A DNA stretch of 41,832 nucleotides from a virus. The stretch lies in IMG/VR virus record IMGVR_UViG_3300033149_001144, positions 1-41,832 of that record; one strand, written 5' to 3'. The position numbers and the translations under genes are program-made. Below, piece after piece: positions 1 through 41,832 of this stretch; within the stretch, counting starts at the first letter, position 1; each line of letters opens with the position of its first letter. The notes under the pieces were generated by a model. That model saw only the letters and a program-made list of their open reading frames with translations, had not been told where the DNA came from and searched no databases.

Positions 1-114
1 ATACTAGGGCGATATCTGACAAACTACCAAGTTTCAGAACAGCTTTGGAGGCTCTTAAGCCAGCTAGGGAAGTTGAACTTGGTAGAATAGGAACTCCTGA
101 ATGGTGGTCTTCCA
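1..114. repeat. Terminal direct repeat, left copy
   Basis: These 114 bases are identical to the last 114 bases of the window. They lie inside a coding frame that is open on both sides and in the same phase, so the repeat most likely marks where a circular assembly overlaps itself. A physical terminal repeat would cut this gene at both genome ends. The unique length is then 41,718 bp. Confidence 0.95.
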
Positions 115-1907
115 AAGAATCTGCCATGACTAAAGCTCGTGAGCAACATGCTCTAGCCTATCCCACTTATGACGATGCTAATATCATAGACGAATCTATG
201 CGAGCTATCTTCCCCTTCTGGAACTATGAGATGTTTCGCTGGCGCTGGATACCTAGGACAGCCATGCGAACTCCTGGCTCTCTAACAGGAGTAGCTAAAT
301 ATGTAGAGAACACAGACCAGGGCTATCTACCAGTACCTGGCACTGACCTTCAGATGAATATCCTGAGAGGTTCTGTCTGGATGGGCGGACTACGCTCCTT
401 CTACCTCCGAGACTTTCCTGAGTACTATGACGTAATGCCTGGTATGGAGTTTATAGACTACATAGGGCGAGCTGGTTTCTTCCCAGGTATCCATGTTATG
501 CTACCAATAGTAATGTGGGGTGCTGCTACTGGCAAACCTGAGATGGGTCAGCTGGCTCCTGCTTGGGTGAGAACAGGACTCAGCGGCTTACGCACTTTGT
601 CTCCTGAACATATCGGGGCAATACTGGAGCATATCTATCCAGACCGCTTTAGAGACTACATGACTATGCTTACGCTTGGTGAAGAAGGCTACGATGCTGA
701 TCTCATCTGGCGAAAGAAACAGACTGGCGAGAAACTGACTCCAGAGGAAGAGAAACTCTGGCTAGATGCTACTGCCAGGGTAGATGGTGTTAAAGGTATA
801 CTGATGCAGCAAACTGGACTCTTCCGCATAAGACCCCAGGAGTTTACAGAAATTCGTAAGGAAATGAGATTGGCTATTGAAGAAGCAACTGGAGTGCCTG
901 TATCAGTCCAAGAGCAGATTGACCGCAACTATCCAGTAACAGGTAAGCGCTTCTCTGACTACTACAAGCTAGATATATATCAGCAAAAGCTACTCTATGA
1001 GTGGGAGACTTACCGTCGCTGGCAAGGTGTAACAACTCCTCTCTATCCTTCCAGCTGGCAATTGCTAGATGTAAAGATTAGAGACTACTACGAAGAGCTT
1101 GACAGAATATACAATGAGGCTAGAAGAGTAGGGGTCTATGAAGATGGTAAGCTAATTCGTCCCTCTATGGTAGATATGAATCGTCAGTTTGTAGAGGGTG
1201 AGATAGGTCCTGACCAGTGGATGAGCTTCCGTAGCGACTTAGTGGGTAGCATGGCAGAAGCTGTACGTGTACTTGGCGAGTCTCCTGCCTACAAGGATGT
1301 TCCTAAGACTTTTGAGGAGCGCTCTAAGATGCTTGAAGAGCGCAACATACCTACTCCTACTCAGACACCTGACCAGGAACTGCTCTACTACTACTATGAA
1401 CTTCGTCCTGAGTACAGATGGAACTGGGAGTCTCAGCGTATGGAGAGAGACTTTGATACCTACTACGCTTACATAGATATACTGCTGGAGTCTTTGGATG
1501 CTCCTCATAGAGAACGCTTACTACAGAGGATACAAGCAGACTGGACTCCAATGGAGAAGCTCTACTGGCAGGTTAGCCGAGAGTACATGAGACCATATAG
1601 GAATCTCCGAGACATAGTACTCCGTGAGTATGAGCCTGAGCAGATACAGCAGATACGCAGATTTGAAGTAGCTCCTGCTGCTGAGCGAGAGCAACTACGG
1701 GAGATAGTAGGTCCTGATGGACTCAAGCTCATATCAGGCTATCAGAAGAAGCTAAGGGAAGCAAGACAACGACTCAGGATGCTTGACCCAGAGACAGATG
1801 CTTGGCTCAACTTCTTTGGCACAACTACAAGCCTCTTAACTAACGAGGCTAAAGAGAAGTATGAGGAGTTGAGGAAGAAGTATCTTGTGAAGGACATGAT
1901 AAAATAA
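1..1907 (+). CDS. Giant virion-type protein, C-terminal part (gene starts at 37017)
   Basis: This is the 3' end of the gene that begins at 37017 and runs off the right edge. The frame is open from base 3, and the apparent TTG start at 45 is not needed. This part supplies about 635 residues. It is rich in Tyr, Trp, Arg and Glu, with aromatic stretches such as AIFPFWNY near the beginning of the segment and a hydrophobic patch around FFPGIHVMLPIVMWG. The last third is charged and probably helical, ending in a lysine-rich tail. I recognise no catalytic motif. Its position between portal and scaffold suggests a structural or ejected internal virion protein; this is inference from context. It stops just before the AT-rich start of the next promoter module. 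Confidence 0.85.
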   Translation, partial: TRAISDKLPSFRTALEALKPAREVELGRIGTPEWWSSKESAMTKAREQHALAYPTYDDANIIDESMRAIFPFWNYEMFRWRWIPRTAMRTPGSLTGVAKYVENTDQGYLPVPGTDLQMNILRGSVWMGGLRSFYLRDFPEYYDVMPGMEFIDYIGRAGFFPGIHVMLPIVMWGAATGKPEMGQLAPAWVRTGLSGLRTLSPEHIGAILEHIYPDRFRDYMTMLTLGEEGYDADLIWRKKQTGEKLTPEEEKLWLDATARVDGVKGILMQQTGLFRIRPQEFTEIRKEMRLAIEEATGVPVSVQEQIDRNYPVTGKRFSDYYKLDIYQQKLLYEWETYRRWQGVTTPLYPSSWQLLDVKIRDYYEELDRIYNEARRVGVYEDGKLIRPSMVDMNRQFVEGEIGPDQWMSFRSDLVGSMAEAVRVLGESPAYKDVPKTFEERSKMLEERNIPTPTQTPDQELLYYYYELRPEYRWNWESQRMERDFDTYYAYIDILLESLDAPHRERLLQRIQADWTPMEKLYWQVSREYMRPYRNLRDIVLREYEPEQIQQIRRFEVAPAAEREQLREIVGPDGLKLISGYQKKLREARQRLRMLDPETDAWLNFFGTTTSLLTNEAKEKYEELRKKYLVKDMIK

Positions 1908-1927
1908 ATAAAAACATTTGTTTATCC

Positions 1928-1956
1928 TTGACATAGCCACTACCATGTGGTATAAT
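1928..1956 (+). promoter_or_regulatory. Late promoter for the scaffold/capsid operon
   Basis: TTGACA (1928-1933), a 17-nt spacer and TATAAT (1951-1956), preceded by TG one base away (extended -10). A GGAGG site and ATG at 1980 follow about 24 bases later. The surrounding block closely matches the promoter at 32256, including the AT-rich upstream tract and the AGAGGAGGA ribosome binding site. Confidence 0.9.
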
Positions 1957-1979
1957 ACACTTAGAGGAGGAGTGTAAAA

Positions 1980-2678
1980 ATGGGTACAGAACCAGATGGC
2001 AACAAGACTGGTGGTTCTAGTGGTGAGTCAGCTCAGACTACTCCTACTGCTCCTGAGCCAGAAGCTACACCTACTCCTGAGCCTACACCTGTAGCACCAA
2101 CTGCCAATGTAGAGATTCAGGATGGTAAGGTTGTAGTTGATGGTAAGAAGTTTGTAGCAGAGTCTGACTTGATAGCCGCTAAGAACAGCTTAGAGGGGAA
2201 GTTGACTGCACAGCAGGCGGCGCACGAGGCAGCTATAGATGCTGCTAGACTAGAGGTGTCTAATGCTCAGCAGACAATTGCCCAGCTAAACGCTAAAATC
2301 AAGGAGAACGAGGAAGCCCGTAAGTCGGGTGCAGTGACCAACGAGGAAGCTGCGAGTGTCAAGCAGGAACTGGAGGCTGCCAAGAGCAGTATAGCGGCTC
2401 TAGAGGCTGAGGCTAACAGAGCGCTAGAGTTGAGGAGAGCTAATCTTGTACTACAGTACGGGGTTGCTCCTGATACTATCAAAGACAAAGACATGAAAGC
2501 GCTTGACTCTTTTGAAGAAGCATTGAAGGCTGTATCTACAGCCAGAGGAAGCGGTGTAGGACCTTATGCTGTAGGTGGAGGAACTGGAGAAGCTGCTCCT
2601 ACAACTCCTATGGAGAGGGCGCAGAAGATACTGGAATCTACCCCAGTAAGAGGTGTGCGCAGCGCTCCTCAAACTTAG
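1980..2678 (+). CDS. Putative capsid scaffold protein
   Basis: This 232-residue protein is probably the internal scaffold that guides procapsid assembly. Residues 1-40 are a disordered Thr/Pro/Glu-rich tail, then comes a short beta-like segment (VEIQDGKVVVDGKKFV), and residues 60-155 are an Ala/Glu/Lys heptad-rich helix expected to form a coiled coil. It lies directly upstream of the major capsid gene, the usual place for a scaffold. The start has a strong GAGGAGG site 9-14 bases upstream and is the first gene of its transcript. No protease motif is visible, so it appears to be a scaffold only. The assignment rests on composition and position, not on a recognised family signature. Confidence 0.7.
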   Translation: MGTEPDGNKTGGSSGESAQTTPTAPEPEATPTPEPTPVAPTANVEIQDGKVVVDGKKFVAESDLIAAKNSLEGKLTAQQAAHEAAIDAARLEVSNAQQTIAQLNAKIKENEEARKSGAVTNEEAASVKQELEAAKSSIAALEAEANRALELRRANLVLQYGVAPDTIKDKDMKALDSFEEALKAVSTARGSGVGPYAVGGGTGEAAPTTPMERAQKILESTPVRGVRSAPQT

Positions 2679-2701
2679 AAATCTTTTGGAGGTAAAGTAA
2701 G

Positions 2702-3784
2702 ATGGCGGAATCTGGAGGACACTGGGCTAATTTGGCTGCTGCTCAAAAGCTAACGCAGTCAATGAAGATACCAGGTGTCTTTGAAGAAGATATTAAGCGC
2801 AATAACCCTTTAGAGCGGCTCACCGTAGGTCAGGCTGCTCACAGCGGACTCAAGATAGAATGGCTAAGAGAAAAGCCTTCCGCAGTAAGTGCTGTTGAGG
2901 CTGCTGTGGCTGATATAGATATAGGTGAGCAACTCTCCTGGTCAGAGGATGTAGACTACGAGGAGAAAGAGATGACTCTTCGCCGATGCTATATCCAGAG
3001 GAAACTTGACCACTTCCTGCCAGGTATCTACGGAACATACAACAACTATGAAGCAAGAATGCTTCTGGAGTGCGAGAAAGGGCTCAAGAGGAAGATAGGG
3101 GCTAGAATAATCTATGCCGACAACACCTATACCAGCTCTAAGCAGTTTGATGGTCTCCATGCCCTAGCTGCTGAGCACGGAGCTGCCTATGACACCTCTA
3201 ACCTCTCTAACGACCCTAAGAACATAGACAATGGCTCTGCTGGACTAAGCCTACACTATCTGAGAGTGCTGACAGATGCTATGCTTCATGGTATAGATGA
3301 AATCTGGGCTCCTTACGAAATCATCCGCTGGATGGATGCTGCCTATCAGGAGAAGGGTTTTGCTGGTCTTGCTTACGACTCGGCTGCCTCTCTCGGCTTC
3401 ATCACTATGGGCTACAATGACCTGGGTAAGCGGGTACTCTTCTGGGATGGTACTCCCATAGTCCGAACTGACTACCTTGTAGCCGAGCAGGCGGATACAG
3501 GTACTGGTGATTCGTCTGACGCTAGAGAACTCTACTCGGATGATAGAACCTTTAGCATATTCGCTGTCAAGCACGGTAATGTGCTGAATCAGGAGCCTGG
3601 TCTAACCTATGCATACGGCGGAACTGAGGGTCTGGGAGACCTGTATAAGCTAGTTCGCTTTCCAGAGCTAGAAGACTACGATGCAGGTGGTATCAGACTC
3701 GTTAACTACAGCGCTCTGTTACTAGGGTCAAGCCTGTGCCTGGGAAGAATCTTTGACGTAGACGACGTGGCAATAACTGTTTAA
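2702..3784 (+). CDS. Putative major capsid protein
   Basis: A 360-residue protein immediately after the scaffold, with the length and mixed alpha/beta composition expected of an HK97-fold shell protein. The N-terminal arm (about residues 1-50) is polar and helical. A charged segment containing WSEDVDYEEKEMTLRR (about 80-95) is followed by a long helix (NYEARMLLECEKGLKRKIGARI) that would fit the spine helix, and the C-terminal half contains the hydrophobic strands expected of the P and A domains. GGAGG lies 9 bases before the ATG. There is no obvious N-terminal prohead peptide. Assigned by position, size and fold-like pattern. Confidence 0.75.
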   Translation: MAESGGHWANLAAAQKLTQSMKIPGVFEEDIKRNNPLERLTVGQAAHSGLKIEWLREKPSAVSAVEAAVADIDIGEQLSWSEDVDYEEKEMTLRRCYIQRKLDHFLPGIYGTYNNYEARMLLECEKGLKRKIGARIIYADNTYTSSKQFDGLHALAAEHGAAYDTSNLSNDPKNIDNGSAGLSLHYLRVLTDAMLHGIDEIWAPYEIIRWMDAAYQEKGFAGLAYDSAASLGFITMGYNDLGKRVLFWDGTPIVRTDYLVAEQADTGTGDSSDARELYSDDRTFSIFAVKHGNVLNQEPGLTYAYGGTEGLGDLYKLVRFPELEDYDAGGIRLVNYSALLLGSSLCLGRIFDVDDVAITV

Positions 3785-3825
3785 TCCCAAGAAATATATT
3801 ACTTAAGTAAAAGAGAGGTAACAAA

Positions 3826-4659
3826 ATGGCTGTAAAATACTATAACCAGAACATACGGTTCTACAATGGGCGGTCTATAGTCCTCCCACCCTTTGTAGAG
3901 AACCAGGTAGGACTTGGAAACCTTAGCCATCCTAACCTAGCTGTACCTGACTCAACCCAAGCTTATCCTCTTGGTACAAAGTTCATTGATGGCGATAAGA
4001 TACTCAAGTACTGTGCTTTCAAAGCCACTGTCAATCCTGACCTTGGTGCTAAGAATGGGCAGCCTCAGGCAGTCGCCTATACTACCATAGCTGAGGACAC
4101 TGAGCAGTATGCCATGTCACTGGTAGTTGACGTGGATTCTACTGACGGTATATCAGGAGATGGAGAGATTGCGGAGAACGCCCTAGCTGGGGGAGAAATC
4201 CTTATATTTGATGCCAGCGCAGGCAGTATCAAGCGGACTATCGTATCTAATACTGCTGTGGATTCTGGCGGTGGAGAGTGCACTATCACTGTCCTTGACC
4301 CTATTCCTGTGGCTCTCGTTGGGGATACTGACCATGCTGAGATTATGGCAAGTCCATACAGCTATGTCAATACTGAAAACGAGAAACCTGTAGTAGGTGT
4401 GCCCCTACTTGCGTACACTGATGGGCAGTTCGGATGGGTGCAAACTTTGGGTCCTAGCTGGGTTGCTCCTCAGGCAGAGGTTGGCGTTGGCAGTAACAAC
4501 CGTATCTGCGTATTTAGGCATGATGGCAGTATTGATGAACTGGACTACTCAGATTCCTATAATAACCAGGGACAGATTGCTGGTTATGTCATGTCTATCC
4601 CGCAGGCGGGCGCCAGTGCGCAGGCTGCTCCGTTCATATTCCTGACGATTAGCAACTAA
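3826..4659 (+). CDS. Virion protein downstream of capsid, possible decoration or head protein
   Basis: This 277-residue protein is largely beta-strand in character, rich in Gly, Val, Thr and Asp, and ends in an Ala/Gln-rich segment and the hydrophobic tail FIFLTISN. Its gene follows the capsid gene with its own GAGAGG site. Decoration, head-completion or fibre-like proteins often occupy this position. I do not recognise a family motif, so only a structural role is proposed. Confidence 0.6.
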   Translation: MAVKYYNQNIRFYNGRSIVLPPFVENQVGLGNLSHPNLAVPDSTQAYPLGTKFIDGDKILKYCAFKATVNPDLGAKNGQPQAVAYTTIAEDTEQYAMSLVVDVDSTDGISGDGEIAENALAGGEILIFDASAGSIKRTIVSNTAVDSGGGECTITVLDPIPVALVGDTDHAEIMASPYSYVNTENEKPVVGVPLLAYTDGQFGWVQTLGPSWVAPQAEVGVGSNNRICVFRHDGSIDELDYSDSYNNQGQIAGYVMSIPQAGASAQAAPFIFLTISN

Positions 4660-4683
4660 GTAATCATATCAAGGAGGTAACGC

Positions 4684-4818
4684 ATGCCTGGCAAAAAGTA
4701 TAAGTGCCCAAATAAGAGCTGTCCAGTGAACTTTCAAATCCACACTTATAGTACTAGGGTCTGCCCAAAGTGTGGAACTAAGCTTATCCCTATTAAGCAG
4801 GAGTCTGAATCTGGATAG
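4684..4818 (+). CDS. 44-residue zinc-ribbon protein
   Basis: A short reading frame with an AAGGAGG site 7 bases before its ATG. The protein has four cysteines in two pairs: CPNKSC near residue 8 and CPKC near residue 27, followed by GTKL. This is the layout of a small zinc ribbon. It sits in the virion operon between two structural genes. The function is unknown; small metal-binding proteins of this kind may bind nucleic acid or stabilise a complex. Confidence 0.7.
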   Translation: MPGKKYKCPNKSCPVNFQIHTYSTRVCPKCGTKLIPIKQESESG

Positions 4819-4833
4819 CAAATAAATCCTTAT

Positions 4834-4863
4834 GGAGGGGGAGGAACAACTTCTTCTCCCTCC
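4834..4863 (+). other. Strong hairpin between virion genes
   Basis: A 13-bp stem (two G-U pairs as RNA) with the four-base loop CAAC: 4834-4846 pairs with 4851-4863. It is followed by a purine-rich ribosome binding site rather than a U-tract, so it is not a classic terminator on this strand. It may act as an RNA processing or stability element within the late operon. Confidence 0.6.
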
Positions 4864-4880
4864 AAGGAAGGAGGTATACT

Positions 4881-5060
4881 ATGCCTTTGGCTGTTGAGAA
4901 TCTGAATGAAAACTCTACTATGGAACAAATCCGAGAAGCCATATCTGAGACTATCAGATACCTGATGAAGAATGAGGGTAAGACTCAGCGGGAGGCTGCT
5001 GGGCAAGCTTACAGTATGGCAAGGGATAAAACTGGAAAGGAGCTAAACTACGGGCGCTAA
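4881..5060 (+). CDS. 59-residue helical protein of unknown function
   Basis: The frame starts at an ATG 7 bases after GGAGG and ends at TAA. The protein is polar and helical (MEQIREAISETIRYLMKNEG in its N-terminal half), then contains TQREAAGQAYSMARDKTGKEL. It has no cysteines and no membrane segment. It is located between the zinc-ribbon gene and a virion beta-protein. No family is recognised. Confidence 0.65.
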   Translation: MPLAVENLNENSTMEQIREAISETIRYLMKNEGKTQREAAGQAYSMARDKTGKELNYGR

Positions 5061-5079
5061 CTAACGGAGGTTGATATAA

Positions 5080-5481
5080 ATGGCTACAACTATAACTGGC
5101 ACGCAAGTGTCTAAGATGAAAGTTCCAGGTCAGGCAAGGGAGATATATGAGTATCGTATAACTGGTGCTGCCTCGGTTGACCATAACGCTGCTCCTGGAA
5201 GACCGTTTAGGATTGTCGGTCTTAGAGGTCATCTCAGCGCTGCACCAACTACGTCAGAGGACTTCACTATAACTCTGAACGATGGAACAGGTGCTGCCTA
5301 TGATACGGTTCTATATAAGCGGGACTTTTCAGTGGGCAGTCTAACAGACCTGGTTTTGTCTGGTAGTGACCTGAGCCTAGAACCGTATCATGCGTTTAAG
5401 GCTACTGACTCTATTGATATTGACTGGGCAAATACAGATACTAGCACCTATGGCTTTGTACTGGTACTAGAGCTTATGTAG
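5080..5481 (+). CDS. Putative virion beta-rich protein, 133 residues
   Basis: The protein is dominated by short strands with Thr, Asp, Val and Leu, including RPFRIVGLRGHLSA and a segment with FTITLNDGTGA. It ends in a hydrophobic strand, YGFVLVLELM. This pattern resembles small jelly-roll or Ig-like phage surface proteins, though no signature confirms it. The start has GGAGG 9 bases upstream. It lies between two small genes and the LamG-like gene, so a particle-associated role is likely. Confidence 0.6.
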   Translation: MATTITGTQVSKMKVPGQAREIYEYRITGAASVDHNAAPGRPFRIVGLRGHLSAAPTTSEDFTITLNDGTGAAYDTVLYKRDFSVGSLTDLVLSGSDLSLEPYHAFKATDSIDIDWANTDTSTYGFVLVLELM

Positions 5482-5489
5482 GAGGAGCT

Positions 5490-6242
5490 ATGACTGTAGT
5501 AAACGGGCAATCCACAAGGCTCTTTGCACCTAGGGGAGTGGAGACTGGCTTGGCTATTCCTGACGTAGAGCCACAGTTCAAAGAGGTTAATTCTAACGGC
5601 GTATACCCTGACAGTGCTATAATGAATGGACTAGTTCTATACCTTCCGCTTCATCTACTGAAAGGCAGTACGTTCAAGTCTGTAGATTATTATAGGCATG
5701 ATTGCGCTGTTACTGGTGCTCTGTGGCGACCCAATGGTAGATACTTTGACGGGAGCGATGACTACATTTCTTTAGCCAGCCCTGTATCTGGTTTAAGTAC
5801 TGTAACCTTAATAGCTTGGGTGAACATATCTGATGTGTCTGCTGATAGGGCTTTATTTGGGAAATGGACTACCAACAAACAATTACTTTTATACCATAGT
5901 GCACCTAACGGCTGGAGGTTTATGACATGGGACGGTGCTGATACCTCTGATTCTGGCTATGGTTCTGTAGCGGTTGTAGATACATGGTATCACATAGCAG
6001 GTCAGTTTGATAAAGATGGGAGTATTGAGATATTTGAGAACGTCGTCTCAAAGTCATCTGATGCTGCATCCCCCGACGGTGACCCAATCATAACAGACAC
6101 AAACGCCTTCTGTATTGGGACTGATGATGACCAGTCTAGAGACTTCATCGGTCAAATAGGTGGAGTTTGGATTTACAATAGAGTACTAACCCAAGCAGAA
6201 CTTGACTATCACTACGCCGTAACTAGATGGAGGTATCAATAA
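5490..6242 (+). CDS. LamG/concanavalin-like virion protein
   Basis: A 250-residue protein whose residues about 45-245 match the pattern of a LamG/concanavalin-A-like jelly roll: an opening LVLYLPL strand, FDGSDDYISL, the STVTLIAWVNIS strand, DTWYHIAGQFDKDGSIEIF and a closing IGGVWIYNRVLTQAELDYHY. That last motif is typical of phage and bacterial LamG_3 domains. These domains usually bind carbohydrate, so this may be a surface-attachment or decoration protein. GGAGG precedes the ATG by 4 bases, and the stop overlaps the next start (TAATG). Confidence 0.85.
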   Translation: MTVVNGQSTRLFAPRGVETGLAIPDVEPQFKEVNSNGVYPDSAIMNGLVLYLPLHLLKGSTFKSVDYYRHDCAVTGALWRPNGRYFDGSDDYISLASPVSGLSTVTLIAWVNISDVSADRALFGKWTTNKQLLLYHSAPNGWRFMTWDGADTSDSGYGSVAVVDTWYHIAGQFDKDGSIEIFENVVSKSSDAASPDGDPIITDTNAFCIGTDDDQSRDFIGQIGGVWIYNRVLTQAELDYHYAVTRWRYQ

Positions 6243-6481
6243 TGGCAGATGAAAGGGATTTTAGAATCAGAATGGACTTATGCCTGCCGCCCGAGATGGC
6301 TAACTATGCAGACCAAATTAAAGATGCTCTAGCACCTTTCATTCAGTATGGGGTAGTTATCAACGAGGATACGCTCACCGAAGAAAGAGGGTACATAGAG
6401 GTTGAAAGGTGCGGTCATAGGACTGGAACATCCTGTGATAAAATAGCACGATGGGAAGTTGGTAGAGGGAGAGTACTGTAG
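6242..6481 (+). CDS. 79-residue protein of unknown function
   Basis: The start is the ATG at 6242, in TAATG overlap with the LamG-like gene and 8 bases after GGAGG; the earlier in-frame ATG at 6227 lies on top of that site. The protein begins MADERDFRIRMDLCLPPEMA and ends with a short Cys/His cluster (CGHRTGTSC). Its stop overlaps the GTG start of the next gene. It is probably a small structural partner; no family is recognised. Confidence 0.65.
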   Translation: MADERDFRIRMDLCLPPEMANYADQIKDALAPFIQYGVVINEDTLTEERGYIEVERCGHRTGTSCDKIARWEVGRGRVL

Positions 6482-7533
6482 TGGCGAGGTCATTATCGGA
6501 AACGTTTCTGGCAGCTCAACAGTCTACCTCCAATACTCCATACTACAAGCTAGTCTTCACTAGCAAGGATGGAGGCACTACAGTTGACCTTTCTACTGAC
6601 TCTGCTACCTATGGTAATCGCATTTTACTGATAGACCATATTGAAGAACCATATGATGACTTCGCAACTATCATCCTCCGTAATGTAGACCGTGCTATTC
6701 CCAGCATAAAGGGCTACTGGGTAGAGATTGGCTATGGCTATACTACTGGTGCTGGGAATGAGTATCTTGGTGATGGCACTAATGAAGGTGCTCCCCCAAG
6801 GCTCTGGGTAAAGCATCAACAGACTGTCTCCTCAGGTGGTAAGCTGTGGGAAGTGCTAGAGCTTGAAGGTATGTGGGCTAAGCTGAGAGAGCAGGTCATG
6901 AGGCTAGGCGACCCTCCACTTTATACCGAGAGCTATACTACTGATACTATCTTTGATATTATAGGAATTATACTATCTGAACTGGGTATGACTCTAAATG
7001 CTCTGGCTGAGGATGATGGTATTATCAACTCCCTCCAGCCTCAGTTTGATATTAACATTCAGCCTTTTGAGTATGCAGCATCGCTTATTTATAGACTATT
7101 GAACATGACTGCCAGCTACTTGAAAGCTCTAGATGACCTGGAGTTTGAGATTAAATATCCCCAGAGTGACGATGCTGTGGACTTAACATTCTACTCTGAC
7201 CAGGCTCCTTACTTCTACGAATATCTGGAAAGAGCAAATGTGCTAGTGCCTAACCACTTTATCGTCTATGGCAACTCTGGTGATGACGGACTGTGGACTG
7301 ACTACATATCTAGTGAAAGTCCACACGGAGTAGACCAGGATGAGATAGATGCCTACGATGAGATTTATAAGATAATCCTATCAGGCTCACTAACAACTCA
7401 GGCTGATGTGAACAGTAGAGCAGATGCCCTACTAGCCAGAGCTAGGTTTGAGCAGATGGCTGGTAGGATGTACGCTCCTCATGACGCTAGGGCAGAACTA
7501 TATGACAGGATAGCAATAGAGGATAGCAGATAA
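6481..7533 (+). CDS. Putative tail or baseplate protein, 350 residues
   Basis: The GTG start overlaps the preceding stop. The N-terminal 150 residues are beta-rich (YYKLVFTSKDGG, DFATIILRNVD, GYWVEIGYGY) and resemble the opening domain of phage tail/baseplate hub-like proteins. The central part holds a helical region (DTIFDIIGIILSELGM) and the C-terminal third is acidic, ending with a helix SRADALLARARFEQMAGRM. Its position ahead of the propeller and fibre genes supports a role in the tail tip. The family call is tentative. Confidence 0.6.
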   Translation: MARSLSETFLAAQQSTSNTPYYKLVFTSKDGGTTVDLSTDSATYGNRILLIDHIEEPYDDFATIILRNVDRAIPSIKGYWVEIGYGYTTGAGNEYLGDGTNEGAPPRLWVKHQQTVSSGGKLWEVLELEGMWAKLREQVMRLGDPPLYTESYTTDTIFDIIGIILSELGMTLNALAEDDGIINSLQPQFDINIQPFEYAASLIYRLLNMTASYLKALDDLEFEIKYPQSDDAVDLTFYSDQAPYFYEYLERANVLVPNHFIVYGNSGDDGLWTDYISSESPHGVDQDEIDAYDEIYKIILSGSLTTQADVNSRADALLARARFEQMAGRMYAPHDARAELYDRIAIEDSR

Positions 7534-9233
7534 TGAGTACTGGGGATATAGGCAGTATTATACATCGTATTGAGTACGATTCATCTAGAGGTGCTAATGC
7601 TACTGTCCTTAAATTAAGCGATGGCATAGTTGGTATATGGTACTCAGGTGAAGATAGCGATGGGTGGATTAAGACTTATCCAGTATCTGCTGACGGCTAT
7701 ATAGGAACTATGATTGACTCATGGGAGTTTGAGAGTGGTCAGGTCTACGCTGGATATGAGCATGACTTTGTAGTACCTGTGTCAGGCAATGTCTTTGCAG
7801 TTGCCTACAGACAAAGTGATGCCACGAAACTCTATATTAAAACAATGACTGTTGCTACTGATGGTACTATTACCAAATCTGCTATTGCAACTCAGTCATT
7901 CAGTATAGATGCTCTCTATAATAGCTCAATGGCTATTATAAAAAAGCCTGGTACTACTAAGTACATTGCATTCTGGTACATCACATCTCCTTATGATGGT
8001 CACATAGCAGTCATAAACATTGATGACGATGGTACTAATATATCGCTGGATGACTCTTGGGAGTTTGCTGCTCCTGGCATGACTCCCTCAATAGTACATG
8101 TTTCAGGTGATGTATTTGCAATTACTTATGGTGATGATACTAATAAGAAACTCCAAACTTTTGAAATAGCAGATGACGGCACCATCACTAAGTCATTTAT
8201 TGATACTGCTACCTGGGGCTCTGGCGGAACATTAGATGTTCAGGAAATCGTCCATGTATCTGGAAGTGTATATGCTGTATTCTCTAGCAACACAGATGAC
8301 CTCCGTACATTTAGTATAGCATCAGACGGCGCTATAACTGCAGTAGATACTGGTGTGTTTTTCACTTCCAACGCTGATAGGCTATGCCCAATTAGGTTTG
8401 TAGAGATTGGAGGAATTTCTTACTTTGTATATTCTCTTAGAACAACTGGATACAATGGATATGCAGTAACACTACCCATAACTACTTCGGGGACTATAGG
8501 TAGCCAGATAGACTACCAAACTATAAATTCTGGTAGCTTCCTAAATGGTAGTAAGCCAGTGGAAGTTCGCAAAAGGATATTTATATTCCCTTGGACAGAT
8601 ACGCCTGCTAATGATGGGCAGATTAGTACTGCTGATGTATCCTACCCTAGTGCTGTTTATCCTTCTAGCAGTATGGCTAGGGTCTCCTCTATCCGCCATA
8701 TCTGTCGTCCTGGCTTCTATCGTATGCAAGTCGGGCTTGGCGACTTGGGCTTTGACATTGATGTAGCAGAAACTGCAGTACACAAAGCGCTAGACACTGC
8801 TGATGAGCCAGATTACACCTATGAGCAGCAATATCTTATAGAGCAGGAGCGAATGCGTCAGCAGCAAAGACCTCCTGTACCACCTTACGAGCCAGGACCT
8901 TACTGGAAGGCAAAGAGACCAGCGCCTTCTACAGAGCCAGTTGCCTTTACACCTGCACCGTCTCCAGACGAGTTTCCAGCAAGTGCAAAGATAACTCGTC
9001 CTCAACCTCCATCACCTACTCCTGAAGTAACTCCCTCGTACACTTACGAACAACAGTACCTTATAGAGCAGGAGGAGCTAGTGCGGCGGCAGAGACGGGA
9101 GGTTGGCTACAAGGGCTTTATAGACTGGAGAAAGATAACTCCCTGGGTAGAGGAGAAAGGGGAGACCTTTACCAGTGAGGTTATGGAGAGGGTAAGGTCG
9201 TTTAGGGACTGGATAGGAGGTCTGTTTAAGTAA
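7533..9233 (+). CDS. Beta-propeller virion protein with proline-rich tail
   Basis: Residues 1-380 contain repeated units of about 55 residues with the pattern VSGxVxAVxY..., then LxTFxIxxDGxITKS, which suggests a multi-bladed beta-propeller. Residues 420-525 are a Pro/Gln/Glu-rich linker carrying two copies of YTYEQQYLIEQE (residues 428 and 503). The last 40 residues are an amphipathic helix-rich tail containing DWRKITPWVEEKG and FRDWIGGLFK. Such a protein could present a receptor-binding propeller on a flexible stalk; this is inference. The gene overlaps both neighbours by TAATG, so translation is probably coupled. Confidence 0.75.
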   Translation: MSTGDIGSIIHRIEYDSSRGANATVLKLSDGIVGIWYSGEDSDGWIKTYPVSADGYIGTMIDSWEFESGQVYAGYEHDFVVPVSGNVFAVAYRQSDATKLYIKTMTVATDGTITKSAIATQSFSIDALYNSSMAIIKKPGTTKYIAFWYITSPYDGHIAVINIDDDGTNISLDDSWEFAAPGMTPSIVHVSGDVFAITYGDDTNKKLQTFEIADDGTITKSFIDTATWGSGGTLDVQEIVHVSGSVYAVFSSNTDDLRTFSIASDGAITAVDTGVFFTSNADRLCPIRFVEIGGISYFVYSLRTTGYNGYAVTLPITTSGTIGSQIDYQTINSGSFLNGSKPVEVRKRIFIFPWTDTPANDGQISTADVSYPSAVYPSSSMARVSSIRHICRPGFYRMQVGLGDLGFDIDVAETAVHKALDTADEPDYTYEQQYLIEQERMRQQQRPPVPPYEPGPYWKAKRPAPSTEPVAFTPAPSPDEFPASAKITRPQPPSPTPEVTPSYTYEQQYLIEQEELVRRQRREVGYKGFIDWRKITPWVEEKGETFTSEVMERVRSFRDWIGGLFK

Positions 9234-11194
9234 TGCCAAAGATAAGACAAAGACATATATCAACAAGACCATCAGATGAGCCTATCCATACTAACCCAAC
9301 TGGCATGGACTTTGAAAAAAGGTCTATGCATATACCTGCTAGCTTTATCAAGGATGGTATGATAGATACTGTAGCTGCTAATAAGGTTATAGCCAGTATC
9401 CTGTCTGGAGCTACTTATGATGATGTTCAGGACTTCATGAACTTCTTCGGGAACAGAACATTTATATCTGGATGCACAATTACTCCCGTATCTCCCGCTG
9501 ACGGTACTGTGGATGTGGCTGCTGGTACTGCGTGGTGCAAGGAGTCTGACTCTGACACAGCAGTAGGTAGGTTCTTTGACTTTGCTGGTGAGTCTGCAAT
9601 AGAGCTAACAGATATGTCAGTGAATGTTCTTTATCTTGATTATAATGCTGGCTCTCCACAGATAGTGAAAGCTGATAGCGTATTAACTTATGGCTTCCAG
9701 CAAGACCATGTACTGCTTGGGGTAGTGTTTAGAGAAGGGAATGATACTCACATTCTACAGGCTGGTCATATAGGTATACAGGGCAGTAGCCGCTCTCACA
9801 TGATGAGAGTAGAGGAAGGAGCTAATAGGTCTAGTGGATTGATAACTACATCAGTAGGAACTCGCAATATTGCTGTAACTGCTGGTGTTATTCACCTTGG
9901 ACTTAATAGGGAAACTACTCCTCCTTACAGTACTCCTAACTCTGGAACTGCTGATGACACTGAGGCTTATAAACTGCATGATGCAGATGGTGGATTTGCT
10001 GAGACTGATGTAGGCAAGATAGTTCACAATACTACTGATGATACTTACACGGAAGTGGTAGCATATGTTGACAGTGGCGAGCTAACTCTTCGTGACGATA
10101 TATTTGTTAGTGGTGAGAACTATGACCTGGATATATTCACATACTGGTACTATGACGGAGACCTTGAAACTCCAGCATGGGTGGCAGTGAAGGGCTCTAC
10201 TGCTATTAGCAACTCTCAGTACAATGATGTGGATACTGGACTAGCAAATCTCACATCTAACAGGTACGGTGTTCACTGGGTCTTCATGGACTTTGACAGT
10301 CACATTCATGTTGTCTATGGACAGGGAGACTACACAGCAAATCAGGCTGAGCTTGTAGAGGTTCCTGGCTCACTACCGCCTATAGCTACAAGCTTTGCTG
10401 TCATAATAGCTAAGATTATCTGCCAGCAGGGGTCTGATACTCTAATCATCACATATCCTTGGGAACCTGTATTCAGGTCTTCACTAGCATCAGACCATGG
10501 AAGCCTGGGCGGACTGGCAGACGATGACCATACTCAGTACATAAAACACTCCCTAGCTACTGCAGCTAATGATTTCTTGGTAGCTTCAGGTTCTGGGACA
10601 TTTGTTAAGAAGACACTAGCAGAAGTTAAGACCATACTGGCGCTTGCAAGTGACTATATAGCAAAATCTCTAATGGATGCTAAGGGAGATATAATAGCAG
10701 CCAGCGGTGATAATACACCTGTCAGGGTTGCTGTAGGTGACGATGACAAAGTCCTGACTGCTGACTCTTCTGCTCCTGGTGGTGTTACTTGGGCTGACCC
10801 TATTCCTAAGGCTACTGACTGGAAAGGTAGCTTCAACTGGGATACGTCAGAATACACTACAGATGAGCAGGATATATCAGCTTTGTTCTCTACCAATCTG
10901 GCTGAGACAACTCGTAGGAAATACTCTGTCAAACTGGACCTGACAAGTGTAGAAGCAGATGGTAGTTTTGTATCCCTATATATTTCTGTTAAAGAAAAGA
11001 TAGACGGTACGAACTATAGAGCTATTGATAGAAAGCTAGTTGAAAAGGCTGACATCGCTGCGACTGCAGAGCCTGGGATTGTTATAGATATACCTGCTAC
11101 ATCTGAGAATATTCAGATTACAATGCAAATGACTATTGCTCTGGCAGATGATGCTACCATCTACTACGCTGTTGTGAAGGAGCATCTGGAATAA
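9233..11194 (+). CDS. Tail fibre protein
   Basis: A 653-residue protein with two motifs well known from phage tail fibres: HGSLGGLADDDHTQY near residue 420 and the AKGDIIAASGDNTPVRV ... KVLTADSSAPGGVTWAD segment near residues 480-520. The N-terminal part contains GCTITPVSPADGTVDVAAGTA, a common fibre-base pattern. The C-terminal domain (about 530-653) is beta-rich and may be the receptor-binding tip. The start is in TAATG overlap with the propeller gene and the stop overlaps the next ATG. Confidence 0.9.
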   Translation: MPKIRQRHISTRPSDEPIHTNPTGMDFEKRSMHIPASFIKDGMIDTVAANKVIASILSGATYDDVQDFMNFFGNRTFISGCTITPVSPADGTVDVAAGTAWCKESDSDTAVGRFFDFAGESAIELTDMSVNVLYLDYNAGSPQIVKADSVLTYGFQQDHVLLGVVFREGNDTHILQAGHIGIQGSSRSHMMRVEEGANRSSGLITTSVGTRNIAVTAGVIHLGLNRETTPPYSTPNSGTADDTEAYKLHDADGGFAETDVGKIVHNTTDDTYTEVVAYVDSGELTLRDDIFVSGENYDLDIFTYWYYDGDLETPAWVAVKGSTAISNSQYNDVDTGLANLTSNRYGVHWVFMDFDSHIHVVYGQGDYTANQAELVEVPGSLPPIATSFAVIIAKIICQQGSDTLIITYPWEPVFRSSLASDHGSLGGLADDDHTQYIKHSLATAANDFLVASGSGTFVKKTLAEVKTILALASDYIAKSLMDAKGDIIAASGDNTPVRVAVGDDDKVLTADSSAPGGVTWADPIPKATDWKGSFNWDTSEYTTDEQDISALFSTNLAETTRRKYSVKLDLTSVEADGSFVSLYISVKEKIDGTNYRAIDRKLVEKADIAATAEPGIVIDIPATSENIQITMQMTIALADDATIYYAVVKEHLE

Positions 11195-11772
11195 TGGCAA
11201 CCATAGTTGATAGTTATAGCGAATCCAATAAGGATACGCAAAGTACCGTAAGCAAAGTCCATCCGTCAAGTGAGATTTATGTCTCTGCTTTTGGTCAATC
11301 GTTTACTGGTGATGGTAAAAGGCTAGTTAGCTGCAAGTTTTATATCAAAAGGACATTAGGAACTCCAGGGAACTTGATTGCTCGTCTATATGCTCACTCG
11401 GGTACGTTTGGTACTAGCAGTGTACCTACAGGTACAGCCTTGGATAGTAGTAACTTAGTGGCTGCTAGTAGTATCAGTGACTCAATCTTTGAGTTGGTTA
11501 CGTTTGTAGGTTTTTCAGGTTACACCTTAGCTAACGGAACACACTATTGCATTGTCTTTGAAGCCTATGACGGTACTTGGGATACCAATAACTATGTTCA
11601 AGGCGGAAGGGATGGTAGTAGCCCAACACACGCTGGCAATTATTGTTACTGGCGTGAGAGCGGTTGGAACGCTCACGCTAGCGATGCTTGTTTCTATGTT
11701 TATGGGTCGGCACTCCCTAGTCCAGTGGCTGATGGAGACTTAATAGGAATTGGAGTAATAAGAAAAACGTAA
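11194..11772 (+). CDS. Carbohydrate-binding-like virion protein, 192 residues
   Basis: This protein reads as a single beta-sandwich: AFGQSFTGDGKRLVSCKFYIKR, then LIARLYAHSGTFG, then FSGYTLANGTHYCIVFEA and a final strand CFYVYGS. The order resembles the choice-of-anchor or CBM-like domains found in phage and bacterial surface proteins that bind sugars. It follows the tail fibre with a coupled start, so it may be an accessory adhesin of the tail. The exact family is uncertain. Confidence 0.65.
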   Translation: MATIVDSYSESNKDTQSTVSKVHPSSEIYVSAFGQSFTGDGKRLVSCKFYIKRTLGTPGNLIARLYAHSGTFGTSSVPTGTALDSSNLVAASSISDSIFELVTFVGFSGYTLANGTHYCIVFEAYDGTWDTNNYVQGGRDGSSPTHAGNYCYWRESGWNAHASDACFYVYGSALPSPVADGDLIGIGVIRKT

Positions 11773-11782
11773 GAGGTGCAAT

Positions 11783-11896
11783 ATGGCTAAGGGAATTCCT
11801 AAGAGAGATGGTAGTGGTAAAGGTATCAGAGCTAACAGAGGTAGGGGTGGTTGCGCCTCTACAAGGAAAACTGGCAGAGGAAGAAACAGGAGGTAA
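11783..11896 (+). CDS. 37-residue Gly/Arg-rich peptide
   Basis: A very short basic protein: it starts MAKGIPKRDGSGKGIRANR, continues GRGGC, and ends in Arg/Gly repeats. The arrangement (K/R)xDGxGxG...GRGxC recurs in small phage and bacterial proteins of unknown function. AGAGG lies 7 bases before the ATG and the reading frame ends 3 bases before the next start. With its high charge it might bind nucleic acid or pack with acidic proteins; that is a guess. Confidence 0.6.
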   Translation: MAKGIPKRDGSGKGIRANRGRGGCASTRKTGRGRNRR

Positions 11897-11899
11897 TTT

Positions 11900-13726
11900 A
11901 TGGGTAAGACAAGATTACAAATGCGCTCAGATCTGAGGCTAGACTTGAAGGATAGCGGAGCTCTGTGGTCAGACAATGAGCTAAATAGAAGCATTGAGAG
12001 GGCAGTAGCTGACTTCAACCGTTTCTTGCCAGATGAGAAAACATACGAATTATCCCTGCAGTTTGATGTAGATGATGAGTCAGTAACCTTCCCAGCAGCG
12101 GAGGATGATGACTTAATAGTAGACGATGCTGATATATCTGGTACTGATGATGGGGATACTCTAACCATAGCTGCTCAGCCAGATGTGCCTAGACCGCTGG
12201 TACTAACTATCACCGATGCTAGTGGTAACATAACTAACCTAAGTCTGATAGTCAAAGGCTCTGACAGAAACGGTAAGGCACTGGAGGAAGTGTTTCACTA
12301 CTACAAAGGACTAACATCTGTAACTGGCAAGGAGTACTTCAAAACTGTAAATGAAGTTAAGGTTGACCAGATAGATGGCAATACATCAGGTGAGAAGCTA
12401 AACCTTGGTACTGGGGCGTATACTGATACCTGGGTGTATCTAGCTAATGCTCCTATCAAAGATGGGAGTGAATCTGGTACTGATGCTGATAGTAACAGTC
12501 TAGTTCGCAATACTGATTACTATATAGACTACATATCTGGTGCGCTGAAGGCTATTGATAGTGCTAATATAGCTGCTGGAGAGAGTTGTACTTTCAGTTA
12601 TAAGAAGATGCAGATAGGCATAGACCTTAGCAGCTTACCTAGACTAATCAGAGTTCAACGGGTAGAGTATCCTGTGGGGTTAGTGCCTCAGAACTTCGTT
12701 ACAGGAGATACTTTTGGTAAGCATTTCTTCATAACTGGCATGGGAGAAGCGGAAGAGCAACAGCGAATGGCTGAGGCTGAGCATATTAGAGTCTACTACG
12801 ATGCTCAGCATGTATCTCCAAACGACTTCGCTCCTGGCACTATACCAGATTTCTTGGAGAATACAGTAGCTACTTTGGCAGGAGCCTACGCTCTATATAT
12901 CTATGCACTGAAGTCAGAGCATCAGGCTACTACAGACCTAGCATCTGCTATAACCTCCCTGTCATCTGCCAATGATGCTCACACTGCGCTGGGTACTGCT
13001 TTAGACAACCTGAAGAAGTATCTTGATAATAACTCTGACGCAGATGCAGCTGGGATACTGGCGGATATAACTACTGATGCTGCTGGTCTGAGAACTGCTA
13101 TGGTGGCTGCTGCTGATGCTCTTAATACTTATCTAGACTCAGTGGCTTCAGACCTTACTAATGCTGATGATGCTAGAGCAAACTATATGGGAGACACTGC
13201 TAACTACGTTGATGGTGATAGTGCTCCTGACATTAAGAAGTATCTAGACGATGGGGATGCCCATCTGAATACTGTAGCTGTTGGAGGTGAAGGTCAGGAT
13301 GTCCCCAGAGCGTACAGAGAATATGCTCAGACAACGAGAGATGCACTAGTGGCTGCTCACGAGGCTGATAGGCAATTCTACTATCAGAACGCTACTTCAA
13401 GAACTAATGCTGCTATGGTCTATGCTCAGGAAGCCGCTCAGAGGCTAAGCAATCTGCGAAGTTACATAGAGCAGGCAGCAGGCTACACAGGTATTGCTAA
13501 CACTTTTGCATCTGAAGCTGGGCATAGAGCTACTGATATAGTAACATATCTACAGCAAGCTAGTCAGTATGCAGCATCGGCTGCTACTGATATATCTCTG
13601 GCTGACAGGTTTAGAGCAGAGGCTGATGAACGGAGAAATGAAGTTTACAGTATCTGGAGAGACCGAAAACAGTATATAGGAGATTTCACTGCTGGGTCAG
13701 TGAGACAGATGCCATACTACAAGTAG
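11900..13726 (+). CDS. Adaptor-like N-terminus fused to a coiled-coil virion protein
   Basis: Residues 1-45 (TRLQMRSDLRLDL ... LWSDNELNRSIERAVADF) match the opening helices of phage head-tail adaptor proteins (gp6/tail-tubular-A type). A beta-rich region follows to about residue 260 (LIRVQRVEYPVG). Residues 305-600 are Ala/Asp/Thr-rich and strongly helical, expected to form long coiled coils. At 608 residues it is far longer than a usual adaptor, so it may be a fusion of an adaptor domain with a helical stalk. It lies late in the operon, away from the portal, which is unusual for an adaptor. GGAGG precedes the start by 6 bases. Confidence 0.65.
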   Translation: MGKTRLQMRSDLRLDLKDSGALWSDNELNRSIERAVADFNRFLPDEKTYELSLQFDVDDESVTFPAAEDDDLIVDDADISGTDDGDTLTIAAQPDVPRPLVLTITDASGNITNLSLIVKGSDRNGKALEEVFHYYKGLTSVTGKEYFKTVNEVKVDQIDGNTSGEKLNLGTGAYTDTWVYLANAPIKDGSESGTDADSNSLVRNTDYYIDYISGALKAIDSANIAAGESCTFSYKKMQIGIDLSSLPRLIRVQRVEYPVGLVPQNFVTGDTFGKHFFITGMGEAEEQQRMAEAEHIRVYYDAQHVSPNDFAPGTIPDFLENTVATLAGAYALYIYALKSEHQATTDLASAITSLSSANDAHTALGTALDNLKKYLDNNSDADAAGILADITTDAAGLRTAMVAAADALNTYLDSVASDLTNADDARANYMGDTANYVDGDSAPDIKKYLDDGDAHLNTVAVGGEGQDVPRAYREYAQTTRDALVAAHEADRQFYYQNATSRTNAAMVYAQEAAQRLSNLRSYIEQAAGYTGIANTFASEAGHRATDIVTYLQQASQYAASAATDISLADRFRAEADERRNEVYSIWRDRKQYIGDFTAGSVRQMPYYK

Positions 13727-13738
13727 GAGGGTTCAGTG

Positions 13739-14068
13739 ATGTCCTTAATGACTAACCCACCATTCTGGAATAGTGTGGAGGAGTATAGGAGGCACAATAT
13801 GTATAAGTATCCGTTCAGCTGGATAAAGCACAATAGAGATGTAGAAGGGGACTTTGGAGTCCGTATGCTTCTGCACATACCTGTCGGACTACTGATTGGT
13901 CTAACATTTCCTCTATCTATTCCTCTGGTCTGGCTGTTTGTTAGGTATGAGGAGAACGAGGACTTGCATACAAAGGATGAGGCTTGGAAAGATTACTTTG
14001 GTGCTATGGTAGGATGTGCTGCTGGAATTGTAGTATGTGCTACATCTGCACTTATAGCGCTATTCTAG
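13739..14068 (+). CDS. Two-segment membrane protein, holin candidate
   Basis: The start is taken at the ATG at 13739, 7 bases after AGGAGGG; a GTG immediately upstream is also possible. The 109-residue protein has a basic/aromatic N-terminus (FSWIKHNRDVEGDFG), a membrane segment around LLHIPVGLLIGLTFPLSIPL, a charged loop (RYEENEDLHTKDEAWKDYFG) and a second membrane segment AMVGCAAGIVVCATSALIAL at the C-terminus. It is the last right-going gene. Position and topology make it a holin candidate, but no endolysin is adjacent. Confidence 0.6.
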   Translation: MSLMTNPPFWNSVEEYRRHNMYKYPFSWIKHNRDVEGDFGVRMLLHIPVGLLIGLTFPLSIPLVWLFVRYEENEDLHTKDEAWKDYFGAMVGCAAGIVVCATSALIALF

Positions 14069-14140
14069 CCTGCCCATTCGTGGCAGGGCACCTCCTTATA
14101 GGGCGGAGGGCTGACTAGTTGCCGAGTCGGCTCTCTGCCC
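14069..14140. terminator. Hairpins between convergent operons
   Basis: Two hairpins separate the right-going and left-going operons. The first pairs 14069-14074 with 14082-14087 (CCTGCC/GGCAGG). The second is a 16-bp stem with three G-T positions, 14101-14116 against 14125-14140, with an 8-base loop. Neither has a clear U-tract, but the location and stability suggest a two-way terminator or an RNA 3'-end barrier. Confidence 0.65.
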
Positions 14141-14147
14141 GTTACTG

Positions 14148-15806
14148 TCACTCCCATCGTAGTGTAACCTTTACTTCAAATGGAATGCGAAATCCTGCTA
14201 TCGTCTCCAGCTCTTCAACTGGTAGCTCTACATCTCCATCAAAACTCAGACTATCATGTACTGATGCTGCCATTACTGGAGGACCTAAGCCTTTGTGCTG
14301 GCAGATTATAATAGCCCTCTTCATTATCTCTCCATCACTGCCCAGTATGGGATAGTTAACTGCCTTCCTCTTCATTCCATCAGTATTGAGGTGTCCCCAG
14401 CGGTCAAACTCTTCGGGCAAGTGAATCCTTCTACCGAATAGTGTGGGCTCTGCCCAGCCTGACTTAATACCTGCCCTCTGCACTGTCTGAATCCAATCCG
14501 ATGCGCCCTGAAATGTTCTAAACCACCTGTCCAATAGCTTGCTGCAAAAGTCCCTATCCCTAATCTTTGCCTGCTCTGATATGGTCTTGGCAGTAGCACC
14601 ATAGCATATGGCATAGTTTATGGTTTTGGCTAAGTGCCTAGTTATTCCCATTTGTTCAGCTGTGTACTGGTGAATATCTCCCCCATAATCACCATCATTA
14701 TATATTCTGTCCATAGCTCTATCGCCACTTACATGACATAGTATCCTGAGGTGTTCTTGACTGAAATCCCCAGTTGTGAAGCAACCATTATCGGGTAGGA
14801 ATATGTGTCTACATTCTGGTGGTATGTTCTGGATGTTTCTGTTCCTGCTATTTAACCTCCCGACAACTGTATCCAAGTAGTACTCTGTATAAAACCTGTC
14901 ATCCCCTGCTATAGGACTTATGTATGTACTGAGCAACTTGGACTTATGCCGCCAGCCTAGCACTGCAGCTGCCATAGGGTCATCAAGGAATTCTAAGTCA
15001 GTTTCTCTGGTAGACAGCTGCTTCTTACTCCTGGTCATGGGAAGGAAGTTGCCCCTCTTACCTAGTATGTACCCTATCTGCTGTGGACTCCCTGGCTTCT
15101 CAATTCCGTATTGCTCTAGCTGTCTGCGATAAAACTCTACCTCATCCTCTAGCTTAGCCTCTAGGTCTGCCCTAGCCTTTTGGTCTATTGCTAGTCCTCT
15201 CATACTAAGGTCTATCAATATAGGTATGACCTCCATTTCTACCTTGAAGTAATCAGGGAACTGACTATCCATCTTAGGCTTATAGTCAAGGTATAGTGCA
15301 AAAGCTGCCTTAGCATCTTGCTGACACTTATTAGCAACCTCCATAGCTGGGGCGTCTAGCATATTCTTTACTTTTAGCCTTTGCATAAAGGACTTAGCGT
15401 CCTCGGCTATCATCCCAACTTCTGGTGCTAGCATGCTCAGTGCAGTTAGCTCCCTGCCTAGTAATCTGGCTGCTGTGTTAGTATCAAATATATTGCTACG
15501 GTCAAAGCCTGCTATGTGAGGTATTATTGGTAGGACTGATAAGTCAAACAGGGCATAGTGGGCTATCTTACACACCTGGGGGTTGAAGAGTAGAGGCTTT
15601 AGCAGCTCTAGCTCTCTTGGTGGCTCAGGGTAGACTTGGAAGTAGAATGCCTCATGAGGTGAGAAGGCTATAGCAAATCCTAGAGGCATACGCTCTGTCA
15701 CGGTGGGAGTTTCAACATCTATGCTAATAGCCTCTGGCGGATTATCAAGGAAGTACTGGAAGCGCTCCTTAGGATTACCAGTGCCATAGTAGTAAACAGA
15801 ACTCAT
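14148..15806 (-). CDS. Family A DNA polymerase with 3'-5' exonuclease
   Basis: Replicative polymerase of the Pol I family, 552 residues, without a 5'-3' nuclease domain. The proofreading domain (about 20-190) shows Exo I with D30 and E32, Exo II near HYALFD (85-88) and an Exo III-like QQDA (163-165). The polymerase domain contains SRNRNIQNIP (320-329), motif A DFSQEHLR (347-354), motif B R390xxxK394xxxY398 ... YG and motif C VHD (516-518). Three positions are unusual: His352 where E. coli has the sugar-gate Glu710, Tyr398 at the Phe762 position as in T7, and Ser519 in place of the Glu after the catalytic Asp. The start overlaps the previous stop (ATGA). It is the last gene of the left-going operon. 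Confidence 0.95.
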   Translation of the reverse strand: MSSVYYYGTGNPKERFQYFLDNPPEAISIDVETPTVTERMPLGFAIAFSPHEAFYFQVYPEPPRELELLKPLLFNPQVCKIAHYALFDLSVLPIIPHIAGFDRSNIFDTNTAARLLGRELTALSMLAPEVGMIAEDAKSFMQRLKVKNMLDAPAMEVANKCQQDAKAAFALYLDYKPKMDSQFPDYFKVEMEVIPILIDLSMRGLAIDQKARADLEAKLEDEVEFYRRQLEQYGIEKPGSPQQIGYILGKRGNFLPMTRSKKQLSTRETDLEFLDDPMAAAVLGWRHKSKLLSTYISPIAGDDRFYTEYYLDTVVGRLNSRNRNIQNIPPECRHIFLPDNGCFTTGDFSQEHLRILCHVSGDRAMDRIYNDGDYGGDIHQYTAEQMGITRHLAKTINYAICYGATAKTISEQAKIRDRDFCSKLLDRWFRTFQGASDWIQTVQRAGIKSGWAEPTLFGRRIHLPEEFDRWGHLNTDGMKRKAVNYPILGSDGEIMKRAIIICQHKGLGPPVMAASVHDSLSFDGDVELPVEELETIAGFRIPFEVKVTLRWE

Positions 15807-15925
15807 AGTACGGTCACTTTCAGTTCATCTTCTATCATCTCAACATATGCTCTTGGGCAGGTAGCTCTGGCAGAAATGTCCTTAGCTATCTGCATGAAGT
15901 ATACGTTCCAATCTGGTCTATTCAT
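15803..15925 (-). CDS. 40-residue stub resembling the N-terminus of dCMP deaminase
   Basis: The frame starts at ATG 15925, 7 bases after AAGGAGG, and its TGA overlaps the polymerase ATG. Residues 1-27 (MNRPDWNVYFMQIAK followed by DISARATCPRAYV) follow the opening of ComEB/dCMP deaminases, normally RPxWDEYFMxIAKxxAxRSTCxRxxVG. The zinc-binding HAE and PCxxC motifs are absent because the protein ends after 40 residues, so it cannot deaminate. It could be a decayed gene kept for translational coupling to the polymerase, or a small protein with a new role. The intact ribosome binding site and overlap argue that it is translated. Confidence 0.75.
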   Translation of the reverse strand: MNRPDWNVYFMQIAKDISARATCPRAYVEMIEDELKVTVL

Positions 15926-16325
15926 TGAAGTTACCTCCTTGCTTTAATAACTCTCCTTTAATATCTGGAGGTATCCATCCATCAGGTTTCATTACTTTTC
16001 CGTCTGGTCTGGTATAGCCTCCTTTGAACTTAGCCATGTTTGTCTTATGGACCTCATTCCATATAGGTCTGATATCTATGCCATAAGCTATTGCTGTGCC
16101 TATTAAGACCACTATGGAATCTACTATGCCATCTGCTATCTTGACTAGGTTCTCTTCTTCGTACTGTGATTCAAACATGGCTGGTAGTAGTTCCTCGTTC
16201 ACCTCTTCTCTAATAAGCTTATCTCTAAGTTTATATGTGTGTTCGCTTACTTGGTGGGGTGTACTAACTGTGGGCATCTGTCCAGCCATATTGTGAAAAT
16301 CTAATATGTCTTGATACCAGTCCAT
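15918..16325 (-). CDS. MazG-like nucleotide pyrophosphohydrolase
   Basis: An all-alpha NTP pyrophosphohydrolase-like protein of 135 residues. The metal-binding pattern is visible as REEVNEELLPA (about residues 34-44) and KIADGIVDSIVVLIGTA (about 62-78), the EExxE and (E/D)xxD halves of the MazG/phosphoribosyl-ATP pyrophosphatase fold. The ending HKTNMAKFKGG ... DGKVMKPDGW is typical of phage members. It probably hydrolyses nucleoside triphosphates, adjusting the nucleotide pool next to the polymerase. Two ATGs lie in tandem; the second (16325) has the better 5-base spacing from AGGAGG. The stop overlaps the deaminase-like stub. Confidence 0.85.
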   Translation of the reverse strand: MDWYQDILDFHNMAGQMPTVSTPHQVSEHTYKLRDKLIREEVNEELLPAMFESQYEEENLVKIADGIVDSIVVLIGTAIAYGIDIRPIWNEVHKTNMAKFKGGYTRPDGKVMKPDGWIPPDIKGELLKQGGNFNE

Positions 16326-16462
16326 CATAACCTCCTTAAATAATTTGTTCTTATAACAGGAATACCATCATATGTTCCTACGAAGTTGCTACCATACCTC
16401 CATGTGAAGTACCTAATTATGAAAGGTCTAGTGTACTTATTAAGTGCTAGTGTGCTGACCAA
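16325..16462 (-). CDS. Possible 45-residue protein between methyltransferase and MazG-like genes
   Basis: A frame from TTG 16462 to a TGA that overlaps the start of the MazG-like gene (TGATG). The ending reads GSNFVGTYDGIPVIRTNYLRR, which looks like coding sequence. No ATG or convincing ribosome binding site is seen, and the frame is open further upstream into the methyltransferase gene. It may be a short coupled gene; the start is uncertain. Confidence 0.35.
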   Translation of the reverse strand: MVSTLALNKYTRPFIIRYFTWRYGSNFVGTYDGIPVIRTNYLRRL

Positions 16463-16469
16463 TTTATTT

Positions 16470-17267
16470 CTAGCTCTTACGAAGAACCACAATATCTTCG
16501 TCATCTACTGTCGCTTCTCCTCTAGCTCTCCTAGCAGCAGTATAAGGCATACCTGGTGCTGCCCACCTCCAATGTTCTTCAGGGTTATAGCTGAACCCGA
16601 CTCTGGCACTAGCATCTATAGCTTTCTGGGTTAGCATTACTCTCTTACCAGCATCTATATGGTCTTTGATAATTAGAGTCATGCTACCGCCAGGTTTGAT
16701 AGTTTGGTAGCACTTAGCATAGACCCTCTCCATCTCTTCAGCCCAGATGAACTCTGACATAGTACCAAGATTTAGCGGGTTACTACTATACTCGGAGAAG
16801 TCGTAGCCAGTATCCTTGTTCCATCTGTCAGTTCCTTTGGTCTTCATAATGCCAGCATATTGTGGTGAGAATATGATATGGTCTACTAGATTAGGTATAG
16901 GTAGATATGTCTGACAGGGCAGATTAACTAAACTAATCATTCCACTAATACCTGGTGCTATCTTCTCTAAATGTTCCAGAGCAGCTACCTGTATCTGATG
17001 AAATTTCTCACTAATCTCTACGCATATTACACTTCTGCCTATAAGAGCTCCTACCATTAGAGTGCCAGTACCAGCCATAATGTCCATCAGTATGTCATCT
17101 GGCTCTGATACATACTCAATGATTGACTGAACGAGATAGACATTAGCTTTGGCAGGATGCTGATTGACTTCAGGTGGAAACATCCTTTTACGATAATCAC
17201 TGTCAGCAGGGAACTTAATCCAGTTATTACTATCTCTTGGGTATTCTGGCGCAAACTGCTTAGTCAT
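16470..17267 (-). CDS. DNA methyltransferase (N4-cytosine or N6-adenine type)
   Basis: A 265-residue SAM-dependent amino-methyltransferase. In order: HPAKANVYLVQSII (37-50, motif X-like), DIMAGTGTLMVGALIGRSVICVEI (62-85, motif I), and SPQY (134-137) as the catalytic motif IV, a variant of SPPY. The order X-I-IV matches the archaeal/phage HPAK ... SPPY group. A C-terminal segment WRWAAPGMPYTAARRARGE may contact DNA. It probably methylates phage DNA, which could protect it against host restriction. No partner restriction enzyme is nearby. GGAGG is 9 bases before the ATG, which overlaps the preceding gene by 8 bases. Confidence 0.85.
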   Translation of the reverse strand: MTKQFAPEYPRDSNNWIKFPADSDYRKRMFPPEVNQHPAKANVYLVQSIIEYVSEPDDILMDIMAGTGTLMVGALIGRSVICVEISEKFHQIQVAALEHLEKIAPGISGMISLVNLPCQTYLPIPNLVDHIIFSPQYAGIMKTKGTDRWNKDTGYDFSEYSSNPLNLGTMSEFIWAEEMERVYAKCYQTIKPGGSMTLIIKDHIDAGKRVMLTQKAIDASARVGFSYNPEEHWRWAAPGMPYTAARRARGEATVDDEDIVVLRKS

Positions 17268-17472
17268 GCTTATGCTCCTCCATAAACGCTCTAATAGCTT
17301 TACATTGATTGTCTATGTTCTTGACAGTAGGCTCTGTGCGAAATAGAGTCAGCATACCTCTAGGCGCACTAATAGTCATAATTACTTTTATCTCAGTCTG
17401 GTATGTTTCTGCATACAATCCTCCGTCAAACGTTAGCAACATATCTCTGCCTACGTCATATAAATCTATCAT
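17260..17472 (-). CDS. 70-residue protein of unknown function
   Basis: A short mixed alpha/beta protein with strand-like segments (TYQTEIKVIMTIS, GMLTLFRTEPT) and a helical, charged end (CKAIRAFMEEHKHD). It has a GGGAGAG site 4 bases before its ATG and overlaps both neighbours by a few bases, so it is probably translated with the nuclease and methyltransferase. No family is recognised. Confidence 0.7.
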   Translation of the reverse strand: MIDLYDVGRDMLLTFDGGLYAETYQTEIKVIMTISAPRGMLTLFRTEPTVKNIDNQCKAIRAFMEEHKHD

Positions 17473-18257
17473 AAATCTCTCCCAAGAGCTTTTAGTATCT
17501 TATCAGCCTGCTTCCTCCCTATCCCTTCTACCTCTGTCAAGTCAGATATGCTGGCTGTAGCTATGTCTAGAATGCAGACAAACCTGTCTGCCAGGGCTTT
17601 GGCTTTCTTCTCTCCTATACCTAGCTGGTAAGCATTGGATAGGAACAGCAGGGACTTCATAAATGGGTCAGCTTCCCTGATGTGTATTCTGGGTCTGACT
17701 ACCCTCTGTAGCGTACTGTGTTCCTCTGGCGGTTTCTGCTCATTTCTGTATATGGCTGATAATAGTCTGGCGGTTCCTATCCAGTTGTCAGTAAAGTATG
17801 TTACAACTCCACTCTTAGCTAGCCTATGTAGCCATGCATATAGTAGAGAATCGTTTATTGCTGAGAAGCTATGTCCTTTCTCTACAAATCCTCCTGGTTC
17901 TACTTTGTAGCAGAACAGCTTAGCTCCAAGGTCTCTGGTGCTGGTAGTAAAGCCGTGACCATCTACTGGTACTGCTGCTCCCTTAATCTTCAGTTTAGCA
18001 GAACTAATGATTCCTTCCACTATCTGGTAGTTCTCGTCAGCATTGTTGTAGTAGTCAGCAATCTGCTTTTCGGCTTCATCTACATTGCCTACCAGCTCTC
18101 CAGCCTGCTTGCGACTAAATTGCAGTCGCTTGCCTTCATAGTTGCCGAAGTAATAGTCGCTCATATGAAGCTGGTTTAGGTTAGTGACAGTAACAGGGCA
18201 GGACTGTTGGAGTAGCTTTACTATGTTACCTGGCTCGCTAGAATCCACCAGTAGCAT
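17469..18257 (-). CDS. ERCC4-type nuclease with C-terminal helix-hairpin-helix
   Basis: The N-terminal domain reads as an XPF/ERCC4-type nuclease: VDSSEP (4-9), then DYYFGNYEGKRLQFSRKQAGEL (34-55) at the place of the family GDY ... V/IERK motif. The catalytic Glu of ERK is Ser48 here, while Arg49 and Lys50 are kept. The C-terminal 60 residues hold tandem helix-hairpin-helix elements (QLGIGEKKAKALAD and EVEGIGRKQADKILKAL) that bind branched DNA. Family members cleave forks or recombination intermediates. Whether the Ser variant is still active is unclear. The start is in TAATG overlap with the 40-residue gene. Confidence 0.85.
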   Translation of the reverse strand: MLLVDSSEPGNIVKLLQQSCPVTVTNLNQLHMSDYYFGNYEGKRLQFSRKQAGELVGNVDEAEKQIADYYNNADENYQIVEGIISSAKLKIKGAAVPVDGHGFTTSTRDLGAKLFCYKVEPGGFVEKGHSFSAINDSLLYAWLHRLAKSGVVTYFTDNWIGTARLLSAIYRNEQKPPEEHSTLQRVVRPRIHIREADPFMKSLLFLSNAYQLGIGEKKAKALADRFVCILDIATASISDLTEVEGIGRKQADKILKALGRDL

Positions 18258-18379
18258 TATAGCTCTCCTTCAAACTTGCCGTCAGTGTCATCTTCTGGCA
18301 GTGGCTGATACCAGCACTCCTCACAAGTAATGAATTTACATAAGGAGTTTATATTAGGACACTTCTCTATCTTATCCAT
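18257..18379 (-). CDS. 40-residue cysteine-rich protein
   Basis: ATG 18379 lies 5 bases after GGAGG, and the TAA overlaps the next start. The protein has cysteines at 7, 14, 19 and 22 (C-x6-C-x4-C-x2-C), then an acidic tail (LPEDDTDGKFEGEL). This spacing fits a small metal-binding protein. A 14-residue frame (18372-18416) overlaps its start and could be a coupled leader. Unknown function. Confidence 0.65.
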   Translation of the reverse strand: MDKIEKCPNINSLCKFITCEECWYQPLPEDDTDGKFEGEL

Positions 18380-18444
18380 TGCTGTCCTCCAATAGGAGTT
18401 TAATTTTAACTTCCATATTCTCTACCCCTTATTCAACGCCCATT

Positions 18445-18660
18445 CTAAGAGTGGGTTAATCTATTTATTTCATCCTCATATTCAGCTATGGCCTTCGCAA
18501 TATTCAAGGCTTTTTCACGAAGTTCATCCTTGAGTGTGGTAAAGGCGATAGTTCCGATTTCAACAGCACATTTAGTCAGTTCTGATACTTCTAAATCCTG
18601 GCCTAAATCACTGTCTGTAATTAGCTCCGTCGCTTTTCTGATTTGTTTCTCCATATTCAC
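18445..18660 (-). CDS. 71-residue helical protein of unknown function
   Basis: An acidic, mostly helical protein (DLEVSELTKCAVEIGTIAFTTLKDELREKALNIAKAIAEYEDEI). The start may be the GTG at 18660, in GTGA overlap with the preceding stop, or the ATG at 18654, 9 bases after GGAGG. No motif is recognised. It is followed by a 65-base gap before the cysteine-rich gene. Confidence 0.65.
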   Translation of the reverse strand: MNMEKQIRKATELITDSDLGQDLEVSELTKCAVEIGTIAFTTLKDELREKALNIAKAIAEYEDEINRLTHS

Positions 18661-18962
18661 TTACCTCCTTGCCATTCCTTTACTATCTCACGTACTGTTT
18701 TAACTTCATCTGGGAGACGACCTGTGCCTTGACAGGCTTTACAGGGGTTCTCTTCTTGGGCGCCCTCATGTACTCCGTCCTTATAAAAGAATGCTCCTAG
18801 TCCTTTGCACCTCTGGCACTCCCTGCCTTTCTTTGTTACCTTTTTATCCAGTTGGGCTTGGGCAATCTGCTTACACACATCATATAGTCCGATAATACCT
18901 TTAGTCATAGGGTATCGTATAGCTCTTATCTCTTCTTCTGTCAGTTCAAACTGTTTATCCAT
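18657..18962 (-). CDS. Protein with DnaJ-type zinc-binding repeats
   Basis: A 101-residue protein. Residues 1-45 are helical and begin MDKQFELTEEEIRAIRY. Two CxxCxGxG units, CQRCKGLG (about 49) and CKACQGTG (about 72), form the core of a DnaJ-like zinc finger. There is no J domain, so it is not a co-chaperone of the usual type; stand-alone DnaJ-type zinc modules occur in many phages. The start overlaps the previous stop. A short duplicate of its N-terminal coding sequence lies upstream at 19195-19213. Confidence 0.75.
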   Translation of the reverse strand: MDKQFELTEEEIRAIRYPMTKGIIGLYDVCKQIAQAQLDKKVTKKGRECQRCKGLGAFFYKDGVHEGAQEENPCKACQGTGRLPDEVKTVREIVKEWQGGK

Positions 18963-19171
18963 TATGCATCCAATTTATTTCTTAATTCCTTCCACGTAGC
19001 GTAGCAATTAGGACATATCCCAGTACCAAGCATGGGCATCCCGCAAGCACCACAGTCAGAACAATCATCGGGTAAATAACCTCTACCACCATAGGAGTTG
19101 CTGTGAGACATTTGTATATGCATATAAATGCTACGTTCTTCTTTGGTAAGATTCCCCCAATTTAGTTTCAT
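18962..19171 (-). CDS. Zinc-ribbon protein, 69 residues
   Basis: The second half carries CSDCGACG (about 37-44) and CPNC (about 53-56), with GMPMLGTGI between them, giving a zinc-ribbon pattern. The first half is polar with a short helix (EERSIYMHIQM). AGGAG lies 8 bases before the ATG. The end overlaps the DnaJ-type gene by one base. Unknown role. Confidence 0.7.
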   Translation of the reverse strand: MKLNWGNLTKEERSIYMHIQMSHSNSYGGRGYLPDDCSDCGACGMPMLGTGICPNCYATWKELRNKLDA

Positions 19172-19223
19172 AATCCTGCTCCTTTCGGCTTTCGTCTGTC
19201 AGTTCAAACTGTTCCCTGCTCAT
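19131..19223 (-). pseudogene. Short frame duplicating the start of the DnaJ-type gene
   Basis: A 30-residue frame begins MSREQFELTDES, similar to MDKQFELTEEE of the gene at 18657-18962. The two share 19 identical bases (19195-19213 and 18937-18955). After the match it runs into the zinc-ribbon gene in another frame and stops. No good ribosome binding site is seen. It looks like the remnant of a partial duplication, not an active gene. Confidence 0.4.
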
Positions 19224-19275
19224 TGTTCATCCACATTCTTGTATTGTCAGGCTCGTTGCTATCTATGAGGAGCAT

Positions 19276-19614
19276 TTAAGTCTCGCTATCTACCAGTTTC
19301 TCTATGGCTAGGCATAGGGCAAGAGCAGGAGTTACCTTTCGGATAGCCACGTCTAAAGACCAATTATATAGTAAGTCTCTTATTGTCTGCTCTCCGTCTA
19401 CAGGAAGACCTCTTGCGTCCTCAGCATCTTGCCTAACTTTTGGCACAAGCCACTTGAAGCAGGCATCTAGGGACTGGAGAAAGTTGGGTAGTAATTCTCT
19501 CGGCTCAAGGTCATTGCCTGATGGGTCAGTCCATATCCATGAGTAGTCATTAAACCATCTTAGTTTGAATCCTGCCCACTCTGCTAGCTTATTGTTTAGT
19601 TCCTGTTCATTCAT
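19276..19614 (-). CDS. Phage ABA-sandwich-type protein, 112 residues
   Basis: The layout LAEWAGFKLRWF ... WTDPSGN ... LLPNFLQSLDACFKWLVPKV ... RDLLYNWSLDVA ... ALALCLAIEKLVD is that of the small phage proteins of the ABA-sandwich family, usually encoded near replication genes. Their biochemical role is unknown to me. AGGATAGG precedes the ATG, and the start overlaps the previous gene by 8 bases. A 104-base gap downstream contains only the duplicated fragment. Confidence 0.75.
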   Translation of the reverse strand: MNEQELNNKLAEWAGFKLRWFNDYSWIWTDPSGNDLEPRELLPNFLQSLDACFKWLVPKVRQDAEDARGLPVDGEQTIRDLLYNWSLDVAIRKVTPALALCLAIEKLVDSET

Positions 19615-20335
19615 TCCTATCCTCCACTAGTGGCTTTCCTTCCTCATCTCTACTAATCGGCTTCTCGTACTCCTTTTCTTCCGCCTCATCTATATCAGGT
19701 TCATCTACTAAGTCCCTGGCAGTTCTAACCAGGTCTCTGCGGTCTCTAGCATGAGTGTCTGATAACGGTAAGCCAGGTCCTATATCTCCACCTGGAGGTT
19801 GCTTGGGCTGGCGGTCATGCTTGAGTGAAGCTTTGGGTGTTTTGGGAGCCTTCTGCGTAGCTTTGTCTTTTGAGGTTGTGTCCCCTTCCTCGGTGGCAAA
19901 GGCAGCTCTGGCAGGGGATACCTTACTACCTTTTTGAGCACTACTCTGACTGCTTGCCTGATTGCTACCAGACTGCTTCTGATTGCCACCCAACCTCTCC
20001 TCTCCCCGCTCTGTTTGTGTAAGTGATTCAACTTCCGCCTTCAGTTCCTTAATCCTATCTTCCTTCTCATCTAGCGCTGCCTCCTCTTCTGGTGTAACCT
20101 CAGCTATGTCAGCGCCATCCTGGGCTATCTCTACAGCTATTGCATCTAGTGGAGGTACGTAATCTATCGGTATCTCCTTACCTTGCACTGTTACTGAGGG
20201 AAACATAGGGAAGATAATCCTCTCTGGCATCTCATTCTTGCTGTAGAACATATAGCTTCTGACATAAGCTGGTAAGATATAGCTGATGTCACGCCTCTCC
20301 ATGTCTACGCTTCTGTTCTCTACATTGATTCTCAT
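19607..20335 (-). CDS. Protein with disordered charged tail, 242 residues
   Basis: Residues 1-75 look folded (DISYILPAYVRSYMFYS, PERIIFPMFPSVTVQGKE). From about 78 onward it is acidic coiled coil (EEEAALDEKEDRIKELKAEVESL) and then low-complexity Gln/Ser/Lys/Pro/Asp-rich sequence, ending in an acidic tail. This resembles a DNA-metabolism accessory protein with a flexible tail, but no family is recognised. GGAGG lies 9 bases before the ATG. It sits between the RNase H-like and ABA-type genes. Confidence 0.65.
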   Translation of the reverse strand: MRINVENRSVDMERRDISYILPAYVRSYMFYSKNEMPERIIFPMFPSVTVQGKEIPIDYVPPLDAIAVEIAQDGADIAEVTPEEEAALDEKEDRIKELKAEVESLTQTERGEERLGGNQKQSGSNQASSQSSAQKGSKVSPARAAFATEEGDTTSKDKATQKAPKTPKASLKHDRQPKQPPGGDIGPGLPLSDTHARDRRDLVRTARDLVDEPDIDEAEEKEYEKPISRDEEGKPLVEDRNE

Positions 20336-20351
20336 TCGTACTGTTCCTCCT

Positions 20352-20819
20352 TCATTTTAACATCATACCAGCAGGGTTTTCATTCCTGCTAACCCACTCG
20401 TACTTTACATTTACATTCTGAGTCATCTGCCATATCTGCTGGGCTAGCTTCCTGAGCCTATCATTGCCTATGTGGTATTGCCGACTAAGCTGTTTGACTA
20501 CAACTTCATTATCAGAACATACTAGCACTGGCGGTGGTAGTGGTCTTGGAGTTTCATTAGCAGGGCTAGCAGTCTTGAAGAATTCACTTTCACCAGACTT
20601 CTCAGCGTCAGCTACAGACTCCCTAGTCATGTCATAATGCCTAGCGTCTAGCTCTTTATTCCACTTAAGGAAGTACTCACTCAGCCCATACTGAATAGCA
20701 AGGTACTCCGCTTCCATGCTGGTATAGCGACCTGATGGAAGCATCTGATAGCCACTACCTCCACCATCCAGTACATAGGCTACACATCTAGGATTTGCAT
20801 CACAGTACAGCTTAGGCAT
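20352..20819 (-). CDS. RNase H-like protein, 155 residues
   Basis: RNase H fold pattern: YCDANPRCVAYVL (5-17, Asp7), SMEAEYLAI (34-42, Glu36) and LVCSDNEVVVKQL (99-111, Asp103), followed by WVSRNENPAG (142-151). The last acidic ligand, normally AD after the conserved Asn, is Gly151 here. A 45-residue insertion (about 52-97) separates the second and third motifs. Family members remove RNA from RNA-DNA hybrids, for example primers. With one metal ligand replaced, activity is uncertain. GGAG lies 7 bases before the ATG, and the gene overlaps the ATPase gene by 8 bases. Confidence 0.75.
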   Translation of the reverse strand: MPKLYCDANPRCVAYVLDGGGSGYQMLPSGRYTSMEAEYLAIQYGLSEYFLKWNKELDARHYDMTRESVADAEKSGESEFFKTASPANETPRPLPPPVLVCSDNEVVVKQLSRQYHIGNDRLRKLAQQIWQMTQNVNVKYEWVSRNENPAGMMLK

Positions 20820-21660
20820 TGGTTGCTCCTTTTAGTAGATTAACGATATTAACTATTCCATCGTACGTTGCTGGAATCTCTAGTCCTACAGCAGCTAGTC
20901 CTGCGCCCTCTAGTCCACACTTAGTTATCTTGCATACTGCAGACTTCTCCGTTACTCCTCCAGAAACTGTTTCCTTAATACTAGTCCATACTACTAAGTC
21001 AACCAGTTTCTTTGTCTCCTTGAAGCCGTCTATGATTATAGCGCCAGTCTTGCCCTCTACCATATTACCTTTGCTATCAGGCACAGTGCCATACTCGTCA
21101 GTAGGATAGTGAACTAGCACGAGATTCTTGCTAAACGACCTAGCAGTATGGAGTATGGTTCTCATCCTATCGTTGGCAGGTCCATACTCCATTGGCTGTA
21201 GGCGCTCACGATAGTCACTCTCATCAAAAGGAATGTTGGGCTTAGCCTTCTTGTGGCTAGCTAGTTGTTTCTCCTGTAGCTCTTGCAGATGGGACTGGTG
21301 GCATATATTCCAGAGCAGTGTTGCTGAATCTATAACGATAGTCCTAACTTTCTCATCAGTGCAGGCTGCTACGAAGTCTGTTACTATCTGTTGCCACAGC
21401 TCCTTCATACCCTCCACCTTCTTAGGTATAGATATTCTGGTAGTAGGGCTCCCTTGAGTACCCATTAGCTTTCCCATCTGGATTGGTCTAGGATAGCTCT
21501 TGGATTCTACACCATCAGCTGGCAATCTCCAAATAGCTCTCCTATATCCTCCTACATCTATGTCAAAGTGTCGGAGAGGTTTAGGGAAAGTAAGGCTCAT
21601 TGTAGTTTTGCCAGTTCCCTCATCTCCGCAAATTGCCGTTATGCCTAAGTAATCATCCAA
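20812..21660 (-). CDS. Sak4-like RecA-fold ATPase
   Basis: A RecA-like core with Walker A GDEGTGKTT close to the N-terminus and Walker B TIVIDSATLLW in the middle, then LVLVHYPTDEYG. The short RecA-only build matches phage Sak4-type single-strand annealing recombinases. The start is set at TTG 21660, 8 bases after AGGAGG; an in-frame ATG at 21684 lies upstream of that site and would add 8 residues. Neighbours are a Cas4-like nuclease, an RNase H-like protein and a probable ssDNA-related protein, which fits a recombination module. Confidence 0.8.
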   Translation of the reverse strand: MDDYLGITAICGDEGTGKTTMSLTFPKPLRHFDIDVGGYRRAIWRLPADGVESKSYPRPIQMGKLMGTQGSPTTRISIPKKVEGMKELWQQIVTDFVAACTDEKVRTIVIDSATLLWNICHQSHLQELQEKQLASHKKAKPNIPFDESDYRERLQPMEYGPANDRMRTILHTARSFSKNLVLVHYPTDEYGTVPDSKGNMVEGKTGAIIIDGFKETKKLVDLVVWTSIKETVSGGVTEKSAVCKITKCGLEGAGLAAVGLEIPATYDGIVNIVNLLKGATNA

Positions 21661-21674
21661 TATGAACACCTCCT

Positions 21675-22382
21675 TTACTCCCATAAGCTATCAACGTCCT
21701 CTATCTCCTCTAACAGCTTCTCATCTGTTCCAGATGCCCTAGCTATTGTCTGACATATTAGTTTATATCTACAGTACTTGCACTCCCACTCATAGCAGTG
21801 CTTAAATGGTTCTGGTGGAGTACCAGTGTCTATCGCCTCATCCAGGATTGCCTTCTGATAAAGTATCTTTTGCCAGTTTTCCCCCAACTCATCCTTATCA
21901 AACTGTACGGTCTCGGCGTATATTAAGGGAAAAGGTGGATTGTAGGCGCCCATCATGTATAGAATGATGAGGTCATACTCTGTCCTCTCCATCATGTAGC
22001 ACCCGCCCATCATGTATTCTATCCAAGTGACTGGCAGACCGTCATCCATGTAGTGGTACTTGGCTGACTTCCTCGTAGTCTTAACTTCATTTAAGCGCTT
22101 GGAGAGAATCATATCTGGTCTGTAGGTGATACCATCTTTCTTGATGACTGGTGCACTTGCGTCTGGAGGTGTTAGCACATCCTGCAGTCCATAGCCCAGA
22201 GCAAATAGCATTACTTCCTGCTCGGTGGGTTCAGTTGTGTTCTTGCTATCCAGAAATGACTTAGTACGGCAAGTGATATAGCTACTGAGATGACCTGCTT
22301 CTCTGACTTCCTTAATTTTATATAAGTCAGCTAAGTGGTCAAGTATCTTTGTTTTTAGTTCATGGTTATCAACTCTTTTCAT
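21675..22382 (-). CDS. Cas4-like PD-(D/E)xK nuclease with Fe-S cysteines
   Basis: A 235-residue exonuclease-like protein (numbered here from the upstream ATG at 22397). Key residues: Cys43 in SSYITCRTKSFL, Asp95 in TYRPDMIL, Glu104 and Lys106 in NEVKTT, then the C-terminal cluster ECKYCRYKLIC (Cys206, 209, 215). One Cys ahead and three after the nuclease core is the Fe-S arrangement of Cas4/AddB-type nucleases. It probably resects DNA ends for the Sak4-like protein encoded next to it. The ATG at 22382 has AAGGA 7 bases upstream and is preferred. No Cas genes or CRISPR arrays are present. Confidence 0.85.
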   Translation of the reverse strand: MKRVDNHELKTKILDHLADLYKIKEVREAGHLSSYITCRTKSFLDSKNTTEPTEQEVMLFALGYGLQDVLTPPDASAPVIKKDGITYRPDMILSKRLNEVKTTRKSAKYHYMDDGLPVTWIEYMMGGCYMMERTEYDLIILYMMGAYNPPFPLIYAETVQFDKDELGENWQKILYQKAILDEAIDTGTPPEPFKHCYEWECKYCRYKLICQTIARASGTDEKLLEEIEDVDSLWE

Positions 22383-22453
22383 GCTATCTTCCTTCATTCT
22401 CCAGAGGGAGCTTACTAGTGCGAGACAAGCCCGTCCTCAAATTACTGTTTACT

Positions 22454-22713
22454 GGCTCTGGGGATAGCGTCCTTCCTTCAGTTTCTCTGTTATCTGTGGC
22501 TCCACACCCCCAGAGCCTTACCTGAGCCTACACCCACCTAAACGCTTGATAGCAATCCCCTTTTTGCTATCCAATCCTACCTCGGCTCAGACTTCCTGCC
22601 AGCTAGTAGCCACGATAAGAACTACCTCGCTATTACCCTTTCGGGTAGCTGGCAGGCTTGCTGGCTTCGTTTTAGCGACATTAACTCCCTTTTTACAGGA
22701 GACACCAGCAAGC
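22454..22713 (-). ncRNA. Candidate structured RNA: four consecutive stem-loops
   Basis: The 330-base gap between two left-going genes folds as four stem-loops placed end to end. Perfect helices are 22656-22664/22705-22713, 22595-22605/22646-22656, 22522-22528/22584-22590 (enclosing 22548-22555/22564-22571) and 22454-22463/22508-22517. On the minus strand, inside the second, UACCC-GAAA-GGGUA (22634-22647) forms a GNRA tetraloop hairpin. The unit lengths are 58-69 nt and the gaps 0-4 nt. No tRNA T-arm signature is present and no long reading frame fits. It may be a regulatory leader of the nuclease gene or a separate RNA. Confidence 0.65.
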
Positions 22714-22729
22714 TCTCCGTACTGGCTCC

Positions 22730-23506
22730 TTATGCTGCTGCCTCTGCTACTACCTTGTGAAATACGCCTGACTCATCCTGGGTAAACTTGCCTGCTGTTA
22801 CCATAGCGTTAGCAAATGAGTTTGGGGCAGTAGGTGGTAAGCTAATAGCCTGTAACAGGTCAGTGTCATTCCTGACAACTGGATTAGCAAGAGCTGCTGA
22901 GTTAAAATCAGCCAGCGTCTTACCATCCAGTAGACTCATAGCTAAGTCCATAGCGCTTGTGCCCTCTCCTCCAGCTGTACCGACTCCTTCTATCTCATAC
23001 ACTGTCCATGCTGGTGTAGGTCTATCAGCACCTGTCCTTCCATCAAACAAGTCCATAGGCTCAGGTCTACCATCTTCACCGTCTGTTAGAACCATTCCTA
23101 TCCTCTTGCCTATACAAGTCTTAATATCCATCCTGTCTGTTGGCTTGATATAGTTGGCATTAGTTGGGTCAAGTTGCTCTGCGGTGTACTGCTGGTCGGC
23201 TACGTTATTGAAGCCAACTGTGCGGTCCTTGGGAGTTCCCTCGGATAGCACTCCCCAGCGAGACTTTTTCCTGTTAGACTGGGACATCATTAGAGTGACT
23301 ATTGGAAAGTGATAAGGCTCTACAGCCTCCTTTACATCTATGTCCTTGAAGTTTAGGCTGACTCGGGTAGTTTCTCTTGCTCCTTCCCCTTCTCCAAATG
23401 TCTGTTTCTCCGTAGGCATACTGTCAAGTATTCCAGTAAACCTCCGTAGAGGACCTAGCTCAGCGTCTATAAGTCCTCTGGTGCTTATCATTGTTTCTTC
23501 TGCCAT
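22730..23506 (-). CDS. Probable DNA-metabolism protein, possible ssDNA-binding protein
   Basis: A 258-residue protein translated from GGAG 7 bases upstream. A beta-rich first half (LRRFTGILDSM, RVSLNFKDIDV, FPIVTLMMSQ, CIGKRIGMVLTDG) could form an OB-like domain, followed by an acidic, Ala/Asp-rich helical tail. Highly expressed phage ssDNA-binding proteins often stand next to Sak4-type recombinases, as here, and have acidic tails. This gene is the first large product of a strong promoter. No family motif is certain. Confidence 0.6.
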   Translation of the reverse strand: MAEETMISTRGLIDAELGPLRRFTGILDSMPTEKQTFGEGEGARETTRVSLNFKDIDVKEAVEPYHFPIVTLMMSQSNRKKSRWGVLSEGTPKDRTVGFNNVADQQYTAEQLDPTNANYIKPTDRMDIKTCIGKRIGMVLTDGEDGRPEPMDLFDGRTGADRPTPAWTVYEIEGVGTAGGEGTSAMDLAMSLLDGKTLADFNSAALANPVVRNDTDLLQAISLPPTAPNSFANAMVTAGKFTQDESGVFHKVVAEAAA

Positions 23507-23615
23507 TGTTCTTTCTCCTTTTATAGCTAATTACTTTTACTGCAATAAGTGGTACTAATACGAATAGGATTGCTAGGGTAATACAGATTACTTCTTCAAT
23601 ATGCTGCACCTCCAT
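23460..23615 (-). CDS. Possible 51-residue single-pass membrane protein
   Basis: From ATG 23615, a protein with one membrane segment (VICITLAILFVLVPLIAVKVI) and a strongly basic C-terminus, which fits an N-out, C-in topology. The frame is open upstream to 23663, but that region is the promoter, and transcription should start near 23627. The GGAGG sits just after the ATG, so initiation is unclear. The end overlaps the next gene by 47 bases. Confidence 0.4.
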   Translation of the reverse strand: MEVQHIEEVICITLAILFVLVPLIAVKVISYKRRKNNGRRNNDKHQRTYRR

Positions 23616-23633
23616 TTCAAATCGTCTAATATC

Positions 23634-23663
23634 ATTATACCATAAAGGTGATACTCTTGTCAA
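23634..23663 (-). promoter_or_regulatory. Left-going promoter for the recombination/polymerase operon
   Basis: TTGACA (23658-23663), an 18-nt spacer and TATAAT (23634-23639), with TGG just before the -10, giving an extended -10. It appears to drive the long operon from 23.6 kb down to the polymerase gene. Confidence 0.9.
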
Positions 23664-23777
23664 CCTTGAATGGTCTGGGCATTCACTGTATTGTTACCAT
23701 ACTCTTTGCAGAGCGACTCTACTAACTTGGTAGTTTTGTTAAAATAAATATCCGTAACTAATATATGTATATATATT

Positions 23778-24287
23778 TTACGTTTTATGGTAGAAGCACT
23801 CCACTATCTTTCTTAGAGCTGATAGGGAAGTAGTATGGTAATGCTCTATGTTATAATAAGGACCTACAGTATAGCATCTTTTAGGAATGTCCGATACTGG
23901 TATGAAGCAGTCAGGATAGCCATGACTTTTTCTATCTGGGCAATTGTCATTCCTACCTCTACTCTTGAATATGAGTAGTCTGCTCTGTACGTCTGAGATA
24001 TAGTTATTGTATGAATCTACTTTCCAGATTGCTATCGGTATTGGTCTAATTAGTCTCCTTAGCTTGATATCTGCCAGGAACGAGTAGCATTGTGACCTTA
24101 CTAGTATCTTGAATGGACAGCCATGCTCTGCGCTAATATCACTAATCTCAAAGCCAATAGATGCTAGTGTATCACATATACTTTGCTCTGCCCACTTGAT
24201 TAGCTGAGGTCTTTTTTCATCTCTCTCCTTACGAGCATATTCCTGCTCCTTTCTTATTTCCTCCTTGTATCTATCTGGCATTACCAT
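23778..24287 (-). CDS. Protein of unknown function, about 169 residues
   Basis: The start is set at ATG 24287, 8 bases after GGAG; the frame is open upstream. Residues 1-30 are a charged helix (RYKEEIRKEQEYARKERDEKRPQ). The rest has strand/helix alternation with seven cysteines not in zinc-ribbon pairs, e.g. GCPFKILVRSQCYSFLADIKLRRL. The segment CPDRKSHGYPDCF could be a metal-binding loop. It lies between the helicase gene and a promoter; no family is recognised. An AT-rich 114-base gap separates it from that promoter. Confidence 0.65.
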   Translation of the reverse strand: MVMPDRYKEEIRKEQEYARKERDEKRPQLIKWAEQSICDTLASIGFEISDISAEHGCPFKILVRSQCYSFLADIKLRRLIRPIPIAIWKVDSYNNYISDVQSRLLIFKSRGRNDNCPDRKSHGYPDCFIPVSDIPKRCYTVGPYYNIEHYHTTSLSALRKIVECFYHKT

Positions 24288-24352
24288 ATTACTAACTCCA
24301 AACATGAAAAACATATATCATATATTATGTTACGGATTATTTATTTCACATA

Positions 24353-25318
24353 CTACTCTAACTGCCCTATATCTAGTTCGCCTCGTTGTTCTATCTCATC
24401 CTCTTCCTCATATCTGGGCATCATACGACTTAGTATCTGAGGATGTAAAGTGTCTCTGTCCCAGCGGATTACTAGTGTAGGTAGTGTGTCCTCAGCATTA
24501 CGGTGTTTAGTGAAAGTTACTTTAACCTTAGTTAGAGTAGCATCGCTGGGGTCAGGGTCTATACGGATGATGGTATCTGCCCAGCGGAGTAGAGACCTAG
24601 AACCTGTAGCATCTTCACTCTTCATGTTTATGAGCTTGCCAGTCTCATCTGTTTTGGACTTACGAGTATGATGCACTATGATAAAGGACAAGCCAGGTAT
24701 AGATGCAGAAGCGTCCTCCATTATCATATCTATCTTATCTAACATAGGCTTAACGTCTACTTCATCTGACAGATTGCGCTTAAACATCTTGTATAGAGGG
24801 TCAAGGATAACTACTAAGGGAAGTGGTGGCAGTTCAGATACACATAACTGAATGTTTCTGCGCAAAGACTCCCAGCCAATTGACTCATCTATGTGAATAA
24901 ACTGTTCAGTACGGTTGATTACTAAAGGATAGGCATAGTCAGTAGCCATAGCATCTAAGCGGTCAAGTTCGGATGATGTTACTTCCTTATGCTCATCCCT
25001 TGCGAGGTAAATCTGCTTGCTTCCTATACAGTACTTACCCACTCGGTCTCGGTCAGTATACATAGGTAGCTCCACTTGTAGGCGAAGTACATTAGATGGA
25101 TTAGTGCGGAAGCCTAGCCATTTGCTGCCTCTAGAAATACAGTGAGCAGTATGGAGAGCTAGCATGGACTTCCAAGAGCCTTCATCGCCGAAGATTAGCA
25201 TACGGTTCTTGACATTCAGAACACCTCCAGAGATAATGCGGTAGTTCTTTGGAGGCGTCCATGATAGTAAGTCTTGGATAGTGTATAGTTGCTTATCCTT
25301 ATCGTGAATTTCTGACAA
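24353..25318 (-). CDS. RepA/DnaB-like hexameric helicase ATPase
   Basis: A RecA-fold ATPase of 321 residues: Walker A GDEGSWKSML (about 44-53), Walker B LVVILDPLYKMF (about 188-199), and FIIVHHTRKSK (about 229-239) at the motif H3 position, as in RepA-type replicative helicases. No N-terminal DnaB primase-interaction domain is present. It probably unwinds DNA for the family A polymerase. The start is TTG, 7 bases after AAGGA, just downstream of its own promoter. No separate primase gene was recognised. Confidence 0.85.
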   Translation of the reverse strand: MSEIHDKDKQLYTIQDLLSWTPPKNYRIISGGVLNVKNRMLIFGDEGSWKSMLALHTAHCISRGSKWLGFRTNPSNVLRLQVELPMYTDRDRVGKYCIGSKQIYLARDEHKEVTSSELDRLDAMATDYAYPLVINRTEQFIHIDESIGWESLRRNIQLCVSELPPLPLVVILDPLYKMFKRNLSDEVDVKPMLDKIDMIMEDASASIPGLSFIIVHHTRKSKTDETGKLINMKSEDATGSRSLLRWADTIIRIDPDPSDATLTKVKVTFTKHRNAEDTLPTLVIRWDRDTLHPQILSRMMPRYEEEDEIEQRGELDIGQLE

Positions 25319-25353
25319 GGTGAATTCCTTTATATCTTACAGGCTATATAATA

Positions 25354-25383
25354 ATTATACCATATAGAGGTGGCAGTTGTCAA
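25354..25383 (-). promoter_or_regulatory. Left-going promoter for the helicase gene
   Basis: TTGACA (25378-25383), an 18-nt spacer and TATAAT (25354-25359), with an ATATGG sequence before the -10 (extended -10). The -35 box overlaps the last bases of the upstream gene. The TTG start of the helicase lies about 36 bases downstream. Confidence 0.9.
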
Positions 25384-25712
25384 TGCCCTGATTGCTTGGC
25401 TAGTCCGTCAATGTAGCCCATCTCTCCATCTTCAGCGAAGGCTTCCTTATAACCACGCTTGCGAAGTATGGTGTCTAGCCTTGCACTTACAATAGTAGGA
25501 AAGAATATCAGCTTCCCCTTACCTTCCAGTTCAGTAAGCCATCTGCTGAAAGTACCATCGCCCTCGTTCTTATTCTCCACAAGTGGTATGCGGATTTGTG
25601 TATCGGTCTCCCACCAGTAGCCATCTAAACCATAAGGCATGGCTAAGTACTTGTCAGGACTGGCATCTGGTACTCTAATAGCTTCTTCTACCATTTTACT
25701 CCTTTTCGCCAA
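25380..25712 (-). CDS. 110-residue protein of unknown function
   Basis: The gene starts with ATG after an AAAAGGAG site and overlaps the upstream gene by 17 bases. It contains a Tyr/Trp-rich stretch GLDGYWWETDTQIRIPLVE and TELEGKGKLIFFPTI, then a basic helix (SARLDTILRKRGYKEAF). No recognised motif. The stop overlaps the -35 box of the helicase promoter. Confidence 0.65.
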   Translation of the reverse strand: MAKRSKMVEEAIRVPDASPDKYLAMPYGLDGYWWETDTQIRIPLVENKNEGDGTFSRWLTELEGKGKLIFFPTIVSARLDTILRKRGYKEAFAEDGEMGYIDGLAKQSGH

Positions 25713-26028
25713 TCAAGTATCTCCTTATGGTCTTTCTCCATCGGCTAATGGTAGCTCTATCTACTTCCCAACCATAGCGACTGCAGACATCGTTGATACT
25801 GCCACGGTAGATATCTAGCTTTAAGGACACATTGTACTTAATCTCTATGTACTTCATTAAGTCAGTCTTAGGGAAGTCCACAGCTGACTCGTCATACTTC
25901 CCCTGGTCGGGAAGGAAGTATGGAGGAGGCTTAGGAGGTATGAGTCCGTGCTCCTTGATTATGCGCCTTCTGAGTTCTTTGATTGATATGTCTGGCAATT
26001 TAGTATCCCCAGTAATGTTGCATAGCAT
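25696..26028 (-). CDS. Putative helix-turn-helix DNA-binding protein
   Basis: The C-terminal part (GSINDVCSRYGWEVDRATISRWRKTIRRYL) has the two-helix layout of a helix-turn-helix, with DRATISRWRK as the recognition helix. The N-terminal part is basic and proline-rich. It may regulate early transcription or help load replication proteins. ATG 26028 would overlap the upstream gene by 70 bases, so TTG 25998 is an alternative. Confidence 0.6.
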   Translation of the reverse strand: MLCNITGDTKLPDISIKELRRRIIKEHGLIPPKPPPYFLPDQGKYDESAVDFPKTDLMKYIEIKYNVSLKLDIYRGSINDVCSRYGWEVDRATISRWRKTIRRYLIGEKE

Positions 26029-26339
26029 TCATCTCTATATCTAGCGGATAGCATTAGCCGAGTCATATAGATGGAGGGACATGACTGCTGACGTGCTAAT
26101 ATTGCATCCTCGCTATCGTCCTTATACTCTAGATACTGATACGATAGGCAGATAGGACAGGCTGGCTCAGGAATAACATCTCCTGGCTCAGAAGGGTTAG
26201 ATACATAGACACATATCATATGGCATATCTTACCCCACCAGCCACAGCTACCACAGTGGACTTCATAGTGCTGGCGAGGCTCAGGGTCAGGGTCAGATGT
26301 AGATAAAGAGTCATCTTTATAGAACTGTGGATGCATCAT
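25959..26339 (-). CDS. Zinc-binding protein, about 126 residues
   Basis: The start is ATG 26339 (ATGATG), 5-9 bases after GGAGGAGG; the frame upstream of this is not used. Metal-binding pattern: HCGSCGWWGKICHMIC and ACPICLSY, two cysteine groups of a zinc ribbon. The C-terminal part (SIYMTRLMLSARYRDECYATLLG) is helical. The gene overlaps the preceding 55-residue gene and the following HTH gene. Unknown role, probably nucleic-acid binding. Confidence 0.65.
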   Translation of the reverse strand: MMHPQFYKDDSLSTSDPDPEPRQHYEVHCGSCGWWGKICHMICVYVSNPSEPGDVIPEPACPICLSYQYLEYKDDSEDAILARQQSCPSIYMTRLMLSARYRDECYATLLGILNCQTYQSKNSEGA

Positions 26340-26484
26340 ACTTTTCCTCCTCCTTTTGGATTTCCTTCCATACTTCGCACTCGTATAATCCATGCTCTGT
26401 AAGGCAAGGCTTCGTAGTCAATTCGCAAAGGTCATAGGTTTCGTCACCTGCTTGTCTTCTTATAATATGGGGACATCTATCCAT
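26317..26484 (-). CDS. 55-residue cysteine-containing protein
   Basis: ATG 26484 lies 5 bases after AAGGAG and overlaps the end of the HNH gene. The protein has four cysteines (MDRCPHIIRRQ, DLCEL, KPCLTEHGLYEC) and an acidic end, EIQKEEEKYDA. It resembles the 40-residue gene at 18257 in its MD(K/R) ... CP start. Possible metal binding. Confidence 0.6.
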   Translation of the reverse strand: MDRCPHIIRRQAGDETYDLCELTTKPCLTEHGLYECEVWKEIQKEEEKYDASTVL

Positions 26485-26737
26485 TGTTTCTCCTTTCTCT
26501 CATATGATAAGACTTATGACACCTGCGGTGAGCTAGTACTCTGTTCTCTAACTCCATATTCATATGGTCTCCGTCTATGTGATGCTCTGTTATTAAGTCA
26601 GTTAGGCGTTTAGGGAAGTCAGCTATAGTAAAAGGCTTATGGCAGAAGTAGCAGGTGATATTGTACTTAGTCAAGACGAATAGGAGTAAGTCACGGAGAT
26701 GTGTCTTCTGCCAGCTTAGTGGAGATTGCTTAGCCAT
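26477..26737 (-). CDS. HNH endonuclease, 86 residues
   Basis: Compact HNH protein: CYFCHKPF (zinc pair), then TEHHIDGDHMNMELENRVLAHRRCHKSYH, which carries the first catalytic His, the central Asn-rich loop, and the HxxCH ... H end. Many phages carry such nucleases, either as free-standing homing enzymes or as parts of DNA packaging. Its place in the early region, far from the terminase, favours a homing or DNA-processing role. A GGGAAAG sequence precedes the ATG. Confidence 0.85.
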   Translation of the reverse strand: MAKQSPLSWQKTHLRDLLLFVLTKYNITCYFCHKPFTIADFPKRLTDLITEHHIDGDHMNMELENRVLAHRRCHKSYHMRERRNNG

Positions 26738-26810
26738 TACTTTCCCACACTGCTAGAACTAGTATAGCTACTATTAGTAGCATACATATAAGTCCATAGA
26801 AGAAATCCAT
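26730..26810 (-). CDS. 26-residue single-pass membrane peptide
   Basis: ATG 26810 is in TAATG overlap with the preceding stop and the end overlaps the HNH start. The peptide is MDFFYGLICMLLIVAILVLA followed by VWESNG, almost entirely one membrane helix. Coupled start and stop suggest that it is translated. It could affect membrane processes; nothing further can be said. Confidence 0.5.
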   Translation of the reverse strand: MDFFYGLICMLLIVAILVLAVWESNG

Positions 26811-27049
26811 TAGCGCTCTACCTCATACTCCCAGCTATCGTGACAACTGATACAGAACCATCTACCTCGGCGGTCTAACCCAGGATTAAATGTTGGACTG
26901 AGACAGCAGACATTATCTGAGCCACAGTTAGGGCATAGAATAACTAGCCAGTCAGGTGTATGCTCAGTGTTGTAGTTGTAGCTACCTAGTAGAGATGGGG
27001 TTAGCTTGCCATAAGGCATAGGTACTGTGGTCTCTAATTTATCCAGCAT
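26810..27049 (-). CDS. Zinc-ribbon protein, 79 residues
   Basis: The cysteine pattern CPNCGSDNVCCL (about 39-50) and CISC (about 67-70) with an aromatic-rich end (HDSWEYEVER) forms a zinc ribbon of the CPxCGS type. The N-terminus includes MPYGKLTPSLLG. The stop overlaps the membrane peptide start. No catalytic domain is seen. Confidence 0.7.
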   Translation of the reverse strand: MLDKLETTVPMPYGKLTPSLLGSYNYNTEHTPDWLVILCPNCGSDNVCCLSPTFNPGLDRRGRWFCISCHDSWEYEVER

Positions 27050-27075
27050 GTTAAGCCTCCGCTCCTGTACGTTCT

Positions 27076-27312
27076 CTAGGTTTTAGGGGTTAGCAACGAT
27101 GCCTCTTTAAGGACATCCTCATACAAGTCAATATGCCCACAAGGGTTGTTCCAGCGATTGCACCAATGAGAAGTACCGTCCTCCCAAAAGTTATAACCAT
27201 AAACTTCGCCTCGCTTTCCCCCGCAGACAGGGCAGTTCTCACCGATAAGAACTTCAGGGCAATCTATCACTGCTCCTGTTGTTTTACTTCTTCTAACTAC
27301 AGTCACTTTCAT
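27076..27312 (-). CDS. Zinc-ribbon protein, 78 residues
   Basis: CPVCGGKRGEVYG (about 27-39) pairs with WCNRWNNPCGH (about 50-60), a zinc-binding motif. The start is the ATG 6 bases after GGGAGG. The end of the protein is a helical acidic/lysine stretch. No closer family is recognised. Confidence 0.7.
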   Translation of the reverse strand: MKVTVVRRSKTTGAVIDCPEVLIGENCPVCGGKRGEVYGYNFWEDGTSHWCNRWNNPCGHIDLYEDVLKEASLLTPKT

Positions 27313-27367
27313 CTCAATCCTCCCTGTAAGTTAATCATGTTTAGAGCTTTTTGAGTTCCCAATCTAA

Positions 27368-27742
27368 TTACCTTAACTTCGCTAACCTCATAAGTGCTTC
27401 AGTGCTAGGCAGTTCAGTTCTTTGCATGCTAGCTGTTCTTACTTGCTCATTGTGTATCTTTATAATTCTGTCTCGCTCTGTTCTTGCTATATCCAAGCTT
27501 TGAGTTAGCACAGCCATTCTGCTCCTAGCCGTACTGAGTTGTTCTTGTAAGGACTGCTCTTTGTTGATGGCATCTACTGCTGCGTTTAGCAGAGCAGCTG
27601 CAATCTCGTCGGAAGTAGGTAAGTGATGCTGAGCATACTTAGTTATGCCACGCCTCTTACTATGACCCGCAATGTGACCGCCTAAAGCCTGCCAAGAGTT
27701 AGTTTCAAAGTTACACCCCTCAACCTTACACTTGTACTTCAT
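27368..27742 (-). CDS. C2H2-type zinc finger with coiled-coil
   Basis: Residues 1-30 (MKYKCKVEGCNFETNSWQAL then GGHIAGH) form a C-x4-C ... H-x3-H finger with a QALGGH core, better known from plant regulators but also seen in phage-like proteins. A long helical stretch (about 50-110) is likely a coiled coil. It might bind DNA as a dimer. Its start overlaps nothing upstream, and GGAGG lies 6 bases before the ATG. Confidence 0.75.
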   Translation of the reverse strand: MKYKCKVEGCNFETNSWQALGGHIAGHSKRRGITKYAQHHLPTSDEIAAALLNAAVDAINKEQSLQEQLSTARSRMAVLTQSLDIARTERDRIIKIHNEQVRTASMQRTELPSTEALMRLAKLR

Positions 27743-27942
27743 CCTCTGACCTCCTTTCTTTTCTTGTTTAGCTCATATATTCTTCGCCTAGCCTGCCATC
27801 TGGTAGCGGGCGTAGGTTTAGGCTCAGGCTGCTGTAGCTCTTTGCAGAGACGAGTAATGGTAGCTAGCTGACGGACAGTTGGAGGGAGTTGCCAGCTACT
27901 ATTGGGTCTAATATACCTAGCGTATCGTTTAGAGTTAGTCAT
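27739..27942 (-). CDS. Basic protein resembling DUF3072, 67 residues
   Basis: The start is ATG 27942, 8 bases after AAGGA. The core LPPTVRQLATITRLCKELQQPEP ... TRWQARRRIYEL resembles DUF3072-like small proteins (PTxKQxxYLxxLC ... T...A...I.EL). It is highly basic and may bind nucleic acid. Resemblance is by pattern only. Confidence 0.6.
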   Translation of the reverse strand: MTNSKRYARYIRPNSSWQLPPTVRQLATITRLCKELQQPEPKPTPATRWQARRRIYELNKKRKEVRG

Positions 27943-28126
27943 TGTCCATTTCCTTATACTCAAAGCAATTCTTTCCCATTAGATTATATAGCTGCTTCGC
28001 AAAGTCACTGCTCATAAAGTTACCTGTTTGGTTAAAATAATCCTTAAGCTCGTTGGCTCTGTCTCTCAGTCTACATAATCCGAAGTTACCACAATTATAG
28101 CATGACCGTTGCTCTTTAGGTTTCAT
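27935..28126 (-). CDS. 63-residue cysteine-containing protein
   Basis: ATG 28126 overlaps the preceding stop. The protein holds CYNCGNFGLCRLRD near the N-terminus and a later Cys (KNCFEYKEMD), enough for one metal site. A central helix (DRANELKDYF) follows. The frame upstream of this ATG belongs to the basic gene. Unknown function. Confidence 0.6.
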   Translation of the reverse strand: MKPKEQRSCYNCGNFGLCRLRDRANELKDYFNQTGNFMSSDFAKQLYNLMGKNCFEYKEMDND

Positions 28127-28301
28127 CTTGAAATGCTCTTCTTGCTGGAGGCATAGGCGGAGCATCAGGCTTTACTACCCCAGGTAGCAAATGCTCTTCT
28201 GCTATCCGTCTCTGTTCCCGCTTAGCTATCCTTGTTCTCATCCTAGCAATACGAGTTGACTTGCTAGCCTTACGGCGCTTTGGCGCTTGGTGCTTCTTCA
28301 T
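28116..28301 (-). CDS. Basic 61-residue protein
   Basis: Very basic N-terminal half (KKHQAPKRRKASKST, RIARMRTRIAKREQRR) and a proline-rich end (PDAPPMPPARRAF). Probably nucleic-acid associated. GGAGA lies before the ATG. No family is recognised. Confidence 0.6.
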   Translation of the reverse strand: MKKHQAPKRRKASKSTRIARMRTRIAKREQRRIAEEHLLPGVVKPDAPPMPPARRAFQDET

Positions 28302-28313
28302 ACTTTCTCCGCA

Positions 28314-28538
28314 TCAGTTTAGACTTATATCTCCAATGGGATAGTACTCAATGCTTTCTGCTGCCTGTTCTCTCAGCCCGTGAGACTCAAGCAGTACGGT
28401 TAGCAAGTCCTTTGGGTCAAGTTGCTGGAGCTCATTTACAAATAGCTCTGCATCATCAGGCTCAATAACTCCAGCTTCTACCATGTTCTGTGTAGTTTGT
28501 TTGATAACTGTTTCTCTATTTATAAAGTAGAATTCCAC
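28314..28538 (-). CDS. Helical acidic protein, 74 residues
   Basis: The GTG start at 28538 follows GGGAGG by 7 bases; the frame further upstream overlaps the previous gene and is not used. The protein reads MEFYFINRETVIKQTTQNM followed by VEAGVIEPDDAELFVNELQQL, and ends with PIGDISLN. No motif is recognised. Confidence 0.6.
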   Translation of the reverse strand: MEFYFINRETVIKQTTQNMVEAGVIEPDDAELFVNELQQLDPKDLLTVLLESHGLREQAAESIEYYPIGDISLN

Positions 28539-28542
28539 AGTA

Positions 28543-28752
28543 TCACCTCCCAAATACTTCATCTTGGCATTCCTGGCAAAGCCCAGAGATAGTATACTCT
28601 CTGCGGGATGGTGTATCTCTGAACTCAGTAGCAGGCTTGCCACACCAGGCACAGATGTCTGACCTGATACTATCTACCCTCTTCCTGCCAGAAGGATTGA
28701 GAGCATCTATCAGGTCTTCAATGTTTTGTGCTTTTCTAGCTGGTTCTGCCAT
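28543..28752 (-). CDS. Zinc-finger protein, 69 residues
   Basis: First gene after the promoter at 28779, with GGAGG 6 bases before the ATG. CAWCGKPATEF (about 34-44) and LCQECQDEVFG (about 58-68) make a zinc site. The N-terminal helix (KAQNIEDLIDALNPSG) precedes it. Such small zinc proteins are common in phage early operons. Confidence 0.75.
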   Translation of the reverse strand: MAEPARKAQNIEDLIDALNPSGRKRVDSIRSDICAWCGKPATEFRDTPSRREYTISGLCQECQDEVFGR

Positions 28753-28778
28753 AGTTCACCTCCATTATCATATACCCT

Positions 28779-28807
28779 ATTATACCATACTATACAACTT
28801 ATGTAAA
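28779..28807 (-). promoter_or_regulatory. Left-going promoter for the small-gene operon
   Basis: TTTACA (28802-28807), a 17-nt spacer and TATAAT (28779-28784) with TATGG before the -10. It should drive the genes from 28752 down toward 25380. Confidence 0.85.
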
Positions 28808-28809
28808 CC

Positions 28810-28866
28810 TATCTGTTGCACCCGTATTAACTCAACTTCATTGCCATACCGTACTTATCTGTTGCA
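28810..28866. repeat. Two direct repeats of TATCTGTTGCA
   Basis: The 11-mer TATCTGTTGCA occurs at 28810-28820 and again at 28856-28866, 46 bases apart, with similar flanks (AC before each). The first copy directly adjoins the -35 box of the promoter at 28779, so these could be regulator-binding sites. Confidence 0.55.
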
Positions 28867-28919
28867 GCGTGCAGTTAAGTTACTTTACTTACTGCCTTAC
28901 TTACTCTAATTCTGAGCAA

Positions 28920-28958
28920 AGAGAAAGGGAGCAGCTGGCAACTTGCTACTCCCTCTCT
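28920..28958 (-). terminator. Probable terminator after the 189-residue gene
   Basis: On the minus strand, AGAGA and GGGAG(T/C) blocks pair with CTCCC and TCTCT (28949-28958 against 28920-28932, with a small bulge), followed by TTTCTCTTTG. It lies about 18 bases past the stop of the gene at 28976. Confidence 0.65.
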
Positions 28959-28975
28959 ATTCCTGGGCTGCTATT

Positions 28976-29545
28976 CTATATTACACCTTCTAACTTTAGC
29001 AGCTTCTGCCTTATGGCATATCTCCAGTTCTTATCTGTACTTGACTCATAGGCTTGCTGGAAAGTTAAACCGTCCTTGTACTCTTCTTGTCCGTGTCTGG
29101 AAAGCATGTCATCTGTACTTATGTCAAACTTCTTGCCTCCGCCTCCGCCTCCACTTCTGGTAGCTCTGGGTGCTGACTTCATAAGTCTAACAGTCGGAGC
29201 TTGCTCTCCAAAGTCGTATGAGTACCAGATTCCGTCTGCTGCGTCCAGTTCGCCTGAGTCAACCAGAGGCTTAACCGCCTTCTGGATTGCCGACTTGACT
29301 TTGTCTATCATGGCGTCCAGTGCTGCTCTCTTGGCGTCAAGTTCAGCTTTTTCTTTCGCCTTGACTGCCTGGTCAAGCTTGCGGCTGGCAGTTGCTACTG
29401 CCTTGAAGTCCTTTGACTTCAGCGCCGCTTCAAGTTCAGCCATGAGCTCGGTTTCCGTCGGCTCTGCCTTGGCTTCTTGCGCATTAGCCTTGTTCGCCTC
29501 GGCTTGCGCAACTACAGCCTCTACGTCAACCTTGTTCTCTGCCAT
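28976..29545 (-). CDS. 189-residue helical protein with Gly-rich linker, island gene 1
   Basis: A single-gene unit with its own promoter (29663-29691) and probable terminator. Residues 1-90 are Ala/Glu/Lys-rich helix, likely a coiled coil (TELMAELEAALKSKDFKAV). A Gly-rich linker (SGGGGGGKK, about 130-138) leads to a C-terminal domain (DISTDDMLSRHGQEEYKDGL ... WRYAIRQKLLKLEGV). Ala codons GCG/GCC are more frequent than in neighbouring genes, where GCT/GCA dominate, hinting at separate origin. Its ribosome binding site is held in a hairpin. Unknown function; a DNA-associated or H-NS-like role is only a guess. Confidence 0.75.
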   Translation of the reverse strand: MAENKVDVEAVVAQAEANKANAQEAKAEPTETELMAELEAALKSKDFKAVATASRKLDQAVKAKEKAELDAKRAALDAMIDKVKSAIQKAVKPLVDSGELDAADGIWYSYDFGEQAPTVRLMKSAPRATRSGGGGGGKKFDISTDDMLSRHGQEEYKDGLTFQQAYESSTDKNWRYAIRQKLLKLEGVI

Positions 29546-29556
29546 ATTCAGTTGTC

Positions 29557-29653
29557 CTCCATTCGCTCAATGGAGTTGTGCTGTTGCCGCTTCACACCTC
29601 CCTATCAATGGTGAGTGTATTTACCAGTCCTCTTTGAACTGGTATCACCATTG
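29557..29653 (-). promoter_or_regulatory. Structured 5' leader with covered ribosome binding site
   Basis: The transcript begins near 29656. Two nested stems come first: 29645-29653/29606-29614 (CAATGGTGA/TCACCATTG) enclosing 29638-29643/29623-29628. A second hairpin, 29569-29575/29557-29563 (CTCCATT/AATGGAG, loop GAGCG), contains the GGAG of the ribosome binding site. This could limit translation until the hairpin opens. Confidence 0.7.
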
Positions 29654-29662
29654 CACCCTATA

Positions 29663-29691
29663 ATAATAACAGATAGTCCAATCCTTGTCAA
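29663..29691 (-). promoter_or_regulatory. Island promoter 1
   Basis: TTGACA (29686-29691), a 17-nt spacer and TATTAT (29663-29668), preceded by TGT (extended -10). It serves the 189-residue gene alone. Confidence 0.85.
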
Positions 29692-29702
29692 CTAGTCTAG
29701 GC

Positions 29703-29721
29703 GGTACGATGGTACTGGTAC
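29703..29721. promoter_or_regulatory. Operator-like element 1, copy A
   Basis: GGTACGATGGTACTGGTAC, 11 bases upstream of the -35 box of island promoter 1. It matches 17 of 19 bases with the element at 30441-30459 ahead of island promoter 3 and is built from spaced GTAC units. Confidence 0.6.
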
Positions 29722-29769
29722 GGTATAGTACTTTGGTATTGGATGCTACCCCGAGTGGGTGTGAATGTG

Positions 29770-29997
29770 CTAGCTCAAGCTCAAAGGGTAGCGATTGCAT
29801 CTTGGGCATCTCATGCCCTCAAAGTCCCCCGAGTTATTGTATCCACAATGGTTACAGATCCAGTCGGGATGTGAGATGTTGGGAAAGCGTTCCATAATCT
29901 CGCCTGCGTCGCCGTTCTCGTTCAATGCCAAATATACATCTTGAAGCATGCGAAACATGTCTTTGTATGTCTTGACCTCAATCGGTATTGTTACCAT
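29770..29997 (-). CDS. 75-residue zinc-finger protein, island gene 2
   Basis: A small protein with a helical N-terminal half (YKDMFRMLQDVYLALNENGD) and a zinc site made from CNHCGYNN (about 48-55) and CPRC (about 64-67). It has its own promoter (30098-30126), and GAGG lies 9 bases before the ATG. Like its two island neighbours it uses more C- and G-ending codons than the backbone genes. Unknown function. Confidence 0.75.
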   Translation of the reverse strand: MVTIPIEVKTYKDMFRMLQDVYLALNENGDAGEIMERFPNISHPDWICNHCGYNNSGDFEGMRCPRCNRYPLSLS

Positions 29998-30097
29998 ATT
30001 TACACCTCGTGCAATTAACCCCTCGGGACAGCACCCAGCACCAAAGCATATTCAATTGTTAATGTTCTCGGCATGACCCGTATGGTCTACCATGTAT

Positions 30098-30126
30098 ATT
30101 ATAACACATCCAGCTCTCATTGTCAA
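30098..30126 (-). promoter_or_regulatory. Island promoter 2
   Basis: TTGACA (30121-30126), a 17-nt spacer and TATAAT (30098-30103), with TGT before the -10. It serves the 75-residue gene through a leader of about 95 bases. Confidence 0.88.
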
Positions 30127-30142
30127 TAGAACATGTGTGCTA
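30127..30142. promoter_or_regulatory. Operator-like element 2, copy A
   Basis: TAGAACATGTGTGCTA, touching the -35 box of island promoter 2. It differs at one base from the copy at 30468-30483. Confidence 0.6.
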
Positions 30143-30157
30143 TTTTATGGATAGCAA

Positions 30158-30184
30158 TAAGCGGGAGTGGTGGACTCCCGCTTA
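30158..30184 (-). terminator. Hairpin terminator after island gene 3
   Basis: A perfect 11-bp stem TAAGCGGGAGT/ACTCCCGCTTA with a 5-base loop (30158-30168/30174-30184), 13 bases past the stop of the 61-residue gene. The following minus-strand sequence is only weakly U-rich (TTGCTATCC). Confidence 0.7.
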
Positions 30185-30196
30185 CCGCCTTGTGCG

Positions 30197-30382
30197 CTAC
30201 CGCTTGCGATATGCCGTGCGCCTCACGGTTGCTTTGGCGTGCCAGTAAGGACACCCAACTCCATTCCGTTCAATGTGCTTGGACATATCAAGTTCGCCGT
30301 CCATAAGGCACTTGAACGTCGGGAATAGTATCCCAACTGTAGGGCACACCCAGTGGTAGCAATTCTCGCATGATTGCTTCAT
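30197..30382 (-). CDS. 61-residue cysteine-rich protein, island gene 3
   Basis: The start is ATG 30382, 6 bases after GGGAGG and about 20 bases into the transcript; the frame upstream overlaps the promoter and is not used. Cysteines: SCENCYHWVC at 4-11, FKCLMDG near 24, and VGCPYWH near 43, a likely metal site. The end is strongly basic (VRRTAYRKR). Composition and promoter type resemble the two island genes next to it. Confidence 0.75.
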   Translation of the reverse strand: MKQSCENCYHWVCPTVGILFPTFKCLMDGELDMSKHIERNGVGCPYWHAKATVRRTAYRKR

Positions 30383-30410
30383 CGGATGCCTCCCATATTC
30401 AGTTACATAT

Positions 30411-30439
30411 ATTATAACATGCCCGCCTCGCATTGTCAA
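30411..30439 (-). promoter_or_regulatory. Island promoter 3
   Basis: TTGACA (30434-30439), a 17-nt spacer and TATAAT (30411-30416), with TGT before the -10. It serves the 61-residue gene, with both operator-like elements upstream. Confidence 0.9.
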
Positions 30440-30440
30440 T

Positions 30441-30483
30441 GGTACAATGGTACTAGTACCAAGGTCCTAGAACATATGTGCTA
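30441..30483. promoter_or_regulatory. Operator-like elements 1 and 2, copy B
   Basis: Element 1, GGTACAATGGTACTAGTAC (30441-30459), includes the perfect palindrome GGTACTAGTACC and sits one base from the -35 box. Element 2, TAGAACATATGTGCTA, follows at 30468-30483. The rest of the gap to 30632 contains no convincing gene. Confidence 0.6.
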
Positions 30484-30632
30484 CTTTCTGGGTGTCAACA
30501 ATTTTGCCGTGCTGCCAGCTGGCATATACCCGTCATCTATCTGGACAAAAGACCGAGGGGTACGGGTGCTTGACTTTGCAATGTGATTTTACTCTCTATC
30601 TCAAGAAGGAGAATTTCTGATTCTGAAAAAAG

Positions 30633-30806
30633 TTACTTACTACCTTGTGAATCATACTTTTGCAACCTAGCGTCCAACTCTTTTCTTAGCGGGTCTAAGT
30701 ATTTAAGTCCTAGTCTGTCCAACTCCACGAATAGCAGCTTCCTTCGCAGTTCTCCTAAGTTATAGAAATCCGCATACTCCTTTACTGACATATTAGCTAC
30801 TTTCAT
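30633..30806 (-). CDS. 57-residue helical protein
   Basis: The start is ATG 30806, 7 bases after AGGAGG. It reads MKVANMSVKEYADFYNL followed by GELRRKLLFVELDRLGLKYL, probably helical. The upstream part of the frame overlaps a perfect palindrome. Unknown function. Confidence 0.6.
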   Translation of the reverse strand: MKVANMSVKEYADFYNLGELRRKLLFVELDRLGLKYLDPLRKELDARLQKYDSQGSK

Positions 30807-30821
30807 CTTATTACCTCCTAG

Positions 30822-30837
30822 AATGAGAATTCTCATT
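30822..30837. repeat. Perfect 16-bp palindrome
   Basis: AATGAGAATTCTCATT lies just upstream of the ribosome binding site of the 57-residue gene. It could be a dimeric regulator site or, in RNA, a short stem. Confidence 0.6.
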
Positions 30838-30935
30838 TCGGAAAAGTTGTTCTTACTTCCTTACACAGTTAGCTTGAACTGAAAGGGCTTATCAGTCCGC
30901 CACCCTCTCTGGCATTCCTAGGAAGTCCTTATCCA

Positions 30936-31136
30936 TTATGCTTTCTCCTTAAGCTTCTCATTTACTTCTGTCAGACTATATATCTTAGTTACCCAACCAG
31001 GTTTACTTTTGGCAATCTTATCCATGTGCTCCATAGCACTCTTTAGTGTATGATGCACTCTATACTGACCATAGCCAGAATCAACAACTACCTCATCCCT
31101 TCCAAAGTTTATTAAACCAGTTACAACGTAGTACAT
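30936..31136 (-). CDS. 66-residue protein of unknown function
   Basis: The start follows AAAGGAGG by 8 bases. Beta-strand N-terminus (YYVVTGLINFG), then VHHTLKSAMEHMDKIAKSK helix and a lysine-rich end. A 14-residue frame (30892-30936) starts in TAATG overlap with its stop. No family is recognised. Confidence 0.65.
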   Translation of the reverse strand: MYYVVTGLINFGRDEVVVDSGYGQYRVHHTLKSAMEHMDKIAKSKPGWVTKIYSLTEVNEKLKEKA

Positions 31137-31138
31137 GT

Positions 31139-31492
31139 TTAATCCTCCTTTCTATCATAATCCTTATCACTTAGTATTTTATCTGCTATCCTGGCAAACT
31201 CCACCTTGTCAGTTATCTTATTCTCCAGCCTTTCTAGGTCCTGCATCTTAGCCACTAGTATCTTGGCTGCTCTGCGTCTGTTAAGGAAACGGCAATAACC
31301 TTCATCCTTACCATGCTTATTTATCAGAGTGGCTAGCATCTCAACATCTGTCAAGCCTTGAGGAAGCCATAAGTGTATATGGCAGAACTTGCACTGAAAT
31401 AGTGAGCCCTTAGCAACTCTTTCCTTCTCAACCCAGTGGTGTGGGAATGTTTCCGACTCATCACAATAAGCTCCTGGATATACTATTCCCAA
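31139..31492 (-). CDS. Zinc-containing protein, about 117 residues
   Basis: The frame is open upstream to 31804, but that part overlaps a better gene in another frame. The likely start is TTG 31492, ten bases inside the previous gene. Motifs: FQCKFCHIHLWLPQG and a later YCRFLNRRRAAK. The C-terminal half is a charged helix (KMQDLERLENKITDKVEF). Unknown role. Confidence 0.55.
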   Translation of the reverse strand: MGIVYPGAYCDESETFPHHWVEKERVAKGSLFQCKFCHIHLWLPQGLTDVEMLATLINKHGKDEGYCRFLNRRRAAKILVAKMQDLERLENKITDKVEFARIADKILSDKDYDRKED

Positions 31493-31920
31493 CTCTTGGG
31501 AACTCCTCCCAACTGGCTTATCTTCTCCTTCATCTCCTCTATTCGACTTCCTATTCTTATTATCTCGTCTACGTCTCTCTTTCTTAGAGGAGCTAGCATT
31601 AGCTCTTTTAGCTTTGCTACTGCTCTGGCTCTTTGTCTTAGTACTTTTAGCCTTTCTTCCCTTACAGAATTCGGGAGGATAAGACCCTTGCGTCCTCTCG
31701 TCTCCGCTACAGGATGCTGTGATATGTTCTCCAGAGCTTGCGATAGCCAGCAGCACTGATTGTCCTTCTTCCTTTTTGCGTGCCAGCGGAAATTCCTTAC
31801 CCATCTTCTCGGCTCACCTCCTTCCTCTGTGCGTTTCTGCCATAGATTACCGCACACTACATACTCACCCAGCTCTATAGGCTCATTGCAGTAGTTGCAA
31901 GTAACAGTTTTCCTACACAC
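31483..31920 (-). CDS. Zinc-finger protein with helical tail, 145 residues
   Basis: The start is GTG 31920; no strong ribosome binding site is visible. N-terminal metal site: CNYCNEPIELGEYVVCGNLW, plus a later RWHAKRKKDNQCCW. A basic middle and a helical end (VDEIIRIGSRIEEMKEKI) follow. Probable nucleic-acid binding; no family is recognised. Confidence 0.65.
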   Translation of the reverse strand: MCRKTVTCNYCNEPIELGEYVVCGNLWQKRTEEGGEPRRWVRNFRWHAKRKKDNQCCWLSQALENISQHPVAETRGRKGLILPNSVREERLKVLRQRARAVAKLKELMLAPLRKRDVDEIIRIGSRIEEMKEKISQLGGVPKSWE

Positions 31921-31934
31921 AGTTAAGTAAATAT

Positions 31935-32102
31935 CTATTGTCCTGCTCCTTCACTATGTATCTTAGCCAACTCCTCTTCACTCCTCCCTTCCACTATATA
32001 TAAAGGAAAAGTAACTCCACACTTACACTCAAACAACCTTTTACCAAACGCTGGATAGTGAATAGGGCAGTTTATAGCAAGATTTAGCTTCTGCCCTAAC
32101 AT
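31935..32102 (-). CDS. 55-residue cysteine-containing protein, first gene of the left operon
   Basis: The start is uncertain. ATG 32102 follows AGAGGAAAAATTAGAA; another in-frame ATG at 32168 would lie only about 3 bases from the expected transcription start. The protein includes NCPIHYPAFGKRLFECKCG, a C ... CxC metal-binding pattern, and ends acidic. Confidence 0.55.
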   Translation of the reverse strand: MLGQKLNLAINCPIHYPAFGKRLFECKCGVTFPLYIVEGRSEEELAKIHSEGAGQ

Positions 32103-32177
32103 TTCTAATTTTTCCTCTTGCTCATTTCCTTGCTGGAAGTATCCCCAGCCTGTTGTTCCACTTTTCATCCTAATTAC

Positions 32178-32207
32178 ATTATACCATATTAGATGCTGTC
32201 TTGTCAA
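32178..32207 (-). promoter_or_regulatory. Left-going early promoter, divergent
   Basis: TTGACA (32202-32207), an 18-nt spacer and TATAAT (32178-32183), with ATATGG before the -10. It diverges from the late promoter at 32256. Confidence 0.9.
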
Positions 32208-32255
32208 CCTAACTATTTACCTTTGTTAAATAAATAAAAATTGCCATTATTATCC

Positions 32256-32284
32256 TTGACATTAGCACTGTAACATGGTATAAT
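32256..32284 (+). promoter_or_regulatory. Late promoter for the packaging operon
   Basis: TTGACA (32256-32261), a 17-nt spacer and TATAAT (32279-32284), with CATGG before the -10. AGAGGAGGA and ATG 32304 follow. The block from 32224 resembles the one at 1902-1982. Confidence 0.9.
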
Positions 32285-32303
32285 TAGACTAGAGGAGGAT
32301 TGT

Positions 32304-32876
32304 ATGCTTGACCATACCTTGCAATTACCTTCAGCAGACCCTAAGGAAGTGTCTGCTGCTACTACCTTACTGCCTTATCGCCGTGATGACTCAAGGTGTA
32401 GATACCTCGGATATCTGGCGTGTGGCTTTTCTGACGAGGAAGCTCTGTATGTTCTAGGTCTGACCAGAAATTGGCTAGAAAATGTCAGGCTTGATAGCAA
32501 GTTTACTGACCTTGAGGAGCGAATACCTGAGATACGTAAGGAGCTGAGTCAGGAATACACTGAGCTAGATTTCTACCGCAACTTCCGTATGGTGCTTGAG
32601 AAAGACCATAGAGTACTACGGAAGGCTCTAGAAATGGAGCTGGTGGAAGATGCTGAAACAGGAGAACTAGTACCTGCCGAGCTGACTCAGTTTGACCAGC
32701 AGTATTTGCTCAGACTCCGTAGTGCTTATACTCCTCAGCAGCTACAACTACTGGAAGCGGTAGTATCAGGTAACGATGGGAACTTTAACTTTGCTGATTG
32801 GGTTTCTAAGAATCAAGATATTATTCAAATCTCTAGGACTGATACCATATCGCTAGCAAGAGGTAAGAATGGCTAG
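32304..32876 (+). CDS. Putative small terminase subunit, 190 residues
   Basis: The first gene of the packaging operon, followed by three tiny genes and then the large terminase. Residues 25-65 (RCRYLGYLACGFSDEEALYV, LGLTRNWLENV) fit a helix-turn-helix, as in small terminases that recognise phage DNA. A long helical middle part and a Gln-rich segment follow. GGAGG is 6 bases before the ATG. The assignment is from position and pattern. Confidence 0.6.
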   Translation: MLDHTLQLPSADPKEVSAATTLLPYRRDDSRCRYLGYLACGFSDEEALYVLGLTRNWLENVRLDSKFTDLEERIPEIRKELSQEYTELDFYRNFRMVLEKDHRVLRKALEMELVEDAETGELVPAELTQFDQQYLLRLRSAYTPQQLQLLEAVVSGNDGNFNFADWVSKNQDIIQISRTDTISLARGKNG

Positions 32877-33051
32877 GCGCCCAGTTACTGCAAAAGTAAT
32901 AAACGCTGCTAAGCGCAATATCAAGAGAGCACAGCTTAGTAGAATCCGTATTAGAGAGCCAAGGTCAGTCGGTAGAGTTACTCGTAGCAGATACATGTAT
33001 AGCCGACCAGTATCAGCTAGAAGAACTAGATTAGGAAGGAGAGCAAGATAA
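32869..33051 (+). CDS. 60-residue arginine-rich protein
   Basis: A basic protein (MARRPVTAKVINAAKRNIKR then AQLSRIRIREP) with many Arg and Ser residues, possibly DNA-binding in the head. It overlaps the small terminase gene by 8 bases and the next gene by TAATG. Confidence 0.6.
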   Translation: MARRPVTAKVINAAKRNIKRAQLSRIRIREPRSVGRVTRSRYMYSRPVSARRTRLGRRAR

Positions 33052-33293
33052 TGGAGTCTTCCATAATAGATGCTGTGGTATCTGGGGGGCCTGTGGCAGT
33101 GCTAGCGCTAATCATTTTTCTTATGTATAGAAAGGACAGGAGAGATACTGAACGTAGAGTGCATGATGTTCATAGTGCTCACTCAGAGAGGCTAGAGGCT
33201 CTACTTGAAAAAGACCAGAAGACTCGGGAGGACAACACTATGGCTCTGACTGAGCTCAATATACTACTGCGAAAGATGAATGGGAGGAGATGA
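33051..33293 (+). CDS. 80-residue single-pass membrane protein, holin-like
   Basis: One membrane helix near the N-terminus (GGPVAVLALIIFLMYR) and a long charged helical tail (DRRDTERRVHDVHSAHSERL ... KTREDNTMALTELNILL). This N-out, C-in shape is seen in phage holins and spanin-like proteins, but no lysin lies beside it. Start in TAATG overlap. Confidence 0.6.
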   Translation: MESSIIDAVVSGGPVAVLALIIFLMYRKDRRDTERRVHDVHSAHSERLEALLEKDQKTREDNTMALTELNILLRKMNGRR

Positions 33294-33294
33294 T

Positions 33295-33510
33295 ATGGCT
33301 AAGGCAGCTAGAGCTAGGAAAACTAGAGGTAGCAGAGGAAAACGTTGGATTCAGGCAGCTATCAAACGCCCTGGTGCCTTTACTCGTAAGGCAAGAGCAG
33401 CTGGTATGACCGTTCAGGCTTATGCTAGGAAGATGCGTCATGCTACTGGTAGAACTGGTAAGCAGGCACGCCTGGCAATTACTTTGGCTCGCATAAGTAG
33501 GAAGAAGTGA
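33295..33510 (+). CDS. 71-residue basic protein of a phage small-protein family
   Basis: MAKAARARKTRGSRGKRWIQ then AAIKRPGAFTRKARAAGMTV, and GRTGKQARLAITL, a pattern common in small phage proteins of unknown function (WIQxAIxRPGAxTxKAxxAGM ... TGxQARLAxTL). GGAGGAGATGAT precedes the ATG at 33295. Its TGA overlaps the large-terminase start. Confidence 0.7.
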   Translation: MAKAARARKTRGSRGKRWIQAAIKRPGAFTRKARAAGMTVQAYARKMRHATGRTGKQARLAITLARISRKK

Positions 33511-35201
33511 TGGCAGTTCAGACAGAAGAAGAAGCCTTAAAGACGCTGTTTTCTGACAGGCGACTTACTCTATCTACACTTTTAGAGATTGACGATAAGA
33601 GCAGGCAGAGAGTGCCTCTTATGCCTAATCCTATTCAGGATGATATTATTGTTAATTCTGGACTTCGTGATATTTATGTTAAGCCTGCTCAGGTAGGGTT
33701 TACGTCTATAGTGGTAGGTGACTTCTTCTTGGATAACATTACTATCAATGGCACTGTGTCAGTCATCATTAGCTACGATGAGTTCAGTGCTCAGCGCCAG
33801 ATATTAAAGGCTAAGCGCTATCATTATAGCTTGTATAGAAAGATTCCTACCATTCCTAAACTTGACCATAAGTCAGCTACAGAGCTAAGCTGGGAGGATA
33901 AGGCTACTAACTTCTACTCTACCATGTATATATTTAGTAGCAGAAGCTATGTTCTGGGCAGAGGTGAAGTTATCCACAATCTACTACTGGATGAGTTTGC
34001 CTTCTGGCAGGAAGGTACTCATGAGGCTATTATGGCATCAGCGCTACAGAGAGTTCCCCTTAGCCCACGTACTAAGGTGAGAGTAGGTAGCACTGCTAAC
34101 GGTGAGGATAATCCGTTCTGTGAGATGTATAGAGCGGCTAAGGAAGGCAGCAGGATAGGTGACTCAGTATATACAGCTCACTTCTATCCCTGGTTCTTAC
34201 ATCCTGAGTATAAGATGTATGCTGATGACATATTCTGTCTTCCAGGAGATAACCAGGACCCTTTACCAGATATACAGTCAGATGAGGCTATCATGCTACG
34301 GCAACTGATAGAAGTATATAACTTTGATGAGCTTGAAGCTATGGCTAAGCTTAGGTGGAGAAGGTATAAGAAATCTGAGATGGCTAGTCTGCGTAGAGCT
34401 GGAGATACTATGTTTATCTTTGAGCAGGAGTTTCCTGAGGATGATGAGACTTGCTTTCTGGTAGCTGGAGACCAGGCGTATAGTACTGACATCATAACTG
34501 ACAAGATACACACCTGTACTCCAGCTCCTATAGAGAAAAACATTACTGCTACTGATAAGATAACTGGAACTACACTGTCAGCCACCCTTGATATCTGGCA
34601 TGATGTAGAAGAAGGTAAAGGCTATGTTATCTCCATAGACCCTGGGAAAGGCAAGACATCTGAGTCAGTTGGGCAAGTATGGAACTTTGTTGAAGGCTAC
34701 AGAGACAAGGAAGGTAATGAGATTCCTCCAGTAATGCAGCACTGTGCTACTCTAGCTGGCTTCTACGATGAGTGGGAGATGGCAGAACTTATGAAGGAAG
34801 TAGCTCACTACTACAATAGCGGAGTTATCTGCCCAGAAGATAATCTTGACATCGTATCTCATCTGAGAGATTATCCTGACCTCTACTGGCGTGAGGATGT
34901 AAGAACAGGTAAGATGATAAGAGCCATAGGGTGGCAAACTAACTTATCAACTAAACCTTATATGATAACAGAGGTTAGTAGACATCTTGATGACATAGAC
35001 TGCCAGGATATACGCTTCTGGTCTCAGTGTAAGAATATTAGAAGAAACAGGATGGTCAAGAGTGGGATAATGGTAGTAGGTGCAGATGACCATCACGATG
35101 CTGGTGCTATAGCTATTGTCTGTAGAGATGCTATGCCTATTGCTAGAGGCTTTGTTGGAGATACAACCGAAGGCGGCTGGACTGACAACTGGGGTAACTG
35201 A
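33510..35201 (+). CDS. terL: Large terminase subunit
   Basis: The DNA-packaging motor ATPase and nuclease, 563 residues from ATG 33510. Near residues 57-66, VKPAQVGFTS takes the Walker A position in the degenerate form common in terminases. Walker B is LLLDEFAFW and the coupling motif is GSTANGEDNPF. The C-terminal RNase H-like nuclease has VISIDPGKGKTSES as its first Asp motif, a middle segment GVICPEDN, and DDHHDAGAIAI as the last. It is followed by the portal gene. Ribosome binding is weak (AAGAAG), but start-stop overlap suggests coupling to the upstream gene. Confidence 0.92.
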   Translation: MAVQTEEEALKTLFSDRRLTLSTLLEIDDKSRQRVPLMPNPIQDDIIVNSGLRDIYVKPAQVGFTSIVVGDFFLDNITINGTVSVIISYDEFSAQRQILKAKRYHYSLYRKIPTIPKLDHKSATELSWEDKATNFYSTMYIFSSRSYVLGRGEVIHNLLLDEFAFWQEGTHEAIMASALQRVPLSPRTKVRVGSTANGEDNPFCEMYRAAKEGSRIGDSVYTAHFYPWFLHPEYKMYADDIFCLPGDNQDPLPDIQSDEAIMLRQLIEVYNFDELEAMAKLRWRRYKKSEMASLRRAGDTMFIFEQEFPEDDETCFLVAGDQAYSTDIITDKIHTCTPAPIEKNITATDKITGTTLSATLDIWHDVEEGKGYVISIDPGKGKTSESVGQVWNFVEGYRDKEGNEIPPVMQHCATLAGFYDEWEMAELMKEVAHYYNSGVICPEDNLDIVSHLRDYPDLYWREDVRTGKMIRAIGWQTNLSTKPYMITEVSRHLDDIDCQDIRFWSQCKNIRRNRMVKSGIMVVGADDHHDAGAIAIVCRDAMPIARGFVGDTTEGGWTDNWGN

Positions 35202-35253
35202 TAATGTCAATGACCGTAGCAGAACTTAACAGCGAGCCTTAAAGGAGAAGTAG

Positions 35254-37017
35254 ATGGAGAGAAATGCAGTAGCAGTAATTAACCGCTGTACTGAATTAAA
35301 GAAGTTCTGGTCACCTAGAGACTCTGCCATGAAGCGGTGGTATAGGCTCATAGAGATGGTAGATGAACTTAAAACGGAGAAAATGGAGTCGTTTGTAGGA
35401 AATGACCCAAGGTCACTGTTCAATCTAGTATTACATCTCCTTGACACTGATATACCCCATAGGATAAAGGACTATGACTCTATAGACCCAGAGGTATCTA
35501 CAGCTGTCTCATCTGTTAGCAGGTTCTTCAAAACTGCATGGAAGGACGTGCACAATAACTTCCGCAAAACTAATCCCAGACAATCTCTACAACGGACTTC
35601 ACTAGGCTTCATGCTTGCAACTGGATGGTATGCTGACTTTGCTGCAGTAACAGACGATGGCACTAGATGCTACGATGAGCCCTGGAACCCTATAGACGTC
35701 TATCCCATGTGGGATGCTACACTAGGACTCAGTGAGGTAGCTCATATCTACCCAGTAGGTTCCAGCCAAGCTACTAACATGGCTAAGCGAAACGGCTGGA
35801 AGTTGAGTAACAACTATGCTCAGTGGAGAGCATCGGTAGGAAGAAATGTTACCATCTACGACTACTGGTGGGTAGAGATATCTGATACTTTTCCTTTCGC
35901 CAGAGCTATCTGGAACGCTATAGTTATAGATAATATACTGGTAAAGTTTGAGCGTACTCGCTTTAAGCGTATGCCTATATATGTAGCTCCAGTTGGTGGA
36001 CTGCCTGATATGGGCAGCTTGACATCTGGTATGATTCCTACTTACTCATCTACACTCAAACTACAAACTCAGGAGGATAGTGGTGAGCGCTGGAAAGCTG
36101 ATATAGGTCAGGCTATTGTAGCAACTAACGAGCATGTTTACCGAACTTGGAATAAGTGGTGGAGTTTTAGTCTTCAACTACTACGGGATACCGCTCAGCC
36201 TAGAATCTTTGAGCGAAGTAGAAGTGGTAAAGCTATAGTCAGACCAGAGGACGTCTTTCGCCGAGGTGCTATATTTAGAGGAGGTCCTGATGACTCCGTT
36301 GACTTCATTGGCACTCCGCCTATACCGCTAGAACTGAGAAGCACCCAGCTTGACTTAGAGGCTATGATGCAGAGAGGTGGAGTTAGCTGGGCTATGTATG
36401 GTAGTGTTCAGGGACAGCTAACAGCCTATGTTATGAGTCAGATAGCTGCCTCTGCTAACCAAGTAATGAAACCATTTCACCAAGCCTTCATCAATCGCTA
36501 TGAAGACATAGACAACGACTGGCTAGCAGATATTAAAGAGCGTGGAGTAAAGCCTTATGGCTGGAGCTATCCTGATGCATTGCCAGATGATATCTATGTT
36601 AGTGCTGATTATGAGGTAGAAATCCCTGGAGACCTGGTGCAGAGAGCCACTACTGCCAGAATGCTAGACCCTGACTTCCGTCTAAGCTATACTTATGTGA
36701 TGAAGAAACTCTTCCCTGATATTGAAGACCCAATGCAGGAAAGAGCACAGGTTAGAGCAGACCAGGCTGAGATGCACCCTACTAATAGCTTAATAGCCTT
36801 AATACAGTACTACAGACGCCAAGCTGCCTGGTTAGATAAGACTGGAGATAGAGAGACTGCTAGGCTATATGATACTGTAGCAGATGCAACTGTTGCTATG
36901 CTAACTGCTGAGCAAGGTAGGCAGGAGCAGCCAGTGGAACTACCTAGAGGCAAGGCAGAGACTGTACCTCAGCGAACTGCTTTGCCTGCTAGAGCTACAC
37001 CTGAAGGAGGCGCATAA
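35254..37017 (+). CDS. Portal protein
   Basis: A 587-residue protein just after the large terminase, the usual place for the portal that forms the DNA entry ring. The sequence has a helical N-terminus, a beta-rich wing region (DYWWVEISDTF, NAIVIDNILVKFERTRFKRMPIYVAP), a long helix region (QLDLEAMMQRGGVSWAMYGS ... AYVMSQIAASANQVMKPFHQAF) fitting the stem and crown, and a Gln/Pro/Glu-rich tail. AAGGAG lies 8 bases before the ATG. The assignment is by position, size and fold pattern. Confidence 0.8.
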   Translation: MERNAVAVINRCTELKKFWSPRDSAMKRWYRLIEMVDELKTEKMESFVGNDPRSLFNLVLHLLDTDIPHRIKDYDSIDPEVSTAVSSVSRFFKTAWKDVHNNFRKTNPRQSLQRTSLGFMLATGWYADFAAVTDDGTRCYDEPWNPIDVYPMWDATLGLSEVAHIYPVGSSQATNMAKRNGWKLSNNYAQWRASVGRNVTIYDYWWVEISDTFPFARAIWNAIVIDNILVKFERTRFKRMPIYVAPVGGLPDMGSLTSGMIPTYSSTLKLQTQEDSGERWKADIGQAIVATNEHVYRTWNKWWSFSLQLLRDTAQPRIFERSRSGKAIVRPEDVFRRGAIFRGGPDDSVDFIGTPPIPLELRSTQLDLEAMMQRGGVSWAMYGSVQGQLTAYVMSQIAASANQVMKPFHQAFINRYEDIDNDWLADIKERGVKPYGWSYPDALPDDIYVSADYEVEIPGDLVQRATTARMLDPDFRLSYTYVMKKLFPDIEDPMQERAQVRADQAEMHPTNSLIALIQYYRRQAAWLDKTGDRETARLYDTVADATVAMLTAEQGRQEQPVELPRGKAETVPQRTALPARATPEGGA

Positions 37018-40000
37018 TGCCAGAACCTATTGCAGAAGTGTCAGAATATGCTAAGAAGATATTGGAGGAAAAAGGTATAGAGGTTCCTGAACCTGGAAAA
37101 CCTGTAACTGTTCCTCCAGTAGAGATTCCTGAATACTTCCCAGGCTTTAGAAAGGAGCTAGCTCAACTTGGAGTTGAAGAGTATAAAGCTCGGGCAAGGT
37201 TCACTGAGGCTAAGCGTGAGAGAACTCGGATAGAGCAGCTTGGCAGAATTAGGCTACAAGGTTTCAGACCTCTTGAGACAGCTGTAATCCCTGCTGGTGG
37301 TGGGTTTATGAGGGAGGAGGATTACGAGAATCAGCTTCAGCAGGCTATGCAAGAGTGGGATTTGGCTATTCAGGCTCTCCACGCTGCTGAGTGGAAGCAG
37401 GAGGTTATGATTCTTGGAGAAGGGTTTATATCTATACCTGACTATAAGATAGAGAAGGCAGAGGACTTACTTAACTATATAGTAGCTGATGTTCCTCTGA
37501 GAGATGAAGATATAGTATGGTTGGAGCACTTCTATGATAGAATGAAGTATAGGTCTAACCTACTACCAGAAGGATTTGATGGCGATGCTATAGAAGCCCA
37601 GACCAAAGTACTGGATGAAATCCTTACAGCACCGAAGCTGGAGCTAAGGGCAGTCCATAATCTGACTGTAGAAGAAATAGCTAAGTCCTTTGCCTTTGGG
37701 GTGGCTGAACTACCTCAAGGTATGACAGAGGAGCAGGTCAGAGGTATGCTTAGCAAGATGGAACTGCAAGATGAGGAGATGAAGTCTGCTAAGGAATGGC
37801 TATCAGATAGAGCTAAAAACTGGGCAATAGAATCTGACCGCCTTAATCTAATCAGGGCAGGAACAGTAATGGCAGAAGCTCCTGAGCTAACTCCATTAGA
37901 ATTTGGTAAATTGCTGGTGACTCAGCCTATGATGGCTATGGTGCATGCGTTGGATAAATACTTTAACTTTCTACCAAGACCACTAGCTTCAGCTGCTATC
38001 ATAGGAGCGCATAGGCTATTCAAGACTCCTGAGGATACTGCTGCGGCTAGGCTTGAGGAACAGTATGAGTACTATCGCTCTATGGGTGAGAGTAGCTGGT
38101 CTGCTTACGCCAAAGCTTTTAACGACTGGGACGTGCCCTGGTATGGCAAGTTGGGAGCTGAATTATTCTTTGACCCAGTTAGCTATATTGGACTGGGCGT
38201 GGCTACATCTATTGGTTACAAGCTAGGCGCTGGGCTTACTAAGGTAGGGCTTAGAGGTCTGGGTACTAGGATAGGTCCTTGGGTAGGAGCAATTGAGAAT
38301 GGCTACGTTGCAGGTGCAGATGCTATCTTCAAAGCTGGAGTACAGGTAGTATTGTCTCCTGTTAAAGGTGCTTTCTGGCTAACTGGTGCTGGTTATCAGA
38401 TTCCTAGAACCTTCACTATGATGGCTAGGAATTTTGCTAGGGACAGCTATATGAAACTCAGTTCAGTACTACAGCGCACTTATCCTGAAGTTCGTAATCT
38501 GAAGGGTCTAACTGCCAAAGATGCTATTGATGCTGCTACTAATGCTATTGACCAGGCTGTAACAAGACCTATGGAAGGCTGGGATGCAGCAGTTAGAGCA
38601 GGCGCTCCTATGATGGAGTTTAACTACATAGATGAGGCAGCTGCTATTAAACTAACTAAGGAGATAGCTGAGGAAGTAACCTTTGATACTAACCGCTTGG
38701 CTCATATCAATAATGAAGTACTCAATATGTTTAGTGGACAAGGTGAGAGAGTAACAGCAGGTAAGATATTAGCTGACCTTGGGCAGGAAGCTACTGAGGA
38801 GATGGTGGACAAGCTATCAGCTAAACTAGTAGCATTTAGGCAGAAAGTAGCTGACACTGCTAAGGCTGCTCTTAAAGGGGACTCAGCATCTGATGTTCTT
38901 ATGGGCGTATTTAATAGGCTAGAGGAAATACGCTATAATAATCTGCACAGTCCTCTAACTAGATATATGACTCAATCTGGTAGGTCAGCTTCATGGCACA
39001 GTAGGGTAGCAGATAGGATACTGTATTCATCTGCCCTAGTAGCTATGGAACGCAGACTGGTAATGCCTATAGCCCGCTGGAATCTACTCTTTGCTAACTT
39101 CGGTCCTTTTAACTTCCTTGAGAATATGCAGAGGAGTTTCTTAGGAGGAGCGGAGATGCTATATCCTAAATCTTACAGTGGTGTAGCAGAAACTAACCGC
39201 TTATTCAAGGGACTGACAAATGCTCCTTATGAGCTACAGATGTTTGAGCGTGGTGAGGCAAGGCTAGCCCAAGCTGTAGTAGACCCTAAGACTGGTAGAA
39301 CAGCTGTATTCAAAGGTGGCAAGGTGCCGTTTATTACTAGAGAAGTACACATACCTGAGAAAGTACCATTCTTAGGTGGTAAGACTATAGGCGCTAAGAT
39401 GAACATAGCAGGTAGAGACCATTATCTAGCCTCCTTCCAAGATGCCTACGATATGTGGGCTCACTTTAACGCTATGCAGACTGCGTATGACTACCAAGTC
39501 CACTATATGAAAGCACTAGCTGAGATAGCGCCAGATGACATGAGAAGCCTGACAGAGGTGCTAGCTAAGCATAGGTCTAGGCTAGATGATATAGCTGCTA
39601 TCCATCCTAGTGACGCTAGGGATATAGAACGAGTACTGCTGGCAGACTCTACTGTAGGACCTGAGGCAGTCAGAGCTCATTCTAAGTTAGATGTTCTTGA
39701 GTTTGAGCGGAGGCAAATTAGCAAGGAGCTGGGCAAGACATTTGACAAGTGCACTGACGTCCGTATGACTACTAAAAAAGGTATCAGGGATGAGGTACTT
39801 GATGGTAGCATCTTTGAGGACATAGATGGTAGGATAGCAGCTTATGTAGAGCAGGAGAGAGAGCTATCACTCGTTAGTCTGAAAAACCAGATTAACGTAT
39901 TGAAGGACGAAGCAGATGCCTTCATAGCTAATCCTCCTAGGAACTTAGATGATTTCCTTGGAGATATGCAGAATATATCTGCTATGGTAGAAGGTACTGG

Positions 40001-41832
40001 TGAGAGAATACATGATTACAGGAAGTTAACAGAACTCAGGAAAGCCAAGCTTGACCCAGCTGAGATGGATGCCTTTGAGGTAGGCTCAGCTAAGCTGCTA
40101 GCGGAGTTTATGGAGACAGCTGAGGCAGACTTAACTAGGATAATGAATCAGTTGGTAAAGAATGCCACTGAGCCAGCTGTTGAGAGAATGATGCCTTACC
40201 AGTGGCGACCTCTTGCTGAATATCTATCTAGTAGACCCGAGTACTCTAGTATTCATAACTTTCTAGAGTTATACTCAAGACTAGCTATTGAGGGTAAGGA
40301 ATTTCCTACTAACCTTGTGAACAGACTGTTTGACTACGTAGCAGATACTAAGGATAGAATTATAGAATCTAGAGCTAGACACGATTTATATACTTGGACA
40401 GACTCATCTCTTAGTGCCATAGATGATGCGCTCAAGAGTGGCAGCAGACTTGATAAAGTTATAGCTATAGATATCTTTGCTCAGGCTTCTCATCAGGACA
40501 TAATGTGGCTGCCTGATATACTTGCTAGGGTAGAGAAGCCTGATGCTAAGTTGCAAGGACTGGTTAGGGATGTATTCAATAATCTGCAAGAGGGTAGACT
40601 GACTAAGCAAATGATGGGAGGAGCTGGACTTAATGAGGCTCAGCTAGCTCGTCTTACTGACCTTGACTCTATCACTCGTCTTGAGCTTGAGAACATTTTA
40701 TCAACTCGCAACAAGATAGCTGAGATAGAATCAATCATACCCAGAACTCCTAAGAAAGCTAGAAATGACCGCTTCTGGGCTCATCAGCGGGCTCAGAAGG
40801 CTGCCATCTGGGATGAGTTTGATAGCAATGCTAGGAAGTTTAAGGCTCTTAGGCTAAGGGCTAGCCGTAGCTTCCTCAACTCTGTAGACAAAACAGTATT
40901 CACTCCTGACTATATACCTGAGGTAGTTACAGAGCTAACTCCTAATCATCTAGCTTATCTATATGGCTGTACTGGAGATGACTTATATAGAGGACTTACT
41001 AGAGTTCAGCATCATGTAACTATTCGTCCAAGAGAAGATTTCATCTTACACACTGTAGAGCAGGCAGATGCTTATGCTGCTAAGCTTGGTAAGACAGCTG
41101 CCGACATAGGCTTTACTGATGAGGCTATCGGAGAAGTATATGACCAGTTGTGGAGAAATCTTGGAGTAGAGCCTACAATACTAACTCCTGATAGTCCTAC
41201 AGTAATGCAGCTGGAGGAGATAAGGCAGGAGCTAACTAGGCTTCATGCTGCTAATAAGATACCAGAATCTGACATAGTAAAGTGGCGTCAGTATATCAAC
41301 TCAGTGGCAGATGAGGTAGAGAAACTGCCAATGTACAGGAGGCAGTTTAGGGTAGAGGAGCCCACTAGAAATGTTATGAAAACTACTAGGGAGTACTGGG
41401 ATACTCATCTAGAGCGCAATCCTCTACGTACTATGCCTGGCGGACCTGACACTGATGCGGGTGCTTTTCTGGCTCATCAAATAGAAGCTGCTGGAGATAT
41501 ACTGAGGGAATCTGCTAAAGCCACTCCTGACCCAGGATATATTTTTGAAAAGTTTAATAGGATTAAGAATAATATAAAGTTCAGAGACTGGACTGACCCT
41601 CTAAGCACTAAGGAATTAGGGCATCTCAGTACTGTGAAAGGCTTACTGAAGGACCTACCTGCTACTAATCCTCTTGAGCGAGACATAAAGGAGGTGCTAG
41701 GATATATAGTAGATAGGAATACTAGGGCGATATCTGACAAACTACCAAGTTTCAGAACAGCTTTGGAGGCTCTTAAGCCAGCTAGGGAAGTTGAACTTGG
41801 TAGAATAGGAACTCCTGAATGGTGGTCTTCCA
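37017..41832 (+). CDS. Giant virion-type protein, N-terminal part (continues at base 1)
   Basis: The start is ATG 37017 in TAATG overlap with the portal stop. I translated the frame to the right edge and found no stop; it continues in phase through the repeat to the TAA at 1907, giving 2,202 residues. The first 300 residues are charged and helical. About 330-500 contain Gly/Ala-rich hydrophobic stretches (DPVSYIGLGVATSIGYKLGA, VLSPVKGAFWLTGAGYQIPR) that could insert in membranes. The middle is helical with Lys/Glu-rich coiled-coil segments. I see no peptidase, lysozyme or polymerase motif. Giant proteins next to portals are often internal proteins ejected with DNA; this is inference. Confidence 0.88.
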   Translation, partial: MPEPIAEVSEYAKKILEEKGIEVPEPGKPVTVPPVEIPEYFPGFRKELAQLGVEEYKARARFTEAKRERTRIEQLGRIRLQGFRPLETAVIPAGGGFMREEDYENQLQQAMQEWDLAIQALHAAEWKQEVMILGEGFISIPDYKIEKAEDLLNYIVADVPLRDEDIVWLEHFYDRMKYRSNLLPEGFDGDAIEAQTKVLDEILTAPKLELRAVHNLTVEEIAKSFAFGVAELPQGMTEEQVRGMLSKMELQDEEMKSAKEWLSDRAKNWAIESDRLNLIRAGTVMAEAPELTPLEFGKLLVTQPMMAMVHALDKYFNFLPRPLASAAIIGAHRLFKTPEDTAAARLEEQYEYYRSMGESSWSAYAKAFNDWDVPWYGKLGAELFFDPVSYIGLGVATSIGYKLGAGLTKVGLRGLGTRIGPWVGAIENGYVAGADAIFKAGVQVVLSPVKGAFWLTGAGYQIPRTFTMMARNFARDSYMKLSSVLQRTYPEVRNLKGLTAKDAIDAATNAIDQAVTRPMEGWDAAVRAGAPMMEFNYIDEAAAIKLTKEIAEEVTFDTNRLAHINNEVLNMFSGQGERVTAGKILADLGQEATEEMVDKLSAKLVAFRQKVADTAKAALKGDSASDVLMGVFNRLEEIRYNNLHSPLTRYMTQSGRSASWHSRVADRILYSSALVAMERRLVMPIARWNLLFANFGPFNFLENMQRSFLGGAEMLYPKSYSGVAETNRLFKGLTNAPYELQMFERGEARLAQAVVDPKTGRTAVFKGGKVPFITREVHIPEKVPFLGGKTIGAKMNIAGRDHYLASFQDAYDMWAHFNAMQTAYDYQVHYMKALAEIAPDDMRSLTEVLAKHRSRLDDIAAIHPSDARDIERVLLADSTVGPEAVRAHSKLDVLEFERRQISKELGKTFDKCTDVRMTTKKGIRDEVLDGSIFEDIDGRIAAYVEQERELSLVSLKNQINVLKDEADAFIANPPRNLDDFLGDMQNISAMVEGTGERIHDYRKLTELRKAKLDPAEMDAFEVGSAKLLAEFMETAEADLTRIMNQLVKNATEPAVERMMPYQWRPLAEYLSSRPEYSSIHNFLELYSRLAIEGKEFPTNLVNRLFDYVADTKDRIIESRARHDLYTWTDSSLSAIDDALKSGSRLDKVIAIDIFAQASHQDIMWLPDILARVEKPDAKLQGLVRDVFNNLQEGRLTKQMMGGAGLNEAQLARLTDLDSITRLELENILSTRNKIAEIESIIPRTPKKARNDRFWAHQRAQKAAIWDEFDSNARKFKALRLRASRSFLNSVDKTVFTPDYIPEVVTELTPNHLAYLYGCTGDDLYRGLTRVQHHVTIRPREDFILHTVEQADAYAAKLGKTAADIGFTDEAIGEVYDQLWRNLGVEPTILTPDSPTVMQLEEIRQELTRLHAANKIPESDIVKWRQYINSVADEVEKLPMYRRQFRVEEPTRNVMKTTREYWDTHLERNPLRTMPGGPDTDAGAFLAHQIEAAGDILRESAKATPDPGYIFEKFNRIKNNIKFRDWTDPLSTKELGHLSTVKGLLKDLPATNPLERDIKEVLGYIVDRNTRAISDKLPSFRTALEALKPAREVELGRIGTPEWWSS
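41719..41832. repeat. Terminal direct repeat, right copy
   Basis: Identical to bases 1-114. It shows that the right edge joins the left edge, with the giant gene reading through without a change of phase. Confidence 0.95.

Follow-up and report, generated by a model that had tools for sequence, protein, structure and literature searches.

The window, a stretch of 41,832 nt spanning positions 1 to 41,832 of the IMG/VR virus record IMGVR_UViG_3300033149_001144, carries an exact 114-bp direct terminal repeat (1–114 and 41719–41832), so that the 41.8-kb record probably represents a whole phage genome, assembled as a closed circle. Between the genes of a 258-aa protein and a Cas4-like nuclease, a 332-nt gap is filled by four tandem stem-closed modules that run in the direction of the flanking genes, hereafter labelled U1–U4 from 5′ to 3′ on the minus strand. 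In that direction, the locus comprises:

23634..23663, minus strand: sigma-70 promoter-like site by sequence match (12/12, extended −10), preceding both the 258-aa gene and the array
22730..23506, minus strand: gene of the 258-aa protein, to which no function is assigned
22656..22713, minus strand: module U1 (type a), 9-bp stem GCTTGCTGG/CCAGCAAGC (as RNA GCUUGCUGG/CCAGCAAGC), followed 5′ to 3′ by a hairpin CUCC/GGGAG, UUAAUG, a small hairpin and GCC
22595..22656, minus strand: module U2, 11-bp stem CCTGCCAGCTA/TAGCTGGCAGG (as RNA CCUGCCAGCUA/UAGCUGGCAGG), enclosing the GNRA hairpin UACCCGAAAGGGUA
22522..22590, minus strand: module U3, 7-bp stem CTGAGCC/GGCTCAG (as RNA CUGAGCC/GGCUCAG), enclosing an 8-bp hairpin GATAGCAA/TTGCTATC (as RNA GAUAGCAA/UUGCUAUC)
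22454..22517, minus strand: module U4, 10-bp stem GGCTCTGGGG/CCCCAGAGCC (as RNA GGCUCUGGGG/CCCCAGAGCC)
22398..22416, minus strand: 3′ flank GCUCCCUCUGGAG; a similar flank appears by eye to pair with the 5′ flank around a lone module in loci L001, L011 and L018
21675..22397, minus strand: gene of a 240-aa Cas4/PD-(D/E)XK-like nuclease (weak PADLOC Cas4 match, E = 4e-5)

The array occupies 22454–22713, and its closing stems of 9, 11, 7 and 10 bp are perfect. An earlier note on this DNA had described four perfect helices of 7–11 bp around nearly gapless units of 58–69 nt, the third enclosing an 8-bp hairpin, together with a UACCC-GAAA-GGGUA hairpin restricted to the left-going strand; all of these are present, the last on the minus strand only. 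A chain of four perfect helices totalling 37 bp is matched by 0 of 3000 dinucleotide shuffles, and even two chained helices by only 18 of 3000, which excludes a chance origin. Individually, U1 folds with z = −4.0 (0 of 200 shuffles as good) and U4 with z = −4.1. Folding energy of the whole region is better on the antisense strand (z = −4.9 plus, −2.4 minus), so energy alone cannot tell the functional strand. The same note saw neither a convincing gene nor tRNA features here, and we agree: the longest open reading frames overlapping the gap encode 79 aa (plus strand) and 29 aa (minus strand), and the array shows no tRNA features.

In isolate phage records, neither the array DNA nor either flanking protein finds a match, and the DNA polymerase and terminase have only distant relatives. 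The 258-aa family is the commonest gene upstream of arrays (17 of about 60); its AlphaFold model is too poor to use (pLDDT 54). In locus L001, the match to this protein (2245–3000) contains an in-frame stop, so that copy may be broken or end early. The 240-aa nuclease-like protein has no Pfam or PHROG match, and no toxin emerges from a PADLOC scan of the ten neighbours in the window, whose two hits are the Cas4-like nuclease and, marginally, PycTM (E = 0.008).

The two flanking proteins, used as IMG/VR queries independently of the RNA, gave 12 and 17 loci, the gaps of which mostly hold one to four stem-closed hairpins of about 50–100 nt each. In most of these gaps, the best helix outscores nearly all shuffles; the automatically chosen helix is not significant in L001, L007, L009, L011 and L020, and only weakly significant in L024 and L027. 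The stem persists among these relatives while its sequence varies, as in AGAGAGCUUGCUAGAG/CUCUAGCAAGCUCUCU (L012), GGGAGCUUGCCAG/CUGGCAGGCUCCC (L018), GGAUGCUGGC/GCCAGCAUCC (L021) and GUCUGGCAG/CUGCCAGAC (L022).

Pattern scans of IMG/VR with the class ends, combined with covariance searches and manual parsing, yield 63 distinct placements of arrays, spread over 59 phage loci. Modules of about 50–120 nt fall into four classes in the order U1–U2–U3–U4, each of which may be single, combined, missing or duplicated, up to the seven modules of L033 (U1 U1 U1 U2 U3 U3 U4), and some genomes carry more than one array, at several places. The class ends were fixed by the queries, with interiors and outer stems left free, and conservation of the ends is therefore not counted as evidence; likewise, the search patterns largely dictate the invariance of closing stems in alignments A1, A2 and A4, which we discount as a sign of conservation. 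Among about 85,000 species genomes, the U2 pattern has zero matches and the U1 pattern 53, apparently by chance, in GC-rich coding DNA. With the U1 covariance model, no chance match in bacterial genomes exceeds 33 bits, as opposed to most phage U1 type-b modules, which reach 34–63 bits; the model was trained on 22 of these modules. The family is common in uncultivated phages.

Compensatory changes, which the earlier note had named as one way to check its candidate RNA, occur in closing stems as well as inner helices. In U1 type b (22 sequences), an inner helix CGG(N)/(N)CCG shows C-G, U-A and A-U at one position, with a covariation score that none of 500 shuffles attains; in U1 type a (L033, L040 and L054), pairing is 100%, with three compensatory inner pairs. 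The U2 allele trio L002/L096/L069 has four compensatory pairs across two helices, the stem and an inner one. In the outer stem of U4, three positions next to the GGGG/CCCC core pair in 95–100% of 19 phage units, using 2–4 Watson–Crick types each, and U4 of L005 has the compensatory stem GGGACUGGGG/CCCCAGUCCC. In L011, a close relative of the window phage, the U1 covariance model uncovered a copy missed by every pattern, closed by GGUGG/CCACC instead of GCUGG/CCAGC. It belongs to a second array (11030–11490), about 2.3 kb from the first, where neighbouring U3-like modules use the stem CUGAAGC/GGCUUCAG; cores are retained in this array and closing stems altered. Together, these changes indicate that closing stems and inner helices form real secondary structure. 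An H-type pseudoknot inside U1 type b looked convincing by eye; its pairing is no better than that of permuted partners (fraction 0.14; variable part 0.87), and we therefore do not claim it.

Whole-locus blastn comparisons reveal a second property of the modules: a module with a few flanking bases can be the sole match between otherwise unalignable phages. Such pairs share U2 (L031 with L099 at 93% identity, L075 with L099, L002 with L096, L096 with L069, and L070 with L085), U3 (the window with L054, 88%) or U1a (L033 with L054). Conversely, L005 and L006 are 98–99% identical over about 8 kb, yet they carry completely different U1 interiors, the identity breaking off at the closing stem. Modules are thus gained, lost, duplicated and swapped as single cassettes between phages. 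On the reverse strand of L090 (about 2250–2560), a stretch of about 75 nt (CTAAGGATACTGTCTAGGCAGTACC...AGTAGTGGGGTG) precedes each of two U4-like units, which may reflect a module duplicated recently.

Perfect inverted repeats with exchange breaks at module boundaries could also mark an element acting as DNA, namely a replication origin, a single-strand hairpin origin or a recombination site, and the neighbours are often recombination-like: besides the 258-aa gene, frequent upstream neighbours are what we take, from sequence rather than profile tests, to be ERF-, RecT- or integrase-like proteins. Such an element is highly improbable given that arrays run in the direction of their neighbouring genes in 61 of 62 cases (genes of at least 120 aa), that the motifs are strand-specific, that a boxA-like motif is associated with them and that some genomes hold more than one array. 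At stem ends, G-U outnumbers A-C, as expected of an RNA strand, but only modestly (17 to 10 in U1, 7 to 4 in U3 and no excess in U2). The earlier suggestion of an origin element is accordingly not favoured, because of the gene co-direction, the several sites per genome and the boxA-like motif that can precede the arrays.

Similar to phage tRNA arrays, in which tandem 60–90 nt units with short closing stems are horizontally exchanged, the modules are tandem closed-stem units that move between phages, here without tRNA features. Rfam 15 gives no covariance-model match at or above the gathering threshold in the window, and a single match in 15 array loci, a tRNA in L062 that lies outside the array; permissive scans return chance-level scores or nothing. 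A group II intron fragment was hinted at by the stretches GAAAGCCGAAAGGC and GGGUGUAAGUCCC, and is rejected because neither the window nor the array loci match an Rfam group II model. In L037 (3700–4200, reverse strand), unusual modules combine GCCUGCCC/GGGCAGG stems and GCCGAAAGC...GAUAGGC cores; this array also contains a GGGGUGUAAGUCCC stretch that recalls group II introns, again with no Rfam match. No description of such RNAs was found in the open-access literature searched. GOLLD and ROOL are also structured noncoding RNAs of phages to which no function is assigned (PMC12286853), but they are single RNAs of several hundred nucleotides, whereas here arrays consist of independently exchanged modules and give no covariance match. 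The earlier idea of an undescribed phage structured RNA thus survives, on the strength of the compensatory changes and the empty Rfam search, although not as one fixed four-hairpin RNA, since modules occur singly, recombined, duplicated and swapped. That the modules constitute a structured, exchangeable family of phage RNAs is almost certain; what appears to be new is this family and its modular, cassette-like organization.

The arrays sit in diverse contexts, with more than 50 different neighbour settings, and most, including that of the window, lie within operons without their own promoter. They occupy the space between a stop codon and a Shine–Dalgarno sequence, with an upstream gap of 4–36 nt in 21 of 37 cases, and U4 is mostly the final module ahead of the ribosome-binding site. 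This placement is what a cis-acting element of the mRNA would show, whether a riboswitch-like leader, a translational control element or spacers that stabilize or process polycistronic mRNA. We consider this quite improbable: the neighbours are too varied, conservation of the interior motifs exceeds the needs of mRNA protection, and L062 has a stand-alone array gene, with a predicted transcript of about 370 nt formed by an 11/12 promoter with TG, four modules and an intrinsic terminator. The riboswitch-like leader raised in the earlier note loses favour for two of these reasons, the wide variety of neighbour genes and the promoter and terminator of the L062 array. All promoters and terminators described here are sequence predictions.

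Directly before the first module, 18 of 27 sites have the 14-nt motif TTAACAAYTGAATA, one mismatch being allowed; random stretches contain the stem-arm pattern used for this count in 3.9% of cases. The motif resembles the boxA of Escherichia coli, TGCTCTTTAACA, and its 5′ half, like free-standing copies (GCACCTTAACAA), resembles the boxA of rRNA operons. On this sequence similarity, we call the motif boxA-like; it lies 0–8 nt upstream of many arrays. It does not adjoin the array of the window, where a free-standing copy is found elsewhere:

30126-30098, minus strand: predicted consensus promoter TTGACA-17-TATAAT, upstream of the boxA-like leader
30049..30062, minus strand: free-standing boxA-like motif TTAACAATTGAATA in a leader that may form hairpins and precedes a small gene with its start near 29996

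Where a boxA precedes long noncoding RNAs or CRISPR arrays, it is reported to improve polymerase processivity (PMC7862264), and boxA prevents the Rho-dependent repression that an inserted long noncoding stretch provokes (PMC4807359). As with boxA/nut sites and boxA-led CRISPR or rRNA transcripts, the putative boxA stands just before a long untranslated structured RNA; unlike in those cases, no boxB hairpin, rRNA or CRISPR repeats follow. On the basis of these published effects, we read the boxA-like motif as protecting the untranslated array, and the modules as the product.

The main and a close rival is cis-acting antitermination of the put or nut type, in which the nascent modules, with or without boxA and NusB–NusE, would load on RNA polymerase and carry it past terminators of the early operon, as in HK022 put and lambda nut. 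The put RNA of HK022 is about 70 nt long, with two stem-loops downstream of early promoters (PMC9378689); the arrays are tandem stem-loops on the coding strand of phage operons, whatever gene lies downstream. The boxA-like motif precedes many arrays and also occurs in a promoter-proximal leader, and two loci have a suggestive order, with a boxA-like motif, U2, a terminator-like hairpin and a gene in L079, and a promoter, U2, a weak terminator-like hairpin and a gene in L090. Set against the description of put, with two stem-loops that act on RNA polymerase, the arrays have one to seven modules, which belong to four classes and can be exchanged. An element whose partner is the conserved RNA polymerase would not be expected to number up to seven modules, to diverge strongly in its interiors or to be exchanged as cassettes, and the array of L062 is bounded by its own promoter and strong terminator. 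Antitermination in cis is a credible if rather unlikely explanation.

The reading we prefer as a whole, with a probability of roughly 0.4, is that the modules are a new family of phage noncoding RNAs that act in trans, are transcribed under Nus-type antitermination and may serve as counter-defence decoys. RNA polymerase would transcribe the modules together with the early operon or, as in L062, from a promoter of their own, and boxA-bound Nus factors would keep it from halting inside the untranslated array, in line with proposals for rRNA and CRISPR arrays. Every module would fold alone, aided by the differing closing stems of its neighbours, and bind a host or phage partner. Module swapping and differences in repertoire suggest a partner that changes between hosts, for example a defence protein, which makes RNA decoys in the manner of phage pseudo-ToxI the leading guess.

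Type III antitoxin repeats are near-identical pseudoknots of 34–45 nt, and the type III antitoxin RNAs (ToxI, CptI and TenpI), the pseudo-ToxI of phages and the arrays have tandem RNA units in common. Unlike ToxI-type repeats, adjacent modules here are of different classes, 50–120 nt long, with class-specific closing stems; a pseudoknot is unsupported in U1 type b, and no toxin gene is recognized among the ten neighbours in the window. Phages can carry such tandem repeats as mimics that neutralize a defence toxin (PMC5086642).

The step from an RNA family to a trans-acting decoy is inferential. Action in trans rather than in cis is tentative, at somewhat less than even odds, and a counter-defence role is on balance unlikely. 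Operon-internal arrays without their own promoter suit a cis role equally well, the arrangements in L079 and L090 look cis-regulatory, independent trans-acting modules would not require the fixed order U1–U2–U3–U4, and the array of the window has no adjoining boxA-like motif. A still more specific picture, which we consider rather unlikely, is an integron-like accessory repertoire of RNA, with autonomous cassettes recombined singly at short closing stems, transcribed under Nus-type antitermination and directed in trans at host partners that change, such as defence systems.

If their action is in trans, functional RNAs pass between phages as cassettes, akin to anti-defence genes, in a layer invisible to gene-based annotation; if it is in cis, antitermination or leader RNAs would gain a large new class. 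In both cases, the family has a clear anatomy and offers testable units of about 53–120 nt.
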